Shown here piece after piece: positions 1 through 64,000 of a DNA stretch of 64,000 nucleotides. The stretch's first letter is position 1. Each line of letters begins with the position of its first letter. Origin of the DNA: Albidovulum denitrificans (GTDB lineage Bacteria; Pseudomonadota; Alphaproteobacteria; Rhodobacterales; Rhodobacteraceae); the NCBI RefSeq assembly GCF_002973535.1, contig NZ_PVEP01000012.1, positions 41,072-105,071 of the forward strand, read 5' to 3'. The notes beneath the pieces are model-generated. The model made no database searches and was not told the DNA's origin. It was given only the letters and a program-made list of their open reading frames with translations. The position numbers and the translations under genes were made by a program.

Positions 1-534
1 CTGTCATCGGCCGGGATCGTCCTGACCGTCCTGCCCGCCGCCCTCGTCGGGTATTGGCTGGCCACCCTGGGCGGGTTTCGCCCCGACTGGCCGCTTGCGC
101 TGATCTTCAAGGTTCTGTCCCTCGGCCTTCTGGCGGCACTGCTGGCCACGCAATTCGCCCGTGTCCTGACCCACCGGCCCCTCGCCATGGGGACGGATGG
201 CGCCATGTTGTGCCTTGTGGGCCTGATCGGCGGCGCCTTTGTGGGCTGGATTTCGATTGGTGTCGGCGAGTTGCTCGCGATATACCTGATGTTGCGCGGC
301 CTGCGCGCGGTCGAGGCCGTCGGCCTTGCCGTTATCGTGACGGCGCTTTGCGTCGTATTGGCGCGTATCGGTTTGCCGGGGTCGCAGGGCGTTGAGGTTG
401 ACGTCGCGCTCCTCGTGGCACCAGGCGCGCTTTTGGGTGGTTTCCTTGCGCCATTTCTGCTCGACTATGTCGGTGAAACCCGTGTGAAATGGTTCTGTGC
501 CTTTTGGATAGTGGTATCACCGATGTTCATGTGA
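1..534 (+). CDS. TauE/SafE-family membrane permease, C-terminal part
   Basis: The reading frame is open from the first base of the window and stops at 532-534, so the gene is cut by the window edge and its start is not visible. The visible 177 residues are almost entirely hydrophobic, with about five membrane segments. The stretch GWISIGVGELLAIYLMLRG, followed by a polar/Glu-containing turn, is typical of the second half of TauE/SafE sulfite or anion exporters (DUF81), which move small organic or sulfur anions across the inner membrane. The substrate cannot be told from sequence. An Rrf2-type regulator begins 22 bp downstream on the same strand, so the two may be co-transcribed. Confidence 0.75.
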   Translation: MSSAGIVLTVLPAALVGYWLATLGGFRPDWPLALIFKVLSLGLLAALLATQFARVLTHRPLAMGTDGAMLCLVGLIGGAFVGWISIGVGELLAIYLMLRGLRAVEAVGLAVIVTALCVVLARIGLPGSQGVEVDVALLVAPGALLGGFLAPFLLDYVGETRVKWFCAFWIVVSPMFM

Positions 535-556
535 CCTTCAGGAAAGACGCTCTGCG

Positions 557-1024
557 ATGGAACGCGACGGCGAAAAGACACGGAAATTCGACGGTGTCGA
601 TCAACGTTTCGCCGTGGCGACACATGCAATGTGCGTTCTGGCGGTCCGCGGGCAGGCAGTATCCAGCGCGCAGTTCATTTCGGAAAACATCTCGGTCAGC
701 GCGATCATCATCAAGCGTGTCATGCGCCCGATCGTTCTGGCCGGCTATGTCGAGGCGGTCGTCGGCGCCGTGGGCGGCTATCGCCTGATCCGCGACCCCG
801 AGGAGATCAACCTTTGGCAATTGCTTGAGGCGATCCAGGGCAGCGGTCCGTTTTCCAAGCGCTTCGGGATGCCGCAGTCCAATTGCGACGAGGGGCGCGC
901 CATAGACCGGGTCGTCTATGACCTTTATTCCTCGCTCGACGCGATGATCGAAGAGCGGTTGCGGGCGGTATCCCTGGCCTCCATCCTGCAATCGGCCATG
1001 TCGCTGCTTCCGCCCCCCGAATAG
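557..1024 (+). CDS. Rrf2-family transcriptional regulator
   Basis: This 155-residue protein has the Rrf2 layout: an N-terminal winged helix with the recognition segment SAQFISENISVSAIIIKRVM, the wing VVGAVGGYRLIRDPEEI, and a helical C-terminus. Iron-sulfur members of the family (IscR, NsrR) carry three closely spaced cysteines after the wing. Here only one cysteine is seen in that region (SNCDEGRA), so a classical [2Fe-2S] or [4Fe-4S] cluster is unlikely, and it fits the cluster-free YwnA-like branch better. A weak AGGAAAG-like ribosome site precedes the ATG. Its likely target is the neighbouring permease or the following secreted protein, but no operator was recognised. Confidence 0.8.
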   Translation: MERDGEKTRKFDGVDQRFAVATHAMCVLAVRGQAVSSAQFISENISVSAIIIKRVMRPIVLAGYVEAVVGAVGGYRLIRDPEEINLWQLLEAIQGSGPFSKRFGMPQSNCDEGRAIDRVVYDLYSSLDAMIEERLRAVSLASILQSAMSLLPPPE

Positions 1025-1162
1025 CGCCCCGACGACCGAAGGGCGCCCCGCGCGAAAGCGCCCTTGCAGAGCGGCGGCGACACCGTCGGGAAAGCGTTGA
1101 CGGGGCAACGGATACATGTTCATGTCCCCTTCGTTGACGTGATTCATTTCGGAGAATTTATT

Positions 1163-2530
1163 GTGGCCAGTGTGGACTTTACCGGCATTTATCTTGCCGC
1201 GGCCGATGATTTTGTCTGGGGCCTTGGCGGCGTCTATGACGAGGCGGTTGACGTTACCTTCAGCGGGATCATGGCGATTGATGCGCCCTCGGCGCTGGCC
1301 GTCGCGGCGGTCTCCCTGTTCGATGCGACGGTGGATGTGACCGGCATCATTCTCAGCACCGCCGACGCCGGGGCGATGGTGGATCTGCCCCTTCCCGTAG
1401 CGGAAGGCGAAGCACCCCTTTCCGGTCCCGTGGATGAGCTGATCGCGGCGGGCTCTCTGCTTGGCGATGCGCGGATCACCTTCGACGGCATCGTTCAGTC
1501 CGAAATCGCGGGCGGCGGGGCGATCGGCGCGTTTTCCGGGATGGGGGATGCGCTGGTCGAGACGGGCGGGATCGTGTCCTCGGCCAACGGGTTTGCCATT
1601 CGAACCCAGGCCGGGCTGGGCGTCGCCACAACCCAGACCGTTGGCCTCGTTCTGGCCGGTGCGGGGGAATGCGCGGTCATGAATGAAGGCGGAGTGGACG
1701 GGCTGGTCACCAATCTTGGACTGATCCATGCCTATGGCAGCGACATGGCAGGCATCCTTGCCACGGCCCGGATCGACTTCACCTTCTCCGGCAACCGCCA
1801 ACCTGCCCTCGCAGGCTCCTCCGCCGAGGTCGTCAATCACGGAACGGTCCTCGCCTCCGGCGACGGCGTGCGGGTCGAGGTTCAGGGCGACGCCAGCGTC
1901 ACCAATGCCGGGACGATTTCCGGCGGCACGGCGGGCATCCGGGTCATCGATATGGATGGCAGCGACGGCAGCGGCCTGGCCGAGATCATGAGCAGCGGCA
2001 CCATCCTGTCCCAGGGTACGGCGATTGCGGTCGAGGGCGATTTCGCGCGCGCCGAGATCACGCTCAGCGGGCAGGTCCTCTCCGGGACCGGAACGGCGAT
2101 CCACACCGGGACGTCAGACGACGTGATCTCGGTTCAGAACGGCGCCTGCGTGATCGGCGATATTGCCACCGGCGATGGCGATGACATCGTCCTTTTCGAA
2201 GACGCCGTGACCTTCTGCGGCGTTGTTTCAACCGCGGGCGGCGATGACGAGGTCCACCTTGGCGCCGCCGGTGGCACGGTGATCGGCGGGGACGGCAACG
2301 ACCTGCTTTTCGCCGGGTCCGGCATCGACCACTTCGTCTTTTCCTTCACCGAGATGGGAACGGACCATGTCTATGGCTTCGACCCGACGGTCGACAGGCT
2401 GGTGTTCGACACCACCCAGTTCTCGTCAGTCGTGGTGGGCGACGACCTTCTCATCACCCTTGGCGCGACCGAGATCGTCTTGCATGACACGACCACCCTG
2501 GCGGCGGACACGCTGCTTCTGGTGGGCTGA
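1163..2530 (+). CDS. RTX-like calcium-binding / beta-helix protein
   Basis: I place the start at the GTG at 1163 because GGAGA lies 7 nt upstream; an upstream in-frame ATG at 1064 has no such site and would add 33 residues. The 455-residue product is made of short repeating units rich in G, T, V and I (for example VNHGTVLASGDGV, VTNAGTISGG, IMSSGTILSQGTAI), as expected for a parallel beta-helix. The C-terminal third (about residues 336-395) has RTX-type calcium-binding turns (GDGDDIVLF, GGDDEVHLG, GGDGNDLLFAGSGIDHFVF), followed by a beta-rich end typical of type 1-secreted proteins. No N-terminal signal peptide is present, which also fits C-terminal type 1 secretion. Function could be adhesin or surface protein; no catalytic motif is recognised. 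Confidence 0.7.
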   Translation: MASVDFTGIYLAAADDFVWGLGGVYDEAVDVTFSGIMAIDAPSALAVAAVSLFDATVDVTGIILSTADAGAMVDLPLPVAEGEAPLSGPVDELIAAGSLLGDARITFDGIVQSEIAGGGAIGAFSGMGDALVETGGIVSSANGFAIRTQAGLGVATTQTVGLVLAGAGECAVMNEGGVDGLVTNLGLIHAYGSDMAGILATARIDFTFSGNRQPALAGSSAEVVNHGTVLASGDGVRVEVQGDASVTNAGTISGGTAGIRVIDMDGSDGSGLAEIMSSGTILSQGTAIAVEGDFARAEITLSGQVLSGTGTAIHTGTSDDVISVQNGACVIGDIATGDGDDIVLFEDAVTFCGVVSTAGGDDEVHLGAAGGTVIGGDGNDLLFAGSGIDHFVFSFTEMGTDHVYGFDPTVDRLVFDTTQFSSVVVGDDLLITLGATEIVLHDTTTLAADTLLLVG

Positions 2531-2547
2531 GCCCGGACCACGCCGGA

Positions 2548-4110
2548 TCACGTCAACGCCTTGGCGAACAGCCCCTCGACCTCCCGCTGAACCGCGTCGG
2601 TCAGCCTGCCGGAAATCGCGATGTCGGTGCGCCGCCGGATCAAATCCTCGGCGCTTCCGACCCGCTCGTTTCGGATCAGCCAGAGAAGCTCTTCGCGGCT
2701 GTAATCCGGCAGGCTTTCCAGGGGCCGGTCGGCCCCCAGCCCGGCGGCCACAAGCCCGGCCCGCGTGCCATAGCGCGCCAGCAAGACCCCGGCCCGCGCC
2801 ACGTCGATCCCCGCCCGTTCCGCACAGGCGGCGACCCATTCCGCGCGGCCTTCGGCGCCGGGGAAGTCCTTGCCGCCGCCAATCTGCATGTCTTCGGTGC
2901 CAACCCTGCGCACATGCCCCAGCCGTCGCAGGATGTCGTCCGTGACCAATGCGCCAAACGCGCGGAATGTTGTCCATTTTCCGCCGATCAGGCACAGGAC
3001 AGGCACCCCCGAGGGCAGCGATTTTTCGGCAACGGAATGGTCGCGCGTCACAAGGCCGATGTCCCCATCGGCCCGCGGCAGGGGCCGGACGCCGGAAAAG
3101 CGGAACAGGATCTGGTCCTCCGTCACCGGGATCGCCGGGAAAATCTCCGCCACGACGGCGCGCAGATAGTCGGCCTCACCCTCATCACAGACCGCCGCAT
3201 CCGGGTCTTCGATCTTGATATCGGTCGATCCGATCAGGACCCGGCCCATGAACGGGTAGACCAGATTCACCCGCCCGTCGGCCGTCCCGAAATAGACCAT
3301 ATGCCCGTTCAGCGCCTTCAACAGCGCGGCATTCTCCACCACCAGATGCGCGCCCTTGGAGCCGCCCATCAGCTGCGTCGGAATGCCCAGGGCCGCATTG
3401 ACCCGGTCGATCCAGGCCCCCCCGGCATTGACGATGATCCGGGGCCGCACCCTCTGTTGCCGCCCCTCATGCAGATAGGTCACGACACCGTCGGACTGCC
3501 CTTCGACCATGACGTGATTCAGCGCCCGTGAGGACGGGTTCAGCACCTCACCATCCAGCACCAGTTCAAGGCCCAGGCGTTCCGCATGGCTGATCTGGCC
3601 TTCGTAATAAAGCCCGGCACCGATGATCGCGGGATCAAGGCCCGGCACCGTACCATCTAGCGCGGCGCGCGACAGCATCCGGTGCTTCGGCATCCTGGCG
3701 AAGCTGCGGCCGTAGATATCGTAAAGCGTCAGCCCAAGATGGGTGATCCAGCCGCCCCGGTCCGCCATCTTCGCCTTGATCCGAAAGAACCGCAGGATCG
3801 AGGGCAGGATGCCGCCATATCGGCTCCGCAGGGGCAGGATCGACGGCAGCGGCCGGACGTAATGCGCAGCGTTGGAAAGCAGGCGGTTCCTCTCCTCCGC
3901 GCTTTCCCGGACCAGACGAAACTCCCCCGTCTCAAGGTATTTCAGCCCGCCATGCATCAGCCGCGACGACCCGGCCGAGGCGCCCGCGCAAAAGTCGGCA
4001 CGCTCCAGCAACAGGCAGTCCACACCTTGCGCGCAGAGATCGCGAAACGTGCCGCAGCCGTTGATGCCACCGCCAAGGATCAGGACATCGACGTCCCGCA
4101 CCTCAGCCAT
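2548..4110 (-). CDS. GlpD-like FAD-dependent glycerol-3-phosphate/polyol-phosphate dehydrogenase
   Basis: This 520-residue protein opens with the FAD-binding dinucleotide fold (DVLILGGGINGCGTFRDL, then LLLERADF) and has the GlpD block SSRLMHGGLKYLETGEFRLV. It also has the later substrate-domain blocks (GSTDIKIEDPDAAVCDEGE and GGKWTTFRAFG) and the helical C-terminal domain. GlpD oxidises sn-glycerol-3-phosphate and passes electrons to quinone; EryB-type homologues act on erythritol phosphate. The ATG overlaps the end of the upstream Zn-dehydrogenase gene by 8 bp, so the two are translationally coupled. The neighbouring sugar kinase, sugar ABC importer and SorC regulator suggest a polyol or sugar-phosphate substrate rather than house-keeping glycerol use. 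The exact substrate is unknown. Confidence 0.82.
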   Translation of the reverse strand: MAEVRDVDVLILGGGINGCGTFRDLCAQGVDCLLLERADFCAGASAGSSRLMHGGLKYLETGEFRLVRESAEERNRLLSNAAHYVRPLPSILPLRSRYGGILPSILRFFRIKAKMADRGGWITHLGLTLYDIYGRSFARMPKHRMLSRAALDGTVPGLDPAIIGAGLYYEGQISHAERLGLELVLDGEVLNPSSRALNHVMVEGQSDGVVTYLHEGRQQRVRPRIIVNAGGAWIDRVNAALGIPTQLMGGSKGAHLVVENAALLKALNGHMVYFGTADGRVNLVYPFMGRVLIGSTDIKIEDPDAAVCDEGEADYLRAVVAEIFPAIPVTEDQILFRFSGVRPLPRADGDIGLVTRDHSVAEKSLPSGVPVLCLIGGKWTTFRAFGALVTDDILRRLGHVRRVGTEDMQIGGGKDFPGAEGRAEWVAACAERAGIDVARAGVLLARYGTRAGLVAAGLGADRPLESLPDYSREELLWLIRNERVGSAEDLIRRRTDIAISGRLTDAVQREVEGLFAKALT

Positions 4111-5140
4111 CGCGCAGCGCCACCTTGATCGCCGCGCCGCTTTCGGCAACGGCCAGCGCGTCGGCGATGGCGTCAAGCGGATAGCTGTGGGTGATCATCG
4201 ACTTCAGGTTCAGCCTGCCGGTGGCAACCATGTCGAAGCACTGGTCGAAATCGCGGCGCGACAGGCCGAAGGCGCCGGTGACGGTCAGCTCGCGATAGTG
4301 GATCGCGTTCACGTCCATCTCGGCAACTTCCCCCTTCGCGAAACCCGCGAAAAGACTGATGCGCCCGCCAAAGGCGGCAAGGTCGGTGGCCTGACGCGCC
4401 AGCGCAGGCACGCCGATGGCGCAGATCACGACGTCCGCGCCCCGCCCCCCGGTTTCCGCGCGGATACGGAGGGCGACATCCTCGGCCGTGGGGTCGATGG
4501 TGGCGTCGGCCCCGGCGGCAAGTGCGGCATCGCGCCGGTGGCCGTTCGGGTCCGAGACGATGATGCGTTTCGCGCCCCGATGGCGGGCGATGTGGACATG
4601 CATCAGCCCGATCGGACCGGCGCCAAGGATCGCGACGCTGTCGGCCGAGGAAACGCCGACCTTGTTCTGCCCGTTGACGACGCAGGACAAGGGCTCCACC
4701 AGCGCAGCCTCTTCGAAGGACATATGGTCGGGCAGATGCCGCAGGTTGCCGGCCGCGACCGCCTGGGCCGGGATCCGAATCAACTCGGCAAACGCGCCGT
4801 CGATCTCGTACCCGACCGCGCTGCCCTGGGTGCAAAGGTTCTCTCGCCCGGTCTTGCAGAGGTCGCAATGCCCGCAGGCGATGAAGGGGCAAAGCCCGAC
4901 GCGGTCACCGACCGAGAGGCCCGCATGACCACCCGTCTCGACCACCTCACCCGAGAATTCATGCCCCAGAACAGAGGGATAGCGTACCCCGGTGGTCTTG
5001 CGCCCGCGATAGATCCGAATGTCGGTTCCGCAGATCGTCGCCGCGCGCACCCGAATCACCACATCGCCGCTTCCGGCCTTGGGGGTGTCGATCTCTTCCA
5101 GGGAAATTTCGTTCGGGGCCTTGAGAACAGCGGCTTTCAC
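4103..5140 (-). CDS. Zinc-dependent medium-chain alcohol/polyol dehydrogenase
   Basis: The 345-residue protein has the MDR zinc-dehydrogenase signatures: catalytic zinc ligand CGTDIR, GHEFSGEVVETG, and the structural zinc loop CPFIACGHCDLCKTGRENLC with four cysteines. The NAD-binding Rossmann turn is AILGAGPIGLMHVHIA. It resembles sorbitol, threonine and galactitol dehydrogenases. I chose the GTG at 5140 because GGAG lies 7 nt upstream; a TTG at 5158 is the alternative. It is the first gene of a two-gene minus-strand operon that diverges from the kinase and importer operon, so it probably oxidises the imported polyol or sugar in the cytoplasm. Confidence 0.88.
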   Translation of the reverse strand: MKAAVLKAPNEISLEEIDTPKAGSGDVVIRVRAATICGTDIRIYRGRKTTGVRYPSVLGHEFSGEVVETGGHAGLSVGDRVGLCPFIACGHCDLCKTGRENLCTQGSAVGYEIDGAFAELIRIPAQAVAAGNLRHLPDHMSFEEAALVEPLSCVVNGQNKVGVSSADSVAILGAGPIGLMHVHIARHRGAKRIIVSDPNGHRRDAALAAGADATIDPTAEDVALRIRAETGGRGADVVICAIGVPALARQATDLAAFGGRISLFAGFAKGEVAEMDVNAIHYRELTVTGAFGLSRRDFDQCFDMVATGRLNLKSMITHSYPLDAIADALAVAESGAAIKVALRDG

Positions 5141-5355
5141 GATCGCGCTCCACGTCAAACAGTTGTCGCAGTCAGGTTACTATAGTTTGTACAAATGTTG
5201 CCAGAAGAAAGCGTTAGTTCGCATAAAAATTCTCTATACTGGCATGATAACCCTATCATTCAGGGAATCCGGCGCATGAAGCCGCAACATTTATGTTGAC
5301 AGAGCAGCTTATGTTCACTCACTCTTCTGACAAGACGAGGGAGGAGATCAACAAA
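5141..5355. promoter_or_regulatory. Divergent promoter region with two inverted repeats
   Basis: This 215 bp AT-richer gap separates the minus-strand dehydrogenase operon from the plus-strand kinase and importer operon. A minus-strand -10-like TATAGT lies at 5179-5184, and a perfect palindrome TTTGTACAAA lies at 5186-5195, immediately upstream of that -10. On the plus strand a -10-like TATACT at 5235-5240 is followed by a second inverted repeat, ATGATA-ACCC-TATCAT, at 5244-5259, over the expected transcription start. Both are plausible operators for the SorC-family regulator encoded at 9961. The binding assignment is inference. Confidence 0.55.
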
Positions 5356-6324
5356 GTGTCTTGTGACTATACATCTGTTGGATTTTACACCTTCGACTGC
5401 CTCGGCTGGCCGTTCAGCGTCGTCCCGCCCGGCGGCGGCACCGTCCTTCTTGATGAGGTTGCCCTTGCCGTGTCCGGCGCGGCCGGGACCTCGGCCATCG
5501 TCGGCGCCAAGCTTGGCCTGACGACCCGCGCGGTCGGGGGGATCGGCGCGGACATGATGGGCGACTGGGTGCAACAACGCATCGCCGCGTTCGGCATCGA
5601 CCAGACAGACCTGCGCCGCTATCCCGGCGTGCCGACGTCAAGCTCCATCGTGCTGACCCGCGCCGACGGCTCGCGCCCGGCGCTGCACGTCAAGGGCGCG
5701 ACCGGCGCCTTCGTGGTTGAGCCTGAGCGTTTCGATGCCGTCACCGACACGAAGATCTTTCACCTTGGCGGCGTCGGCCTGATGGACGCGATGGACGGCG
5801 CACGCAACGCCGCCCTGATGGAGCACGCGAAGGCGCGCGGCTGCATCACCACCGTCGATGTCTTCGCAGGCTCGCAGGACGACCTGCCCGATGTGAAGGC
5901 GGTGCTGCCCCATACCGACTATTTCATCCCCTCGATCGAAGAGGCCGAGGCGCTGACCGGCCTGAAGGACCGGGCAGAGATTGCGCGGTTCTTCCTCGAC
6001 CTCGGCGCGCAATGCTGCGTCTTCACGCTGGGCGCAGAGGGCGCCTACTACCACCACAGAAACGGCACGGTTTTCGAGGTGCCGGCCTTCCGCATCGACC
6101 TCAAATGCACCTGCGGCTGCGGCGATGTCTTCAACGCGGGCTTTGCCGCCGGTCTGATCCGCGGCATGACCCCGGAAGAGACGGTGCGCTTCGCGCAGGC
6201 CTGCTCCGCGCTCAACGCGACGGGCCTCGGCTCACAGGCCGGGATCGTCGATTTCGACCAGGTCCAAGCCTTCATGTCCACCGCCGCGACCCTCACGGCG
6301 GGGACGGAGAACGTGGCGCGCTGA
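5356..6324 (+). CDS. PfkB/ribokinase-family sugar kinase
   Basis: The start is set at GTG 5356, which follows a strong GGAGGAG ribosome site; ATG 5293 is possible but has no ribosome site. The 322-residue product has the family layout, with an N-terminal GGTVLLDEVALAVSGAAG block for substrate binding and GGIGADMMGDWV. The C-terminal ATP-binding region ends in CGCGDVFNAGFAAGL. That last block is PfkB signature 2, with the catalytic Asp kept, but the usual TGAGD reads CGCGD. It should phosphorylate the sugar delivered by the RbsBAC-like importer encoded just downstream. The substrate is not determinable from sequence. Confidence 0.85.
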   Translation: MSCDYTSVGFYTFDCLGWPFSVVPPGGGTVLLDEVALAVSGAAGTSAIVGAKLGLTTRAVGGIGADMMGDWVQQRIAAFGIDQTDLRRYPGVPTSSSIVLTRADGSRPALHVKGATGAFVVEPERFDAVTDTKIFHLGGVGLMDAMDGARNAALMEHAKARGCITTVDVFAGSQDDLPDVKAVLPHTDYFIPSIEEAEALTGLKDRAEIARFFLDLGAQCCVFTLGAEGAYYHHRNGTVFEVPAFRIDLKCTCGCGDVFNAGFAAGLIRGMTPEETVRFAQACSALNATGLGSQAGIVDFDQVQAFMSTAATLTAGTENVAR

Positions 6325-6384
6325 AAGGCCGCCGCCCCAACCGGCACGCTCGTGCCTCAAGCCAGTTAACAGGAGGAGAGTAAA

Positions 6385-7338
6385 ATGAAATCGAAGGTGA
6401 AACTCGGGATTGCCGCGGCCTGCATGGCGGCGCTGTCCCTGCCGATGGCCGCGTCCGCGCAAGACCAGGCCGACCTCATCACGCCCATCGACAAGAAGTT
6501 GACCTTTGTCTTCGTCCCGAAGGTCATCCACCCCTGGTATGACGTCGTCGCCGAGGGCGCGGCCTTTGCGGCCGAGGAATTCAAGCAGCGCGGCATCGAT
6601 ATCGACGTGATCTGGGACCAGCCGCCGCAGGCCGACGTCGTCGATCAGAACCAGCGGATCGAGGCGAATATCGGCCGCCATCCCGATGGCCTTGCCATTG
6701 CCTGCCTCGACCGGGCGACCAACGTGCAACTGATGAACGAGGCCGTCGAGGCCGGGATCAACGTGGTCAACTTCAACTCCTTCTGCGATGACGCCTTCCC
6801 CTTCATCGGCCCGAAAAGCAGCGTCCAGGACGGCTATGACCTGGGTGAGCGTCTGGCCGAGATCCTCGGCGGCAAGGGCAAGATCGCGATCCTGTCGGGC
6901 AGCCTGACCGCATCCGACCATGTCGAGCGTATCCAGGGCTTCAAGGACGCGCTGTCCAAGCACCCGGAGATGGAGATCGTCTTCGAACAGCCCGATGACG
7001 ACATCCTCGAAAAGGCCGTCGAGCTGACCGAAAACGTCCTGTCGGCGCATCCCGACCTTGACGGGATCTTCGGCTCCAACGCCTCCAACCCGATCGGCGC
7101 CGCGCGGGCGGTTCAGAACGCGGGCAAGGCGGGTCAGGTTCATATCGTCGGCATGGATGACCTGCCCGAGGCCGTGGATTTCGTCTGCTCCGGCGTGATC
7201 GACGCGCTGAAGGCGCAGCGTCAGTGGGACATGGGCTACTGGGCCGTGACCTACCTTGTCGCGATGAACGAAAACCACACCTACCCGATGTTCCACGACA
7301 CCGGCTCGCGCTTCCTGACCAAGGAAGACTGCAAGTAA
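6385..7338 (+). CDS. Sugar ABC transporter, periplasmic substrate-binding protein (RbsB type)
   Basis: A strong ribosome site (AGGAGGAG) precedes the ATG. The 317-residue protein has a clear Sec signal peptide with cleavage near ASAQ (residue about 26) and the periplasmic-binding-protein fold of the ribose/LacI class (VFVPKVIHPWYDVVAEGAAFAAEEF, LDGIFGSNASNPIGAARAV, HIVGMDDLPEAVDFV). It collects a sugar or polyol in the periplasm and delivers it to the permease at 8948. It is the first of a binding protein-ATPase-permease trio, downstream of the kinase by 60 bp. The stem-loop after the gene may protect its mRNA. Confidence 0.9.
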   Translation: MKSKVKLGIAAACMAALSLPMAASAQDQADLITPIDKKLTFVFVPKVIHPWYDVVAEGAAFAAEEFKQRGIDIDVIWDQPPQADVVDQNQRIEANIGRHPDGLAIACLDRATNVQLMNEAVEAGINVVNFNSFCDDAFPFIGPKSSVQDGYDLGERLAEILGGKGKIAILSGSLTASDHVERIQGFKDALSKHPEMEIVFEQPDDDILEKAVELTENVLSAHPDLDGIFGSNASNPIGAARAVQNAGKAGQVHIVGMDDLPEAVDFVCSGVIDALKAQRQWDMGYWAVTYLVAMNENHTYPMFHDTGSRFLTKEDCK

Positions 7339-7384
7339 GGTTCCTCCCGACCGGGTCGCGCCAGACGCGGCCCGGCCTACCATG

Positions 7385-7411
7385 GCTTCGGGCCGACACC
7401 CGGCCCGAAGC
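7385..7411 (+). other. Stable stem-loop between binding-protein and ATPase genes
   Basis: GCTTCGGGCCG (7385-7395) pairs perfectly with CGGCCCGAAGC (7401-7411) across a 5-nt loop, giving an 11 bp stem. No T-run follows, so it is unlikely to terminate transcription. In binding-protein-dependent transporter operons such hairpins commonly block 3' decay and let the first gene accumulate in excess over the ATPase. That role is inferred from position. Confidence 0.6.
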
Positions 7412-7433
7412 GCACCGGAAAGGTTTCCCCGCG

Positions 7434-8927
7434 ATGAACACCCCCGCCCCCGTTTTCGAGGCCCGCCGCGTCTCAAAGTCCTTTGGACCCGTGAGCGCGC
7501 TGAAGGATGTGTCGATCACCCTTTTCCCGGGTGAGGTTCATTCCATCATCGGTGAAAACGGCGCCGGGAAATCTACCCTGATGAACATCATCTGCGGCCG
7601 TTTCCAACCGACCGAAGGCCAGCTTTTCGTCGACGGGAAGGAGGTCCATTTCCACCTTCCGAAAGACGCGCAGGCCCATGGCATCGCCATCGCGCCGCAG
7701 GAGATCAGCCTTGTCCCGCACCTGAGCGTGGCCGAGAACATCATGCTCGGCGCCCATTGCGGCCCGGCCCTTTCGATCGACTGGCGCAAGACCCGTGCCG
7801 AGGCCACGCGGCATCTGCATGAGGTCGACAATTCCATCGACCCGGCGGCCCGCGTCTCCTCCCTCTCGAAGGCCCAGCAGCAACTGGTGCAGATCGCCCG
7901 CGCCGCCGCGACCGAGGCCCGCGTCCTGATCTTCGATGAGCCCACCGCAACCCTGACCTACCGCGAGGAAGAAACGCTGATGTCCTATATCGAGGCATTG
8001 GCGCGTGAGGGGCGATCGGCCTTTTACATTTCCCACCGCCTTGACGAGGTGCGCCGCCTGTCCCACCGCATCACCGTCCTGCGCGACGGCGTCCATGTGG
8101 GCGAACTTGCGCCAGAAGAGGCCAGCCGCGAGCGTATGGTCACGATGATGGCGGGACGGCCGCCAAAGGCCGGGGCGCAGCCCCTGCGCGATCTTCCCTC
8201 GACCGACACCGTGTTGAAGGTCGAGGGGCTGACCCGCGCGCATGAATTCCGCGACCTGTCCTTCAGCCTGCGCAAGGGAGAGATCCTTGGCGTCTCGGGC
8301 CTTGTCGGTTCCGGTCGCACCGAAATGGCCAAATGCATCTTCGGTGCAACCCGCGCCGATGCCGGGCGGATCGAGCTGAACGGCAAGCCGGTCAGCTTTC
8401 GCGGTCCGCTTGAGGCGATCCGGGCCGGGGTCATCTACCTGCCCGAGGAACGCAAGCAGGAAGGGATCTTCCCGCTTCTTTCCATCGCCGAGAATACCGG
8501 CCTGCCGACGCTGGACCGCTTCACCGGCCTTCTGCACCTGCGCAATCGAGACATGATGGCCGAGGTGGAAAAGCTCGCCGGTCAGATGAAGGCCAAGTTC
8601 AATTCATTGCGCGACCCGATCACCAGCCTGTCGGGCGGCAACCAGCAGAAATTCATCATCGCCCGCTGGCTGATGCGGGACGCCCATGTGCTGATCATGG
8701 ATGAACCGACCCGCGGCATCGACGTGAACGCCAAGTTCGAGATCCAGTCCGTCCTGCGCAAGCTGACCGAGGAACGGGGGCTGTCGATCATCGTCATCTC
8801 CTCCGAGATGGAAGAGCTTCTGGATGTCGCGGACCGCATCATGGTGATGCACGAAGGCAAGGTGAAGGGTGCAATCGACCGACGGGAGGCCTCGCAGGAG
8901 GGGCTTCTCCAGATGGCGATGAGCTGA
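7434..8927 (+). CDS. Sugar ABC transporter ATP-binding protein (RbsA/XylG type)
   Basis: The 497-residue protein contains two ABC domains, as in RbsA and XylG. The first has Walker A GENGAGKS, a loosened signature (SLSKAQQQLVQIARA) and Walker B LIFDEPTATLT. The second has the degenerate Walker A GLVGSGRTE, an intact LSGGNQQKFIIARWL and LIMDEPTRGIDVNAK. One canonical and one degenerate site is normal for this family. It energises the permease at 8948 from the cytoplasmic side. The ATG at 7434 matches the usual family start; an open frame extends upstream without family similarity. Confidence 0.92.
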   Translation: MNTPAPVFEARRVSKSFGPVSALKDVSITLFPGEVHSIIGENGAGKSTLMNIICGRFQPTEGQLFVDGKEVHFHLPKDAQAHGIAIAPQEISLVPHLSVAENIMLGAHCGPALSIDWRKTRAEATRHLHEVDNSIDPAARVSSLSKAQQQLVQIARAAATEARVLIFDEPTATLTYREEETLMSYIEALAREGRSAFYISHRLDEVRRLSHRITVLRDGVHVGELAPEEASRERMVTMMAGRPPKAGAQPLRDLPSTDTVLKVEGLTRAHEFRDLSFSLRKGEILGVSGLVGSGRTEMAKCIFGATRADAGRIELNGKPVSFRGPLEAIRAGVIYLPEERKQEGIFPLLSIAENTGLPTLDRFTGLLHLRNRDMMAEVEKLAGQMKAKFNSLRDPITSLSGGNQQKFIIARWLMRDAHVLIMDEPTRGIDVNAKFEIQSVLRKLTEERGLSIIVISSEMEELLDVADRIMVMHEGKVKGAIDRREASQEGLLQMAMS

Positions 8928-8947
8928 GCGAAAGAGGAAACGAGACC

Positions 8948-9940
8948 ATGGCAAGCGCCAACACTTCCGAACTGTCGACACCGGCGCCGCGCAGGCAGGC
9001 ATCGCTTCTGTCTCGTTTCTGGGCCTGGGAAGGCAGCGGCGTCCTTGTCGCGCTGGTGGCGCTCACGGCGGCCCTGACGCTTGCGACCGACAACTTCCTG
9101 TCGGCCTACAACGTCTCGGTCGTGCTGCGGCAGGCCGCCTTCGTCGGTCTTGTGGCGCTTGGCCAGACGCTTGTCCTTCTGGTGGGCGGCATCGACCTGT
9201 CTGTCGGCGCGGCGGCCGGGCTATCCTCGATCGTCGGGGCGATTGCGCTGACGCAATGGGGCATCCACCCGTACCTCATCATTCCCTTCACGATGTTCTT
9301 CGGCTTTGCCCTTGGCGCGCTGAACGGGGTCTTCGTGGCGGGACTGAGGCTTAACCCCTTCATCGTGACGCTGGCGACGTGGGAGATTTTCGCGGGCCTG
9401 ACCCTTGTCATCACCAAGGGCTATCCGATCCGGCCGCTGGGCGATCAGTTCGGCATTTTCGGCAAGGGAGAGATCTGGGGCATTCCGGTGCCGGTCATCA
9501 TCTTCTTCGCCTCGGCCATCTTCCTGATCTGGATGCTTCGACAGACCCGTTTCGGCCGCAACATCTTTGCCGTCGGCGGCAACCGTGACGCCGCGATCCT
9601 TGCCGGTATCCGGGTGCGCCTTGTGGAATTCACGGCCTTCGGCATGGCCGGCATGTTCGCGGCACTCGCCGGTATCCTCTTTGCCAGCCGGATGGATGCG
9701 GGCCAACCCTCGGTCGGCGAAGGCTGGCTGATGGGTGCGATCACGGCTGCGATCCTTGGCGGGACGTCGCTGCGCGGCGGTCAGGGCTCCATCGTCGGCA
9801 CCGTGCTTGGCGCGCTTCTTCTGGCGGTGCTGGGCAACGGGACCGTGCTTCTGAACGTCTCCGGTTTCTGGCAAAGGGTGATCGTCGGCGGTGTGGTTCT
9901 TGTCGCCGTTCTGGTTGACCTCTTGCGCAGAAAGGACTGA
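8948..9940 (+). CDS. Sugar ABC transporter permease (RbsC type)
   Basis: A 330-residue integral membrane protein with about eight to ten hydrophobic helices and the RbsC-class motifs GGIDLSVGAAAGLSSIVGA, LNPFIVTLATWEIFAGLTL and GGNRDAAILAGIRV. It forms the transmembrane channel for the RbsA-like ATPase encoded 20 bp upstream, preceded by a GAAAGAGGAAA ribosome region. The last gene of the set, a SorC regulator, follows after 20 bp, so kinase, importer and regulator probably form one transcript. Confidence 0.9.
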   Translation: MASANTSELSTPAPRRQASLLSRFWAWEGSGVLVALVALTAALTLATDNFLSAYNVSVVLRQAAFVGLVALGQTLVLLVGGIDLSVGAAAGLSSIVGAIALTQWGIHPYLIIPFTMFFGFALGALNGVFVAGLRLNPFIVTLATWEIFAGLTLVITKGYPIRPLGDQFGIFGKGEIWGIPVPVIIFFASAIFLIWMLRQTRFGRNIFAVGGNRDAAILAGIRVRLVEFTAFGMAGMFAALAGILFASRMDAGQPSVGEGWLMGAITAAILGGTSLRGGQGSIVGTVLGALLLAVLGNGTVLLNVSGFWQRVIVGGVVLVAVLVDLLRRKD

Positions 9941-9960
9941 ACTCTGCCCGGCAGGATGGC

Positions 9961-10968
9961 ATGACCCGTTCCGCACACGCTATGAACAGGCAAACCGGCA
10001 CGAAGAGGCGAGGCAGAGTGAGCGACACGGACGTCAACGACGACCTCAAGACGCGGATCGCATGGCTTTACTATGTGGAAGGCATGACGCAGGACGAGGT
10101 CGCCCAAAGCGTCGGCCTGACCCGCGCCCGCGTTCTCCGCATCCTGGCCAATGCCCGTGGCGACGGCAGCGTCCAGATCCGCGTGACGACAAAGCTGTCG
10201 GGCTGTGTGGAGCTTGAGCGGAGGCTGGAGGATGTCTGGGGCCTTGACCGCGCCATCGTCGTGCCGACGCCCGAGGATGCGGGCAAGATCAACCGGATCG
10301 TCGGGTCGGAAGTGGCGCAATACCTCAACACCTCGCTGCGGCCCGACATGTCGATCGGCCTTGGCTGGGGATCGACCCTGACGGCTGGTGTGCCGCTGAT
10401 CGAACAGAAGCCCGCCAACGGCACCAAGGTGATCTCCCTGCTGGGTGGGCTGACGCGGGTGTCGCAGGTCAACCCTTCGGAATTCGCCTGGCGCGTGGCC
10501 GACCGGCTGTCGGCGGAATGCTTCCTGATGGCAGGCCCCGTCTTCGCCCCCGATGCCAAGACGCGCGACGCGCTGATGGCCCATGGCGGCATCGTCGAAC
10601 TGGCGGAACGGGCGCGGTCGCTGGACATGGCGTTCCTGTCGCTGGGCGACCTGACACCGCATTCGATCTTCGTGAAATACGGCCTTCTCTCCCAGGAAGA
10701 GATCGTCTCTCTCGAACGCGCCGGGGCGGTGGGCGACGTGTTGTGCCGTTTTGTCAATGCCGAGGGGGAGATCGTCGATCACCCCGTCAACGACCGCGTT
10801 TTCGCCGTCCACCCGCACGACCTGCGCCGGGCGCGAAAGCTGGTCCTCGCCTCGGGCGGGTGGAACAAGGTCACCATCATCCGCGCCGCGATCAGGATGC
10901 TGCGCCCGTCCGTCCTTATCACCGATGAGGATGTCGCGCGGCGGCTGTGCGAGGTGCCGGGGGCCTGA
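9961..10968 (+). CDS. SorC/DeoR-family sugar-responsive transcriptional regulator
   Basis: The 335-residue protein has an N-terminal helix-turn-helix (WLYYVEGMTQDEVAQSVGLTRARVLRILANARGDG, written here as two adjoining blocks: residues about 37-56 and 57-71) and a large C-terminal sugar-phosphate-binding domain containing LGWGSTLT, as in SorC, DeoR-like and EryD regulators. These proteins sense a phosphorylated sugar, here probably the kinase product. The ATG at 9961 follows AGGA with 5 nt spacing; a GTG at 10018 is an alternative nearer the usual family start. Likely operators are the inverted repeats in the 5141-5355 divergent region. Confidence 0.88.
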   Translation: MTRSAHAMNRQTGTKRRGRVSDTDVNDDLKTRIAWLYYVEGMTQDEVAQSVGLTRARVLRILANARGDGSVQIRVTTKLSGCVELERRLEDVWGLDRAIVVPTPEDAGKINRIVGSEVAQYLNTSLRPDMSIGLGWGSTLTAGVPLIEQKPANGTKVISLLGGLTRVSQVNPSEFAWRVADRLSAECFLMAGPVFAPDAKTRDALMAHGGIVELAERARSLDMAFLSLGDLTPHSIFVKYGLLSQEEIVSLERAGAVGDVLCRFVNAEGEIVDHPVNDRVFAVHPHDLRRARKLVLASGGWNKVTIIRAAIRMLRPSVLITDEDVARRLCEVPGA

Positions 10969-11173
10969 CGGCGCGCAAGGCCCGCCGATGCCGGGACAAG
11001 CGAGGCCCGTTTGGCGCGGACAGATCCGGGATGTCCGGGCAGAATGCTGATTATCAACAACAAATTTGGCGCGGCAGGCGAAACTTATGGCGCGGCAGCC
11101 AGAGACGGCAGCAGGGACCCTCCCCCATCCTCTGCATGACCCCGGCAAGACGTCGGCGATGCGGGAGGATATC

Positions 11174-12577
11174 ATGGACTACAGGATGCTCATCAACGGA
11201 CAGCTGGTGTCGGGCGACCATATGCTCGACGTCATCAATCCGGCGACCGAAGAGGTTTTCGCGCGCGTCCCCCACGCGACCGAGGCGCAGCTGGACGAGG
11301 CCGTCACCGCCGCGACCGCCGCGCAGAAGGCATGGGCCGGGACCAGCATGGCCGAGCGCCGCGCGAAGATCGGGGAACTGGCGGCGGCGATCGGCGCGAA
11401 AGCCGCCGATCTGGCCCGCACGATCACCATGGAACAGGGCAAGCCCCTGCCCGAAGCCACGGGCGAGGTCGAATGGAGCCAGGGCTATCTTCTGCACACT
11501 GCGCAGCTGGACCTGCCCGATCGGGTCATCCAGGACGATGCGCAGTTCCGAATCGAAACCCGGCACAAGCCCCTGGGCGTGGTCGGCGCCATCGTGGCGT
11601 GGAATTTCCCGCTGCTGCTGGCCTGCTGGAAGATCGGGCCGGCCCTGATGGCAGGCAATGCGATCATCCTGAAACCCGCGCCGACGACGCCGGTCACCGC
11701 ACTGATGCTCGGCGAGATCTGCGCACGGGTTTTCCCAGCGGGCCTCGTCAACATCCTGACCGACAACAACGACCTTGGCCCGAAGATGACCGCCCATCCG
11801 GGCATCGCCAAGATCGGCTTCACCGGGTCCTCTGCAACCGGCAAGCGCATCATGGCCAGCGCCGCCGACACGATGAAGCGCGTCACGCTTGAGATGGGCG
11901 GCAACGACCCGACCATCGTCCTGCCCGACGTGGACGTGCGCGCGACCGCCGAGAAGGTCTATGGCGGCGCCTTCTTCAACGCCGGTCAGGTCTGCCTCGC
12001 CATCAAGCGCGCCTATGTCCATGATGCGATCTACGATGAATTCTGCGATGCCCTTGCCGATATTGCCAGCCAGGCGGTGGTCGACGACGGGATGAAGCAG
12101 GGGACCACGGTCGGCCCGATCCAGAACAAGGCGCAGTTCGAGAAGGTGAAGGGCTACCTTGAAGATGCCCGCACCAGCGGCCGGATCATCGCTGGCGGCG
12201 AGGTGAAGGGCGGCAAGGGCTATTTCATCAGCCCGACCATCGTCCGCGACGTGACCGACGGCCACAAGATCGTGGACGAGGAGCAGTTCGGCCCGATCCT
12301 GCCGGTCATCCGCTTCGACGATGTCAACGACGTGATCGCGCGCGCCAATGCCTCGGACTACGGACTTGGCGGGTCGGTGCATTCGGCGGATGTCGACAAG
12401 GCGACGGAGATCGCGGGGCGCATCGACTCCGGTACCATCTGGGTGAACCAGCAGTTGAACATCGGGCCGCATATCCCGATGGCCGGTTTCAAGGGATCGG
12501 GCCTGGGCGTGGAGCAATCGGTCGAGGGACTTGCGGAATACACGCAGATGCAGGTCATCAACGTCGCCCGCGGCTAG
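11174..12577 (+). CDS. NAD(P)-dependent aldehyde dehydrogenase family protein
   Basis: The 467-residue protein has the ALDH catalytic set: the general-base region LEMGGNDPT with the catalytic Glu, and the nucleophile in NAGQVCLAIKR. It also has the cofactor loop IAKIGFTGSSATGK and the N-terminal NPATEEVFARVPHAT. A GGAGG ribosome site 5-6 nt before ATG 11174 decides the start. The family includes succinate-semialdehyde, lactaldehyde and arylacetaldehyde dehydrogenases. Since an amine dehydrogenase that makes aldehydes lies 5 kb away, oxidation of an amine-derived aldehyde is one possibility, but it is on the opposite strand and in a different operon, next to an acyl-CoA synthetase. Confidence 0.88.
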   Translation: MDYRMLINGQLVSGDHMLDVINPATEEVFARVPHATEAQLDEAVTAATAAQKAWAGTSMAERRAKIGELAAAIGAKAADLARTITMEQGKPLPEATGEVEWSQGYLLHTAQLDLPDRVIQDDAQFRIETRHKPLGVVGAIVAWNFPLLLACWKIGPALMAGNAIILKPAPTTPVTALMLGEICARVFPAGLVNILTDNNDLGPKMTAHPGIAKIGFTGSSATGKRIMASAADTMKRVTLEMGGNDPTIVLPDVDVRATAEKVYGGAFFNAGQVCLAIKRAYVHDAIYDEFCDALADIASQAVVDDGMKQGTTVGPIQNKAQFEKVKGYLEDARTSGRIIAGGEVKGGKGYFISPTIVRDVTDGHKIVDEEQFGPILPVIRFDDVNDVIARANASDYGLGGSVHSADVDKATEIAGRIDSGTIWVNQQLNIGPHIPMAGFKGSGLGVEQSVEGLAEYTQMQVINVARG

Positions 12578-12663
12578 GGTCGCGACAAAGCTGCGTCAGC
12601 CGTTCCGGTGCCGACAGCAATACCCGCGGCGAACCGGCATGGCGTTTCAGGGAGGAGACCCCC

Positions 12664-14382
12664 ATGTCCCACGCAATGGCCGCCAGCGCGGCACCCCGGG
12701 ATGGCCTGTCGCATGTGACAGGCCCAACCGAACCGCCGCTGAAGAACGCCACGATACCGCAATTGCTGCGCGAGGCGGTCGCGTCCCATGGCGACAGCGA
12801 GGCGCTGGTCTTCCGCGAAAGCGGCGACCGGCTGAGTTACCGTGACTTCGCCCGCCAGGTGGACCGATGCGCGGCAGGGTTTCTGGCGCTCGGGATCGGC
12901 AAGGGTGATCGCGTCGGCGTCTGGTCGCCCAACCGTCTTGAATGGGTGATCACGCAATTCGCCACCGCCCGGATCGGCGCGATCCTCGTCAACATCAACC
13001 CCGCCTATCGCCTGTCAGAACTCGACTACGCGCTGAACAAGGTAGGGTGCCGGGCGCTGGTCACGGCGCAAGCCTTCAAGACGTCGGACTATGTCGGCAT
13101 GATAAACGAGCTTGCGCCCGAACTGGCCGGGTCGGGCGACGGGCCGCTCAGCTCCGCGCGGCTGCCCGACTTGCGCCATGTCGTCGTGATGGGCGCAAAA
13201 GCCGGGCCGGGCATGATCCCGTTCGAAGGCCTGCTTGCCATGGCGACGCCCGCGCTGATCGAGGATCTCGACCGCATCGACGCCACGCTGACCCCGCGTG
13301 ACCCGATCAATATACAGTTCACCTCCGGCACGACCGGGATGCCCAAGGGCGCGACGCTGTCGCATTTCAACATCGTCAACAACGCGCGATTCGTGACCGA
13401 CCGGATCAACCTGACGGCCGGGGACCGGCTGGTCATTCCGGTGCCGCTTTATCACTGCTTCGGCATGGTGATGGGTGTGCTTGGCGCGGTCAGCAAGGGC
13501 GCGAAGATGATCTTCCCCGGCGAAGCCTTTACCCCGGTCCAGACCCTCGACGCAATCGCGGCCGAGCGCGCGACAGTCTGCTACGGCGTGCCGACCATGT
13601 TCGTCGCCATGTTGCAGGAGCTTGACCGGCAACACCGCGACCTGTCGAGCCTCAGGACCGGGATCATGGCCGGAGCGCTCTGCCCGATCGAGGTGATGAA
13701 GCGGGTCAATCGCGACATGCACATGCATGAGGTCACGATCTGCTACGGCATGACCGAAACCTCGCCCGTCTCGTTCCAGAGCTTCACCGACGACCCGACC
13801 GAAAAGCGATGCGAGACGGTGGGCCGCATCCACCCGCATCTTGAGGTGAAGGTCGTCGATGCCGACGGCAATATCGTGCCCGTGGGCGGGAAGGGGGAGC
13901 TTTGCACCCGCGGCTATTCCGTGATGGCGGGATATTGGGGCGATAAGGCCGCGACGGCCGCCGCCGTGACCGATGGCTGGATGCATACCGGCGATCTCGG
14001 CGTTCTGGACGCAGAGGGCTTCTGTTCCATCGTCGGCCGGGTGAAGGACATGATCATCCGCGGCGGCGAGAACATCTATCCGCGCGAGATCGAGGAATTC
14101 CTGATCCGCCATCCCGATGTCAGCGATGTCCAGGTCTTCGGCATCCCCGACAAGACCTTTGGCGAGCAGGTCTGCGCCTGGATCGTGGCCAGGCCCGGCA
14201 GCAGCATCGCGCCCGAGGCGCTGCGGGACTACTGCAAGGGCCAGATTGCGCATTTCAAGGTCCCGCACCATGTGCGCATCGTGACCGACCTGCCGATGAC
14301 GGCAACAGGCAAGCCGCAAAAGTTCGTGATGCGCGACCGGATGGTCGAAATGCTCAGGGCCGAGGCCGCTCAGAACCCGTGA
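12664..14382 (+). CDS. AMP-forming acyl-CoA synthetase (FadD-like)
   Basis: A 572-residue ANL-superfamily enzyme with the adenylate-binding P-loop FTSGTTGMPKGATLSH, the A5 motif YGMTETSPVSFQS, A7 WMHTGDLGVLD, and the C-terminal GRVKDMIIRGGENIYPREIE plus the catalytic lysine region TGKPQKFVMR. It activates a carboxylic acid to its CoA thioester through an acyl-adenylate. Medium- or long-chain fatty acids are the usual substrates of the nearest relatives, although aromatic acids are possible. A strong GGGAGGAGA ribosome site precedes the ATG. It lies 86 bp downstream of the aldehyde dehydrogenase, so an aldehyde to acid to acyl-CoA sequence is plausible. Its 3' end overlaps the convergent tetrahaem cytochrome gene by 13 bp. 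Confidence 0.9.
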   Translation: MSHAMAASAAPRDGLSHVTGPTEPPLKNATIPQLLREAVASHGDSEALVFRESGDRLSYRDFARQVDRCAAGFLALGIGKGDRVGVWSPNRLEWVITQFATARIGAILVNINPAYRLSELDYALNKVGCRALVTAQAFKTSDYVGMINELAPELAGSGDGPLSSARLPDLRHVVVMGAKAGPGMIPFEGLLAMATPALIEDLDRIDATLTPRDPINIQFTSGTTGMPKGATLSHFNIVNNARFVTDRINLTAGDRLVIPVPLYHCFGMVMGVLGAVSKGAKMIFPGEAFTPVQTLDAIAAERATVCYGVPTMFVAMLQELDRQHRDLSSLRTGIMAGALCPIEVMKRVNRDMHMHEVTICYGMTETSPVSFQSFTDDPTEKRCETVGRIHPHLEVKVVDADGNIVPVGGKGELCTRGYSVMAGYWGDKAATAAAVTDGWMHTGDLGVLDAEGFCSIVGRVKDMIIRGGENIYPREIEEFLIRHPDVSDVQVFGIPDKTFGEQVCAWIVARPGSSIAPEALRDYCKGQIAHFKVPHHVRIVTDLPMTATGKPQKFVMRDRMVEMLRAEAAQNP

Positions 14383-14738
14383 TCGTCCAGATGGCAGGCA
14401 ATGCAACGCCGGGTCGGCCCGGCGGGTCGGCCCGCCGCGTGTTCCGCCACATGGCAGGACTGGCAGAGGCCGTGGAACTGCGCCTCAAGGAACGGGGCGG
14501 CCTTCGGATCGGTGACATGGCAGGCCATGCAGGTCTGGCCCGTCCTGTGATCGGCGAATTCATGATGGCAGGTCGCGCAGGGCTGGCCGAAATGCGACTC
14601 ATGCGTGAAGGTCATCGGCAGGACGGCGAGGCCGCCCCCGAAGCGTGGCGCCCGGTCAGGTTGCGGCCCGGCCACGGGCAGACCGGCGACAACCAGCCAT
14701 GCCCCCGCAAGAAAGAGCGCGCCCAGCAACCACTTCAT
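14370..14738 (-). CDS. Periplasmic tetrahaem cytochrome c (class III-like)
   Basis: The 122-residue protein begins with an uncleaved-or-cleaved hydrophobic leader (MKWLLGALFLAGAWLVVAG), followed by four haem c motifs: CATCHH, CMACH, CQSCH and CIACH. Extra histidines (THESH, FH) are suited to act as distal ligands. Such small multihaem proteins shuttle electrons in the periplasm or at the membrane. It is the last gene of the amine dehydrogenase operon and overlaps the membrane haem protein gene by 4 bp (ATGA), which suggests that the two act together in electron transfer from the amine dehydrogenase or in its maturation. The role is inference. Confidence 0.85.
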   Translation of the reverse strand: MKWLLGALFLAGAWLVVAGLPVAGPQPDRAPRFGGGLAVLPMTFTHESHFGQPCATCHHEFADHRTGQTCMACHVTDPKAAPFLEAQFHGLCQSCHVAEHAAGRPAGPTRRCIACHLDDHGF

Positions 14739-15382
14739 GGCGTCCCGTCCCGGATCAGAAGAAACAGCACGCACGCCATCGCGCCAATGATCAGATAGCC
14801 GCTGACCGATGCGGCGGGCGCATGGGCAAGCCGCGCCCAGTACCGTCGGCCCGACACGCAGGCAACCAGCACCCCGGCAAGCACTCCCGCCTGCCACCAC
14901 GCCGGAAGATAAAAGCCGCTCAAAACGACATGCAGGGCTGCCATCCCGACGGTGACGAAGCCCAGGATCCGGTGCGCCTTGCGGAACTGGCGATAGTGCC
15001 GGTGTACCCGTAGCCGGTCAGGCATCCGCGCCAGAACGCTTAGCACCGCAAGCGCGATCAGCCCCGCAAGGCCAAGCCACATGTGGGCAGGGCCGCCGGG
15101 AAGAAGATAGAAGCGAACCGTCCCATCGCCCGCCAGAAACCAGAACGCATGCAGGATCGCGGTGCCAAGCACCCAGTATCCCAAAACCTCGTGCCGCCGC
15201 ACCGACCGTTTGCGCGGGACGGGTATCATCTGGAAGAGAAGGCCCGCGAAGGCCAGAAGACCAAGCGCATTGCCCAGGTCCCAGAACCAGCCGCCGCCCC
15301 GGAACGGTTCGGCAAGGAAGGACGTCGCGAAAACCGCGGCGATGACGCCCGCAAGAACAGCTCCGCGAAAGCCGGTCACCAC
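14735..15382 (-). CDS. Ferric-reductase-like / cytochrome b-type membrane haem protein
   Basis: A 215-residue integral membrane protein with about six hydrophobic helices. Histidines sit in or near the helices (RHEVLGYWVLGTAILHAFW, RKAHRILGFVTVGMAALHVV) in the pattern of ferric-reductase-like transmembrane domains that hold two b haems. I set the start at the GTG at 15382, after the stop of the upstream cytochrome gene at 15399; GTG 15379 is an alternative and the ribosome site is weak. Sandwiched between monohaem and tetrahaem cytochromes, it probably passes electrons across or along the inner membrane. It has no NAD- or FAD-binding domain. Confidence 0.72.
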   Translation of the reverse strand: MVTGFRGAVLAGVIAAVFATSFLAEPFRGGGWFWDLGNALGLLAFAGLLFQMIPVPRKRSVRRHEVLGYWVLGTAILHAFWFLAGDGTVRFYLLPGGPAHMWLGLAGLIALAVLSVLARMPDRLRVHRHYRQFRKAHRILGFVTVGMAALHVVLSGFYLPAWWQAGVLAGVLVACVSGRRYWARLAHAPAASVSGYLIIGAMACVLFLLIRDGTP

Positions 15383-15398
15383 GGCCGTTTCCCGCCGG

Positions 15399-15851
15399 TC
15401 ACGGCCAGGGATAGGTGGCGATTTCGATGCCCGACTTGCGAAGCTCCGCAACCACCTGACGGCGATAGGCCACCAGATCGCCGATCGGTTCCGCCCGCCG
15501 CCGGGTGACCTCCTCTGCCGTGAAATGCGCGCCGTTCTCGGACCACTGGTCGAGGATGTAGTTCATCACCTCGGCGATCTGCGCGTCGGTCATGCTGTTG
15601 GCGACGACGCCCGGCACATGCATCACATAGGTTCGGCCGATCTCTGTCCCGACGATATGCCCGACCGAATCGGGAAATCCCGGAATGCCGCCCTCAACCG
15701 TGCCGAGCCCCTGCATGCCGTGGCAGCCGGAACAGTGCAGGATGTAATTCGCGCGCGGCGAGGTCGCGGTATTGCCCGCATGGCCCGGCGTTGCCGTCGC
15801 GGCCGCAAGGAGCAGGGGGAACAGCAGAGAATACCTCATCATCCGTCTCAC
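15399..15851 (-). CDS. Monohaem cytochrome c (second of pair)
   Basis: This 150-residue protein has a signal peptide (hydrophobic LLFPLLLAAATATPGHA), one haem c motif CSGCH near residue 40 and a distal region with methionines (YVMHVPGVVANSMTDAQIAEVMNYIL), as expected of a class I-like cytochrome c. Its ATG overlaps the stop of the preceding cytochrome gene (ATGA). Position directly after the amine dehydrogenase light chain and another cytochrome makes it a candidate electron carrier between the TTQ enzyme and the respiratory chain, in place of the copper proteins amicyanin or azurin, which are absent from this cluster. Confidence 0.85.
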   Translation of the reverse strand: MRRMMRYSLLFPLLLAAATATPGHAGNTATSPRANYILHCSGCHGMQGLGTVEGGIPGFPDSVGHIVGTEIGRTYVMHVPGVVANSMTDAQIAEVMNYILDQWSENGAHFTAEEVTRRRAEPIGDLVAYRRQVVAELRKSGIEIATYPWP

Positions 15852-16294
15852 TCCGTCGGCGGGCGCAGCGCGGAAAGGTCGCCATGGGTCGTTCCGCTTG
15901 CCCGCATTTCGGCGATCTGATCGGCGGAAACCGCCTGATCCACGCCGCCAAGCTCGGCCAGAACCCAGCTTGTGATCGTGGCGAGGTCCGCATCCGATGT
16001 CCCGGCGACAGGCGGCATCACCAGCCCCATGTAGCGCTGGCCCCGCACCTTGATGGGCTTGGTGAACCCCTTGGTGACGATCCCGCTGATATAGGTCGGC
16101 GCATCGTCCCCCAGCGCCTGCCAGAACTCCGGCCGGTCAAGGGGCGGGGCAAGGCCGGGGGTCCCGGTCCCGCCCGTGTTGTGGCACGCCGAACAATGCG
16201 CCTCGAACAGGTCCGCCCCGTCGCTGCCCGCATCCTGCGCGAATGCGGGGGCGCAAAGCAGAGCGGCCAGACAGGCGAAAAGCCCCGGCCGCAT
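15848..16294 (-). CDS. Monohaem cytochrome c (first of pair)
   Basis: The ATG at 16294 overlaps the last base of the amine dehydrogenase light chain stop (TGATG), so translation is coupled. The 148-residue product has a signal peptide ending near AFAQ, one haem c motif CSACH (FEAHCSACHNTGG) and the conserved downstream methionine in MGLVMPPVAGTSDADLATITSWVL. This is a class I c-type cytochrome of the cytochrome c5/c551 kind and probably the direct or near-direct electron acceptor of the amine dehydrogenase in the periplasm. The longer upstream open frame is the out-of-frame shadow of the light-chain gene. Confidence 0.87.
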   Translation of the reverse strand: MRPGLFACLAALLCAPAFAQDAGSDGADLFEAHCSACHNTGGTGTPGLAPPLDRPEFWQALGDDAPTYISGIVTKGFTKPIKVRGQRYMGLVMPPVAGTSDADLATITSWVLAELGGVDQAVSADQIAEMRASGTTHGDLSALRPPTE

Positions 16295-16818
16295 CAATCG
16301 GCCGTACCGACGACAACCGACACCGTGCAGTGATAGCCCTTGTCGGTATTTGCGGTACACCAGTTGATATCGTTGTAAAGACCCATCTGATAGCCCGGCC
16401 GCTCGCCCTTGTTGTTGTTGCAGAAGGTCGCGGTCGGGATGAACGGCTTGCCGCAGCAGTCGTTGTAGCTGATCAGGTAGTTCTTGCCGTCGTCGGGATT
16501 GGCGCAGGTGCCGACCCAGGACACGGCCGAAACGCTGCTGCCCGGCGGGCAGGACGTCAGAGAGCCGCCCGAATCCTCGCAGAGAAAGCCGTCGATGGCA
16601 CAGTGGCGCCAGTAGGTACACGGATCATCCGCGCCGCCACCCTCGGAGGCAAAGGCGCGCCGGTCGAAGGGCAGAACCGGCGAGATGGCGGCGCCCATCA
16701 GAGCAAGGCCGGTTCTGGCCAGGAACGACCGCCGGCCGTTGCGGCGGGCCGAAGACCGGATATTCGCCTCGGTCGCGCCGTCGAGGCGCTTGAGGAAGCT
16801 GTCGATGAAACGGGTCAT
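16294..16818 (-). CDS. aauA: TTQ amine dehydrogenase light (beta) chain, aromatic-amine type
   Basis: This 174-residue protein is the small subunit that carries tryptophan tryptophylquinone. Both TTQ tryptophans are present, W101 (VSWVGTC) and W153 (DINWCTAN), as are the two aspartates that in MauA are needed for TTQ formation, D76 (AIDG) and D120 (NDCCG). A long leader with a twin-arginine motif (RRSFLARTGLALMG) directs Tat export, as in MauA. Segments such as HCAIDGFLC, KNYLISYNDCCGK and ERPGY look closer to aromatic amine dehydrogenase than to methylamine dehydrogenase. The mature chain has 10 cysteines rather than the usual 12. ATG 16818 has an AAGGAAA site; an in-frame GTG lies at 16842. 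Confidence 0.9.
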   Translation of the reverse strand: MTRFIDSFLKRLDGATEANIRSSARRNGRRSFLARTGLALMGAAISPVLPFDRRAFASEGGGADDPCTYWRHCAIDGFLCEDSGGSLTSCPPGSSVSAVSWVGTCANPDDGKNYLISYNDCCGKPFIPTATFCNNNKGERPGYQMGLYNDINWCTANTDKGYHCTVSVVVGTAD

Positions 16819-16848
16819 GATAGGTTTCCTTCCTTGTGTCACGATATG

Positions 16849-17439
16849 TCAGGATGTCATCCCGGCCACGGCGGCCTGGTACGAGGGGATGCCGGTTTCC
16901 GAAGCGGTAAACAGGCTTTCGAGTTGTTCGCGGCTGTTCACGAGGCCCTTGGTCACGACCTTGCCGTCCTTGTCGATCAGCACGGCGAAGGGCAGCTTCG
17001 AGACCTTGAAGCTCATCCCCAGTTCCGAGGACAGGACATAGGGAAAGGCGCCGAGCTTTTCCGTCTCGATCAACCGGCGGTGCAGTTGTTCGCGCCCGTC
17101 CGAGGCAAGGATCACGTCCAGCCAGGACTGTTCGTCGGTGCGGATGGATTTCAGCGCGGGCAGAAGTGCCTTGCAGATCGGGCAGCTCGTGGACAGGAAG
17201 AAGATCAGCTGCGACCGTCCCCCCGCCTGGCCCAGCGTCAGGCCGGGGCCGTTCAGGTTGGGCAGTTCGAGGGCTGCAACCTTGTCGCCAAGGGCCGGAC
17301 CCGCGTCCGAGATCATCGCGCCGACGGGCGACACACGCTCGAACAGGATGCCGATCTGGCGGGCCAGGGCAAAGATCACCCCAAGCTGGACCAGCACGAC
17401 GACCCACAGCAGGATGTTGGAGAAGGTCAGGAGGGTCAT
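16849..17439 (-). CDS. mauD: Amine dehydrogenase maturation protein MauD (thioredoxin-like)
   Basis: The 196-residue protein has one N-terminal membrane anchor (LLTFSNILLWVVVLVQLGVIFALA) and then a periplasmic thioredoxin-like domain with the redox motif CPIC in STSCPICKALLPALK. MauD is needed to make the many disulfides of the TTQ light chain and to stabilise it. The gene lies between mauE and the light-chain gene in the standard B-E-D-A order and begins one base after the mauE stop. Confidence 0.93.
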   Translation of the reverse strand: MTLLTFSNILLWVVVLVQLGVIFALARQIGILFERVSPVGAMISDAGPALGDKVAALELPNLNGPGLTLGQAGGRSQLIFFLSTSCPICKALLPALKSIRTDEQSWLDVILASDGREQLHRRLIETEKLGAFPYVLSSELGMSFKVSKLPFAVLIDKDGKVVTKGLVNSREQLESLFTASETGIPSYQAAVAGMTS

Positions 17440-17440
17440 G

Positions 17441-17971
17441 TCAGATGTCTCCCTGCCGGATATAGGGCAGATGCGAGGCGAGCCTTTCGATGATGGCGTA
17501 GATTGCCGCAAGGACGAGCGCACCGGCAATGGCGACGGCAACCTCCGGCCTTGGCAGGGCCACCGCGGGCAGGATTGCCACGGACAGCGCCATCCCGGTC
17601 AGAACCGCGTTGCGCCCCAGCGTGAAGGCCGAGACGATTTGCGGCAGCCCGCCACAGCCGCAGTCGATCCGGTCCCGGCCCCGCGCCAGCGCGGCCGCCA
17701 TGATCGCGCCGTAACCGGCGAAAAGCCCCGCGGCGAGAAGCCCGCCCGCCCCGCGCCATGACGGCACCATCAGCGCCACGATCGCGGCGGTTTCGGCGAC
17801 CGTCAGCGCCCGGACGATCAGGGCGGCCCAGGCATCCGGCACCAACCCGTAGCCCTGCGCGAAACCCACGGTTTCAAGGAACCGATCGACCTTGTGCCAG
17901 ACGGCCCGGGCCAGCACGATCACCAGAAAACTGGTGATCGTCACCGAAAGAAGCGGGGCGAGCGACGCCAT
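17441..17971 (-). CDS. mauE: Amine dehydrogenase maturation membrane protein MauE
   Basis: A 176-residue membrane protein with four predicted helices and a cysteine pair in the loop RDRIDCGCGGLPQ, matching MauE/DoxX-like proteins that relay reducing or oxidising equivalents to MauD during light-chain disulfide formation. It starts one base after the heavy-chain stop and ends one base before mauD, so expression of heavy chain, MauE, MauD and light chain is tightly linked. Confidence 0.92.
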   Translation of the reverse strand: MASLAPLLSVTITSFLVIVLARAVWHKVDRFLETVGFAQGYGLVPDAWAALIVRALTVAETAAIVALMVPSWRGAGGLLAAGLFAGYGAIMAAALARGRDRIDCGCGGLPQIVSAFTLGRNAVLTGMALSVAILPAVALPRPEVAVAIAGALVLAAIYAIIERLASHLPYIRQGDI

Positions 17972-17972
17972 A

Positions 17973-19109
17973 TCAGTAGTCGGTCGCGATCATGGTCGCG
18001 AAGAAGGCAACGCCTTCGCGCGCCACGCGCTCGGTCGCGCTGACGGTGTCGCCAAGCGTCACGTCGTAAAGATGCACACCGCCCAGATGATCGACACCGG
18101 CCAGCTGCGGCATGTCGCCCCCGCTGATCGCGATATTCGATTCACCGTGCGCCGCGATCCGGCCCACGACCGTGTCGGTGGCCATGTTGATCGCCCAGAT
18201 CTCCTCGGCCGGGCTTTTGTGCGACCCGTCGGCGGCGTTGGAATGCATCATGACGAAGAGGGTCTTGGACGCCTCATGATAGGCCATCAGGTTATAGCCC
18301 CCCGGCGCCCAGCCATCGGCGGCGAAGTCCACCGTCTTGCTCAGGACCGGCGCGGCGCCGCTGTCATCGACCAAAAGAAGCTGGCCGCCATAGGAGACAT
18401 AGGTCAGCAGACCGTCGACCCGCACCGCATTGCCGAAGATCGGTGAGGTATCGGCGTCGAAGACCTTGTCGGATTTCGCGGGCTCACCCACCGCGCCGTC
18501 GGCGGAAACGCTGTATTTCACCAGCGTGCCGTCGCCGCAGATCGTGGTGAAGGCCAGCCCTTCGGGCGCCGGATAGGCCGTCCAGCAGCCCGGCGTCGGC
18601 ACTTCGGCCAGGTCCGCACCGGCGGCGAGGTCGACGATATTGACCGAGGTCGCGGGCGTCGCGTTCTGCACGATCAGATAGTTGCCGTCCGCCGACAGGT
18701 TCAGCGCGCCGCGCTGGCTTAACGTCTGGGCCATCTTTTCGGATACGACGATCTCTCGCTTGACGTTCAGCGTGGCAGGATCGAACTCCTCCACCACAGC
18801 CTCGATCGGGCCACGGGTGAAACGCTTCATGTAGACCGAGCCGGTAAAAAGCGACGTGGCGCCCGGCGTCATCAGCATCTGGCTGAACGTGCCCGACCCC
18901 ATGTTGCCTTCGAGCGAAAGATCGTCGGCGTTCAGCACCGAGATCGAGCTGGGGCCGGAGATACCCATATCCATCAGATAGATATGGTTCCCTTCCGAGA
19001 TACGCGCCTCGACCGCCAGGGTTTCCGGCTGAAGGTCGGTTTCCTGTGCAAGCACCTGGGCGCCCGAAGCGGCCAGGACCGAAAGTGAAAGGATGAGATG
19101 GTGTTTCAT
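17973..19109 (-). CDS. aauB: TTQ amine dehydrogenase heavy (alpha) chain
   Basis: The 378-residue protein has a Sec signal peptide (MKHHLILSLSVLAASGAQVLA) and the seven-bladed beta-propeller repeats of the methylamine/aromatic amine dehydrogenase heavy chain. Typical blocks are GNHIYLMDMG, PGCWTAYPAPEGLAFTTICGDGTL and LFVMMHSNAADGSHKSPAEEIW. It supports the light chain in an alpha2beta2 periplasmic enzyme that oxidises primary amines to aldehydes and ammonia. It is the first gene of an eight-gene minus-strand run ending in the tetrahaem cytochrome at 14370. Whether the substrate is methylamine or an arylalkylamine is decided here by the light chain and by the neighbouring phenylacetate genes. 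Confidence 0.9.
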   Translation of the reverse strand: MKHHLILSLSVLAASGAQVLAQETDLQPETLAVEARISEGNHIYLMDMGISGPSSISVLNADDLSLEGNMGSGTFSQMLMTPGATSLFTGSVYMKRFTRGPIEAVVEEFDPATLNVKREIVVSEKMAQTLSQRGALNLSADGNYLIVQNATPATSVNIVDLAAGADLAEVPTPGCWTAYPAPEGLAFTTICGDGTLVKYSVSADGAVGEPAKSDKVFDADTSPIFGNAVRVDGLLTYVSYGGQLLLVDDSGAAPVLSKTVDFAADGWAPGGYNLMAYHEASKTLFVMMHSNAADGSHKSPAEEIWAINMATDTVVGRIAAHGESNIAISGGDMPQLAGVDHLGGVHLYDVTLGDTVSATERVAREGVAFFATMIATDY

Positions 19110-19285
19110 TGGCAACCTGCTGAAGTGAGTTGACGATTCATGCGGCGGTGCGAATTCACCGGTAGTCTGCAACAAGCGGAGAGACGGATTTCCCGCGCAA
19201 GCCTAGAGCGCGCCACGGTGCGCGGTGGATGCAGTCCGGCCGATGCCAGGCTTGCGGCTTTGTTCACGCGTGACCGCCTCCCCTC

Positions 19286-19332
19286 GGTCTTGGATCAAGA
19301 AAAGATCATAGTGCCTCTGCCGGGGTCTTGGA
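19286..19332. promoter_or_regulatory. Direct repeat upstream of the amine dehydrogenase operon
   Basis: The nonamer GGTCTTGGA occurs at 19286-19294 and again at 19324-19332, 38 bp apart in the same orientation. It lies in the 271 bp gap upstream of the heavy-chain gene, whose start is at 19109. AraC-family activators usually bind direct repeats, and an AraC-family gene is adjacent. The assignment is a guess from position and symmetry. Apart from this and the terminator at 19364-19387, I see nothing else in this gap. Confidence 0.3.
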
Positions 19333-19363
19333 CGACCGCGCCACAGACCTTGCGATGCGCGCC

Positions 19364-19387
19364 AAAAAAAGCATTGCGATTCAATGC
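19364..19387 (-). terminator. Intrinsic terminator of the AraC-family gene
   Basis: Read on the minus strand, GCATTG pairs with CAATGC (plus-strand 19382-19387 with 19371-19376) across a 5-nt loop, followed at once by seven T (plus-strand A-run 19364-19370). This is a standard Rho-independent terminator. It overlaps the stop codon of the regulator gene, so it separates the regulator from the amine dehydrogenase operon downstream on the same strand. Confidence 0.8.
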
Positions 19388-20295
19388 CCTTGAAGGGAGC
19401 GAAGGCATTCCTCGTAATATCCGCCGGGCGACACATCGTAGAGTTGGCGGAAGCTGCGATTGAAATGCGACAGGTCGCTGAACCCCGCGCGATAGGCCAG
19501 ATCGGAGATCGCCGGGCGAAGCTTCAGCCCCGCGGCACGGCGTAGATGGCTGACCACCAGCTTCATGCGCCGCTCGCACAGCACGCGGGTGAAGGTCGTG
19601 CCGTTGTCACGGAAATCGCGCTGCAATTGCCGACGCGACATATGCACCAGCCCGGCAAGCCGCTCGACCGTGAAGTCGCTGTCGGCCACATGCCGTTCGA
19701 TGGTGTCGCAGATATAGCGGAACCTGCCATGCCGGTTGCGGAACCCGGTGACGTCACCGCTACGGTCTTCCGCACGAAACATCATCGCGATGAAGTCGAA
19801 CAGGTAATCGGCATGGGCCTCGTCCGGCCCCTCGCCGTCGATCAAGGCCGAAAGACTTGCCCTGAGCGGATGCGCACGCGCGATCCGCCGCCCCGTGGCC
19901 GGATCGCGGGTTCCCCCTTCAAGGCACAGGCTGCGCGGCAGATGCACCGACAGGAACGATGCCGCGCGGCCGTTGAAGTTCAGCTCTGCCGTCCGGGTCG
20001 AATCCATCAGCAGGCTGTCACCGGGCGTCAGCACCTCTTCCCGGCCATTATGTACCACGTTCATCTCGCCCGATTTCGGCATCAGCAGGAACAGGTATTC
20101 GTGGTCATCCCGGCGGATGCCGACGCGCTGCCGCTCGATCTGGTCGATCTCGCATTGCATCTCGGCGATATCCACACCGTGACGGCGGCGAAGCTGGAAA
20201 TATCCAACGTTCTTGCGCGCGTGTTTCAGTGGCGTGCTGTAGTAATGCCCGCAATTGGACAGGATACAGTTGTTCCACTCCTCAAAACACATCAT
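19381..20295 (-). CDS. AraC-family transcriptional regulator (FeaR-like)
   Basis: A 304-residue protein with an N-terminal cupin-like ligand-binding half (EYLFLLMPKSGEMNVVHNGREEVLTPGDSLLMDSTR region) and a C-terminal AraC DNA-binding domain with two helix-turn-helix units (FTVERLAGLVHMSRRQLQRD and ISDLAYRAGFSDLSHFNRSF). The N-terminal layout resembles the FeaR group that activates aromatic amine oxidation. Its placement directly upstream of the amine dehydrogenase operon on the same strand, separated by its own terminator, supports a local activator role. The effector is probably the amine or aldehyde; this is inference. Confidence 0.8.
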   Translation of the reverse strand: MMCFEEWNNCILSNCGHYYSTPLKHARKNVGYFQLRRRHGVDIAEMQCEIDQIERQRVGIRRDDHEYLFLLMPKSGEMNVVHNGREEVLTPGDSLLMDSTRTAELNFNGRAASFLSVHLPRSLCLEGGTRDPATGRRIARAHPLRASLSALIDGEGPDEAHADYLFDFIAMMFRAEDRSGDVTGFRNRHGRFRYICDTIERHVADSDFTVERLAGLVHMSRRQLQRDFRDNGTTFTRVLCERRMKLVVSHLRRAAGLKLRPAISDLAYRAGFSDLSHFNRSFRQLYDVSPGGYYEECLRSLQGH

Positions 20296-20479
20296 GGCCT
20301 TTCCCTCCCAAAAAAGGCGACATGCAGCTTTGCTTCCTGACTGATCCCCGCCGTCCTCCCGACGGCTGGGCCTGCTGTCCAGTCAGGCTGCGCAGATGCG
20401 GGCAATACTGCGCCGCGGCTGCCATTCGATCAATAGCGCATCGGGCATTATCTTCCGATACCGCCGCGGCGCCCTGGGC

Positions 20480-22423
20480 CTATTCCCGCGCACGGGTGGC
20501 AAACATCGGCCCGCCGCGCCAGCGCGGAAAGCCGTAGCCGTGAATCTCGACCAGGTCGATATCAGCGGCGGCAGAGGCAATCCCCTCTGTCAGGATGGCC
20601 TGCCCTTCCGCCGCCATTTCGGCGATCAGCGCCGGTGCGATCTCTGCCCGCTCCATCCCCCGCCCGGGCGTGATCCATGCCCCGATCAAGCCGGCCACCA
20701 CGGACGAGGGCCGGGCTGCGCGATCGTCCGCCGCATAGTCATACCAGCCGCCCCCGGTCTTCTGCCCCTTGCGCCCCGCGCGCACGAGGATGTCGCCAAG
20801 CGTCTCCGGCACGGCCTGCCCCGCCGCCCGCGCGCCCTCGCGTTGGAGGTAGGCGATGTCGAGCCCGCCCAGATCCTGCGCCTCGAACGGACCCATCGCA
20901 AAACCGTAATCGCGCATCGCCGCGTCGATGTCGGCAATCGCCACGCCGCGCCGCACCAGCGCTTCGGCCGCCATCCGGTAGCGTTTGAGGATGCGGTTGC
21001 CGATGAAACCCTCGCAGATCCCGGCCTTCACCGGCATCTTTCCAAGCAGCCGCGCCAGCGCAAAGCCGGTGGCAAGCGTCTGGTCGGAGGTCTCGGGGAC
21101 CGGCACGATCTCAAGCAGTTTCATCACGTTGGCCGGGCTGAAGAAATGCAGTCCCAGAAACCGCGCGGCCTGCGGCAGGCCCTCGGCAATCAGCCGCGGG
21201 TCGAGGTAGGAGGTGTTGGTCGCCAGCACCGCATCGGCGCGGCAGTGCCGCCCCAGTTCGGCAAAGACCGCGCGCTTCACGCCGATCTCCTCGAACACCG
21301 CCTCGATCACGAGGTCCACATCGGACAGGGCCGCGTAATCGGTCGTCCCGGTCACACCGTCGGTCAGCGCCTGCGCCTGTGTCGCGGTCAGCTTGCCGCG
21401 CTTGACGGCGCCGTCGAAGGTCCGCGCGACATTGGCAAGGCCGCGCGCCACGGCCTCCTCGTCACGTTCGATCAGGATCACGGGCAGGCCCGCACCGCGC
21501 AGGGCCGCGATGATCCCTGCCCCCATCGTGCCGCCGCCGATGACGGCGGTGGAGCGGAGCGGCAGCGGCGCGACCTGACGCAGGGCGGCCGGTCGCGGGG
21601 CGGCACGCTCGGCGAAGAAGACATGCCGCAACGCCGCCGCCTGTTCCGACCCGCGCAGGTCAAGAAAGGTCGCACGCTCCTGCGCCATCGCCTCGTCAAA
21701 GGGCATCTCCGCCGCCTTGCGCAAACAGTCCAGCGCGCGAAGCGGCGCGATGGCGCCCTTTGCGGTCCTGGCGACGGCTTTCTCCCTCGCGGCCCAGAAA
21801 GCCGCATCGGGCGCCACGACCGGACGGGCCGAAACCGGCATGGGCAAAGGCTTTGAAAGCGCCACGCGCGCGAAGGTCACGGCGCCGTCCCGCAAATCCC
21901 CCTCGACGACCGCGTCGATCAGCCCGGCGGCGCGGGCCTTTTCGGCGCGGATCGGCTTGCCCGACGTGACCAGATCGACCGCCGCCTCAACGCCTGCCAG
22001 CCGGGGCGTCCGCACCGTACCGCCCGCCCCCGGCACGATGCCCAGCGTGACCTCAGGCAAACCGACCGACGCCCCGGGCACGGCAACCCGGAACCGGCAG
22101 CCCATGGCAACCTCGAACCCGCCGCCAAGCGCCGAGCCATGGATCGCGGCGACCCATGGCTTTGCCGCGCCCTCGATCCGCGCGACAAGATCGGGCAGAT
22201 GCGGTTCCATCGGCGGCTTGCCGAATTCGGCCACATCGGCCCCGGCGATGAAGGTACGGCCCGAACAGATCAACACCACCGCCTTCACCTGCGGATCGGC
22301 GTCGAGCGCCCCGACGGCGTCCCACAAACCTTGACGCAGCGCCTGGCTCAGCGCGTTGACCGGCGGGTTGTCGATGCTGACCAGGGCGATGTCGCCCTCG
22401 TAGGTGGTGGTGACGACGGGCAT
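20480..22423 (-). CDS. Bifunctional enoyl-CoA hydratase / 3-hydroxyacyl-CoA dehydrogenase
   Basis: The 647-residue protein fuses an N-terminal crotonase domain (SGRTFIAGADVAEFG, then GSALGGGFEVAMGCRFR) to an NAD-binding 3-hydroxyacyl-CoA dehydrogenase domain (STAVIGGGTMGAGI, FLGLHFFSPANVMKLLEIV) and a C-terminal dimerisation domain. It is a short FadJ/FadB-type enzyme. The window has no separate paaF or paaH, so in this setting it probably performs their hydration and dehydrogenation steps on 2,3-dehydroadipyl-CoA. It sits one base after livF, at the end of the run that starts with paaN. ATG 22423 follows the livF stop. Confidence 0.88.
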   Translation of the reverse strand: MPVVTTTYEGDIALVSIDNPPVNALSQALRQGLWDAVGALDADPQVKAVVLICSGRTFIAGADVAEFGKPPMEPHLPDLVARIEGAAKPWVAAIHGSALGGGFEVAMGCRFRVAVPGASVGLPEVTLGIVPGAGGTVRTPRLAGVEAAVDLVTSGKPIRAEKARAAGLIDAVVEGDLRDGAVTFARVALSKPLPMPVSARPVVAPDAAFWAAREKAVARTAKGAIAPLRALDCLRKAAEMPFDEAMAQERATFLDLRGSEQAAALRHVFFAERAAPRPAALRQVAPLPLRSTAVIGGGTMGAGIIAALRGAGLPVILIERDEEAVARGLANVARTFDGAVKRGKLTATQAQALTDGVTGTTDYAALSDVDLVIEAVFEEIGVKRAVFAELGRHCRADAVLATNTSYLDPRLIAEGLPQAARFLGLHFFSPANVMKLLEIVPVPETSDQTLATGFALARLLGKMPVKAGICEGFIGNRILKRYRMAAEALVRRGVAIADIDAAMRDYGFAMGPFEAQDLGGLDIAYLQREGARAAGQAVPETLGDILVRAGRKGQKTGGGWYDYAADDRAARPSSVVAGLIGAWITPGRGMERAEIAPALIAEMAAEGQAILTEGIASAAADIDLVEIHGYGFPRWRGGPMFATRARE

Positions 22424-22424
22424 T

Positions 22425-23126
22425 TCAGATCCCCAGATAGGCCTCACGGATACGCGGATCGGCGATCAACTCTGCCGCCGGTCCCTGCATCGTGATCTGG
22501 CCGGTTTCCATGACATAGCCCCGGTCGGCGATCTTGAGCGCGCCAAAGGCGTTCTGCTCGACCAGAAGCACGGTGACGCCAAGCGCCTTGAGGCTTTTGA
22601 CCACATCGAAGATCTGCGCCACGATGATCGGCGCGAGACCCATCGAGGGTTCGTCGAGCAACAGGCACGACGGCCGCCCCATCAGCGCGCGCGCCATCGC
22701 CAGCATCTGCTGCTGACCGCCCGACAACCCGCCCGCCGCAAGGTTGCGCTTTTCGCGCAGGATCGGGAACATCTGGAAGGCGTCTTCCATGTCCTTCCCG
22801 ACCCGTTCGTCGCTGTAAAGGAAAGCGCCAAGGCGCAGGTTTTCCTCGACGGAAAGATTGGTGAAGATCTGCCGCCCCTCGGGCGATTGCGCCAGGCCGC
22901 GGGCAAGGCGTCTGTGGGCGGGAACCGTGGTCATCGCCTCGCCCCGGAAGGTAATCGTGCCGGACGAAACCGGCTGCACCCCCGAAAGGCAGCGCAGGAG
23001 CGTGGTCTTGCCCGCGCCATTCGCGCCGACCACGGTGACGATCTCACCGCTGTCGACATGCAGGTCGATGCCGTGCAGCACCTCGATGCGCCCGTAGCGC
23101 GACCGCAGCCCCTCAACCGTCAGCAT
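22425..23126 (-). CDS. livF: Liv-type ABC transporter ATP-binding protein LivF
   Basis: The 233-residue ATPase has Walker A GANGAGKTT, signature LSGGQQQMLAMARAL and Walker B LLLDEPSMGLAP, and the short LivF length. It starts inside the end of the livG gene (14 bp overlap). With LivG, LivH, LivM and the binding protein at 25764, it forms a branched-chain-amino-acid-type importer. Its location between paaN and a beta-oxidation gene suggests an aromatic acid substrate. Confidence 0.92.
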   Translation of the reverse strand: MLTVEGLRSRYGRIEVLHGIDLHVDSGEIVTVVGANGAGKTTLLRCLSGVQPVSSGTITFRGEAMTTVPAHRRLARGLAQSPEGRQIFTNLSVEENLRLGAFLYSDERVGKDMEDAFQMFPILREKRNLAAGGLSGGQQQMLAMARALMGRPSCLLLDEPSMGLAPIIVAQIFDVVKSLKALGVTVLLVEQNAFGALKIADRGYVMETGQITMQGPAAELIADPRIREAYLGI

Positions 23127-23889
23127 GCTCAGCCTCCGTTCCCAGATAAGCGGCGATCACGTCGGGGTTGCGGCTGACCTCGGCGGGCGCGCCTTCGGCG
23201 ATTTTCTCTCCGTGGTCGAGGACGACGATATGGTTCGAGATACGCATCACCATCTTCATGTCATGCTCGACAAGAAGGATGGCGACACCGGACGCCGCAA
23301 CCTCGGCAATGAGATGGTCGATCTCCTCGGTCTCCACCGCATTGCAACCGGCGGCGGGTTCGTCCAGCAGCAGCACCTTCGGCTGCATTGCCAGCGCCCG
23401 CGCAATCTCAAGCCGTTTCAGCGACCCGTAGGACAGGCTGCCCGCCTCGCGGTCGGCCGCGCGTTCCAGACCGACCCGCGCCAGCAGTGCGCGTGCGCCC
23501 TCCTCGGCCTGCCGCGCCCGGCGCCGCGATCCGGGCAGGTTGAACAGATCGGCCAGCACCGGGCCGCGCTCCTGCAAATGGAACCCGGTAACCGCGTTTT
23601 CCAGCACCGTCATGTTCTGGAAGATTTGCAGGTTCTGGAAGGTGCGCGACAGGCCGCGCTGCGCCAGGCGGAAGGGCTCCATCCCCGTCACCGGCTCGCC
23701 CGAAAGCGCCACGCTTCCGGCGCCGGGCTGATAAACCCCCGAGATCATGTTGAAAAGCGTGGTCTTGCCCGCGCCGTTCGGCCCGATGACCGAAACGATC
23801 TCACCCTGTTTGACCGAAAAGCTCACATCATTGACGGCACGAACGCCGCCAAAGCTGATGCCAAGGCCCTGAATCTCAAGCAGGCTCAT
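23113..23889 (-). CDS. livG: Liv-type ABC transporter ATP-binding protein LivG
   Basis: The 258-residue ATPase has Walker A GPNGAGKTT, a family-typical loose signature (LSYGSLKRLEIARAL), Walker B LLLDEPAAGCN and the LivG C-terminal block HIVVLDHGEKIAEGAPAEV. It overlaps livM by 4 bp. It works as the second ATPase of the importer, bound to the cytoplasmic face of LivH and LivM. Confidence 0.92.
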   Translation of the reverse strand: MSLLEIQGLGISFGGVRAVNDVSFSVKQGEIVSVIGPNGAGKTTLFNMISGVYQPGAGSVALSGEPVTGMEPFRLAQRGLSRTFQNLQIFQNMTVLENAVTGFHLQERGPVLADLFNLPGSRRRARQAEEGARALLARVGLERAADREAGSLSYGSLKRLEIARALAMQPKVLLLDEPAAGCNAVETEEIDHLIAEVAASGVAILLVEHDMKMVMRISNHIVVLDHGEKIAEGAPAEVSRNPDVIAAYLGTEAEHADG

Positions 23890-24848
23890 TCGTCCCTCCC
23901 CCGAAGTCGGCGCAGGATCGAGGGTACAAGGCCCTCGGGCAGGAAGATCATGACAAGCATCATCACAAGGCCGAGGATAAGTTGCTCATACTCGGCGAAG
24001 ACCGTCAGAACCTGCGGCAGAAGCGTCAGGACCCCGGCCCCGAGGATCGCGCCGGGTACGGAACTGACCCCACCCAGGACCGCCATCGTCACCATCTCGA
24101 CCGAATGCAGGAAACCCGCGACATCGGGGGTGATGAACTTGTTCTGCAACGCCAGGAGCGATCCCGCGACCGAAGCGTAGATGGCCGAGATGACGAAGGC
24201 CTGCAACTTGACCCGCGCGACGTCGATGCCGACGGTCCCGGCCGCCACCTCGGACCCGTGCAGCGCCCGCAGCGCGCGGCCGGTCGGGCTTGAATGCAGG
24301 TTCAGCGCGATCCAGGCGCCGATCAGCAGGCAGATCCCCGTCACGACATACCAGAATTCGCCATTCGTCAGGTTCAGGCCCCAGTCTTTCAGCAACCCGC
24401 GGAGCCCGAGATCAGGCACCTCGATCCCGTCCGGCCCCCTCGTCAGCGCGCGTTCGTTGTTCAGTACCATCGCCACGAGGATGCCGAAGCCAAGCGAGGC
24501 GACGCCAAGGTAATACCCCTTGAGCCGCAGGATCGGCCGCCCGACCAGATAGGCCAGCACACCCGAAACCGCCGCGCCCAGCACGACCGCCAGCGCGGGC
24601 GGCACGCCCCAGTGGACCGGGGCAAGCGCGCAGGCATAGCCGCCGATCCCCGCGAACCCGGCATGGCCAAGACTGATCTGCCCGGCATAGCCGGTCAGGA
24701 TCACGATGCCCGTGACCGCAAGCCCGTTGACGAACAGAAGCGAGCCTACGCGGAAATAGTAGCCGGAAGGAAAGAAGAAGGGCGTCACCGCGATCAATGC
24801 GGCGAGAAACAGGAGGGTCCAGTATTTCGTGGAAATCCGCATGGTCAC
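23886..24848 (-). CDS. livM: Liv-type ABC transporter permease LivM
   Basis: A 320-residue membrane protein with about ten hydrophobic helices and the LivM signature GYAGQISLGHAGFAGIGGYACA near residue 54-75 (quoted here as GQISLGHAGFAGIGGY). The GTG at 24848 overlaps the livH stop as GTGA; an ATG two codons later (24842) is the alternative start. It pairs with LivH to form the channel. Confidence 0.92.
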   Translation of the reverse strand: MTMRISTKYWTLLFLAALIAVTPFFFPSGYYFRVGSLLFVNGLAVTGIVILTGYAGQISLGHAGFAGIGGYACALAPVHWGVPPALAVVLGAAVSGVLAYLVGRPILRLKGYYLGVASLGFGILVAMVLNNERALTRGPDGIEVPDLGLRGLLKDWGLNLTNGEFWYVVTGICLLIGAWIALNLHSSPTGRALRALHGSEVAAGTVGIDVARVKLQAFVISAIYASVAGSLLALQNKFITPDVAGFLHSVEMVTMAVLGGVSSVPGAILGAGVLTLLPQVLTVFAEYEQLILGLVMMLVMIFLPEGLVPSILRRLRGRDE

Positions 24849-25717
24849 ACCCGATCCGTGGATTTGCGTCCGAACAGGCCCTGCGGCATGAAGAACAGAA
24901 CGGCCAGAATGATGATGAAGGCCGCCGCATCCTTGTACTGCGACGAAAGATACCCCGCCGTCAGCGCCTCTAGCAGGCCCAGGAGAAGACCGCCGACAAA
25001 GGCCCCTTTGGGGTTGCCCATCCCGCCCAGCATCGCCGCCGCAAACCCCTTCAGCGCCAGCGCAAGGCCCACGTCATATGAGGTCAGCGTGATCGGCGTC
25101 ACCAGCACGCCGCCAAGCGCCCCGATCGCCGCCGAAAGCGCGAAAGAGAGCGTCATCACGAATTTCGTATTGATGCCGACAAGCTGCGCGGCCAGACGAT
25201 TGTTCGACGTGGCCAGCACCGCGCGACCAAGAAGCGTCTTGGTGAAGAAAAGCCACAGCCCGACAAAGATCGCGATCGCGCCCCCGATCACCCAAAGGCT
25301 TTGCGTCAGGATGGTCGCGCCCAGCACATGAATCGGATCGTCGCCCGAGAAGGCCGGAAAACTGTGGATCTGCTTGTCGAAGACAAGCTGCGACGCGCCC
25401 CGGATAAAGATCGAGGCACCGATGGTGATGATGATAAGCGACACGACGGGCGCTCCGCGGGCGGGTTCGATCGCCAGACGGTTCAGCGCGACGCCCACCG
25501 CCGCCGTGACCGCGACCGCGATCAGCGCCGCAAGTGGCAGCGGCAGCCCTGAGGCATGGGCAAAGACGGTGATCATGCCGCCCAGCATGACAAATTCGCC
25601 CTGCGCGAAATTCACCACACCCGAGGCGTTGAAGATAATCGTGAAGCCCAGGGCGACAAGCGCGTAGACCGCGCCCACCGTCATCCCTGAAAACACGAAT
25701 TGCAGAAGTTCGGACAT
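24845..25717 (-). CDS. livH: Liv-type ABC transporter permease LivH
   Basis: A 290-residue membrane protein with the LivH features GAVYALVALGFTIIFNASGV and VNFAQGEFVMLGGM, and about eight helices. ATG 25717 lies 47 bp after the stop of the binding-protein gene. The longer open frame upstream is the shadow of that gene. Confidence 0.92.
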   Translation of the reverse strand: MSELLQFVFSGMTVGAVYALVALGFTIIFNASGVVNFAQGEFVMLGGMITVFAHASGLPLPLAALIAVAVTAAVGVALNRLAIEPARGAPVVSLIIITIGASIFIRGASQLVFDKQIHSFPAFSGDDPIHVLGATILTQSLWVIGGAIAIFVGLWLFFTKTLLGRAVLATSNNRLAAQLVGINTKFVMTLSFALSAAIGALGGVLVTPITLTSYDVGLALALKGFAAAMLGGMGNPKGAFVGGLLLGLLEALTAGYLSSQYKDAAAFIIILAVLFFMPQGLFGRKSTDRV

Positions 25718-25763
25718 GCCGCGCCCTCCCGGCGGATGGCTGGCCCCCGAAGGGGCCAGACGC

Positions 25764-26909
25764 TTACTCGACGATGGTCCAGCCGCCGTCCTTGACCTCA
25801 AGCATTCGGAAGGCCGACAGGTCGAGACCAAGGTGGTCTTCGGGCGACATCGTGTAGATGCCGGTGGTCCCGACAAGGCCGCTCGTCGCTTCCAGCGCAT
25901 CGCGGATCGCGGCAGGCTCGGCCGAACCGGCGCGGGTGATCGCGTCGACGACCAGCGCGAGACCGTCATGCGCGTAGCCGCCGAAGGTGCTGACGGGTTG
26001 GTTGTATTTCGCCTCGTAGGCGGCCTTGTACTCGGTCACGACGGGCTTTTGCGGGTCGCTCTCGGGCAGCAGGCCCGCAACCAGAAGCGCGGTACCCGGC
26101 AGGCGCACGCCCTCGGCGGCGTCCTTGCCCGCAAGTTCGATGAAGCTGTCCGAGGCCACGCCATGCGACTGGTAAAGCGGCAGTTCGATCCCCAACTGGC
26201 GATAGTTGCGCGTCACGATGGCCGGGCCTTGCCCGAAGCCCGGATTCAGCACCGCCTGCACGCCGTCGGCGTTCTTGATCTTGGTCAGCTGCGCCGTCAT
26301 GTCGGCGTCTTTCGGATCATAGGTTTCGTCCGCGACGATCTCGATCCCGTAATCACCCACCACGTCCTTGCACTGGGCCTGCATCGACGCGCCGAAGCCG
26401 TCGGTGCCAGAGATCAGGCCAACCTTGGTGAAGCCGCGCGCCTGCATGTCGGTAAAGATCTTCTGGCAGGCCATACGGTCGGTATGGGGCGTCTTGAAGG
26501 TAAAGGTCTTGACCGGCTGGATGATGTCGATCGCACCGGCGAGCGAGACGAAGGGGATCTCCGCATCCTCGGCCACCGACAGGATCGCCATCGTCGTCCC
26601 GGTGGTCGAGCCGCCGACGATCGCCTGCACTTCGTCATCCTCGATCAGCCGGGTGGCGAAGGTGCGCGCCTTGTTGGCGTCGCCGCCGTCGTCATAAAGG
26701 ACAAGCTCCACCTGTTCGCCATTGATGCCGCCCTTGGCGTTCAGGTCCTCGACCATCATCTCAAGGGTCTTCGCCTCGGGGTCGCCAAGGAAGGCCGCCG
26801 GGCCGGTGGACGAAACCGAGGCCCCGATCCTGATCTCGGCCTGCGCCGCGGTGGCAAGGCCGAGCGCGACAAGCGCTGCGGGAACGGTCGTGGTCAGTGT
26901 CTTCTTCAT
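25764..26909 (-). CDS. Liv-type ABC transporter substrate-binding protein
   Basis: A 381-residue periplasmic binding protein with a signal peptide ending near AAQA and the type 1 fold of the leucine-binding family (IRIGASVSSTGPAAFLGDPEAK, VSLAGAIDIIQPVKTFTFKTP). It lies 31 bp downstream of paaN on the same strand and is followed by livH, M, G and F. Because the operon begins with paaN under a PaaR-type operator, the ligand may be phenylacetate or a related aromatic compound rather than leucine. This is inference from context. Confidence 0.9.
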   Translation of the reverse strand: MKKTLTTTVPAALVALGLATAAQAEIRIGASVSSTGPAAFLGDPEAKTLEMMVEDLNAKGGINGEQVELVLYDDGGDANKARTFATRLIEDDEVQAIVGGSTTGTTMAILSVAEDAEIPFVSLAGAIDIIQPVKTFTFKTPHTDRMACQKIFTDMQARGFTKVGLISGTDGFGASMQAQCKDVVGDYGIEIVADETYDPKDADMTAQLTKIKNADGVQAVLNPGFGQGPAIVTRNYRQLGIELPLYQSHGVASDSFIELAGKDAAEGVRLPGTALLVAGLLPESDPQKPVVTEYKAAYEAKYNQPVSTFGGYAHDGLALVVDAITRAGSAEPAAIRDALEATSGLVGTTGIYTMSPEDHLGLDLSAFRMLEVKDGGWTIVE

Positions 26910-26940
26910 CAGTCTTCTCCTCCCAGTGAGTGTAGTGAAA

Positions 26941-28581
26941 TCAGTGAACGGGTCGGCGCCACATCACCCGGCGGAAGCGCGGAGTGACAAAGGCGGTGTC
27001 GGTCAGGCTGGCATTGCCCGCAGGGTTGGCCCCGGTGACGTGAAAGTCGCTGAAGGCTGCGGACTGGTTGACGTAGATCGCGCCGGTCAGGTTGATCGAA
27101 AGGTTCACCCCGGCCTGTGTGAACGCGGCGATGGCACGGGTGATGCGCGCCTCGTCGGTGTCGTAAAGCGCGGCGGTGATCGCGCCCTTCCGGCGCGCAA
27201 GATCGGCCGCGCGGGCAATGCCTGTGTCGGCATCCTTCACCGCCACGATGAAGGAAACCGGCCCGAAGCATTCATCCCCGCAGGCCGCATCGTCCTCCGT
27301 CAGGGCAAGGATCAGCGGCGAGGCGATCCGCCCCTCCCCCGCCGTATCGCGCAGCACCCGGCCAAGCCCGCGCGCCCTGGCAAGACGGTCCAGCGTGGCA
27401 GGATTTGCGATCGCGCCAAGCACCCCCGCCGCCCGCGCCGGATCGGCCAGCAGGTCATCGACGGCGGCGACGATGGCGCTTGCCACCTCGTCGAAACCCT
27501 TGTGTCCCTGATCGGTGTCGATCCCGCCCTCGGGGACATAGATATTCTGCGGCGCGGTACACATCTGCCCGGAATAGAGCGCCAGCGAAAAGGCGATGTT
27601 CGCGCACATCCCGTCAAAGTCGTCGCTGGCCGCGATGGTGATGGTGTTGACGCCCGTCTCTTCGGTGAAAAGCCGCGCCTGTGTCGCGTTCGCCCGTAGC
27701 CACGCGCCGAAGCTGCTCGATCCGGTATAGTCGATCAGCTTCACCTCGGGGCGTGTCGCCAGATCCTGTGTGATCTCGGCACCCGGCGCATCGACGGCCA
27801 GCAGAACGGCATCACTGGGCAGCCCCGCCTCGGCCAGCACTCCGCGCAGGACGCGGACCGTCAGGGCCAGCGGAAGGATCGCGGCGGGATGCGGCTTCAC
27901 GATCACCGGGTTGCCGGTGGCAAGGCTTGCGAAGATGCCGGAATAGGAATTCCACGTCGGGAAGGTATTGCAGCCGATCGCCAGCGACAGCCCGACCGGC
28001 ACGATCGCCCAGTGCTTTTCCAGAACGATCGGCGCCGCCTTGCCTTGCGGCTTCTCCCAGCGCGCATCGGCAGCAAAGCGCGTCATCTCGTCCCACGCCA
28101 TCGCGACCGCCTCAAGACCGCGATCCTGTGCATGGGGGCCGCCCGCCTGAAAGGCCATCGCAAAAGCCTGGCCGGTGGTGTGCATCACCGCATTGGCCAT
28201 CTCGAAGCTGATCTTGTTGAGGCGGGAAAGCGCCTCAAGGCAGACGCCCACCCTTGCCTGCGGCCCTGCGGCCGCGAAGGCCGGGCGCGCCGCCTCTGCC
28301 GCCGCGATCAGCCCCCCGACGGGGGCTGCCGGATAGGTGATTCCCAGGTCGCCGCCGAAGGGAGAGACCTCGGCGCCAAGCCGGTGCGTCTCGGGGTGGC
28401 CCGGCAGATCGAAGGGCTTGTCCTTCAGCGCGGCAAAGCCCGCCGCCCCCTCCTCACGCGCGCAATCTCCGTATATCTTGCCGCTGGGGATCTCGGGAAA
28501 GGGCGACCAGCATTCGCGCAGCCGCAGCGCCGCGACGGCGGCGTCAAGCATCGGCTGGTGGCGCCCGAACTGCGCTGGCAT
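26941..28581 (-). CDS. paaN: Phenylacetic acid degradation protein PaaN (aldehyde dehydrogenase superfamily)
   Basis: A 546-residue ALDH-superfamily protein with the PaaN features: NTFPTWNSYSGIFASLATGN, a GSSSFGAWLR cofactor loop, and the nucleophile region in YSGQMCTAPQNIYVP. It lacks the C-terminal hydratase domain of PaaZ, which is encoded separately at 32056. Both PaaN and PaaZ are therefore present, so PaaN probably has a different aldehyde substrate; phenylacetaldehyde from the amine dehydrogenase is one candidate. It diverges from paaG, and an operator for PaaR lies between the two starts. Confidence 0.85.
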   Translation of the reverse strand: MPAQFGRHQPMLDAAVAALRLRECWSPFPEIPSGKIYGDCAREEGAAGFAALKDKPFDLPGHPETHRLGAEVSPFGGDLGITYPAAPVGGLIAAAEAARPAFAAAGPQARVGVCLEALSRLNKISFEMANAVMHTTGQAFAMAFQAGGPHAQDRGLEAVAMAWDEMTRFAADARWEKPQGKAAPIVLEKHWAIVPVGLSLAIGCNTFPTWNSYSGIFASLATGNPVIVKPHPAAILPLALTVRVLRGVLAEAGLPSDAVLLAVDAPGAEITQDLATRPEVKLIDYTGSSSFGAWLRANATQARLFTEETGVNTITIAASDDFDGMCANIAFSLALYSGQMCTAPQNIYVPEGGIDTDQGHKGFDEVASAIVAAVDDLLADPARAAGVLGAIANPATLDRLARARGLGRVLRDTAGEGRIASPLILALTEDDAACGDECFGPVSFIVAVKDADTGIARAADLARRKGAITAALYDTDEARITRAIAAFTQAGVNLSINLTGAIYVNQSAAFSDFHVTGANPAGNASLTDTAFVTPRFRRVMWRRPVH

Positions 28582-28612
28582 GGTGTCCTCCCTGAACTTG
28601 AGTTTATCATTG

Positions 28613-28626
28613 ACCGGCCGGTCGGT
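28613..28626. promoter_or_regulatory. Probable PaaR operator between paaN and paaG
   Basis: The sequence ACCGGCCGGTCGGT reads as inverted arms ACCGGC and GTCGGT with one mismatch. It is followed by TTAT, so it shares GGTCGGTTTAT exactly with the site at 39952-39965. It lies 32 bp upstream of paaN and 56 bp upstream of paaG, in the 100 bp divergent gap. TetR-family repressors bind such palindromes, and PaaR is encoded 2.7 kb away. Binding is inferred. Confidence 0.75.
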
Positions 28627-28681
28627 TTATGCAACGAAAATCTTCGAGGGGTCCCGAAAACCCGGAGGGAGGGAGGTCAGA

Positions 28682-29470
28682 ATGACAAAAACGGTGCTGA
28701 GCGTGCTGACCGGGGGCGTCTTGAGGGTGACGCTCAACCGCCCGGAAAAGCTCAATTCCTTCAACGAGGAAATGCACCTGGACCTGCGTGCCTGCGTGCA
28801 GCGGGCGCATGACGATCCCGAGGTGCGCGCGGTCCTGTTGACCGGCGCCGGGCGGGGATTCTGCGCCGGTCAGGACCTGGGCGACCGCGACCCCCGCAAG
28901 GGCGGCCCCGCCCCCGATCTGGGCCACACGATCGCGACCTTCTACAACCCCACGCTGCGGCTGATCCGGGCGCTTGAAAAGCCGGTGGTCTGCGCGGTGA
29001 ACGGCGTGGCCGCGGGCGCGGGCGCCAATATTGCCTTCGCCTGCGACATCGTGCTGGCGGCGAAATCCGCGAAGTTCATCCAGGCCTTCTCCAAGATCGG
29101 CCTCGTCCCGGACGCCGGCGGAAGCTGGAGCCTTGCGCGCATTCTGGGCGAACCGCGCGCGAAGGCGCTTGCGATGACGGCCGAACCGCTGATGGCCGAG
29201 AAAGCGGCCGAGTGGGGCCTGATCTGGAAGGCGCTCGACGATGAAACCCTGATGCCCGAGGCAGAGGCGCTTGCCGCCGCGCTCGCCGCCGGACCGACGC
29301 TGGGCCTTGGCCTGACCAAACGCCTGATCCAGAGCGCCGCGACCAACAGTCTCGAGACCCAGCTGGACCTCGAACGCGATTGTCAGCAGCAGGCCGGGCG
29401 CAGTGCCGATTATGCCGAGGGCGTCACCGCCTTCCTCGAAAAACGCAAGCCGGAGTTCCGCGGCCAATGA
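28682..29470 (+). CDS. paaG: PaaG, ring-1,2-epoxyphenylacetyl-CoA isomerase (crotonase family)
   Basis: ATG 28682 follows a GGGAGGGAGG ribosome site. The 262-residue crotonase-fold protein has GAGRGFCAGQDLGDRD for CoA-oxyanion binding and SKIGLVPDAGGSWSL with the catalytic Asp. PaaG isomerises the phenylacetyl-CoA epoxide to oxepin-CoA and later moves a double bond in the linear intermediate. It heads the paaG-paaI-paaK operon and its stop overlaps the paaI start (ATGA). Confidence 0.9.
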   Translation: MTKTVLSVLTGGVLRVTLNRPEKLNSFNEEMHLDLRACVQRAHDDPEVRAVLLTGAGRGFCAGQDLGDRDPRKGGPAPDLGHTIATFYNPTLRLIRALEKPVVCAVNGVAAGAGANIAFACDIVLAAKSAKFIQAFSKIGLVPDAGGSWSLARILGEPRAKALAMTAEPLMAEKAAEWGLIWKALDDETLMPEAEALAAALAAGPTLGLGLTKRLIQSAATNSLETQLDLERDCQQQAGRSADYAEGVTAFLEKRKPEFRGQ

Positions 29471-29916
29471 AACCGATATCCCAGATGACCCCGCAAGAGA
29501 TCGCCGAAGCCTCGGCCCGCGCCATGTGGAACGACGACTCCGCCAGTCAGCGTCTGGACATGGCCCTCGACCACATCGCGCCGGGCGAGGCGACGCTGTC
29601 GATGACCGTCACCGACGCGATGTCGAACGGTCATGGCAACTGCCACGGCGGCTTTATCTTCACGCTCGCCGACAGCGCCTTCGCCTTTGCCTGCAACAGC
29701 TACAATCAGGTCACCGTGGCGCAGCACTGTTCCGTGACCTACCTGATTCCCGGCCGGATCGGCGACCGGCTTACCGCCATGGCAAGAGAGGTGTCGCGCC
29801 GCGCCCGCTCGGGGATCTACGACATCCGCATCACCAACCAGAACGGTGAGCATGTGGCCGAATTCCGTGGCCATTCGCGGACCGTGAAAGGCACGCATCT
29901 TCCGGTCGAAAACTGA
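29467..29916 (+). CDS. paaI: PaaI, hydroxyphenylacetyl-CoA thioesterase
   Basis: A 149-residue single hotdog-fold protein with the PaaI active-site block HGNCHGGFIFTLADSAFAFA. It hydrolyses dead-end CoA esters such as ring-hydroxylated phenylacetyl-CoA and so relieves CoA trapping when the epoxidase product is not processed in time. Its ATG overlaps the paaG stop. Confidence 0.92.
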   Translation: MKPISQMTPQEIAEASARAMWNDDSASQRLDMALDHIAPGEATLSMTVTDAMSNGHGNCHGGFIFTLADSAFAFACNSYNQVTVAQHCSVTYLIPGRIGDRLTAMAREVSRRARSGIYDIRITNQNGEHVAEFRGHSRTVKGTHLPVEN

Positions 29917-29944
29917 CCGGACCCGCATGATCAGGGAGGAAACC

Positions 29945-31255
29945 ATGCAAGAACTGTCCCCCAATCCCAAAGACCTCGACCCGATCGAAACCGCCTCGCG
30001 CGATGAGATCGAGGCATTGCAGTTCCACCGCATGAAGCGCTCGCTCAAGCACGCTTTCGAGAATTCGCCCTTCTACCGCAAGCGCTTCATCGAACACGAT
30101 GTCCACCCGGAAGAGCTGAAATCGCTGGGGGACATCGCGAAGTTCCCCTTCACCTACAAGCAGGACCTGCGCGAGACCTATCCCTTCGGCATGTTCGCCG
30201 TGCCACAATCAAGGCTGGTGCGCATTCACGGCTCTTCCGGGACGACGGGCAAGCCGACCGTCGTCGGCTATACCGCGAACGACATCGAGGTTTGGGCCAA
30301 CCTGATCGCGCGGTCGATCCGGGCGGCCGGCGGGCGGCCGGGCGACATGCTGCACAACGCCTATGGCTACGGCCTTTTCACCGGCGGCCTCGGCGCGCAT
30401 TACGGGGCCGAGAAGCTCGGCTGTACCGTGGTGCCGATCTCGGGCGGCATGACAGAGCGGCAGGTGACGCTCATCGACGATTTCAAGCCGCGCATCATCA
30501 TGGTGACGCCGTCCTACATGCTCTCGATCCTCGATGAGTTCCGCCGCCAGGGCCTCGACCCGCGCGAGAGTTCGCTGGAAATCGGCATCTTCGGCGCCGA
30601 ACCCTGGACCAATGCGATGCGCGAGGAGATCGAGCAGGCATTCAACATGCAGGCCGTCGACATCTACGGGCTGAGCGAGGTGATGGGTCCCGGCGTGGCG
30701 CAGGAATGCGTGGAGACCAAGGACGGGCTGCATATCTGGGAAGATCACTTCTATCCCGAAATCATCGACCCGGTGACGGGCGAGGTGCTGCCTGACGGCC
30801 AGATGGGGGAACTTGTGTTCACCACGCTGACCAAGGAAGGGCTGCCGATGGTGCGCTACCGCACCCGCGACCTGACCCGCCTGCTGCCCGGCACCGCACG
30901 TTCGATGCGTCGGATCGAGAAGATCACCGGCCGCTCGGACGACATGATCATCCTGCGCGGCGTCAACGTCTTCCCGACCCAGATCGAGGAACAGATCCTG
31001 AAATGCGCGGGCCTCGCGCCACATTTCCAGATCGAGCTGACACGCTCGGGCCGGATGGACAGCATGACCGTCCATGTCGAATGCACCCCCGACCGGGCCG
31101 ACACGGCGGCCCGCGCGGCCTCGGCCAAGGAACTTTCCCATCACATCAAGAGCGTGGTCGGCGTTTCGACCAGCATCGAGGTCAGGGATCCGAACGCCAT
31201 TGCCCGTTCGGAGGGCAAGGCAAAGCGGGTTCTCGACAACAGACCGAAGGAATGA
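29945..31255 (+). CDS. paaK: PaaK, phenylacetate-CoA ligase
   Basis: ATG 29945 has a CAGGGAGGAAACC leader. The 436-residue protein has the adenylation motif HGSSGTTGKPTVVGYT, the PaaK helix YGYGLFTGGLGAHYGAEKLG, YGLSEVMGPGVAQEC and the C-terminal GRSDDMIILRGVNVFPTQIEE (quoted here within 20-residue blocks). It activates phenylacetate to phenylacetyl-CoA with ATP, the entry step of the pathway, in the cytoplasm. Confidence 0.95.
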   Translation: MQELSPNPKDLDPIETASRDEIEALQFHRMKRSLKHAFENSPFYRKRFIEHDVHPEELKSLGDIAKFPFTYKQDLRETYPFGMFAVPQSRLVRIHGSSGTTGKPTVVGYTANDIEVWANLIARSIRAAGGRPGDMLHNAYGYGLFTGGLGAHYGAEKLGCTVVPISGGMTERQVTLIDDFKPRIIMVTPSYMLSILDEFRRQGLDPRESSLEIGIFGAEPWTNAMREEIEQAFNMQAVDIYGLSEVMGPGVAQECVETKDGLHIWEDHFYPEIIDPVTGEVLPDGQMGELVFTTLTKEGLPMVRYRTRDLTRLLPGTARSMRRIEKITGRSDDMIILRGVNVFPTQIEEQILKCAGLAPHFQIELTRSGRMDSMTVHVECTPDRADTAARAASAKELSHHIKSVVGVSTSIEVRDPNAIARSEGKAKRVLDNRPKE

Positions 31256-31309
31256 CCCGCCAATCGGCCGTCAGACGGTGACACTCCACCGCGACGGGGT
31301 TAAACGACC

Positions 31310-31325
31310 GGGGGCAGCTGCCCCC
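31310..31325. repeat. 16 bp perfect palindrome between paaK and paaR
   Basis: GGGGGCAGCTGCCCCC reads the same on both strands. As RNA it could form a 6 bp stem with an AGCT loop; the following CAATCTCTT is only weakly T-rich, so terminator strength is doubtful. It lies 55 bp after the paaK stop and 68 bp before the paaR start, so it may reduce readthrough or be a regulator site. Confidence 0.5.
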
Positions 31326-31392
31326 CAATCTCTTCCGCCCAGGCTTTCAGTTCCGCCTAGCGGACATGACAGGAACGGCTTGAAGGGACACC

Positions 31393-31992
31393 ATGGCCCG
31401 CACAAGAGCAACGGATTTCGACGAGAAGCGGCGCGGCCTTCTGGAGCATGCGGCGACGGTCTTTGCCGAGCAGGGCATGGAAAAGGCCTCCATGGCGCAG
31501 ATCGCGGCGCATGGGCAGGTCTCCAAGGCGCTGCTCTACCACTACTACCCCAGCAAGGACGCGCTGATCTTCGCGATCATCATCACCCACCTGGAGGAAC
31601 TCGATACCGCGATCGAGGCTGCCCATGATCCGGCCCTGCCGCCGCAGCAACGCCTGCGCAAGCTGGTCGGAGCAGTGCTGGAAAACTACAGGGGCGCCGA
31701 CAACGAACACAAGGTCCAGCTGAACGCGACCTCGGCGCTGTCCGACGAACAGAAAGCCGCGATCCTCTCGATCGAACGCAGGATCGTCCGCCGTTTCGCG
31801 ATCGTCCTGAAAGAGATCAACCCCAATCTCGACAATCCCGAACGCCCGCTGCTGACGCCTGTCACCATGTCGCTCTTCGGTATGATGAACTGGGTCTACA
31901 TGTGGTTCAGGGATGGCGGCCGGATCAGCCGTGAAGACTATGCCGACGTGGCGACGACACTGATCCTTGAGGGGATCAAGGCCGTCCACTGA
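31393..31992 (+). CDS. paaR: PaaR, TetR-family transcriptional regulator of phenylacetate genes
   Basis: A 199-residue TetR-type protein with an N-terminal helix-turn-helix (MEKASMAQIAAHGQVSKALL, then YHYYPSKDALIFAII) and a helical ligand domain. In alphaproteobacteria and related groups a TetR-family PaaR represses the paa operons and is released by phenylacetyl-CoA. The two matched palindromes at 28613 and 39952 are the obvious targets. The gene is convergent with paaZ. Confidence 0.85.
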   Translation: MARTRATDFDEKRRGLLEHAATVFAEQGMEKASMAQIAAHGQVSKALLYHYYPSKDALIFAIIITHLEELDTAIEAAHDPALPPQQRLRKLVGAVLENYRGADNEHKVQLNATSALSDEQKAAILSIERRIVRRFAIVLKEINPNLDNPERPLLTPVTMSLFGMMNWVYMWFRDGGRISREDYADVATTLILEGIKAVH

Positions 31993-32019
31993 CGCCCCGG
32001 CCCGGCACTTGCCGGGGCG
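31993..32019. terminator. GC-rich hairpin between convergent paaR and paaZ
   Basis: CGCCCCGGC (31993-32001) pairs perfectly with GCCGGGGCG (32011-32019) over a 9-nt loop. It starts right after the paaR stop and lies 37 bp beyond the end of paaZ, where a two-way terminator would be expected. No T-run follows on either strand, so the terminator call is tentative. Confidence 0.45.
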
Positions 32020-32055
32020 GGGCGGGGTCGGCAATGAAGCCGGCGCAGGCACGGC

Positions 32056-34125
32056 TCATTCGGCAGCCTCCGCCGGGCGCAGGGGCCAGCGCTTTGCCAC
32101 CATCGTCAGCACGTCATACTGCGCGACGACCTCGCCCTTCTGGTTGGTGACCTGACAGTCCCATCGCACCTCGCCATGCTCGGCGTTTTCGCGCGGGTTG
32201 ATCTCCTTGCAGGTCAGGCGCACTTGCAGGCTGTCGCCGAAATAGACCGGCGTCAGGAACCGCAGGTTGTCGACGCCGTAATTGGCCAGAACCGGGCCGG
32301 GGTTCGGCTCGACGAACAGCCCCGCCGCGAAGCTGGCGATCAGGTAGCCATGCGCCACCCGGTCGTCGAAGAACGGATTGGCCTTCGCGGCGGCGCTGTC
32401 CATATGGGCATAGAACGTGTCGCCCGTGAACCGGGCGAAATGCTCCACGTCCTCCTGGGTGACGGTGCGCACCGCCGTGACAAGCTGATCGCCGATCCTG
32501 AGGTCGGAAAGCGCCTTGCGGAAGGGGTGCGTCCCCTGCGTTGCGGCGGCACCCTCGATCCAGCGCCCGGTGACGGCAGAGAGCATCCGCGGCGCGCCCT
32601 GAACCGCGGTGCGCTGCATGTAATGCTTCACCCCACGCATCCCGCCCATTTCCTCGCCCCCGCCCGCGCGGCCCGGACCGCCATGCACCAGCGGCGCCAG
32701 AGGCGATCCATGCCCGGTCGAGGTCTTGGCCGATGCGCGGTTGCCGATCAGCACACGGCCATGGAACGGCGCGAGACCCAGCACCGCCTCTTCGGCCACG
32801 CGGGCATCGTCGGTGAACACCGACGAAACAAGCGACCCCTTGCCCATCTGCGCCAGCGCCACCGCTTCGTCGAGCGTGTCGTAGGGCATCACGGTCGATA
32901 CCGGGCCGAAGGCCTCGACATCATGTACCGCCGTCGCGGCGAAGGGCGTATCGCAATACATCAGGACCGGGTTCAGGAAGGCCCCCTTTGCGGCATCGCC
33001 CGAGGTCACGCGCACCTCGTCGGGGTTGCCCGCGACAATCTCGGCATCGGCCTGAAGCTCGCGGATGCGCGCGCGGACCTCCTCTCGCTGGTCAAGCGAG
33101 GCGAGCGCGCCCATCCGCGTCCCCGCATCGCCCGGCAGACCAAGGGCGGTCTTGCCCAGCCGGTCGCGCAGCGCCGCGATCAGCGCCTCAACCTGTCCGC
33201 GCGGCGCGATCACCCGGCGGATGGCGGTGCATTTCTGCCCCGCCTTCGCCGTCATCTCGCGCGCGACTTCCTTGACGAAAAGATCGAACTCCTCCGTACC
33301 CGCCACCGCGTCCGGCCCAAGGATCGTGGCATTCAGGCTGTCGGCCTCCATCGTGAAGCGCACGGAATTGGCGATGATCGCGGGGTGTGTCTTCAGCTTG
33401 CGCCCGGTCGAGGCCGAGCCGGTGAAGGTGACGGCGTCCTGCCCGCCGACATGATCCAGAAGATCGCCGACCGACCCGCAGATCAGTTGCAGCGCGCCCT
33501 CCGGCAGAAGGCCCGTATCGACGATGCGGCGCACCATCAGTTCGGTCAAATAGGCGGTCTGGCTGGCAGGTTTGACCACGCAGGGAACCCCGGCCAGCAG
33601 CGTCGGCGCGATCTTTTCCAGCATCCCCCAGATCGGAAAGTTGAATGCGTTGATATGAATGGCCACGCCGTGCAGCGGCGTCAGGATGTGCTGGGCGCTG
33701 AAGCTCTGACCCTTCGACAGCGGCTCCACCTCGCCGTCGGTCAGGACGCGGGTATTGGGAAGTTCCCGCCGCGCCTTCGAGGCGAAGGTCAGCATCGTGC
33801 CGATGCCACCCTCGATGTCGATCCAGCCATCGGGCCGGGTGGCGCCGGTGTGCAGGCTTTCGGCGTAAAAGACCTCTTTCTGTTCCATCAGCGCAAGGCC
33901 AAGCGCCTTGAGCATCCCTGCCCGTTCATGGAACGACATGGCGCGCAGTTTCGGCCCGGCAACCCGGCGGCCGTGATCAAGGACGGCGGCAAAATCGAGC
34001 CCGCGTGAATCGATCGTGGCCACCGGCACGCCGGTCGCGGCGTCAAGCAGGGTCTGCCCGTCGCCGCTGCCGGGGGTCCAGCCTCCGCAGACATAGCTTT
34101 CAAGGCGGCGCGGCGCGGCGGTCAT
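32056..34125 (-). CDS. paaZ: PaaZ, oxepin-CoA hydrolase / 3-oxo-5,6-dehydrosuberyl-CoA semialdehyde dehydrogenase
   Basis: A 689-residue fusion of an N-terminal aldehyde dehydrogenase domain (nucleophile in KAGQKCTAIRR, glutamate region FTMEADSLNATIL) and a C-terminal MaoC-like hotdog hydratase domain (FARFTGDTFYAHMDSAAAKA, then VAHGYLIASFAAGLF). PaaZ opens the oxepin ring and oxidises the released aldehyde before it can rearrange. It is the last gene of the minus-strand run paaJ-A-B-C-D-E-ferritin-like-paaZ and starts 51 bp after the preceding gene. Confidence 0.93.
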   Translation of the reverse strand: MTAAPRRLESYVCGGWTPGSGDGQTLLDAATGVPVATIDSRGLDFAAVLDHGRRVAGPKLRAMSFHERAGMLKALGLALMEQKEVFYAESLHTGATRPDGWIDIEGGIGTMLTFASKARRELPNTRVLTDGEVEPLSKGQSFSAQHILTPLHGVAIHINAFNFPIWGMLEKIAPTLLAGVPCVVKPASQTAYLTELMVRRIVDTGLLPEGALQLICGSVGDLLDHVGGQDAVTFTGSASTGRKLKTHPAIIANSVRFTMEADSLNATILGPDAVAGTEEFDLFVKEVAREMTAKAGQKCTAIRRVIAPRGQVEALIAALRDRLGKTALGLPGDAGTRMGALASLDQREEVRARIRELQADAEIVAGNPDEVRVTSGDAAKGAFLNPVLMYCDTPFAATAVHDVEAFGPVSTVMPYDTLDEAVALAQMGKGSLVSSVFTDDARVAEEAVLGLAPFHGRVLIGNRASAKTSTGHGSPLAPLVHGGPGRAGGGEEMGGMRGVKHYMQRTAVQGAPRMLSAVTGRWIEGAAATQGTHPFRKALSDLRIGDQLVTAVRTVTQEDVEHFARFTGDTFYAHMDSAAAKANPFFDDRVAHGYLIASFAAGLFVEPNPGPVLANYGVDNLRFLTPVYFGDSLQVRLTCKEINPRENAEHGEVRWDCQVTNQKGEVVAQYDVLTMVAKRWPLRPAEAAE

Positions 34126-34176
34126 GGGCGTTTCCTTCGCAAAATGGGCGCGGGGCCTGTTCCCGCGCCGGATGGG

Positions 34177-34917
34177 TCAAAGGCCGATAGCGGCGAGTTG
34201 GTCGGAGACGAGCGTCTCCCACCGGGCAAGAAGCTGTTCGTTCGGCGTGTGGCGCAGGCCGAACTTTGCCAGCGTATCGAAGCGGGCCGACCCCGCCACG
34301 CCGAAGCCGGCCGCAACGCGCGGGCGCCAGTAGTCCAGCGCCGCGCGCACATCCCCGGACGCACCCAGCTTCGTCAGGCCCTCAAGCCCCAGTTCGGCAT
34401 GGCGTGCCTCACGCGGGGCAATCTCGCGGAAGACCTCGGCGAGCGGACCATAGGAAACGCGCGTCAACTCGGTCATCTGCACGCCGGTCGCCAGACCCTG
34501 CAAGACATTCATCACCACCGCATCGGTCCAGCCGGTGATCGGGTAATGGAACACCGACAGGCGCATGTCCCCGGCCTGCCGGGCGGTGCCAAGATCGGCA
34601 TCGCGCGCGACGCGGGCGGCCCAGTCGTGGCTGGCCTGGTAGCGCGCGGCATCGGTGCCGAAACTTTCCATCACGCCCAGAACACGTTCCGCGTGGTCGG
34701 CCTTCTCCAGCGTGATCCGGCTTGCCGCGATCCGCTCCTTGATGCCGGGCGCGAAGTTGATGGCATTGGCGAACCCGGCCGAGGCCGCAAGCTCACTGTC
34801 GACGAAGCTCGACATCAGCCGCATCAGCTCACCCCGGTAACGGGCGAGAACGTTGCCGGGCGCGGTCAGGACGCCGCCCTGGGCCAGGTAGTCTTCGATG
34901 TTCATGGTATCAGACAT
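34177..34917 (-). CDS. Ferritin-like protein of the phenylacetic acid catabolic (PaaA/PaaC) family
   Basis: A 246-residue all-helical protein related to PaaA and PaaC that lies between paaE and paaZ. The helix pair carries EKADHAERVL and PREARHAELGLEGL, the second with an ExxH arrangement as in ferritin-like metal sites; whether a full diiron site exists is unclear. I chose ATG 34917 because TGAGGG precedes it; ATG 34929 overlaps the paaE stop (ATGA) but has no ribosome site. The standard epoxidase needs only PaaABCE with PaaD for maturation, so this is an extra, uncharacterised partner. It might be a chaperone, a third subunit or an independent enzyme. Confidence 0.75.
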   Translation of the reverse strand: MSDTMNIEDYLAQGGVLTAPGNVLARYRGELMRLMSSFVDSELAASAGFANAINFAPGIKERIAASRITLEKADHAERVLGVMESFGTDAARYQASHDWAARVARDADLGTARQAGDMRLSVFHYPITGWTDAVVMNVLQGLATGVQMTELTRVSYGPLAEVFREIAPREARHAELGLEGLTKLGASGDVRAALDYWRPRVAAGFGVAGSARFDTLAKFGLRHTPNEQLLARWETLVSDQLAAIGL

Positions 34918-34925
34918 GTCTGCCC

Positions 34926-36002
34926 TCATTCGTCATAGGTCACGACAACGCGGTCGCTGAGCGGATGCGCCTGGCAGGACAGGACGTAACCCGCACGGAC
35001 CTCGTAGTCTTCGAGTGCATGGTTGATGAGCATCTCCACCTCGCCCTCCAGCACCTTGCAGCGGCAGGTGGAACAGATACCGCCCTTGCAGGAATAGGGC
35101 GCGTCAAGATCGGCGGCCAACGCGGCCTCAAGGATCGACTGCCCCTGGCGCGGCATCTCGAAACTGCGGGTAGTGCCGTCCAGCGTCACGGTCGCCTGCG
35201 CCCCGCTGCCCGGCGCGACGGCGGTTTGCGAAACCGCCTTGACCTTGGCGCGGCCCGGCTGGCCCGAGGCGAACAGTTCGAACTTGATCTGCGCATCGCT
35301 CAGCCCGTGTTCGCGCAGGCTGGCGGCGATGGCCAGCATCATCGGCTCAGGCCCGCAGATAAACGCGGTATCGACGGCCTTGGCGTCGATCCAGTGGGTG
35401 AACAGCGCCTTCATCTTCCCGGCATCGACAAGGCCGGTGAACAGGTCAATCTCCTGCCCTTCCTGTTCAAGAACATGGATCACCGAGAACCGGCCAAGAT
35501 AGCTGTTCTTCAGATCCTCCAGTTCCTCGCGGAACATGATCGAACTGATCTGGCGGTTCGCATAGACCAGCGTGAACTGCGATTTCGGCTCGCGCGACAG
35601 GACGGTGCGGATGATCGACAGGACCGGCGTGATCCCCGACCCGCCCGCAAAGCCGAGGTATTGCCGCGCCGCCGCCGGGTCGAGGTCGGTGTGGAACCGG
35701 CCCATCGGCGGCATCGCCTCGATCTCGTCACCGGGGGCGAGGTTTTCGTTCGCCCAGGTCGAGAAGGCACCGCCATCGACACGCTTGATGCCGACCTTCA
35801 GGCAGCCGTCATCCAGCCCCGCGCAGATCGAGTAGCTGCGGCGCAATTCCTCGCCGTCAAAATCGCGGCGAAAGGTCAGGTACTGGCCCTGCCTGAAGTC
35901 GAAAAGCGCGCGATCCTCGTCGCGCGGGGAAAGGGTGACGACCACGGCGTCGCGGGTTTCGCGGCGGATCTCGGTGACTTTGAGCGGATGGAAGCGTGCC
36001 AT
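34926..36002 (-). CDS. paaE: PaaE, reductase of the phenylacetyl-CoA epoxidase
   Basis: A 358-residue reductase with a flavin/NADPH module (LRRSYSICAGLDDGCLKVGIK, FAGGSGITPVLSIIRTVL, FICGPEPMML) followed by a plant-type ferredoxin domain whose four cysteines lie in CKGGICSTC and LSCQAHP. It passes electrons from NADPH to the diiron centre of PaaA. Order and domain layout match PaaE. Confidence 0.94.
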   Translation of the reverse strand: MARFHPLKVTEIRRETRDAVVVTLSPRDEDRALFDFRQGQYLTFRRDFDGEELRRSYSICAGLDDGCLKVGIKRVDGGAFSTWANENLAPGDEIEAMPPMGRFHTDLDPAAARQYLGFAGGSGITPVLSIIRTVLSREPKSQFTLVYANRQISSIMFREELEDLKNSYLGRFSVIHVLEQEGQEIDLFTGLVDAGKMKALFTHWIDAKAVDTAFICGPEPMMLAIAASLREHGLSDAQIKFELFASGQPGRAKVKAVSQTAVAPGSGAQATVTLDGTTRSFEMPRQGQSILEAALAADLDAPYSCKGGICSTCRCKVLEGEVEMLINHALEDYEVRAGYVLSCQAHPLSDRVVVTYDE

Positions 36003-36033
36003 TGAAGTTCGTTCCTGTCAGGTCGGGGCATCG

Positions 36034-36549
36034 TCAGATGCATTTGAAGTAGTCGAAGGGCTCAAGGCAGTCCTTGCAGCGATAGCTTGCCTTGCACGGG
36101 GTCGAGCCGAACTGGCTGATCTTCTCGGTATGGGTCGATCCGCAGCGCGGGCAGGCGATGGTCAGGTTCGTGCGCCCCGAAAGCCGCGCGACACGTCCGG
36201 CGAGAACACCATCGGCGGCGGTGCCGTCGACAGGTGGCGCGATGCCATAGGCGCGCAGCTTCTCGCGCCCGTCCGCCGTCACCCAATCCGTCGTCCAGGG
36301 CGGCGAGAGACGGCGTTCCAGCCGCAGCTTCTCGATCCCCCGCTCGCGCAGCGCCGCCTCGATGTCGAGGTTGATCACGCTCGTCGCCGGGCAGCCGGAA
36401 TAGGTCGGCGTCACGGTGACGACCAGGGTATCGCCCTGCCACTCGACATCGCGGATGATGCCCAGATCGGTCAGGCTGATGACCGGGATCTCCGGGTCGG
36501 GTACCTCCGACAGCCAGTCCCAGACCTGTTCTACACGCGCGGCCGACAT
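36034..36549 (-). CDS. paaD: PaaD, epoxidase maturation protein (MIP18/DUF59 family)
   Basis: The 171-residue protein has an N-terminal DUF59 domain (EVPDPEIPVISLTDLGIIRD and TPTYSGCPATSVI with the conserved Cys) and a C-terminal zinc-ribbon-like segment with paired cysteines (ACPRCGS, TPCKASYRCKDC, FKC). PaaD is thought to help assemble the iron centre of the epoxidase. It starts 4 bp after the paaC stop. Confidence 0.92.
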   Translation of the reverse strand: MSAARVEQVWDWLSEVPDPEIPVISLTDLGIIRDVEWQGDTLVVTVTPTYSGCPATSVINLDIEAALRERGIEKLRLERRLSPPWTTDWVTADGREKLRAYGIAPPVDGTAADGVLAGRVARLSGRTNLTIACPRCGSTHTEKISQFGSTPCKASYRCKDCLEPFDYFKCI

Positions 36550-36553
36550 GGCG

Positions 36554-37348
36554 TCACCAGGTCGCATCCGGGTAGGCGCGTTGCAGGAACTGCATCTCGG
36601 CCAGAATATAGCCCAGATGTTCCGAATGAACGCCCTGCTTGCCACCCCCCGTCCGGCCGACCCCGTGCTGCCAGGTCTGTCCCGGCATGTCGAGTGTCGC
36701 TTCGGCGAGGACGGCATCGACCGTCGCCTCCCACGCGGCACGAAGGCTTGACGGCAGGGGCGCGATCCCTGCCTCGGCCATCGCACGGTCCACGTCGTCA
36801 TCGGCGAAAAGCTCACCCGTATAGGGCCAGAGCGCCGTCAGCGCCGCCGCCATCCGGGCGTGACTTTCCCCGGTTCCGTCACCAAGCCGGATCACCAGAT
36901 CGGCCGAGCGTTCCAGGTGATAGGCCGCTTCCTTCTCGGCCTTCGCCGCGATCTCCGCGACCCGCGTATCGGAGGACTCCTTGAGCGCGCGCAGAAGCTC
37001 GATATGGAAGGCGTCGAACAGGAACTGGCGCATCAGCGTATGGCCAAAATCGCCATTGGGACGTTCCAGAAGCAGCGCGTTGCGAAACGCCGCCGCGTCG
37101 CGCCGATAGGCGAGGTGATCGGCGGTATTGCCCTTGCCCTCCACCTCGGCCGCATATTCAAGCCAGAGCGCGCATTGCCCGATCAGGTCAAGCGCCTGGT
37201 TGGCCAGCGCGATATCCTCTTCCAGCACAGGCGAATGCCCGCACCATTCCGACACCCGGTGGCCAAGGATGAGCGCGTTGTCGCCAACCCGTTCCAGCCA
37301 CTCCAAAAATGCGGCCTTGTCGGCCGCTTTCACCGCGGCGCCCATCAC
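36554..37348 (-). CDS. paaC: PaaC, structural subunit of the phenylacetyl-CoA epoxidase
   Basis: A 264-residue ferritin-like helical protein with LILGHRVSEWCGHSPVLEED, NALLLERPNGDFGHTLMRQF and KAEKEAAYHLERS. PaaC forms a tight heterodimer with PaaA but usually lacks a working metal site. Its ATG overlaps the paaB stop by 4 bp (ATGA). Confidence 0.93.
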   Translation of the reverse strand: MMGAAVKAADKAAFLEWLERVGDNALILGHRVSEWCGHSPVLEEDIALANQALDLIGQCALWLEYAAEVEGKGNTADHLAYRRDAAAFRNALLLERPNGDFGHTLMRQFLFDAFHIELLRALKESSDTRVAEIAAKAEKEAAYHLERSADLVIRLGDGTGESHARMAAALTALWPYTGELFADDDVDRAMAEAGIAPLPSSLRAAWEATVDAVLAEATLDMPGQTWQHGVGRTGGGKQGVHSEHLGYILAEMQFLQRAYPDATW

Positions 37349-37629
37349 ATATGCCCCACTTCTTCGGGAATGTCGAAGAAGGTCGGATGACGATAGACCT
37401 TGCTGTTCGACGGCTCGAACAGCGGACCCTTGTCCGAGGGCGCCGATGCGGTGATGTCGTTCGACTTCACCACCCAGATCGAAACGCCCTCATTGCGGCG
37501 GGTATAGACGTCGCGGGCATTGCGGATCGCCATCTCGGCGTCCGGCGCGTGCAGGCTGCCCACATGACGATGGTTAAGGCCGTGCTGACCACGGATGAAG
37601 ACTTCCCAAAGGGGCCATTCACTGGACAT
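37345..37629 (-). CDS. paaB: PaaB, small subunit of the phenylacetyl-CoA epoxidase
   Basis: A 94-residue protein with the PaaB blocks WPLWEVFIRGQHGLNHRHVG and RRNEGVSIWVVKSNDIT. PaaB bridges PaaA-PaaC heterodimers and is needed for activity. A GGAGGAA ribosome site precedes ATG 37629, 53 bp after paaA. Confidence 0.94.
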   Translation of the reverse strand: MSSEWPLWEVFIRGQHGLNHRHVGSLHAPDAEMAIRNARDVYTRRNEGVSIWVVKSNDITASAPSDKGPLFEPSNSKVYRHPTFFDIPEEVGHM

Positions 37630-37682
37630 GAGTTCCTCCCAGAAAAGAGATTTGGCGGTGACGGGCCGACCGGCCCGCCGGA

Positions 37683-38675
37683 TCATTCTGCGGCGACGGC
37701 TGTGCGCGCGGCGTGCTTTTCGGCATGGGCCATCAGCCCGTCGCGGAACCAGGCGCCGTCCTCCCAGGCCTTGACCCTTGCGCCAAGGCGTTCCTCGTTG
37801 CACGGGCCGTTGCCCGCGATCACCTCGAAGAACTCCGACCAGTCGGGTTCCGAAAAATCGTAGCCGCCCTTCTCCTCGTTCCATGCGAGGTTGTCGTCGG
37901 GGATGGTCAGGCCAAGGTATTTTGCCTGCGGAACCGTCTGGTCGACGAATTTCTGCCGCAGCTCGTCATTGGTGTTGATCTTGATCTTCCACTGCATCGA
38001 CTGCGCGGAATGGACCGAGTCCTTGTCGGACGGGCCGAACATCATCAGCGCCGGATACCAGAAGCGGTTCATCGCATCCTGCGCCATGGCCTTCTGCGCA
38101 TCCGTCCCCTTCAGGCACATCTTCAGAAGGATGTCGTAGCCCTGGCGCTGGTGAAAGCTCTCTTCCTTGCAGATGCGGATCATCGCACGGCTGTAGGGAC
38201 CGTAGGAGGTTTTCTGCAACTGCACCTGGTTCATGATCGCGGCGCCATCGACCAGCCAGCCCACCGCGCCGATATCGGCCCAATTCAGGGTCGGATAGTT
38301 GAAGATCGACGAATATTTCATCTTGCCCGAATGCAGCAGCGCCAGCAGGTCGTCACGGCTGACCCCAAGCGTCTCGGCCGCGGAATACAGGTAAAGCCCG
38401 TGCCCCGCCTCATCCTGCACCTTGGCAAGCAGGATCGCCTTACGCTCAAGCGTCGGCGCGCGGGTGATCCAGTTGCCTTCAGGCAACTGACCCACGATCT
38501 CGGAATGCGCGTGCTGCCCGATCTGGCGGATCAGCGTCTTGCGATAGGCCTCCGGCATCCACTCCTTCGGCTCGATCTTCTCGCCCCGGTCGATGCGGTC
38601 CTGAAAGGCGATCTCTTCGGGCGACATCTCCTCGCGCGATTTCATCCCCTCGGATTTGACCATCTGTGCATACAT
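37683..38675 (-). CDS. paaA: PaaA, catalytic diiron subunit of the phenylacetyl-CoA epoxidase
   Basis: A 330-residue ferritin-like protein with both metal-binding helix motifs intact: QDEAGHG (E89, H92) and [13 protein letters not shown]. It inserts one oxygen atom into phenylacetyl-CoA to give the 1,2-epoxide. ATG 38675 has GGGGAGG upstream. The gene lies 17 bp downstream of paaJ in the operon controlled from the 39952 operator. Confidence 0.95.
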
Positions 38676-38692
38676 GGCGGCTCCTCCCCTGC

Positions 38693-39898
38693 TCAGACGC
38701 GTTCGATGATGATCGCGATGCCCTGCCCCACCCCGATGCACATCGTGCAAAGCGCATAGCGCCCGCCTGTGCGGTGAAGCTGATACATCGCGGTGGTGAC
38801 AAGCCTGGCCCCCGACATGCCAAGCGGATGGCCAAGCGCGATCGCGCCGCCATTCGGGTTCACATGGGCCGCGTCGTCGGGCAGGCCGAGATCACGCAGC
38901 GTGGCAAGCGACTGGCTCGCGAAGGCCTCGTTCAGTTCGATGACATCCATCTGGCCGATGGTCATACCCGCGCGCGCCAACACCTTCTTTGCCGCCGGCG
39001 CCGGGCCGATGCCCATGATCCGCGGCTCGACCCCGGCCGCCGCCATCGCGATGATGCGCGCCCTGGGCGTCAGTCCGTGCCGTTCCGCCGCCGCGCCCGA
39101 CAGGATCGCAAGCGCCGCGGCGCCATCGTTGACGCCGCTCGCATTGCCCGCCGTGACCGACAGGTCCGGGCCGTTCACGCCCTTCAGCTTCGCCAGCGTT
39201 TCCGCCGTCGTGCCGGGGCGCGGATGTTCGTCGGTATCGACGACGACAGGGGCGCCCTTGCGCTGCGGGATCGTCACCGGAACGATCTCATCGGCGAAGA
39301 CCCCGGCCGCCTGCGCCGCGGCCCAACGGGTCTGGCTGCGGGCGGCGAAGGCATCCTGATCGGCGCGCGAGATGTTGAAATCGGCCGCCACGTTGTCGGC
39401 CGTCTGCGGCATGGAATCGGTACCGAACCCGGCCTTCATCTTCGGATTGACGAAGCGCCAGCCGATCGTCGTGTCATAAACCGCGTTGGCCCGCGAAAAG
39501 GCCGCATCGGCCTTCGGCATCACGAAGGGCGCGCGGCTCATGCTTTCGACACCGCCCGCGATGACGAAATCGCAGTCGCCCGCCTTGATCGCCCGCGCCG
39601 CCATGCCGACAGCGTCCATACCCGACCCGCAAAGCCGGTTCACCGTCGTGCCGGGAACGCCGATCGGCAGGCCTGCCAGCAGCACCGCCATCCGGCCGAC
39701 GTTGCGATTGTCCTCGCCCGCCTGGTTGGCACAGCCGTAGATCAGGTCATCGACCGCCGACCAGTCCACGCCGGGATTGCGCTCCATCAGCGCCTTCAGG
39801 GGGATCGCAGCAAGATCGTCCGCCCGGACCGAGGCCAGCGCCCCGCCGTAACGGCCAATGGGCGTGCGCACCGCGTCACAGATGAAGGCGTCCTGCAT
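38693..39898 (-). CDS. paaJ: PaaJ, 3-oxoadipyl-CoA / 3-oxo-5,6-dehydrosuberyl-CoA thiolase
   Basis: A 401-residue thiolase with the acylation cysteine in [13 protein letters not shown], the NEAFASQ block and the C-terminal pair [17 protein letters not shown] and [12 protein letters not shown]. It performs the last thiolytic steps of phenylacetate catabolism, releasing acetyl-CoA and succinyl-CoA. It is the first gene of the long minus-strand paa operon. ATG 39898 has a GGGAGGAA ribosome site. Confidence 0.92.
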
Positions 39899-39951
39899 GC
39901 CATTCCTCCCTTGTGAAATTCGGGGTGGCCGATGATTCTCCCAATTCATAG

Positions 39952-39965
39952 ACCGACTGGTCGGT
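39952..39965. promoter_or_regulatory. Probable PaaR operator upstream of paaJ-paaABCDE
   Basis: ACCGACTGGTCGGT is a perfect inverted repeat with 6 bp arms (ACCGAC and GTCGGT) around two bases. It is followed by TTAT and shares GGTCGGTTTAT with the site between paaN and paaG. It lies 54 bp upstream of the paaJ ATG in an AT-rich gap, where a promoter would be expected. Control by PaaR is inference from the TetR family and the shared site. Confidence 0.8.
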
Positions 39966-40062
39966 TTATATATTCTGTAACATCACAAGAAAAGCAAAAA
40001 ATAGCCGCCTCGTGTGATGTTTTGTTGCGCCCATGTTCACACCCCGCAAATCAGTGCGTGTC

Positions 40063-40887
40063 TCACGACAGGCTTTGAAGGCGTCCGATGCTGATCGGGG
40101 TCTGGTCCGGCAACCTGCCCCCGGCACCTTCGAACCGCGCCCCGATCCAGCCTTCGGCAGGCGGCGTCAGGCGCAAGTATAGCATACGGAAAAGGCTGCG
40201 AGCGGCATGTCCCTTCCAGTCGGGCGGAAGCGCCACCGCTGGCAATCTCGGGTCGCGCAACACCACGCCGCGGAACGCATGCACAAGAAGAAGCCGCAGC
40301 ACCAAGGAGCATTCGTCAGAAAGCCGGCCCGCCGCGGCGACAGGGCTGAATCGTGACAGGAAATCCGCATATCTCGCGTCAAGCGCGGTCAGGTCCCAGA
40401 ACTGCGCGACCTGCGCGACATCCGCCGGGTCGTCCGCGTGAAAGCACATGGCCCCGTCGGGCGGCGTCTGGCCGCGATCAGGGCGAATGAAGACGGAACC
40501 GCCCATATGCCCCATCCGCTGCCGCCAGGCATCGTCCGGCGAAAGCCCCGGCGCATGAAGGATCTGCCAGCCGGAACCGGGAACCTCAGGCGCGTAAAGC
40601 AATCCGGCCGCCTGATCGAACTCGCGCTGCGCCGAGGCATCAAGCCGGTAATAGCTGTGCCGCCCGACCCGCTCTCCGCGAAGCCGGTTCGCGGCGACGA
40701 GGCGCGAGACGGCCGTGCGCACCAGGGATTCGTTGATGCCGACCCGATCGCAAATCTCGATCAGCGTCCCGGTCCAAAGAACGCCGCCGCGCGGCACGAC
40801 CACGTCGCCATAGATCGTGACGATGAAAGACGCCGCCCTGACGTCCAGGTCCTTCAGAACCGCCGTGACAAGTGGTTCTTCCGCCAT
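40063..40887 (-). CDS. PaaX-family transcriptional regulator
   Basis: A 274-residue protein with the PaaX layout: an N-terminal winged helix (TLIEICDRVGINESLVRTAV, then SRLVAANRLRGERVGRHSYY), a central PaaX domain (GSGWQILHAPGLSPDDAWRQ) and a C-terminal helical domain. PaaX in enterobacteria represses paa genes and responds to phenylacetyl-CoA. Here it lies directly upstream of the paaJ operon on the same strand, while a TetR-type PaaR is also present, so control is doubled. ATG 40887 is preceded by CGGGGGCAGGTC. Confidence 0.88.
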   Translation of the reverse strand: MAEEPLVTAVLKDLDVRAASFIVTIYGDVVVPRGGVLWTGTLIEICDRVGINESLVRTAVSRLVAANRLRGERVGRHSYYRLDASAQREFDQAAGLLYAPEVPGSGWQILHAPGLSPDDAWRQRMGHMGGSVFIRPDRGQTPPDGAMCFHADDPADVAQVAQFWDLTALDARYADFLSRFSPVAAAGRLSDECSLVLRLLLVHAFRGVVLRDPRLPAVALPPDWKGHAARSLFRMLYLRLTPPAEGWIGARFEGAGGRLPDQTPISIGRLQSLS

Positions 40888-41093
40888 GACCTGCCCCCGC
40901 TGCTCAATGTTCTCATGCGATGATGAATGGCAATAAGGCATGGAACAGGGTTGCGCCACAAAGGATCGCCCCGCAGGTTCCCCGCCGCACCGGAAGGGCC
41001 TTGATCTTCCCGCCATCCAGAAATGTTTGCGACGGAACCCTTGACCGATGGGCCATCAGGCCTTCTGATAGGCGGCACATATCTGGCAGTCAG

Positions 41094-41153
41094 GCCCCGA
41101 TTCCCGATGCGCGCAACGGCGTGGCGACGGGAATGCGGGGCTTTCTTGCTTTT
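41094..41153 (+). terminator. Leader terminator (attenuator) upstream of amiC
   Basis: GCCCCG+ATTCCCG (41094-41106) pairs with CGGGAAT+G+CGGGGC (41128-41141), giving a 13 bp stem with one bulged G, followed by TTTCTTGCTTTT (41142-41153). It ends only 8 nt before the amiC ATG. An intrinsic terminator inside a leader, ahead of genes for an ANTAR antiterminator and its amide sensor, is the expected control point for AmiR. The rest of the 274 bp gap (40888-41093) has only a weak candidate for an ANTAR hairpin, a 4 bp stem with hexaloop TCTGAT at 41060-41073. Confidence 0.75.
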
Positions 41154-41161
41154 GGGGTGGT

Positions 41162-42256
41162 ATGAAACGGCGCATTGACCTTGGGCTTCTCTATTCCCGC
41201 TACGGCAGCTACTCGCTGATGTCCGAGGCGTGCCGGACCGGCGTGTTGACCGCCGTGGCCGAGGTGAACGGCGATCCGGCGATGGACATCCGCTTTGTCC
41301 CGGTCGAACGCGACCCCGGCGGCAATATCGACCGTTATGCCCCCCTTTGCGATGAGATCCTGAACGAAAGCGGCGCCCGGCACGTCCTGGGCTGCGTCAC
41401 CTCCTGGAGCCGGAAAGAGGTCATCCCGACGCTGGAACGGGCGCGCGCGACGCTTTGGTATGTCGTCCCCTATGAGGGGTTCGAGGCCTCGGACCATGTC
41501 GTCTACACCCATGCCTGCCCGAACCAGCACCTTCTGCCGCTTCTGGGCTGGACCTTCGGCCAATACGGCAAGCGCGGCTATCTGACCGGGTCGAACTACA
41601 TCTGGGGCTGGGAGATGAACCGCCTTGCCCGCGAGGTCATCACCGAGGCTGGCGGCGAAGTCATGGGCGAACGCTACCTGCCCATCGGGTCAACCGACAT
41701 CCGCCGGATGATCGAGGAGATCCGCGCCGCGCGGCCGGATTTCATCCTCAACAACCTGATCGGCCAGACACAGTACCTGTTCCTTCAGGCCTATGCGGAC
41801 CTTGGGCGCGAGGACCCGCATTTCGGCCCCGCGACCTGCCCCATCCTGTCCTGCAACCTGACCGAATGCGAACTGCCCGCCATCGGCCCCGCCGCCGAAG
41901 GGCTGATCGCGGCGGGTCCCTATTTCCGCGGCGGCACGGATGGCGCGCAGCCGGGGCGCTTCGGCTCCTCGCATGAGGCGGCAGGCCATGCGGCGGTCTG
42001 GATGCTGGCGCGGCTTCTCAACCAGCAGCCGGGGGCCGAAACGCTGCCCGTCTCGGCACTTCTTGCCAACCACGGCACCGCCGAAACCGGTATCGACCCG
42101 CGCACGCATCACACCGTCCTGCCGGTCCTGATCGGCCAGGTGCATGACGGCCGCTTCAAGGTCAGAAAGGATTTCGGCCGGGTGGCGGGCGATCCCTACC
42201 TGACACGCGGCCGCGATCACGCCATGGCCGCGCCGAAACTGCGGGTGGCGAAATGA
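41162..42256 (+). CDS. amiC: AmiC-like amide-sensing regulator (periplasmic-binding-protein fold)
   Basis: A 364-residue protein with the AmiC/FmdD fold (LGLLYSRYGSYSLMSEACRT, LTGSNYIWGWEMNRLAREV, FRGGTDGAQPGRFGSSHEAA) but without a signal peptide, as in cytoplasmic AmiC. In Pseudomonas AmiC binds AmiR and releases it when an amide binds. The stop overlaps the amiR start (ATGA). It is the first gene of the amide/peptide operon. Confidence 0.88.
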   Translation: MKRRIDLGLLYSRYGSYSLMSEACRTGVLTAVAEVNGDPAMDIRFVPVERDPGGNIDRYAPLCDEILNESGARHVLGCVTSWSRKEVIPTLERARATLWYVVPYEGFEASDHVVYTHACPNQHLLPLLGWTFGQYGKRGYLTGSNYIWGWEMNRLAREVITEAGGEVMGERYLPIGSTDIRRMIEEIRAARPDFILNNLIGQTQYLFLQAYADLGREDPHFGPATCPILSCNLTECELPAIGPAAEGLIAAGPYFRGGTDGAQPGRFGSSHEAAGHAAVWMLARLLNQQPGAETLPVSALLANHGTAETGIDPRTHHTVLPVLIGQVHDGRFKVRKDFGRVAGDPYLTRGRDHAMAAPKLRVAK

Positions 42257-42855
42257 AGCGCCGGATCCGCAGCCAGAACCTTGGTGGCGCGCGCGCGATC
42301 GTGCTGCACCGGCCCCACCCCACGGTTCAGGCGCTGGAACGCCAATTGGGCGCGATCGGCCTTGTGGTCGAACAACACTGGCCGGACCTGCCGCCCTCGG
42401 CCATTGCGGCGGATTTCATCTTCTTCGACGCCGATCTCGGCCATGATCAGCAATTCCCGTGGGAGGACGGCAATCCACCGATGCCGATGATCGCGTTGAT
42501 CGGGTCCGAGGCACCCGGTCGGATCGAATGGGCGCTGAACGCGGGGGCGGATGCGCAGCTTCTCAAGCCCGTGGGCGATGGCGGAGCCTTCTCGGCCCTT
42601 CTGACCGCGCGCGCCGCCTTCGAGGCGCGCCAGGCGCTTGCCGATGAGATCGAGGCGCTGCGCCGAAGGCTCGATCAGCGCCAGACCGTCGTGCGGGCGG
42701 TCGCGATGATGATGAGCCTTGGCAAGACCGAGGATGAAGCCTATGGCCAGCTGCGCCAGATGGCCATGGCCTGGCGGATCAGCTTCGAGGCGGCAGCGGA
42801 ACGGCTGGTCGCGGCGCAGGGCGGGCCGCGCGCGGTGGATGCGGCGGATGACTGA
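42253..42855 (+). CDS. amiR: AmiR-like ANTAR-domain antitermination protein
   Basis: A 200-residue protein with an N-terminal pseudo-receiver domain (ADFIFFDADLGHD, MIALIGSEAPGR, LLKPVG), a coiled-coil segment (ADEIEALRRRLDQRQTVV) and a C-terminal ANTAR RNA-binding domain (RAVAMMMSLGKTEDEAYGQL, then RQMAMAWRISFEAAAERLV). AmiR binds leader RNA and prevents a terminator from forming. The terminator at 41094 is the likely target. The last 8 bp overlap the next permease gene. Confidence 0.9.
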   Translation: MKRRIRSQNLGGARAIVLHRPHPTVQALERQLGAIGLVVEQHWPDLPPSAIAADFIFFDADLGHDQQFPWEDGNPPMPMIALIGSEAPGRIEWALNAGADAQLLKPVGDGGAFSALLTARAAFEARQALADEIEALRRRLDQRQTVVRAVAMMMSLGKTEDEAYGQLRQMAMAWRISFEAAAERLVAAQGGPRAVDAADD

Positions 42856-43729
42856 CGCGGCTGTCCCCATCGCGCGCCCCGCGACGGCGCTGGCGCGGCT
42901 GATGCGGCGCAAGCTGGCGCTTATCGGCCTCGCGATCATCCTGATCGTCACGCTTGGCGCGGTTTTCGCACCCTGGATCGCCCCCTATTCGCCCGACGAA
43001 CAGCTTTTCGACGGGCTGACGATCGAAGGCGCCCCCCTTGCGCCGAATGGCAGCTTCCTGTTCGGGACCGACCTTCTGGGCCGCGATCTTCTCAGCCGTA
43101 TCCTGTACGGCGCGCGCACCTCGCTTATCATCGGGGTGGTGGCCAATGGTGCGGCGCTCATCATCGGCACGGTGATCGGGGTCACGGCGGGGTTTTTCCG
43201 GGGCTGGGTCGGCGCAATCCTGATGCGCTTTACCGACCTGATGATGGCCTTCCCGGCGCTTCTGCTGGCGATCTGCCTTGCCGCGATCTTCACGCCCTCG
43301 CTCTGGATCGTGGCCATGGTGATCGCGCTGGTGAACTGGGTCCAGACCGCGCGGGTGATCTTTACCGAAACCACGGCGCTGTCCGAGCGGGAGTTCATCG
43401 CCGCCGAACGCAGCCTTGGCGCCTCGACCCCGCGTATCCTCTTCCGTCATATCCTGCCGCATCTGGTGCCGATGATCATCGTCTGGGGGACACTCGGGAT
43501 TTCGACCACCGTGCTGCTTGAGGCGACGCTCAGCTATCTTGGCGTGGGCGTGCAGCCGCCGACCCCAAGCTGGGGCAACATCATCTTCGAGAACCAGACC
43601 TATTTTCAGGCCGCGCCCTGGCTGGTCTTCATCCCCGGCGCGGCGATCCTGCTGCTGGCGCTGGCCTTCAACCTTGTGGGTGACGCGCTGCGCGACGTGC
43701 TGGACCCGACGCAGCGGGGGGCAGAGTGA
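42848..43729 (+). CDS. Oligopeptide/nickel-type ABC transporter permease (DppC type), first set
   Basis: A 293-residue membrane protein of the OppC/DppC class with about six helices. Typical blocks are FGTDLLGRDLLSRILYGAR, the EAA loop EREFIAAERSLGASTPRILF and ATLSYLGVGVQPPTPSWGN. ATG 42848 overlaps the amiR stop by 8 bp. It pairs with the next gene to form a channel for peptides or amide compounds. Confidence 0.9.
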   Translation: MTDAAVPIARPATALARLMRRKLALIGLAIILIVTLGAVFAPWIAPYSPDEQLFDGLTIEGAPLAPNGSFLFGTDLLGRDLLSRILYGARTSLIIGVVANGAALIIGTVIGVTAGFFRGWVGAILMRFTDLMMAFPALLLAICLAAIFTPSLWIVAMVIALVNWVQTARVIFTETTALSEREFIAAERSLGASTPRILFRHILPHLVPMIIVWGTLGISTTVLLEATLSYLGVGVQPPTPSWGNIIFENQTYFQAAPWLVFIPGAAILLLALAFNLVGDALRDVLDPTQRGAE

Positions 43730-44649
43730 TGGTCGCCTACCTGATCCGCCGTCTTGTCGCCGCCTTCCTGATCCTTCTCGGCGTCGCCGCGATCACCTTC
43801 TTCCTGCTCTACGTCCTGCCTGCCGACCCGGTGCGCCAGATCGCGGGCCGGTCGGCCACCGCCCAGACGGTCGAGAACATCCGCCATCAGCTTGGCCTCG
43901 ACCAGCCGTTCCTGGTGCAGTTCGGCCGCTATCTGGCGGGCCTGACACAGGGCGATCTTGGTCATTCCTACCTGCAAAAAACCGATGTCGGGACGCTGAT
44001 CGGGGCGCGGCTGCCGGCCTCTCTTCTCCTGATGGCGGGCGGCATCTTCTGCGAACTGGTGATCGGGCTGACGCTGGGTGTCATCGCCGCGCTGCGCCGG
44101 GGGTCGGCGCTTGATCAGGGGCTGATGGTGGGCAGTTTCGTCGCCGTCTCGGCCCCGCAATTCGTCGTCGGTCTGCTGTTGCTTTACATCTTCGCCGTCA
44201 AGCTCGACTGGTTCCCGATCTCGGGCTATGGCAGCTTTTCCAACCTCGTCCTGCCGTCGGTCACGCTCGGCATTCTCGGATCGGGCTGGTACAGCCGGAT
44301 GATGCGTTCGTCGATGATCGACGTCCTGCGCGCCGACTATATCCGCACCGCCCGCGCCAAGGGCCTTGGCCGCGCCCGCGTCGTGCTGCGCCATGCCCTG
44401 CCGAACGCGATCCTGCCCATCATCGCGATGATCGGGATCGACATCGGCATCTTCATGGGCGGCATCGTCGTGGTGGAAAGCGTCTTTGGCTGGCCCGGCA
44501 TCGGCCAACTGGCCTGGCAGGCGATCCAGCGCGTCGACATCCCGATCATCATGGGCGTCACTCTTGTTTCCGCCACCGCGATCGTGCTGGGCAACCTTCT
44601 GGCCGACCTCATCACCCCGTTCATCGACCCACGCATCCGCTTGCGATGA
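43726..44649 (+). CDS. Oligopeptide/nickel-type ABC transporter permease (DppB type), first set
   Basis: A 307-residue membrane protein of the OppB/DppB class with the N-terminal RRLVAAFLILLGVAAITFFL helix, VRQIAGRSATAQTVENIRHQ and the EAA loop RADYIRTARAKGLGRARVVL. The frame opens with GTG at 43726 overlapping the previous stop; the next codon (43729) is an ATG and may be the true start. Confidence 0.9.
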   Translation: MMVAYLIRRLVAAFLILLGVAAITFFLLYVLPADPVRQIAGRSATAQTVENIRHQLGLDQPFLVQFGRYLAGLTQGDLGHSYLQKTDVGTLIGARLPASLLLMAGGIFCELVIGLTLGVIAALRRGSALDQGLMVGSFVAVSAPQFVVGLLLLYIFAVKLDWFPISGYGSFSNLVLPSVTLGILGSGWYSRMMRSSMIDVLRADYIRTARAKGLGRARVVLRHALPNAILPIIAMIGIDIGIFMGGIVVVESVFGWPGIGQLAWQAIQRVDIPIIMGVTLVSATAIVLGNLLADLITPFIDPRIRLR

Positions 44650-44697
44650 ACCCCGCCACCACAAACCAACAAGAACCGAACCAACAGGAGAGAGAAC

Positions 44698-46317
44698 ATG
44701 AAGAAATGGCTTGCCGGCACCGCGATTGCCCTGACGCTCGCGCTTCCCGCCGTCGCGCAGGATGACACCCTCGACCCGAACGCCAGACCGGGCGGCGGGA
44801 TCATCATCACCTACAAGGACGATGTTGCCACGCTTGACCCCGCCATCGGCTACGACTGGCAGAACTGGTCGATGATCAAGTCGCTTTTCGACGGGCTGAT
44901 GGACTATGCCCCCGGCACGACCGAACTGCGCCCCGGTCTGGCGGAAAGCTATGACCTGTCCGAAGACGGGCTGACCTACACCTTCCATCTGCGCCAGGGC
45001 GTCAAATTCCACAACGGACGCGAGATGACGGCAGATGACGTCAAATATTCGCTCGACCGGGTGACCGATCCCGCGACGCAATCGCCGGGCGCGGGGTTCT
45101 TCGGCTCCATCCTCGGCTATGACGCGGCTGCCGACGGCTCCGCCAAGGGGCTTGAGGGCGTGAAGGTCATCGACCCGGCGACGGTGCAGATCACCCTGTC
45201 GCGCCCCGACGCGACCTTCCTTCACGTCATGGCACTGAACTTCGCCTCGGTCGTGCCGCAAGAGGCGGTCGATGCCGCGGGCGGCGATTTCGGCAAGCAG
45301 CCCGTCGGGACCGGCGCCTTCAAGCTGGCCGACTGGACCATCGGGCAAAAGCTGGTCTTCGAGAAGAACGCCGATTACTGGCGCGAAGGCATCCCCTATC
45401 TCGACACCGTGACCTTCGAGGTCGGGCAAGAGCCGATCGTGGCGCTGCTGCGTCTCCAGAAGGGGGAGGTGGACGTCCCCGGCGACGGCATTCCGCCCGC
45501 GAAGTTCACCGAGGTGATGGGCGACCCGGCGCAGGCCGCGCGGGTCGTGGAAGGCGGCCAGCTTCACACCGGCTACATCACGCTGAACGTGACGACCCCG
45601 CCGCTCGACAAGCTTGAGGTGCGTCAGGCGATCAACATGGCGATCAACAAGGACCGCATCGTCCAGATCATCAACGGCCGCGCCAAGCCCGCGAACCAGC
45701 CGCTGCCACCGTCGATGCCGGGCTATTCGACCGATTACAAGGGCTACGCCTATGATGTCGAAGGCGCGAAGAAACTGCTGGCGGATGCGGGCCTCGCCGA
45801 CGGGTTCGAGACCGAGCTTTACGTCATGAACACCGACCCGAACCCGCGCATCGCCCAGGCGATCCAGCAGGACCTGTCGGAAATCGGCATCAAGGCGTCG
45901 ATCAAGTCGCTGGCCCAGGCCAATGTGATCGAGGCCGGCGGCGCCGGAACCGCGCCGATGATCTGGTCGGGCGGCATGGCCTGGATCGCGGACTTCCCCG
46001 ATCCGTCGAACTTCTACGGCCCGATCCTTGGCTGCGCGGGCGCGGTCGAGGGCGGCTGGAACTGGTCGAAATACTGCAATGAGGCGGTCGATGCCGACGC
46101 GGTCAAGGCCGACAGCTTCAATGACCCCGCCGATCCCGCGCGCCTCGCGCTGTGGTCCGAGGTCTACCAGAAGGTCATGGAGGATGCCCCCTGGGTCCCG
46201 GTCTTCAACGAGGAGCGCTATACGATGAAATCCGAACGCATGGGCGGTGCGGATAACCTTTACGTCGATCCCGTCTCCATCCCCGTCAACTACGACTACG
46301 TCTACGTCACCGAGTAA
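44698..46317 (+). CDS. ABC transporter substrate-binding protein (family 5), first set
   Basis: A 539-residue periplasmic protein with a signal peptide ending at AVAQ and family 5 blocks LRPGLAESYDLSEDGLTYTF and VKFHNGREMTADDVKYSLDR. A strong AGGAGAGAGAA ribosome site precedes the ATG. It binds the ligand for the DppBC-like permeases encoded upstream. The adjacent amidase suggests an amide-bearing ligand. It ends 4 bp before the amidase gene. Confidence 0.9.
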   Translation: MKKWLAGTAIALTLALPAVAQDDTLDPNARPGGGIIITYKDDVATLDPAIGYDWQNWSMIKSLFDGLMDYAPGTTELRPGLAESYDLSEDGLTYTFHLRQGVKFHNGREMTADDVKYSLDRVTDPATQSPGAGFFGSILGYDAAADGSAKGLEGVKVIDPATVQITLSRPDATFLHVMALNFASVVPQEAVDAAGGDFGKQPVGTGAFKLADWTIGQKLVFEKNADYWREGIPYLDTVTFEVGQEPIVALLRLQKGEVDVPGDGIPPAKFTEVMGDPAQAARVVEGGQLHTGYITLNVTTPPLDKLEVRQAINMAINKDRIVQIINGRAKPANQPLPPSMPGYSTDYKGYAYDVEGAKKLLADAGLADGFETELYVMNTDPNPRIAQAIQQDLSEIGIKASIKSLAQANVIEAGGAGTAPMIWSGGMAWIADFPDPSNFYGPILGCAGAVEGGWNWSKYCNEAVDADAVKADSFNDPADPARLALWSEVYQKVMEDAPWVPVFNEERYTMKSERMGGADNLYVDPVSIPVNYDYVYVTE

Positions 46318-46321
46318 GACC

Positions 46322-47281
46322 ATGTGCAAGGCCTGCAACTACACGATCCACGCGGCGCAACACCATTTCGGCTGGGACAATTCCATCGCCCCGGTCGAAA
46401 GGGTCGCGCCAGGATCGACGATCCTTTTCAACTGTCATGACAGCTCTGCGGGCCAGCTTGGCCCGCGGTCCACGGTCGCCGATGTCACCGCGCTCGACTT
46501 CGGCAAGATCAACCCGGTCTCCGGCCCGATCTGGATCGAGGGGGCCGAACCCGGCGACGCGGTGAAGGTCACCTTCGAAAGCTTCGCCCCGCAGGCGCGC
46601 GACGGGCGAGGCTGGGGCTGGACGGCGAATATTCCGGGCTTCGGCCTGCTTGCCGACCAGTTCACCGAAGCGGCGCTGATCACCTGGTCCTTCGATCCCG
46701 GCACGATGGCGCCCGCCATGTGGTCGAAGGAGGGGCGCGTGCCGCTGAAGCCCTTCACCGGGACGATCGGCAATGCGCTGGCCGAACCGGGCGCACATTC
46801 CATCGTGCCGCCGCGCCGTGTCGGGGGCAACATGGACATCCGCGACCTCGCCGCCGGCGCAACGCTCTGGCTGCCGGTAGAGGTGGCGGGCGCGCTCTTC
46901 TCCGTCGGCGACACCCATGCGGCGCAGGGCGATGGCGAGGTTTGCGGAACCGCCATCGAAAGCCCGATGGACGTGGTGCTGACGCTTGACCTTGTGAAGG
47001 GCGCGAACCTGCCCCGGCCCCGGTTCGAAACCCCCGGCCCGGTCACCACGCACCTTGATGCCAAGGGCTATGAGGTGACGACGGGTATCGGGCCGGACCT
47101 GATGTCGGCGGCTCGCGACGCGGTGGCCTATATGGTCGATCACCTTTGCGCCACGCGCGGCATGACGGCGGTCGATGCCTATATGCTCGTCTCCACCTGT
47201 GGCGATCTTCGCATCTCGGAAATCGTCGACATGCCGAACTGGGTGGTCAGCTTCTATTTCCCGCGCGTCGTCTTCGAATGA
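46322..47281 (+). CDS. Acetamidase/formamidase family amidohydrolase
   Basis: A 319-residue protein of the FmdA/AmdA family with HFGWDNSIAPVERVAPGSTI, GPIWIEGAEPGDAVKVTFE, SVGDTHAAQGDGEVCGTAIE and the C-terminal TCGDLRISEIVDMPNWVVS. These zinc-containing enzymes release ammonia from short amides such as formamide or acetamide in the cytoplasm. It is encoded between binding-protein and ATPase genes of an ABC importer controlled by AmiC/AmiR, so it probably acts on the imported amide. The stop overlaps the next start. Confidence 0.9.
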   Translation: MCKACNYTIHAAQHHFGWDNSIAPVERVAPGSTILFNCHDSSAGQLGPRSTVADVTALDFGKINPVSGPIWIEGAEPGDAVKVTFESFAPQARDGRGWGWTANIPGFGLLADQFTEAALITWSFDPGTMAPAMWSKEGRVPLKPFTGTIGNALAEPGAHSIVPPRRVGGNMDIRDLAAGATLWLPVEVAGALFSVGDTHAAQGDGEVCGTAIESPMDVVLTLDLVKGANLPRPRFETPGPVTTHLDAKGYEVTTGIGPDLMSAARDAVAYMVDHLCATRGMTAVDAYMLVSTCGDLRISEIVDMPNWVVSFYFPRVVFE

Positions 47282-49092
47282 GCGCTGCGGAGGATATACC
47301 GCCGGGGGCGGCCACCGCCCCTGACACCCCGGTCCTGTCGGTCGAGGGGCTGACCGTCTCGGTCCGCGCGAACGGCGCCGAACGACCGTTGGTGGAGGAC
47401 CTGTCCTTCACCCTCAGGCGGGGCGAAACGCTGGCCATCGCGGGCGAAAGCGGGTCGGGCAAGTCGATCACCTCGCTGGCCATCATGGGCCTGTTGCCGC
47501 CGCCCGCCGTGCGCGCTTCGGCCGGGCGGGTGATCTTCGGGTCAAGCGACCTGCTCGCCCTTGGCGAGGCCGGGATGCGCCGCATCCGGGGCGACCGGAT
47601 CGCGATGATCTTTCAGGAGCCGATGACCTCGCTGAACCCGGTGATGACCATCGGCGCGCAACTGGTCGAGGCGCTGCGCGAACATGAGGCGATATCAAGG
47701 GCCGAGGCGCGGGCGCAGGCGCTTGCCGCGCTGAAATCGGTCCGCATCGCCCAGCCGGAGCGGCGGCTTGACCAGTATCCGCACGAACTTTCCGGCGGCA
47801 TGCGCCAGCGGGTTATGATCGCCATGGCGCTGGCGCTGAAACCCGACGTGCTGATCGCGGACGAACCCACGACCGCGCTTGACGTGACCGTGCAGCGCGA
47901 GGTGCTGGACCTTTTGCGCGATCTGCAACGCGACATGGGGACGGCGATCATCCTCATCACGCATGACATGGGCGTCGTGGCCGAAATGGCCGAACGGGTC
48001 ATCGTGATGCGCAACGGCCGGATGGTCGAACAGGGCGCCGTCAGCCAGATCTTCGGCACCCCGCAAGAGGCCTATACGCAGGAACTTCTGGCCGCGGTGC
48101 CGCGCATGGGCGACGGCGCGACACGGCCCGGCCAACCCGCGTCAGACACCACCCCGCCCCCGGTCGCGCGTCTGGACCGGGTCGATGTGCGCTTTGACAT
48201 CAGGGGCGGGCTTCTGGGCCGCGTTACCCACCGCGTCCATGCCGTCGAACATGTCAGCTTCGACATTCGCGCGGGCGAAACCTTCGCGCTTGTCGGCGAA
48301 TCCGGTTGCGGCAAGTCCACCATCGCCCGCGCCATCGCGGGGCTTGTGCCGCATGAGGGTCATCTGGAAGTCGCGGGCCGGGTGCTGAAAGGGCTGGATG
48401 CCGCCGGGCGCAAGGCGATCCGGCGCGATGTCCAGATGGTGTTTCAGGACCCGATGGCAGCGCTTGACCCGCGGATGCGGGTCGGCGCGGCGGTGGCCGA
48501 ACCGCTGGTGATCCACGGCATCGGCACCGAAGACGAACGCCGCGCCCGCGCCGCCGATCTGTTCGCCCGCGTCGGCCTGCCGCCGGAGGCGGTGGAGCGT
48601 TACCCGCACGAGTTTTCCGGCGGCCAGCGGCAACGGATCTGCATCGCCCGCGCGCTGGCGCTGAATCCCAAGCTCATCATCTGCGACGAAAGCACCTCGG
48701 CGCTGGATGTGTCGGTGCAGGCACGGGTCCTCGACCTGCTCGAAGCGCTGAAGCGCGAATTCGGCATCGCCTATCTCTTCATCAGTCACGACATGGCGGT
48801 GGTGGAAAACATCGCCGACCGCCTGGCCGTGATGTATCTTGGCCAGATCGTCGAGATGGGCAGCCGTGCCCAGATCTTCGGCAACCCCCAGCATCCCTAT
48901 ACCCGCCGCCTGATCGAGGCGGTTCCGGTCCCGGACCCCGGCCATGTCCGCGCCCCCGCCCCCCGCCTGTCCGGCGAGGTGCCAAGCCCGATCCACCCCG
49001 TCGGCAGCGGCCCCCGTCGCCTTGACCTTTGCGACATCGGCGGTGGGCATCTGGTGGCCGGGGACAGGGCGGCCAAGGAGGCCGCGGCATGA
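47278..49092 (+). CDS. Fused double ABC ATPase (DppD-DppF type), first set
   Basis: The 604-residue protein joins two complete OppD/OppF-like ATPases. The first half has [25 protein letters not shown] and [12 protein letters not shown]; the second has [26 protein letters not shown] and [12 protein letters not shown], where the Walker B proline is replaced by Ser. A C-terminal oligopeptide-transporter extension follows ([18 protein letters not shown]). Such DF fusions are common in this importer class. The ATG overlaps the amidase stop. Confidence 0.92.
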
Positions 49093-49135
49093 CAGGGCGA
49101 AGCCTTCCAGCCTCTGACCCGACGGGAGCGTTCTG

Positions 49136-50074
49136 ATGCGCCGTTACCGTTTCGTCCTCTTCCGCCCGTTTCAGTTCATCCCGGTCCTGTTCGGCATCTC
49201 GATCATCACCTTCATCCTCGTCCGGCTGATCCCCGGCGATCCCGCCCGCATCCTGCTGGGTACGCGCGCGACCCCGACCGCCATCGCCAACATCCGCGCC
49301 CAGTACGGCCTCGATGAGCCGATGTGGGTGCAGTACCTCTATTTCCTGAAGAACCTCGCCGCGGGCGAGATGGGCAAGTCGACGCTGTACAAGATCGACA
49401 CGCTGAAACTGATCGTCACGCGGATCGAACCGACGCTGGCGCTGGTGGTCGCGGGGGTGGTGCTGGCGCTGGTGATCGCAGTTCCCTTCGCCGCGATTTC
49501 GGCGCGGCGGCAGGGGACGGCGGCGGATCACGCGATCCGCATCGTCTCAACCGCCGGGATCGGCTTTCCCTCCTTCTGGCTGGGGGCGATGCTGATCATC
49601 CTCTTCGCCGTGCGGCTCGACTGGCTGCCGGTCTCGGGCTATGGCAACAGCCTTGGCGACAAGCTTTTGCACCTGATCCTGCCCGGCCTGACCATTGCGC
49701 TTTCTCTCTCGGCGGTGATCGCCCGGTCGCTGCGCGCCGGGATGATCGCGGGGCTGTCCTCTGACGTGGCGGTGGCGGCGCGGGCGCGCGGGATGCCCGA
49801 AAGCGTGGTCTTCTGGCGCCATGTCGTGCCAAACGCGCTGGTGCCGACGGTGAACCTTCTGGCGGTCAATATCGGCTGGCTGATCGGCGGCACGGTCGTG
49901 GTCGAAAGCGTCTTCGCGGTGCCGGGTCTGGGGCAGCTTATGGTCCGGGGCATCTTCAGCCGCGACTACATGGTGGTGCAGGGCGTGGCGCTGACCTTCG
50001 CGGTGGCGACGGTCCTTATCAACTTCCTCGCCGATATCGTCACCGTCGCGCTGGACCCGAGGGTGGAGCTATGA
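49136..50074 (+). CDS. Oligopeptide/nickel-type ABC transporter permease (DppB type), second set
   Basis: A 312-residue membrane protein of the DppB class, distinct from the one at 43726: IIPVLFGIS-type N-terminus (FQFIPVLFGISIITFILVRL), PGDPARILLGTRATPTAI and the EAA-like loop VAVAARARGMPESVVFWRH. It starts 43 bp after the first fused ATPase and opens a second full importer set. The stop overlaps the next gene. Confidence 0.9.
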   Translation: MRRYRFVLFRPFQFIPVLFGISIITFILVRLIPGDPARILLGTRATPTAIANIRAQYGLDEPMWVQYLYFLKNLAAGEMGKSTLYKIDTLKLIVTRIEPTLALVVAGVVLALVIAVPFAAISARRQGTAADHAIRIVSTAGIGFPSFWLGAMLIILFAVRLDWLPVSGYGNSLGDKLLHLILPGLTIALSLSAVIARSLRAGMIAGLSSDVAVAARARGMPESVVFWRHVVPNALVPTVNLLAVNIGWLIGGTVVVESVFAVPGLGQLMVRGIFSRDYMVVQGVALTFAVATVLINFLADIVTVALDPRVEL

Positions 50075-50913
50075 GCGCGATCCCCCTCTCCCCCCGCTGG
50101 AGCGCGCGGTTCGGGCGCCAGCCGATGCTGTTGACGGGGCTGGCGATCCTTGGCGCCTTCGTTGCGATGGCGCTTCTCGCCCCCCTCATCGCCCCCTATG
50201 ACCCGATCTATCAGGACGCCGCCGTCAAGCTGCAACCGCCCTCGCTCGCGCATCCGTTCGGCACCGACAATTTCGGCCGCGACGTGCTGTCCCGCGTGAT
50301 CTGGGGCGCGCGGATCGACCTTCAGATCGCGGTGATCGGGGTGATCTTTCCTTTCCTGATCGGTACCGCCATCGGCACCATGGCGGGCTTTTTCGGCGGC
50401 TGGGTCGATGCGCTGTTCATGCGCATCATCGACGTGGTTCTGGCCTTTCCCTTCCTCGTCCTGATGCTGTCGATCATCGCCATCCTCGGCCCCGGTCTGG
50501 GCAGTTTCTACATCGCCATGGCGCTGGTCGGCTGGGTCAGCTACGCGCGCCTGATCCGGGCGCAGATCCTTGTCCTGAAGACACAGGATTTCGCCGTCGC
50601 GGCCGCGAGCCTGGGCTTTTCGCGCCTGCGGATCATGTTCCGCCATCTGCTTCCGAATGCGCTGGCGGGCTCTCTCGTCTTTGTCATGTCGGACGCGGTG
50701 CTGGTCCTCCTGAACGGCGCCGCGATCAGCTATCTTGGACTTGGCGTGCAGCCCCCCGTCGCGGAGTGGGGCGTGATGGTTGCCGAGGCGCAGGGCTTTA
50801 TCACACAGGCCTGGTGGATCACGCTGTTCCCCGGCCTTGCCATCGTGACGCTGGCCTTCGGCTTTTCGCTGACCGGCGACGCGCTGGCCGACCTTCTGGG
50901 GGTGCATGAATGA
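50071..50913 (+). CDS. Oligopeptide/nickel-type ABC transporter permease (DppC type), second set
   Basis: A 280-residue membrane protein of the DppC class with FGTDNFGRDVLSRVIWGARI, the EAA loop DFAVAAASLGFSRLRIMFRH and SYLGLGVQPPVAEWGVMV. ATG 50071 overlaps the DppB-like stop and its own stop overlaps the second fused ATPase. It forms the channel with the 49136 product. Confidence 0.9.
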   Translation: MSAIPLSPRWSARFGRQPMLLTGLAILGAFVAMALLAPLIAPYDPIYQDAAVKLQPPSLAHPFGTDNFGRDVLSRVIWGARIDLQIAVIGVIFPFLIGTAIGTMAGFFGGWVDALFMRIIDVVLAFPFLVLMLSIIAILGPGLGSFYIAMALVGWVSYARLIRAQILVLKTQDFAVAAASLGFSRLRIMFRHLLPNALAGSLVFVMSDAVLVLLNGAAISYLGLGVQPPVAEWGVMVAEAQGFITQAWWITLFPGLAIVTLAFGFSLTGDALADLLGVHE

Positions 50914-52565
50914 CCGCGCATCTCGACATCGACGGGCTTTCGGTCACCTTCCGGGATCATGATGAGGAGCGGCCGCTGCTTGAAGACGTCTCGCTGTCGC
51001 TGACGCGCGGAGAGATCCTTGGGCTGGTGGGGGAAAGCGGGTCGGGCAAAAGCCTGCTGTGCCGCACGGTGATCGGCCTGATGCCCTCGCGCAAGCTCTA
51101 TGTCACCGGGGGCAGCGTCCGGCTTGACGGGACAGAGATCCTTGGCCGCGACATGGGCGCCATCCGGGGCCGACGGATCGGGATGATCTTTCAGAACCCG
51201 ACAAGCCATCTCGACCCCGTGATGACAATCGGCAACCAGATCCGCGAAGGGCTGAGCCGTCACAAGGGCCTTGACGATCGCACTGCGAAGGCCGAGGCGA
51301 TCGCCCTTCTCACGCAGGTCGGCTTCCCCGACCCGCCGCGTGCCTTCGCCTCCTACGCGCACCAGTTTTCCGGCGGCATGCGCCAGCGCGCGATGATCGC
51401 CGTTGCCCTTGCCTGCGACCCCGAAATCCTGATCGCGGATGAACCGACCACGGCGCTTGACGTGACGGTGCAGGCCCAGATCCTGCGCCTGTTGATGGAG
51501 CTGCGCGACCGGCGCGGGCTGTCGATCATCCTCATCACCCACGACCTTGGCGTCGTGGCCCAGACCTGCGACCGGATCGCGGTCATGCGTCACGGCAAGG
51601 TGGTGGAGACGGGTGAGAAACGCGCGCTGCTGGCCGATCCGCAGCATCCCTACACAAGCGAACTCATCGCCTCGCACCCTTCGATGCCGCATCCCGAGGA
51701 TACAGTCACCGCCCACCCGCATGACCGGAGCCCGGTTTTCGAGATCGACGATCTGGATGTCAGCTTTCCGGTCGGCGGCGGTTTCCTGACCGGAAAGCGC
51801 GAGGTCCGCGCGGTCAAGGGCGTCAGCCTGCGCATCTGGCCGGGGGAAACGGTGGGCATCGTCGGGGAAAGCGGATCAGGCAAAAGCACGCTTGCCCGCG
51901 CGATGCTGGGTCTGACGCGGGTCAGCGCGGGCGAGATCACCTTTGACGGCAAGGTGCTGACGAAAGAGCGGGACAAAACGCTCAGGGCCTTGCGCAGCGA
52001 TGCGGCGATGGTGTTTCAGGACCCGTTCAATTCGCTCAACCCGCGCCTGACCATCGGCCAGACCCTGGCCGAGGTCCTGAAGACGCAAGGCGAAACGCCG
52101 CCCGACCAGATCCCCGCACGGATCGGCGACCTCCTCGACCTCGTGGGGCTGGATCGCGGCTTTGCCAGACGCCGCCCCCGCAGCCTGTCGGGCGGGCAGT
52201 GCCAGCGGGCCGGGATCGCGCGGGCGCTGGCGGTCAATCCGCGCGTCATCATCGCCGACGAATGCGTCGCGGCGCTGGACGTGACGATCCAGGCGCAGAT
52301 CGTCGACCTGTTCCGCGACCTGACGGCGCGCACCGGGCTGACGCTGGTCTTCATCGCCCATGACCTCGCCATCGTCCGCAACCTCTGCGAGCGGGTGATC
52401 GTCATGCATCATGGCGAGGTCGTCGAGGACGGGCCGTCGGCCCGCGTCTTCCACCGGCCCGAACGCCCCTACACCGCCGCACTGATCGCGGCCATTCCCG
52501 ACATAAACCCGGATCGCCCCCTCAACGGCGGCCAACCCTTAACCCGACAGGAGTATGCGACATGA
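50910..52565 (+). CDS. Fused double ABC ATPase (DppD-DppF type), second set
   Basis: The 551-residue protein has two ATPase halves: first [37 protein letters not shown]; second [26 protein letters not shown] and [12 protein letters not shown], in which the usual Pro of the Walker B extension is Cys. It is shorter than the first fusion by about 50 residues. It energises the second permease pair. Its stop overlaps the start of the second binding protein (ATGA). Confidence 0.92.
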
Positions 52566-54076
52566 TGAAAAACCTCACCCGCGCGGCCATCCTTGGGCTC
52601 GCCATGACAACCGGGCTTGTCTCCATCGCCGAGGCGCAGGGCGTGCTGACCATCGGCCGGCGCGAGGACAGTTCCACCTTCGACCCGATCGCCACGGCGC
52701 AAAACATCGACTTCTGGGTGTTTTCCAACGTCTTCGACGTGCTGGTGCGCGTGGACAACGCCGGCCAGAAACTGCTGCCCGGCCTTGCCGAAAGCTGGGA
52801 CGTGTCGGACGACGCGCTGACCTATACGTTCCACCTGCGCGACGCGAAATTCTCGGACGGTACGCCAGTCACATCCGAGGATGTCGCCTATTCGCTGACC
52901 CGCATCCGCGACAGCGAACTGTCGCTCTGGTCGGACAGCTACAAGATCATCAAGGACATGCAGACACCGGACGCCGCGACCCTGGTCGTCACCCTCGACG
53001 GCCCCTCGGCACCGTTCCTGTCGACCCTTGCCATGCCCGGCGCCTCGATCATCTCGAAGGCGGCGATGGAAAGCATGGGGGAAGAGGCGTTTGCCGAAAA
53101 GCCCGTCGGTTCGGGCGCCTTCACCGTGGACGAATGGCGCCGCGGTGACCGGGTGATCCTGAAGAAGAACCCCAATTACTGGGATGCCGCCAATGTCAGC
53201 CTCGACGGGGTCGAATGGATCTCCATGCCCGACGACAACACGCGGATGCTGGCCGTGCAGGCGGGCGAGCTTGACGCCGCGATCTACGTCCCCTTCTCGC
53301 GCGTGGCCGAGCTGAAGCAGGACGCGAACCTGACCGTAGTCGTCGATCCCTCGACCCGCGAGGATCACCTGCTGATGAACCAGGAACACGCGCCGCTGGA
53401 CAACGTGAAGGTGCGCGAGGCGATCGACTATGCCATCGACAAGGCCGCGATCGTCGACACCGTGACCTTCGGCATCGGCGAGGTGGCGAATTCCTACATT
53501 CCGAAGGGCGCGCTTTATCACAGCGACGACAACGGCGCGCGCGGCTTCGACCCGGAAAAGGCCAAGGCGCTTCTGGCCGAGGCGGCCGCCGGGGAGATCA
53601 GCCTCGACTATGTCGTGAACGCCGGGAACGAGGTTGATGAGCAGATCGCCATCCTGCTGCAACAGCAACTGGGCAATGTCGGGATCACCCTCAACCTTCA
53701 GAAGATGGACCCGAGCCAGACCTGGGACATGCTGATCAACGGCGAATACGATCTGTCGGTGATGTACTGGACCAACGACATCCTCGACCCCGACCAGAAG
53801 ACGACCTTCGTCCTGGGCCATGACGTCAACATGAACTACATGACCCGCTACCAGAACGACGAGGTCAAGCAACTGGTCGCCGACGCCCGGCTTGAGATGG
53901 ACCCGGCAAAGCGCGAGGCGATGTATGCGCAGATCCAGAAGCTCGCCAAGGCCGATGTCCACTGGATCGACCTCTACTACAGCCCCTACATCAGCGTGAC
54001 CCGCAAGGGGGTTGAGAACTTCGGCCAGAACCCGCTGGGGCGCTTCTTCCTGGAAGAGACGAAAAAAACCTACTGA
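52562..54076 (+). CDS. ABC transporter substrate-binding protein (family 5), second set
   Basis: A 504-residue periplasmic protein with a signal peptide ending near AEAQ and family 5 blocks LLPGLAESWDVSDDALTYTF, DGTPVTSEDVAYSLTRIRDS and KPVGSGAFTVDEWRRGDRV. It completes the second importer set. It differs clearly from the 44698 protein, so the two sets probably take up different ligands. A stem-loop follows the gene. Confidence 0.9.
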   Translation: MMKNLTRAAILGLAMTTGLVSIAEAQGVLTIGRREDSSTFDPIATAQNIDFWVFSNVFDVLVRVDNAGQKLLPGLAESWDVSDDALTYTFHLRDAKFSDGTPVTSEDVAYSLTRIRDSELSLWSDSYKIIKDMQTPDAATLVVTLDGPSAPFLSTLAMPGASIISKAAMESMGEEAFAEKPVGSGAFTVDEWRRGDRVILKKNPNYWDAANVSLDGVEWISMPDDNTRMLAVQAGELDAAIYVPFSRVAELKQDANLTVVVDPSTREDHLLMNQEHAPLDNVKVREAIDYAIDKAAIVDTVTFGIGEVANSYIPKGALYHSDDNGARGFDPEKAKALLAEAAAGEISLDYVVNAGNEVDEQIAILLQQQLGNVGITLNLQKMDPSQTWDMLINGEYDLSVMYWTNDILDPDQKTTFVLGHDVNMNYMTRYQNDEVKQLVADARLEMDPAKREAMYAQIQKLAKADVHWIDLYYSPYISVTRKGVENFGQNPLGRFFLEETKKTY

Positions 54077-54083
54077 GCAGCGC

Positions 54084-54110
54084 GCGGTGGCCCCCTTCGC
54101 GGGCCGCCGC
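54084..54110 (+). other. Stem-loop between second binding protein and D-aminopeptidase genes
   Basis: GCGGTGGCCC (54084-54093) pairs with GGGCCGCCGC (54101-54110), a 10 bp stem with one G-T wobble and a 7-nt loop. It is followed by CTTCCCCCTGTCTT, which is only partly T-rich. It may protect the upstream mRNA or partly end transcription before the aminopeptidase gene. Confidence 0.5.
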
Positions 54111-54139
54111 CTTCCCCCTGTCTTGAGAGGATATGCGAG

Positions 54140-55699
54140 ATGACCGAGATCGACCTTCCCGCGCTTGAAACCGCGCTCGATGCGCTGCCCAAGCGCCACC
54201 CCGGCCCCGGCGGCGTCGCCGGCGTCGTCAAGGACGGCAAGGTGGTCGCGACCCGCGCCTGGGGCTATGCGAACCTTGATACCGCCGCGCCGATGACGGC
54301 CGCGACGCGGTTGCCGATCTGCTCGATCTCGAAGCAGTTCACCTGTCAGGTGCTGCTGGCCTCGGTCGACGATCCCGCGCGGCTGGATGGCCGGATCGCG
54401 GATTTCCTGCCGAACTTCACCGGCCCCTTGCCCAGCCTGCGCCAGCTTTGCGACAACCAGTCGGGCCTGCGCGACTACTGGGCGCTGACCGTGCTGCAAG
54501 GAGGCAAGGCGGAGCAGGTCTTCGCGCGCGAGGATGCGCTGCCGCTGATCGCGCGGATGAAGACCGGGCATTTTCCGCCCGGCACCGCCTATTCCTACTG
54601 CAACTGCAACTATCGCATCGTCTCGGAACTGATCGAGGCAGAGACGGGCGAGGATCTCGAAACCCTCTACCGCCGCCATGTCTGGGGTCCGGCGGGGATG
54701 AAGACCGCTGTCCTGACCTCGGACACCCGTTATCCCGAGGATGGCGTGGTGGGCTATGAAGGCAGCGATGCGACGGGCTTCTTCCCGGCCGACAATGCGA
54801 TCTTCTGGATCGGGGACGCGGGGATTTCCGCCTCTCTCGACGACATGCTGGCCTATGAACGCTGGATCGACGCCACCCGCGACGATGAAAGCAGCCTGTA
54901 CCGCCGCGTCTCCGTCCCGCCAACCTATGCCGACGGGTCACCCGCGACCTATGGCTATGGCCTCGCCCGGCATGAGGTCGCGGGGCATGACTTCACCGGC
55001 CACGCCGGGGCGCTGCGCGGCTTTCGGGCGCAACGCCTGAACGCGCGCGACGCCCGCCTGTCGGTGGTGGTGATCTTCAACCACGAAGGCGACACCTACG
55101 GCGCGGCGCAGGGCCTGATTGAGGCGGCACTTGGCTACAAGGCGCCTGAACCCGCGCCGATCCCCGACGGCTGGGACGGCCAGTGGCTTGCCGATGACGG
55201 CCTGCTGGTCCAGATCGCAAGCGGCCGCCGCAGCGCGACGCTGGCCTATGCGACCGGGGGAGAGACGGTCACGCTGGCGCCCGACGGCACGCTGGGCGCC
55301 CCCGGCGCGATCCTTTCGCGCCAGGGTGACGCGCTGAGCATGTCGCGCCCGCGCGACAACACCGCGCCGAAGCTGACCCCCTTGTCAGCCACGGAGACGG
55401 GCGACGGCATCGAAATTGCGGGCCGGTACACGTCCGCCGAACTCGGTGCCGATATGGTCATCGAGGCCAGGGACGGCGCCGCCTTTGCCCGCTTCGAGGG
55501 CCTGCTTGGGCAAGGCCGGATGGAGCGGATGGAACCCGCGGGCAAGGATGTCTGGGCCGTCGCCACCCGACGCTCGATGGACGCCCCGGCGCCCGGCGAC
55601 TGGACAGCGATCATCCGGCGCGACGGGACGGGCAAGGCCAAGGGCCTGACCCTTGGCTGCTGGCTCGCCCGCGGGGTAGAGTATGTAAGGCGCGATTAG
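54140..55699 (+). CDS. dap: D-aminopeptidase (DAP-type serine hydrolase)
   Basis: The 519-residue protein has the beta-lactamase-like catalytic set at positions matching Ochrobactrum D-aminopeptidase: S62-x-x-K65 (CSISKQ), Y153-x-N155 (YCN) and H288-x-G290 (GHAG). Two C-terminal lipocalin-like beta domains follow, as in DAP (520 residues). DAP removes N-terminal D-amino acids from peptides, amides and esters. No signal peptide is seen, so it acts on imported material. It is the last gene of the run that starts with amiC, which hints that the importers carry D-amino-acid amides or peptides. Confidence 0.88.
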   Translation: MTEIDLPALETALDALPKRHPGPGGVAGVVKDGKVVATRAWGYANLDTAAPMTAATRLPICSISKQFTCQVLLASVDDPARLDGRIADFLPNFTGPLPSLRQLCDNQSGLRDYWALTVLQGGKAEQVFAREDALPLIARMKTGHFPPGTAYSYCNCNYRIVSELIEAETGEDLETLYRRHVWGPAGMKTAVLTSDTRYPEDGVVGYEGSDATGFFPADNAIFWIGDAGISASLDDMLAYERWIDATRDDESSLYRRVSVPPTYADGSPATYGYGLARHEVAGHDFTGHAGALRGFRAQRLNARDARLSVVVIFNHEGDTYGAAQGLIEAALGYKAPEPAPIPDGWDGQWLADDGLLVQIASGRRSATLAYATGGETVTLAPDGTLGAPGAILSRQGDALSMSRPRDNTAPKLTPLSATETGDGIEIAGRYTSAELGADMVIEARDGAAFARFEGLLGQGRMERMEPAGKDVWAVATRRSMDAPAPGDWTAIIRRDGTGKAKGLTLGCWLARGVEYVRRD

Positions 55700-55793
55700 A
55701 CAACCCGGTCGGGACGCGTCGTAAGGATTTGGGTCGGAGAGGGGCGCCCGGAACCGGCCCGGTGTTGCACCGCGACCAAACTTGTGGCCGCCA

Positions 55794-55823
55794 TTGACAG
55801 CGATCCGCGACAAGGGCAGCTTT
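55794..55823 (+). promoter_or_regulatory. Possible promoter of cas3
   Basis: A perfect -35 box TTGACA at 55794-55799 is followed after 18 bp by AGCTTT, a poor -10. It lies about 55 bp upstream of the cas3 ATG, in the 155 bp gap after the D-aminopeptidase gene. The -35 is the same hexamer as that of the mini-ORF promoter at 58121. Confidence 0.4.
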
Positions 55824-55854
55824 GGCTATCAAAGCTTGCCCTCCACGTTCAGAC

Positions 55855-58101
55855 ATGACTCATTTCTTTGCGCATTCCGGCGATCCTGCCGACCTTGGCA
55901 CCTGGCAGACTCTGCCCGACCATCTTGACCAGACCGCGGGCCTTGCCGCGGCCGCCGCCCAAACGGCAGGGCTTTCGCGTTGCGCGGAACTTGCCGCGCG
56001 GTTTCACGATTTCGGCAAATACGACCCCGCGTTCCAGCGGCGCCTGCACGGCGACCCCACGCCGGTCGACCACTCGACCGCCGGGGCCAGCCTGCTTCTT
56101 GATCGCGCGCCAGCCGGTCCGCAACGGCTTGTGGCCGAGGTTCTGGCCGATGCGATACTCGGCCACCACGCGGGCCTGCCCGACACCAACGGTTCCGATG
56201 CCGCCCGCGCCCGGCGCATCGGCCGCTTTCGCCAAAGCGATCCTGTCCCCGCCGATATAACCGCCGCAACCCAGATCGACCTTGCGCCAGCGGTTGCCGA
56301 GATCATCGGCAAGATACGGCCGGGCGATGGCTTTGACCTCTCGGTCGCCGGGCGCATGGTGTTTTCCTGCCTCGTCGATGCCGATTTCCGCGATACCGAG
56401 GCCTTTTACGCCAGCCTCGAAGGGCGCGACATTCCCGCACGCGACTGGGCAGGGCTGCAAGACCTGCTGCCCGCGCTTACCGGCGCATTCGACACGCGCA
56501 TGGCGGGCTTCGGGGCCAGCGACCTGAACCGGCTGCGCAGCGAAGTGCTGCGCCACATCCGCGCCCAGGCCGCGCTGGCACCCGGCCTCTTCACGCTGAC
56601 GGTCCCCACCGGCGGCGGCAAGACGCTGGCGTCGCTTGGCTTCGCGCTCGACCATGCGGCGCGGCACGGGCATCGGCGTATCATCTACGCGATCCCCTAC
56701 ACCTCGATCATCGATCAGACGGCGGCGACCTTCAAAGACCTCTTCGCGGGTCTGGGCGATGTCGTGCTGGAACATCATTCCGCGATCGAGGCCGAACAGC
56801 CCGGCGCCGAGGGGCGCGACAAGGCCCGCCTGGCGATGGAGGACTGGGCGGCCCCGGTCGTGGTGACAACGAATGTGCAACTGTTCGAAAGCCTGTTTGC
56901 CGCGCGGCCGGGGCGGGCGCGCAAATTGCACAACATCGCAGGCTCGGTGATCGTGCTTGACGAGGCGCAGTGCCTGCCGCGCAAATTGCTGCTGCCAGCG
57001 CTGCGGATGATCGAGGTGCTGGCCCACCACTACCATTGCACCGTCGTGCTATGCACCGCCACCCAGCCTGCCTTCGACAGCGCGCAGCTCAGGCAGGGCG
57101 GGCTGCCACTGGCGGGGCGCGAACTGGCCCCGAACCCCGAGACGCTGGCGCAAGATCTGCGCCGCGCACGGATCGTCCAGGGCGGGCCGATGACGGATAG
57201 CGATCTGGTCGCGGCCCTCGGCGCCAGCCATCAGGCCATGGTGATCGTGAACAGCCGCAGGCACGCGCTGTCCCTGTTCGAGGCGGCGCGGAGCGAAGGG
57301 ATCGACGGGCTGATCCATCTGACCACCCGCCAGTACCCCACGCACCGCCGCCGTATCCTCGCCGACATACGCGACAGGCTGAAGGACGGCGCGCCCTGTC
57401 GGCTGATCGCCACCAGCCTGATCGAAGCCGGCGTGGACCTGGACTTTCCGCGCGGCTGGCGTGCGGAGGCCGGGCTTGACAGCATCGTGCAGGCGGCGGG
57501 CCGCGTGAACCGCGAAGGCCGACGGGCGATCGAAGACAGCACCCTGACGGTCTTCGAGGCGGTCGACGACCCTGTCGGCGGAGAGATCGCGCAGCTGGCG
57601 AAGGCGATGCGCGCGGTTGCCCGTACCCGCAACGATCTCCTGGCGCCCGAGGCGATCCGGGACTGGTTCGATGAGGTCTATTGGCGCGTCGGGCCGGAAC
57701 GGCTCGGCCAGCCGATGGTCGATGCCTTCGGCCTGTCGCGAAGCGGCACCGATCTGCCCTATCGCACGACAGCGGAACAATTTCGGATGGTTGAGGATCG
57801 GATGGTTCCGGTCATCGTCGCACTGGAGGGCGCGGCACGTGCCGAGGTCGCGCGGCTGGACGTCGCGGAAATCTCCTCCGGCAAGCTTGCCCGTGCGTTG
57901 CAACCCTTTACCGTACAAATACCCGCAAAGGACCGCGACACGCTGATCCGAAACGGCCATGCGGACTACCGCCGTGCCGATCTGCGCGGCGACCAGTTCT
58001 GTGTGCTGCAAACCCCCTCGCTCTACCGCGCCGAAAGCGGGCTGTGGTGGGAGGGGGCGGATTATCTGGGCGACGACGCGCTACAGACATTCATGTCGTA
58101 A
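55855..58101 (+). CDS. cas3: Cas3, type I-C helicase-nuclease
   Basis: The 748-residue protein starts with an HD nuclease domain (FAHSG, RFHDFGKYDPAF, GHHAGLPD) and continues with an SF2 helicase: Walker A PTGGGKTLASLGFALDHA, the DEAQ box VLDEAQCLPR, motif III CTATQPAF and motif VI IVQAAGRVNREG. It is recruited by the type I-C Cascade to unwind and cut target DNA. I used ATG 55855; a TTG at 55822 would add 11 residues and neither has a clear ribosome site. A 342 bp gap with an unusual RNA module follows before cas5c. Confidence 0.95.
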   Translation: MTHFFAHSGDPADLGTWQTLPDHLDQTAGLAAAAAQTAGLSRCAELAARFHDFGKYDPAFQRRLHGDPTPVDHSTAGASLLLDRAPAGPQRLVAEVLADAILGHHAGLPDTNGSDAARARRIGRFRQSDPVPADITAATQIDLAPAVAEIIGKIRPGDGFDLSVAGRMVFSCLVDADFRDTEAFYASLEGRDIPARDWAGLQDLLPALTGAFDTRMAGFGASDLNRLRSEVLRHIRAQAALAPGLFTLTVPTGGGKTLASLGFALDHAARHGHRRIIYAIPYTSIIDQTAATFKDLFAGLGDVVLEHHSAIEAEQPGAEGRDKARLAMEDWAAPVVVTTNVQLFESLFAARPGRARKLHNIAGSVIVLDEAQCLPRKLLLPALRMIEVLAHHYHCTVVLCTATQPAFDSAQLRQGGLPLAGRELAPNPETLAQDLRRARIVQGGPMTDSDLVAALGASHQAMVIVNSRRHALSLFEAARSEGIDGLIHLTTRQYPTHRRRILADIRDRLKDGAPCRLIATSLIEAGVDLDFPRGWRAEAGLDSIVQAAGRVNREGRRAIEDSTLTVFEAVDDPVGGEIAQLAKAMRAVARTRNDLLAPEAIRDWFDEVYWRVGPERLGQPMVDAFGLSRSGTDLPYRTTAEQFRMVEDRMVPVIVALEGAARAEVARLDVAEISSGKLARALQPFTVQIPAKDRDTLIRNGHADYRRADLRGDQFCVLQTPSLYRAESGLWWEGADYLGDDALQTFMS

Positions 58102-58119
58102 ACAAACAAATCCTAGGAA
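58099..58119 (-). promoter_or_regulatory. TTC-flanked protospacer-like target of the pseudo-crRNA
   Basis: Read on the minus strand, TTC (58119-58117) is followed by CTAGGATTTGTTTGTTTA (58116-58099). TTC is the usual type I-C PAM, and the following bases match the pseudo-spacer at 58324 at positions 1-5, 7-11, 13-16 and 18. The PAM edge is 1 bp from the -35 box of the mini-ORF promoter, so a bound Cascade would block RNA polymerase. The site overlaps the last codons and stop of cas3. Confidence 0.8.
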
Positions 58120-58120
58120 C

Positions 58121-58149
58121 TTGACAAAAGACCTCCCGCTTCCTACCTT
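58121..58149 (+). promoter_or_regulatory. Sigma70-like promoter of the mini-ORF (and possibly of the cas5c operon)
   Basis: TTGACA (58121-58126), 17 bp, then TACCTT (58144-58149). The -35 is perfect; the -10 keeps TA and final T. The expected start near 58156 gives a 5' leader of about 20 nt before the mini-ORF ATG. No strong promoter was found nearer to cas5c; a weak one is TTGCGC-16-TAGCCT at 58396-58423. Confidence 0.7.
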
Positions 58150-58174
58150 CTGGCGAGGCGTCCTGGAGGTAAAC

Positions 58175-58270
58175 ATGAGAGTCTTCCCCCCCAAGCCATC
58201 GCGTATGCTTGAAATCGGGCTTGAATGCCTCGCGCTCGCCCTGCGCCTTGTCCTGAAACTCCTGCCGTAA
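58175..58270 (+). CDS. 31-codon mini-ORF between cas3 and cas5c, candidate CreT-like toxin
   Basis: A strong ribosome site GGAGGT lies 4 nt before the ATG. The predicted 31-residue peptide begins MRVFPPKPSR and ends in a leucine-rich, basic stretch (LALALRLVLKLLP) that would be hydrophobic or amphipathic. The second codon is AGA, which looks uncommon in this GC-rich window (not counted). In the archaeal CreT toxin a strong ribosome site and early rare AGA codons trap a scarce tRNA; here either that or the peptide itself could be harmful. It is followed at once by a degenerate CRISPR repeat. No relative is recognised. Confidence 0.65.
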   Translation: MRVFPPKPSRMLEIGLECLALALRLVLKLLP

Positions 58271-58295
58271 GAAGCGGCAAGCAGGCGAGCGAAAG

Positions 58296-58373
58296 GTCAT
58301 CCAATACGGATGCGGGTAGAAACCTAGGTTTTGTGTGTTGAACCAGTAGGCCCTCACCATTCGTGGTGAGGGC
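58296..58373 (+). ncRNA. CRISPR-resembling guide RNA (CreA/CreR-like): pseudo-repeat, pseudo-spacer and 3' hairpin
   Basis: The pseudo-repeat (58296-58323, 28 nt) starts GTC, forms stem CATCC/GGATG and ends in CGGGTAGAAAC. The real repeat (63966-63996) starts GTC, forms stem CGCCCCC/GGGGGCG and ends in CGGATCGAAAC. The two 11-nt handles agree at 9 positions and sit at the same place below the stem, so Cas5c could process it. The pseudo-spacer begins at 58324 with CTAGGTTTTGTGTGTTGA and matches the TTC-flanked site at 58116-58099. A 10 bp hairpin (58350-58359 with 58364-58373, loop TTCG) may set the 3' end. There is no second repeat. Its own promoter was not identified. Confidence 0.8.
58350..58373 (+). 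other. Perfect 10 bp hairpin with TTCG loop at the end of the guide RNA
   Basis: GCCCTCACCA and TGGTGAGGGC are perfectly complementary around the tetraloop TTCG. The downstream GCAACCTGCGG has no T-run, so it may be an RNA-stabilising 3' end rather than a terminator. It lies 26 nt after the pseudo-repeat, in place of the second repeat of a normal CRISPR unit. Confidence 0.75.
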
Positions 58374-58443
58374 GCAACCTGCGGCAATATTTCGCTTGCG
58401 CAACTCGCACGTCGGGATAGCCTCACCGCATTGGGAGAAAGTC

Positions 58444-59142
58444 ATGGCTTACGGTATTCGTCTGCACGTCTGGGGCAATTATGCCCTGTTCACACGCCCC
58501 GAACTCAAGGTCGAGCGGCAAAGCTACGACGTCATGACACCCTCGGCGGCGCGGGGCATCCTTGAGGCGATCCACTGGAAGCCGCAGATCAGGTGGGTGA
58601 TCGACCGGATCCATGTGCTGACCCCGATCCGTTTCCAGCAGATTCGCCGCAATGAGGTGGGCCACAAGGCGCCGGCGGGCAAGATCAGGCAGGCGATGAA
58701 CCGGGGCGATCTGGAAGGCTTGCAACTGCTGGTGGACGAGGATCGCCAGCAACGCGCCGCAACCGTTCTGGTCCAGCCCGCCTATGTGATCGAGGCGCAT
58801 TTCGTGCTGACGTCCCGTGCCGATGCCTCGGACAGCGAAGGCAAGCATCTGGACATCTTCAACCGCCGCGCCGCGCGCGGGCAGTGCTTTCACCAACCCT
58901 GTCTGGGAACGCGCGAGTTTGCCGCGCATTTCGCGCTGATCGAACCGGGCGCCCCCTTGCCTGCGCGCGCGCCCGAGGCCGAGACGGCAGAGCTGGGCTT
59001 TGGCACGCCGCGCGACCTTGGCTTCATGCTTTGGGACATCGACCATGCCGCACCGGGGCGGCCGTCCCTGCTGTTTCGCGCCGGTCTGCGCGACGGCGTG
59101 CTGGAGGTGCCTGCGCCCGGCAGCCCGGAGGTAAGGCGATGA
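58444..59142 (+). CDS. cas5c: Cas5c (Cas5d), type I-C crRNA-processing endonuclease
   Basis: The 232-residue RAMP protein has the Cas5c start YGIRLHVWGNYALFTRPELK, the SYDVMTPSAARGILEAIHWK block containing the catalytic tyrosine region, and GKHLDIFNRRAARGQCFHQP with the Lys-His pair used by this family for RNA cleavage. In type I-C it replaces Cas6, cutting repeat RNA at the base of the hairpin to leave an 11-nt handle. ATG 58444 is preceded by GGGAGAAA. Its stop overlaps cas8c. Confidence 0.95.
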   Translation: MAYGIRLHVWGNYALFTRPELKVERQSYDVMTPSAARGILEAIHWKPQIRWVIDRIHVLTPIRFQQIRRNEVGHKAPAGKIRQAMNRGDLEGLQLLVDEDRQQRAATVLVQPAYVIEAHFVLTSRADASDSEGKHLDIFNRRAARGQCFHQPCLGTREFAAHFALIEPGAPLPARAPEAETAELGFGTPRDLGFMLWDIDHAAPGRPSLLFRAGLRDGVLEVPAPGSPEVRR

Positions 59143-60872
59143 GCATGCTGGCCGCGCTGGCGCAGGCCTATGACCGTCTGCCCGACGCCCCGCCCTTCGG
59201 GTATTCGGCCGAAAAGATCGGGTTTTGCGTGGTCCTGAACGCGGATGGGTCGGTCGCCGACGTGGTGGACCTGCGCGACACGGACAAGAAGCGCAGCGCG
59301 AAGATCGTCATGGTGCCGCAAGCGAAGAAGCGCACCGTCGGCATCGACCCGAACGTTCTGTGGGACAAGACCGCCTATGTTCTGGGCGTGACGGGCGGGA
59401 CGGGCAAACGTACCGCCGAGGAACACGCAAGGTTCCGGGACCAGCATCTTGAATGGCTGGCCGGTTCCGATGACGAGGGCCTCACCGCGCTTGCAAGGTT
59501 CCTGGAAAGCTGGACGCCGGATCGGTTCGTCGCGCCGCTCTGGCCCGAAGAGATGCGCGACCAGAACGTCGTGTTCCGGCTGGTCTCCGGGTTCGAATTC
59601 CTGCACGAGAGACCCGCCGCAAAGGCACTTTGGGCGCGCATCGCGGCCGAGGGCGCGTCCGAACCGCAAATCTGTCTGCTGACCGGCGCGTCAGGACCTG
59701 TGGCGCGGCTGCATCCCTCGATCAAGGGCGTCTGGGGCGCACAGAGTTCGGGCGCGAGCCTGGTCTCGTTCAACCTCGATGCCTTCACGTCCTACAACCA
59801 CGAACAGGGCGACAACGCGCCGGTCTCTGAGGCGGCGGCCTTTGCCTATACCACCGCGCTCAACCGCTTTCTGTCGGACCCGAAACACCGGCTTCAGATC
59901 GGCGATGCCTCGACCGTGTTCTGGGCCGATTGCGCGGATATGGACACCGCCGCCGAGGCCGAGGACATCTTCGCCGCGATGTTCGGACGCGATACGACCA
60001 ACGACGATGGGGTCAACACGGCAAAGGTCAGGGAACAGCTCGTCCAGATCCGCGAGGGGCGACGGCTTGCAGAGATCATGCCAAAGCTTGACGAGGGCGT
60101 GCGCTTCTTCGTCCTGGGCCTTGCCCCCAACGCCGCACGGCTTTCGGTGCGCTTCTGGTGGGAAGGCAGCTTTGGCACGCTGGCCGCCAACTACCAGCGC
60201 TTCATCGACGACACCGCCCTTGACCCGGCCCCGCGCACTGGATGGCCGCCGCTCTGGCGCTACCTGATCGAGCTGGCCGTGCAGGGCAAGCGCGAGAATG
60301 TGCCACCGCTGATCGCGGGCGAATGGATGCGCGCGATCCTTTCTGGCACGCGCTACCCGCTTACGCTGCTGTCGGCCACGCTGATGCGCATCCGCGCCGA
60401 TGGCGAGGTGAACGCCCTGCGCGCCGCAATCCTGAAATCCGTCCTGATCCGCAACCTATCCTGGGAGGTTCCCGTGGCGCTCGATTCCGCCAACACGAAC
60501 CGGGGCTATGTCCTCGGCAGGCTCTTCGCCGTCTATGAAGAGGTCCAGCGCGCAGCCCTCGGCGGCAGCGTCAACGCGACCATCAAGGACAAGTTCTACG
60601 GCGCCGCCTCGGCCAGCCCGCAAAAGGTGTTCCGCACCCTGGATTCCGGCGCACAGAACCACTTCTCCAAGCTGCGCAAGCTCAGCCCCGGCCGCGCGGT
60701 GAACCTCGAAAAGCTGATCGGCTCCATCACCGAACTGATGGATCCGGGCGCCGACCCGATCCCCGCCACGCTGAGTTCGGCCGAACAGGCGCTGTTCGGC
60801 ATCGGCTATTACCACCAGCGAAGCGACTTCTTCCGCAAACACGATGACAAAAGCCCCGAGGTAACCGAATGA
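59139..60872 (+). CDS. cas8c: Cas8c (Csd1), type I-C Cascade large subunit
   Basis: A 577-residue Csd1-family protein with the typical N-terminus (MLAALAQAYDRLPDAPPFGY), ICLLTGASGPVARLHPSIKG, GASLVSFNLDAFTSYNHEQG and the C-terminal helical part (IGYYHQRSDFFRK). It recognises the PAM, and an internally translated C-terminal Cas11c is often made in type I-C. ATG 59139 overlaps the cas5c stop (ATGA). The ATGA overlap with cas7c follows. Confidence 0.94.
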   Translation: MSMLAALAQAYDRLPDAPPFGYSAEKIGFCVVLNADGSVADVVDLRDTDKKRSAKIVMVPQAKKRTVGIDPNVLWDKTAYVLGVTGGTGKRTAEEHARFRDQHLEWLAGSDDEGLTALARFLESWTPDRFVAPLWPEEMRDQNVVFRLVSGFEFLHERPAAKALWARIAAEGASEPQICLLTGASGPVARLHPSIKGVWGAQSSGASLVSFNLDAFTSYNHEQGDNAPVSEAAAFAYTTALNRFLSDPKHRLQIGDASTVFWADCADMDTAAEAEDIFAAMFGRDTTNDDGVNTAKVREQLVQIREGRRLAEIMPKLDEGVRFFVLGLAPNAARLSVRFWWEGSFGTLAANYQRFIDDTALDPAPRTGWPPLWRYLIELAVQGKRENVPPLIAGEWMRAILSGTRYPLTLLSATLMRIRADGEVNALRAAILKSVLIRNLSWEVPVALDSANTNRGYVLGRLFAVYEEVQRAALGGSVNATIKDKFYGAASASPQKVFRTLDSGAQNHFSKLRKLSPGRAVNLEKLIGSITELMDPGADPIPATLSSAEQALFGIGYYHQRSDFFRKHDDKSPEVTE

Positions 60873-61822
60873 CCACGCTTTCCCGCCGCCATGATTTCGT
60901 GCTGATCTTCGATGTCGCAAATGGAAATCCGAACGGGGACCCCGACGCGGGTAACCTGCCCCGGCTTGATCCCGAAACCAGCCACGGGCTGGTCACCGAT
61001 GTCAGCCTCAAGCGCAAGATCCGCAATTATGTGGAGCTTGCCCATGCGGGTGAGGACGGGCTGCACATCTATGTCGAAGAAGGCGCGATCCTCAACGAAA
61101 AGCACCGCAAGGCCTATGTCGCGCTGCGCGGGGACGAAAAGTCGAAGAAAGACGCCAAGCTCAATCCCAAGGATGACGCCGAAGCGACCGCGCTGCGCGA
61201 TTTCATGTGCGCCAACTTCTTCGACGTGCGCACCTTCGGCGCCGTGATGTCGACCGGCATCAACTGCGGCCAGGTCAAGGGGCCGGTGCAGATGACATTC
61301 GCCAGTTCCATCGAGCCGATCCTGCCGGTGGAGATTTCGATCACCCGTATGGCCGCGACCAACGAGGCCGAACAGAAGAAGCGGGCCGAAGGCGCCGAAG
61401 AGGGGGACGCGCGCACCGACAATCGCACCATGGGCCGCAAGCATATCGTACCCTATGGGCTTTACGTCGCGCACGGGTTCATCTCGGCCAAGTTTGCCGA
61501 ACGCACGGGGTTCTCCGAGGCGGACCTCGATCTGCTGTTTCAGGCGCTGACCAACATGTTCGAACATGACCGTTCCGCCGCGCGGGGCGAAATGACGACA
61601 CGCAAGCTGATCGTCTTCCGCCACGAAAACGCACTTGGCAATGCGCCCGCCCATGCCCTGTTCGATCGCGTGAAGGTCGGACGCAACGTCGATGGCGCGT
61701 TCCGGGCGCCCGATGACAAGGGGCTGGGCAACCTCGCCCCGGCGCGCAAGTTCGCGGACTATATCGTCGAGATCGACCGCGACGGCCTGCCCGACGGGGT
61801 CGAGATCCTGGAGCTTGTGTAA
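60869..61822 (+). CDS. cas7c: Cas7c (Csd2), type I-C Cascade backbone subunit
   Basis: A 317-residue RAMP protein with FVLIFDVANGNPNGDPDAGN and the VSLKRKIRNYVEL helix, MSTGINCGQVKGPVQMTFAS, and GRKHIVPYGLYVAHGFISAK. Several copies line the crRNA and flip out every sixth base. That property matters for the mismatch pattern of the guide at 58324. Confidence 0.95.
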   Translation: MTTLSRRHDFVLIFDVANGNPNGDPDAGNLPRLDPETSHGLVTDVSLKRKIRNYVELAHAGEDGLHIYVEEGAILNEKHRKAYVALRGDEKSKKDAKLNPKDDAEATALRDFMCANFFDVRTFGAVMSTGINCGQVKGPVQMTFASSIEPILPVEISITRMAATNEAEQKKRAEGAEEGDARTDNRTMGRKHIVPYGLYVAHGFISAKFAERTGFSEADLDLLFQALTNMFEHDRSAARGEMTTRKLIVFRHENALGNAPAHALFDRVKVGRNVDGAFRAPDDKGLGNLAPARKFADYIVEIDRDGLPDGVEILELV

Positions 61823-61825
61823 GCC

Positions 61826-62464
61826 ATGCCCGCCGAGAGCGAACCGATCCCGCTCTCGGCGGTGCAGCATGCGGTCTATTGCCAGCGCCAGGCGGCGCTT
61901 ATCCATCTTGAGCGGCTCTGGGCCGACAACCGTTTCACGGCCGAAGGGGATGTGCTTCATGCCGTCGCCGACAAGGGCGGTTCGCGCCGTGGCCGCGGTG
62001 CGCGGCGCGTGATGTCGCTGCCGATCGGGTCGGCGCGGCTGAACCTGGTGGGCGTGGCCGACCTTGTGGAGTTCACGCCCGGCCCTGACGGCGAACGCGC
62101 CTTCCCCGTCGAATACAAGCGCGGGCGCCCCAAGCTTCACCGCGCTGACGAGGCGCAGCTTTGCGCCCAGGCGCTTTGCCTTGAAGAGATGACGGGCCGC
62201 CCGGTACCCGAAGGCGCGCTATACTACGCGCAGACGAAACGCCGCGTCGCCGTGCCGTTCGACACGGGTCTGCGGGCGCTGACCGAAGCGGCCATTGCCG
62301 ACCTCGCCGCCGCGCTCGCCTCGGGCGTCACGCCGCCGCCCACGCCGCACCGCGCGCGCTGCAAGGCCTGCTCGCTGCACGACCTTTGCCGTCCCGAGAC
62401 CGTCGCGCGCCCGGTTCTTGCCTGGCGCGACCGAATGATCGCCCGATCCCTGGAGGGCTTGTGA
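61826..62464 (+). CDS. cas4: Cas4, adaptation exonuclease (RecB-like)
   Basis: The 212-residue protein has one N-terminal cysteine (HAVYCQRQAALIH) and three C-terminal cysteines (RCKACSLHDLC) for an iron-sulfur cluster. The RecB-type nuclease core is visible as GVADLVEF and FPVEYKRGRPKLH. It trims prespacers and helps select the PAM during spacer uptake. It lies between cas7c and cas1, as is usual in type I-C. Confidence 0.94.
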   Translation: MPAESEPIPLSAVQHAVYCQRQAALIHLERLWADNRFTAEGDVLHAVADKGGSRRGRGARRVMSLPIGSARLNLVGVADLVEFTPGPDGERAFPVEYKRGRPKLHRADEAQLCAQALCLEEMTGRPVPEGALYYAQTKRRVAVPFDTGLRALTEAAIADLAAALASGVTPPPTPHRARCKACSLHDLCRPETVARPVLAWRDRMIARSLEGL

Positions 62465-63495
62465 AAAAGCTGCTCAATACCGTCTATGTCACCACCGAAG
62501 GGGCCGCGCTTAAGAAGGATGGCGAGGCCCTCGTCGCCGAAATCGAAGGCGCCGAGCGCGCCCGCGTCCCCATGCACATGCTGTCTTCGGTCGTGACCTT
62601 CGGCCCGATCCTGATCTCACCCGCCCTGATCGGCGCCTGCGCGGAACGCGGCATAGCCATGGCTCTGCTGGCCCGCAACGGCCGGTTTCAGGCGCGCATC
62701 GAGGGGCCGGTCACCGGAAACGTGCTGCTGCGTCGCGCGCAATACGCCCGCGCCGGGACGGGCGCGGAAATCGTGCGCTCGATCGTGCTGGGAAAGGTCT
62801 CGAACCAGCGGGCCGTGATCCGGCGGGCCTTGCGCGACTACGGCGATGAGATGAAAACCGGGACCCGTACCACATTGGAAACGGTGACGGACCGGCTGGC
62901 GCAGATCCTGCGCCGGGTGCAGCTGCGCGACGCTACGGTCGATGAGATGCGCGGTTCCGAGGGGGAGGCCGCGAACCTCTACTTCGGCGCCTTCGACCAC
63001 CTGATCCGCTCGCCCGATCCCGAATTGCGCTGGACTGCCCGCTCGCGTCGCCCCCCGCGCGATGCGATGAATGCGCTTCTCTCCTTCCTCTATACCCTGC
63101 TCACCCACGATTGCCGGTCGGCCTGTGAAGCGGTCGGCCTTGACCCGGCGGTGGGCTTCCTGCATCGCGACCGCCCCGGCCGCCCAAGCCTCGCGCTTGA
63201 CCTGATGGAGGAGCTGCGCGCCCCGCTGGCCGATCGTCTCGCGCTGTCGCTCGTCAACCGCCGTCAGCTGCGGGCCGGAGATTTCAAGGCCCAGGACGGC
63301 GGTGCCGTGCTGCTGACGGACGAAGGACGCAAGACCGTTCTGACCACCTGGCAGGAGCGCAAGAAGGAAGAGCGTCTGCATCCCTTCCTGCAGGAAAAGG
63401 CCCCCTTCGGTCTGGTACCCTTCCTTCAGGCGCAACTGCTTGCGCGACATCTGCGCGGCGATCTCGAAGCCTATCCGCCGTGGTTCTGGAGTTGA
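62461..63495 (+). CDS. cas1: Cas1, CRISPR integrase
   Basis: The GTG at 62461 overlaps the cas4 stop (GTGA). The 344-residue protein has the Cas1 metal site: the glutamate in [14 protein letters not shown], the histidine in [20 protein letters not shown], and the acidic residues of the same helix. With Cas2 it inserts spacers at the leader end of the array. Confidence 0.95.
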
Positions 63496-63496
63496 G

Positions 63497-63787
63497 ATGC
63501 TGGTGCTCGTGACATATGATGTGAACACGCTCGAAGAGGGTGGAAAGAAGCGGCTGCGACGGGTCGCGAAGGCCTGCGAGGACTGGGGCCAGCGGGTCCA
63601 GTTCTCGGTCTTCGAGATTGAGGTGGACCCCGCCCAATGGACCAAACTTCGCGCACGGCTTGAGGCGATCATCGCGCCGGAACATGACAGCCTGCGCTAC
63701 TACTTCCTCGGCGCGAACTGGACCCGCCGTGTGGAGCATGTGGGCGCCAAGCCCGCAACCGACCTCAACGGTCCCCTGATCGTCTGA
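63497..63787 (+). CDS. cas2: Cas2, CRISPR integrase structural subunit
   Basis: A 96-residue ferredoxin-fold protein starting [20 protein letters not shown], with [16 protein letters not shown] and [10 protein letters not shown]. It bridges Cas1 dimers. ATG 63497 is one base after the cas1 stop. The CRISPR leader follows. Confidence 0.95.
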
Positions 63788-63965
63788 GCCTGCGAACCCC
63801 AAGCGTGCCGCATCCCCCCTTGGGTTCGCAACACGCCCGCTCTTTGAAATCGTGGACTTTTCTTGCGAACGCGACGGCCCCGCCCCGCCCGCGATCGCAA
63901 TCTTGCGCACCTTCGCAATTACAAACCGATTTACCCGGACATTCCCATGCCTTACGACCCAGACA
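63788..63965 (+). promoter_or_regulatory. CRISPR leader with inverted repeat
   Basis: This 178 bp gene-free stretch joins cas2 to the first repeat and should carry the array promoter and integration signals. It begins with a near-perfect inverted repeat, TGCGAACCC(C)AAG at 63791-63803 with CTTGGGTTCGCA at 63819-63830. TTGCGAAC recurs near 63873. No convincing -35/-10 pair was identified. Confidence 0.7.
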
Positions 63966-64000
63966 GTCGCCCCCACCCGGGGGCGCGGATCGAAACATCC
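63966..64000 (+). CRISPR. Start of a type I-C CRISPR array (first repeat, cut by the window end)
   Basis: A 31-nt repeat occupies 63966-63996. It begins GTCG, forms stem CGCCCCC/GGGGGCG around ACCC and ends in CGGATCGAAAC, the form usual for type I-C repeats. Four bases of the first spacer follow before the window ends. Only one repeat is visible, so the array call rests on repeat form plus the adjacent cas2 and leader. Confidence 0.85.

Follow-up and report, generated by a model that had tools for sequence, protein, structure and literature searches.

The available excerpts of the published accounts describe CreTA modules of type I-B and type I-F CRISPR-Cas systems whose toxins are RNAs, a type I-E module of Citrobacter rodentium with a translated 96-bp CreT, CrePA with a KilA-N domain, and CreR in types I-B, I-E and V-A (PMC8501985, PMC10097628, PMC9458426, PMC12055562, PMC12737573, PMC12948488, PMC13131331, PMC10810201, PMC10651486, PMC10758571). 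In this study, we analysed a 64,000-nt stretch of Albidovulum denitrificans DNA (the window) and focused on the gap between cas3 and cas5c of its type I-C locus. We conclude that a CreTA-like module is probably present in this gap: the guide, which follows a degenerate repeat, finds its match in a TTC-flanked site by a predicted promoter, and our prediction is that Cascade-CreA represses the conserved 31-aa ORF there, a likely toxin.

The C. rodentium CreT/CreA pair, as excerpted (PMC12055562), resembles the window in several ways. It sits between cas3 and the first effector gene, its 96-bp CreT ORF has a strong predicted promoter and a ribosome-binding site, and a partial guide match with a PAM lies beside the promoter. 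That CreT is toxic only if translated, which we count as a further likeness, the toxicity of the window peptide being predicted. The C. rodentium system is of type I-E and the window of type I-C, and the likeness is drawn on layout, not on peptide sequence. In C. rodentium, creA lies on the strand opposite the ORF and upstream of it; in the window it follows the ORF on the same strand.

The same applies in part to the other modules, as far as the excerpts describe them. Type I-B CreTA of Haloarcula hispanica and H. hubeiense (promoter named PcreTA in the latter) shares with the window a degenerate repeat, a pseudo-spacer and a limited match to the creT promoter, but it is archaeal, is processed by Cas6 and has an RNA toxin that sequesters a rare tRNA (PMC8501985). 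Acinetobacter type I-F CreTA likewise occupies a gap, between cas3 and csy1, and has a PAM-flanked target and a mini-ORF with an SD sequence; unlike the window, its 33-bp ORF acts as RNA and diverges from creA, it has two repeats and processing is by Csy4 (PMC10097628). CrePA is similar to the proposed module in that CreA and Cascade control a protein toxin, although CreP typically carries a KilA-N domain, whereas the peptides here have 26-31 aa and no Pfam match (PMC12737573). CreR in types I-B, I-E and V-A also uses a mini-CRISPR guide with a limited match to a promoter of the cas locus, but it targets a cas promoter and has no toxin gene (PMC13131331, PMC12737573). Racr, an RNA anti-CRISPR, is a solitary repeat on a virus or mobile element, away from cas genes (PMC10651486); the window repeat lies between cas3 and cas5c and has a matched guide, which sets it apart from Racr. 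No type I-C CreTA or CreR was found among the literature matches listed, and priority is not settled, the key original papers being known through citations.

The cas3-cas5c gap of the window

The type I-C operon of the window comprises seven cas genes (NCBIfam) in the order cas3, cas5c, cas8c, cas7c, cas4, cas1 and cas2; cas6 is absent among them. A CRISPR array follows cas2, and its first repeat ends at 63997. The cas3-cas5c gap is 342 nt long. Along the plus strand, the elements of the gap run from the target to the cas5c promoter-like element as follows, together with the flanking genes.

55822..58101, plus strand: cas3 (NCBIfam)
58099..58116, minus strand: CreA target (protospacer, direction 58116 to 58099), overlapping the cas3 stop codon (guide match at 14 of the 15 scored positions; pairing with changed letters in other modules)
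58117..58119, minus strand: PAM TTC (sequence; TTC flank in other modules, see below)
58121..58149, plus strand: predicted creT promoter, TTGACA at 58121-58126, 17 nt, TACCTT at 58144-58149 (comparison with other modules)
58165..58169, plus strand: ribosome-binding site GGAGG (sequence)
58175..58270, plus strand: creT, the 31-aa ORF MRVFPPKPSRMLEIGLECLALALRLVLKLLP, likely toxin (family conservation, pN/pS, predicted helix, single genomic copy)
58292..58323, plus strand: degenerate repeat (PsiR), stem 58298-58302/58308-58312, 11-nt handle 58313-58323 (sequence, comparison)
58324..58349, plus strand: pseudo-spacer (PsiS) of CreA, about 16-18 nt pairing with the target (scan and co-variation)
58350..58373, plus strand: 10-bp hairpin, likely the CreA 3' end or 3' handle (folding)
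58396..58423, plus strand: cas5c promoter-like element, TTGCGC, 16 nt, TAGCCT (motif comparison across loci)
58444..61822, plus strand: cas5c (58444-59142), cas8c (59139-60872) and cas7c (60869-61822), the Cascade genes that CreA would need (NCBIfam)

The original prediction had placed in this locus a single degenerate repeat with a hairpin, and its coordinates proved correct (stem CATCC/GGATG). This ectopic repeat inside the cas locus retains a 5-bp stem and the handle CGGGTAGAAAC, which agrees at 9 of 11 positions with the array handle CGGATCGAAAC, as read at both ends of the array. The pseudo-spacer does start at 58324 and has a limited match to the PAM-flanked minus-strand site at the predicted creT promoter; recomputation gave the same matches, at positions 1-5, 7-11, 13-16 and 18. 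A search of the own genome for TTCCTAGGNTTTGTNTG with up to two mismatches returned the target site (0 mismatches), one further site (2) and the guide itself (2). The strong hairpin after the pseudo-spacer sits where CreTA modules commonly, though not universally, have a second degenerate repeat, and it has no clear repeat identity. No Rfam match was obtained in 58000-58500 up to E=1.

The -35 box TTGACA beside the target is present, as had been claimed, with TACCTT 17 nt on; a strict sigma-70 scan of 58000-58480, however, called no promoter, and the assignment of the creT promoter therefore draws on comparison with other modules. Downstream of the target lies the 31-aa ORF, which the earlier description had not mentioned.

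Conservation of guide, target and repeat

Taken alone, the window with its single degenerate repeat, weak -10 box and 5-bp stem might be a chance resemblance, or the remnant of a decaying one-repeat array with an accidental self-match. We weighed it against related loci. From 196 confirmed loci with a related cas5c, 80 were fetched, making 81 with the window. The scan covered 560 bp upstream of cas5c and its first 20 bp and compared guides after GAAAC with sites after TTC at 15 scored positions (1-5, 7-11 and 13-17). At least 12 of the 15 positions matched in 19 of the 81 regions and in none of 4050 first-order Markov resampled regions, 17 of which scored 11. The guide match is thus better than chance, as originally predicted.

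Six additions raised the count to 25 of the 81 loci: L018, L024, L042 and L046 at 11/15 with a proper repeat, L030, whose pairing has a one-base gap at position 6 and was read by eye, and L076, with the handle GAAAT. Of the 24 module loci that were fetched, 22 have a gap of 257-483 nt under a crude ORF rule. About 25 more non-duplicate loci yielded eight further modules (L087, L094, L095, L101, L107, L109, L112 and L114); duplicates were dropped (L091, the own locus; L092, equal to L008; L105, equal to L027), and L103 (equal to L004) and L106 (equal to L050) were without a module. The scores of L079 (11), L053 (10) and L115 (10) were judged to be chance and these loci were excluded. Of 50 listed plasmid loci with cas5c, eight were fetched, and among these a pair was found in Tistrella pTM3 (L087) alone, at 11/15.

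Co-variation was assessed in 32 of the 33 modules, L030 being excluded for its gap; L109 and L087 are the weakest rows, with a score of just 11, the level reached by 17 of the 4050 controls. All 32 ten-base seeds are different. Nevertheless, the own target was the best match for 31 of the 32 guides, the exception being L042, and own pairs matched on average at 13.0 of 15 positions versus 4.5 for swapped pairs. A score of at least 11 was also reached by eleven of 992 swapped pairs, several of which joined closely related loci. Guide and target thus change together, and related loci keep the pairing of repeat and target, as a test set by the original prediction required. Chance or array decay is hardly credible as an explanation of the window, and for the family we rejected it on the resampled controls and the co-variation.

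The number of modules with a match was 31, 31, 30, 32, 31, 7, 27, 28 and 27 at positions 1-9, and 31, 31, 8, 28, 30, 24, 21, 13 and 9 at positions 10-18 (n=32). Positions 6 and 12 are those flipped out in type I complexes. The mismatches at these positions are present in the window, but there is no sign of selection for them: both positions match at the level of chance and so appear unconstrained rather than picked to mismatch. Because the original score skipped them, the modules were rescored over all 18 positions, and the identical pair was chosen in 31 of 32. When the PAM was left free, the best-paired site was flanked by TTC in 32/32 modules, a result that is partly circular because the modules were gathered using TTC.

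The repeat is conserved as well. All 32 handles conform to [CT]GG[AG]T[ACT]GAAA[CT], though 24 of them had been gathered with a similar pattern. In 21 of 32 modules the handle is immediately preceded by a stem of 5 bp or more, versus 499 of 6400 random places, and 25 distinct stems were counted. In 29 of 33 modules, the segment 3' of PsiS has a predicted fold of -15 kcal/mol or better, as expected of a crRNA 3' hairpin. Guide, PAM, target, handle and ORF are established parts of the module and are conserved jointly, and the multi-locus comparison supports the claim that a type I-C cas locus here contains a crRNA-like guide directed at a promoter region.

The small ORFs as candidate toxins

The window peptide has family members in L008, L013, L023 and L101, and 13 of 31 columns are invariant across these five sequences. 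The pN/pS of this family is 0.34 (10/10 pairs below 1). A second family, of 26 aa and unrelated to that of the window, makes up most of the ORFs present in 14 of the 16 inverted modules; its consensus is MRRRxYALRLxxGxFxIELELDLEPP (11 aligned). Here pN/pS is 0.32 (36/36 pairs below 1) for nine of the 14 ORFs, all of 26 aa, with L022, L055, L075, L076 and L078 excluded (27 aa or longer, or divergent). Other reading frames gave 0.84-2.45. Judged by these ratios, both main ORF families evolve as proteins. Hydrophobic peptides similar to that of the window occur in L077, L059 and L070, and other short helix-like peptides in L107, L112 and L114.

A helix was predicted at residues 10-29 of the window peptide (single sequence, mean pLDDT 82), which is predicted to be short, positively charged and hydrophobic. 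Our guess is that the membrane would be the simplest site of action for such a peptide. The window peptide has no Pfam match (E up to 1) and no NCBIfam match (E up to 0.001), and the 26-aa peptide has no Pfam match. The creT ORF is single copy in its own genome, and when 394 family genomes were searched with the peptide models, the clear hits (two with the window model, one with that of the 26-aa family) lay beside cas5c only. Weak partial hits of the window model in 13 other genomes (E 0.006-0.05) were taken as chance; three of six inspected share one 55-aa frame. A tblastn search of plasmids with two peptides was negative up to E=1, a threshold that queries this short could hardly reach.

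The ORF is not universal. It is interrupted in L032 and L042 and missing in L006 and L046 (4 of 25 modules), and none is seen in L087, L094 and L109. L042 combines the interrupted ORF with a guide that fits another module's target better. Broken or missing ORFs in some modules mean that the toxin is not always present.

Alternatively, the ORF might act only through its RNA, by sequestering a rare tRNA or ribosomes in the manner of the known I-B and I-F modules. Every I-B and I-F CreT described in the excerpts acts as RNA (PMC8501985, PMC10097628), and the window ORF has AGA as its second codon and a good ribosome-binding site. However, amino acids are conserved over the full length while codons vary, and early codons differ within the family. 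This freedom is unlike the Acinetobacter case, where, in the text available, some synonymous changes abolished toxicity (PMC10097628). The codon variation indirectly disfavours a tRNA-sequestering RNA, and we regard an RNA toxin as quite improbable. A translated peptide is the likely toxin of the window.

Promoters, orientation and the function of the module

The distance from PAM to promoter seen in the window is repeated in forward modules, six of 17 having it (the window, L008, L013, L023, L077 and L095). In two more (L032 and L070) the -35 box itself contains the PAM, and in the remaining nine the scorer placed the promoter elsewhere. In inverted modules, the best promoter-like element lies 12-37 nt beyond the PAM start in 10 of 16 and elsewhere, with no clear geometry, in six. 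A promoter-like motif 47-51 nt upstream of cas5c was present in 10 of 29 Rhodobacterales loci versus 37 of 5800 shuffles, and four of those 10 loci are without a module.

These arrangements bear on whether the module is CreTA-like or CreR-like, both of which had been proposed. As CreR-like autoregulation, the guide would let Cascade repress a promoter feeding cas5c-cas8c-cas7c, and the small ORF would be a leader peptide or a bystander. The targeted promoter of the window points at cas5c, and read-through may occur; L087 (Tistrella plasmid pTM3) and L094 have the promoter-like site, repeat and guide without an ORF and do resemble CreR; and in seven of 15 inverted modules no more than 53 nt separate the target from the start codon of cas5c. 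Yet the ORFs are kept as proteins, the target site of the window is located at the predicted promoter of the ORF, and the distinct cas5c promoter-like element occurs in module-less loci too. Moreover, nine modules of the first set of 25 are oriented as in the window, whereas 16 are inverted as a whole cassette and transcribe towards cas3, away from cas5c, which makes pure cas autoregulation unlikely as a common purpose. Because the targeted promoter leads into a conserved ORF, cas5c has its own promoter-like element and 16 of 25 modules are inverted, we prefer the CreTA-like reading for the window and consider CreR-like autoregulation, the less supported part of the original proposal, unlikely.

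For the CreTA-like module, we infer RNA processing, repression and toxicity as follows. Transcription from the 58121 promoter would yield the peptide and probably CreA too. Cas5c is the cutting enzyme in type I-C, and because of this established biology we propose that it would cut the degenerate repeat to leave the 11-nt handle. Cascade-CreA would then bind 58099-58119 beside the -35 box and block the promoter. Pairing over about 16 nt would suffice for binding and is likely too short for Cas3 attack; the fading of pairing past position 16 may thus permit Cascade binding without that attack. Mutation or titration of Cascade, or its inhibition by an anti-CRISPR, would allow synthesis of the peptide, and growth would stop, so that the host could not afford to lose its CRISPR effector. 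The three Cascade genes are intact in 20/20 toxin-ORF loci and in 4/4 module loci without an ORF, and one is short or missing in seven of 63 module-less loci. The addiction signature in this comparison (20/20 versus 7/63 affected) is not significant, and at least four of the seven trace to contig ends (L034 and L074), distance (L090) or the threshold (L007, two residues below it).

On a cas5c tree of 85 rows from a quick search (L101, L112, L107, L109 and L114 excluded), the minimum number of changes was at least 31 for slot content, 22 for module presence and 6 for orientation, which fits an exchangeable slot. We tentatively suggest, as a possibility short of even likelihood, that the alphaproteobacterial type I-C cas3-cas5c gap serves as an exchangeable addiction slot, where a single design of RNA-guided switch would control unrelated translated peptide toxins (31-aa helical, 26-aa MKRRRY...LELDLEPP and further helix-like ones) and flip as a unit. 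Since the target is close to the cas5c start in seven of 15 inverted modules, a single CreA site between divergent units could shut off toxin and cas5c together in part of the inverted forms, merging CreTA and CreR.

If the CreTA-like reading is true, CRISPR addiction modules extend to type I-C, whose locus here is without cas6, and translated peptides from several unrelated families can serve as the guarded toxin. The roughly 30 natural guide-target pairs would also indicate what Cascade apparently needs for binding without self-destruction, namely a match over about 16 positions in which 6 and 12 are left free. The triggering of such toxins by type I-C anti-CRISPR proteins would become directly testable.

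Target position and CreA flanks

In seven of the type I-C loci whose whole cassette is flipped to point away from cas5c (L037, L046, L052, L055, L057, L076 and L082), the target of CreA, the predicted guide RNA, lies 3-53 nt upstream of the cas5c start codon and sits between the cas operon and the toxin unit. Because of this intermediate position, a single CreA site might govern the toxin unit and the cas operon together in these inverted modules.

In four other loci (L032, L042, L059 and L070), the degenerate repeat and pseudo-spacer appeared by eye to be bracketed by inverted-repeat arms. The tail behind the pseudo-spacer folds weakly in exactly these four. This arrangement would place their CreA within the loop that closes a long stem, in place of the 3' hairpin seen elsewhere.

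Other contents of the cas3-cas5c gap

In L087 (Tistrella mobilis pTM3) and L094, the gap contains a guide and a target, and no ORF was found between the repeat and the promoter-like site. Judged from sequence, these two loci are possible type I-C cases of CreR, a guide that regulates the cas promoter without a toxin gene.

A different occupant of the gap, recognized by eye, is an ORF roughly 100 aa long that contains a K(V/I)TWPNGKIYVGSDLTDS stretch. It is present in L011, L017, L026, L029, L035, L043, L058, L061, L065, L069, L072, L073 and L083, and is partly broken in some of them (by eye). No guide preceded by a GAAAC handle and paired to a matching site was found in the gap of these 13 loci, and the L011 copy of the ORF had zero matches in Pfam at E up to 1.

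Records and contig ends

The cas5c of L012 (CP059262.1, a record titled Exiguobacterium profundum) is 87% identical to that of the window and was placed among Rhodobacteraceae; the record is probably a misnamed MAG. The CRISPR array of the window is interrupted by the contig end:

Window 63966-64000, end of contig C12: first array repeat
L001 1-100, start of contig C6: last array unit with truncated terminal repeat

Guide-target pairing in single loci

In L101, a partial tandem duplication of the target stretch was noticed by eye about 350-400 nt upstream of cas5c, with the TTC PAM in only one copy. The guide of L077 (Pannonibacter carbonis) fits its target without a gap over positions 1-16, with 6 and 12 also matched, and this pairing is a natural test of the extent of pairing that is tolerated without self-attack.
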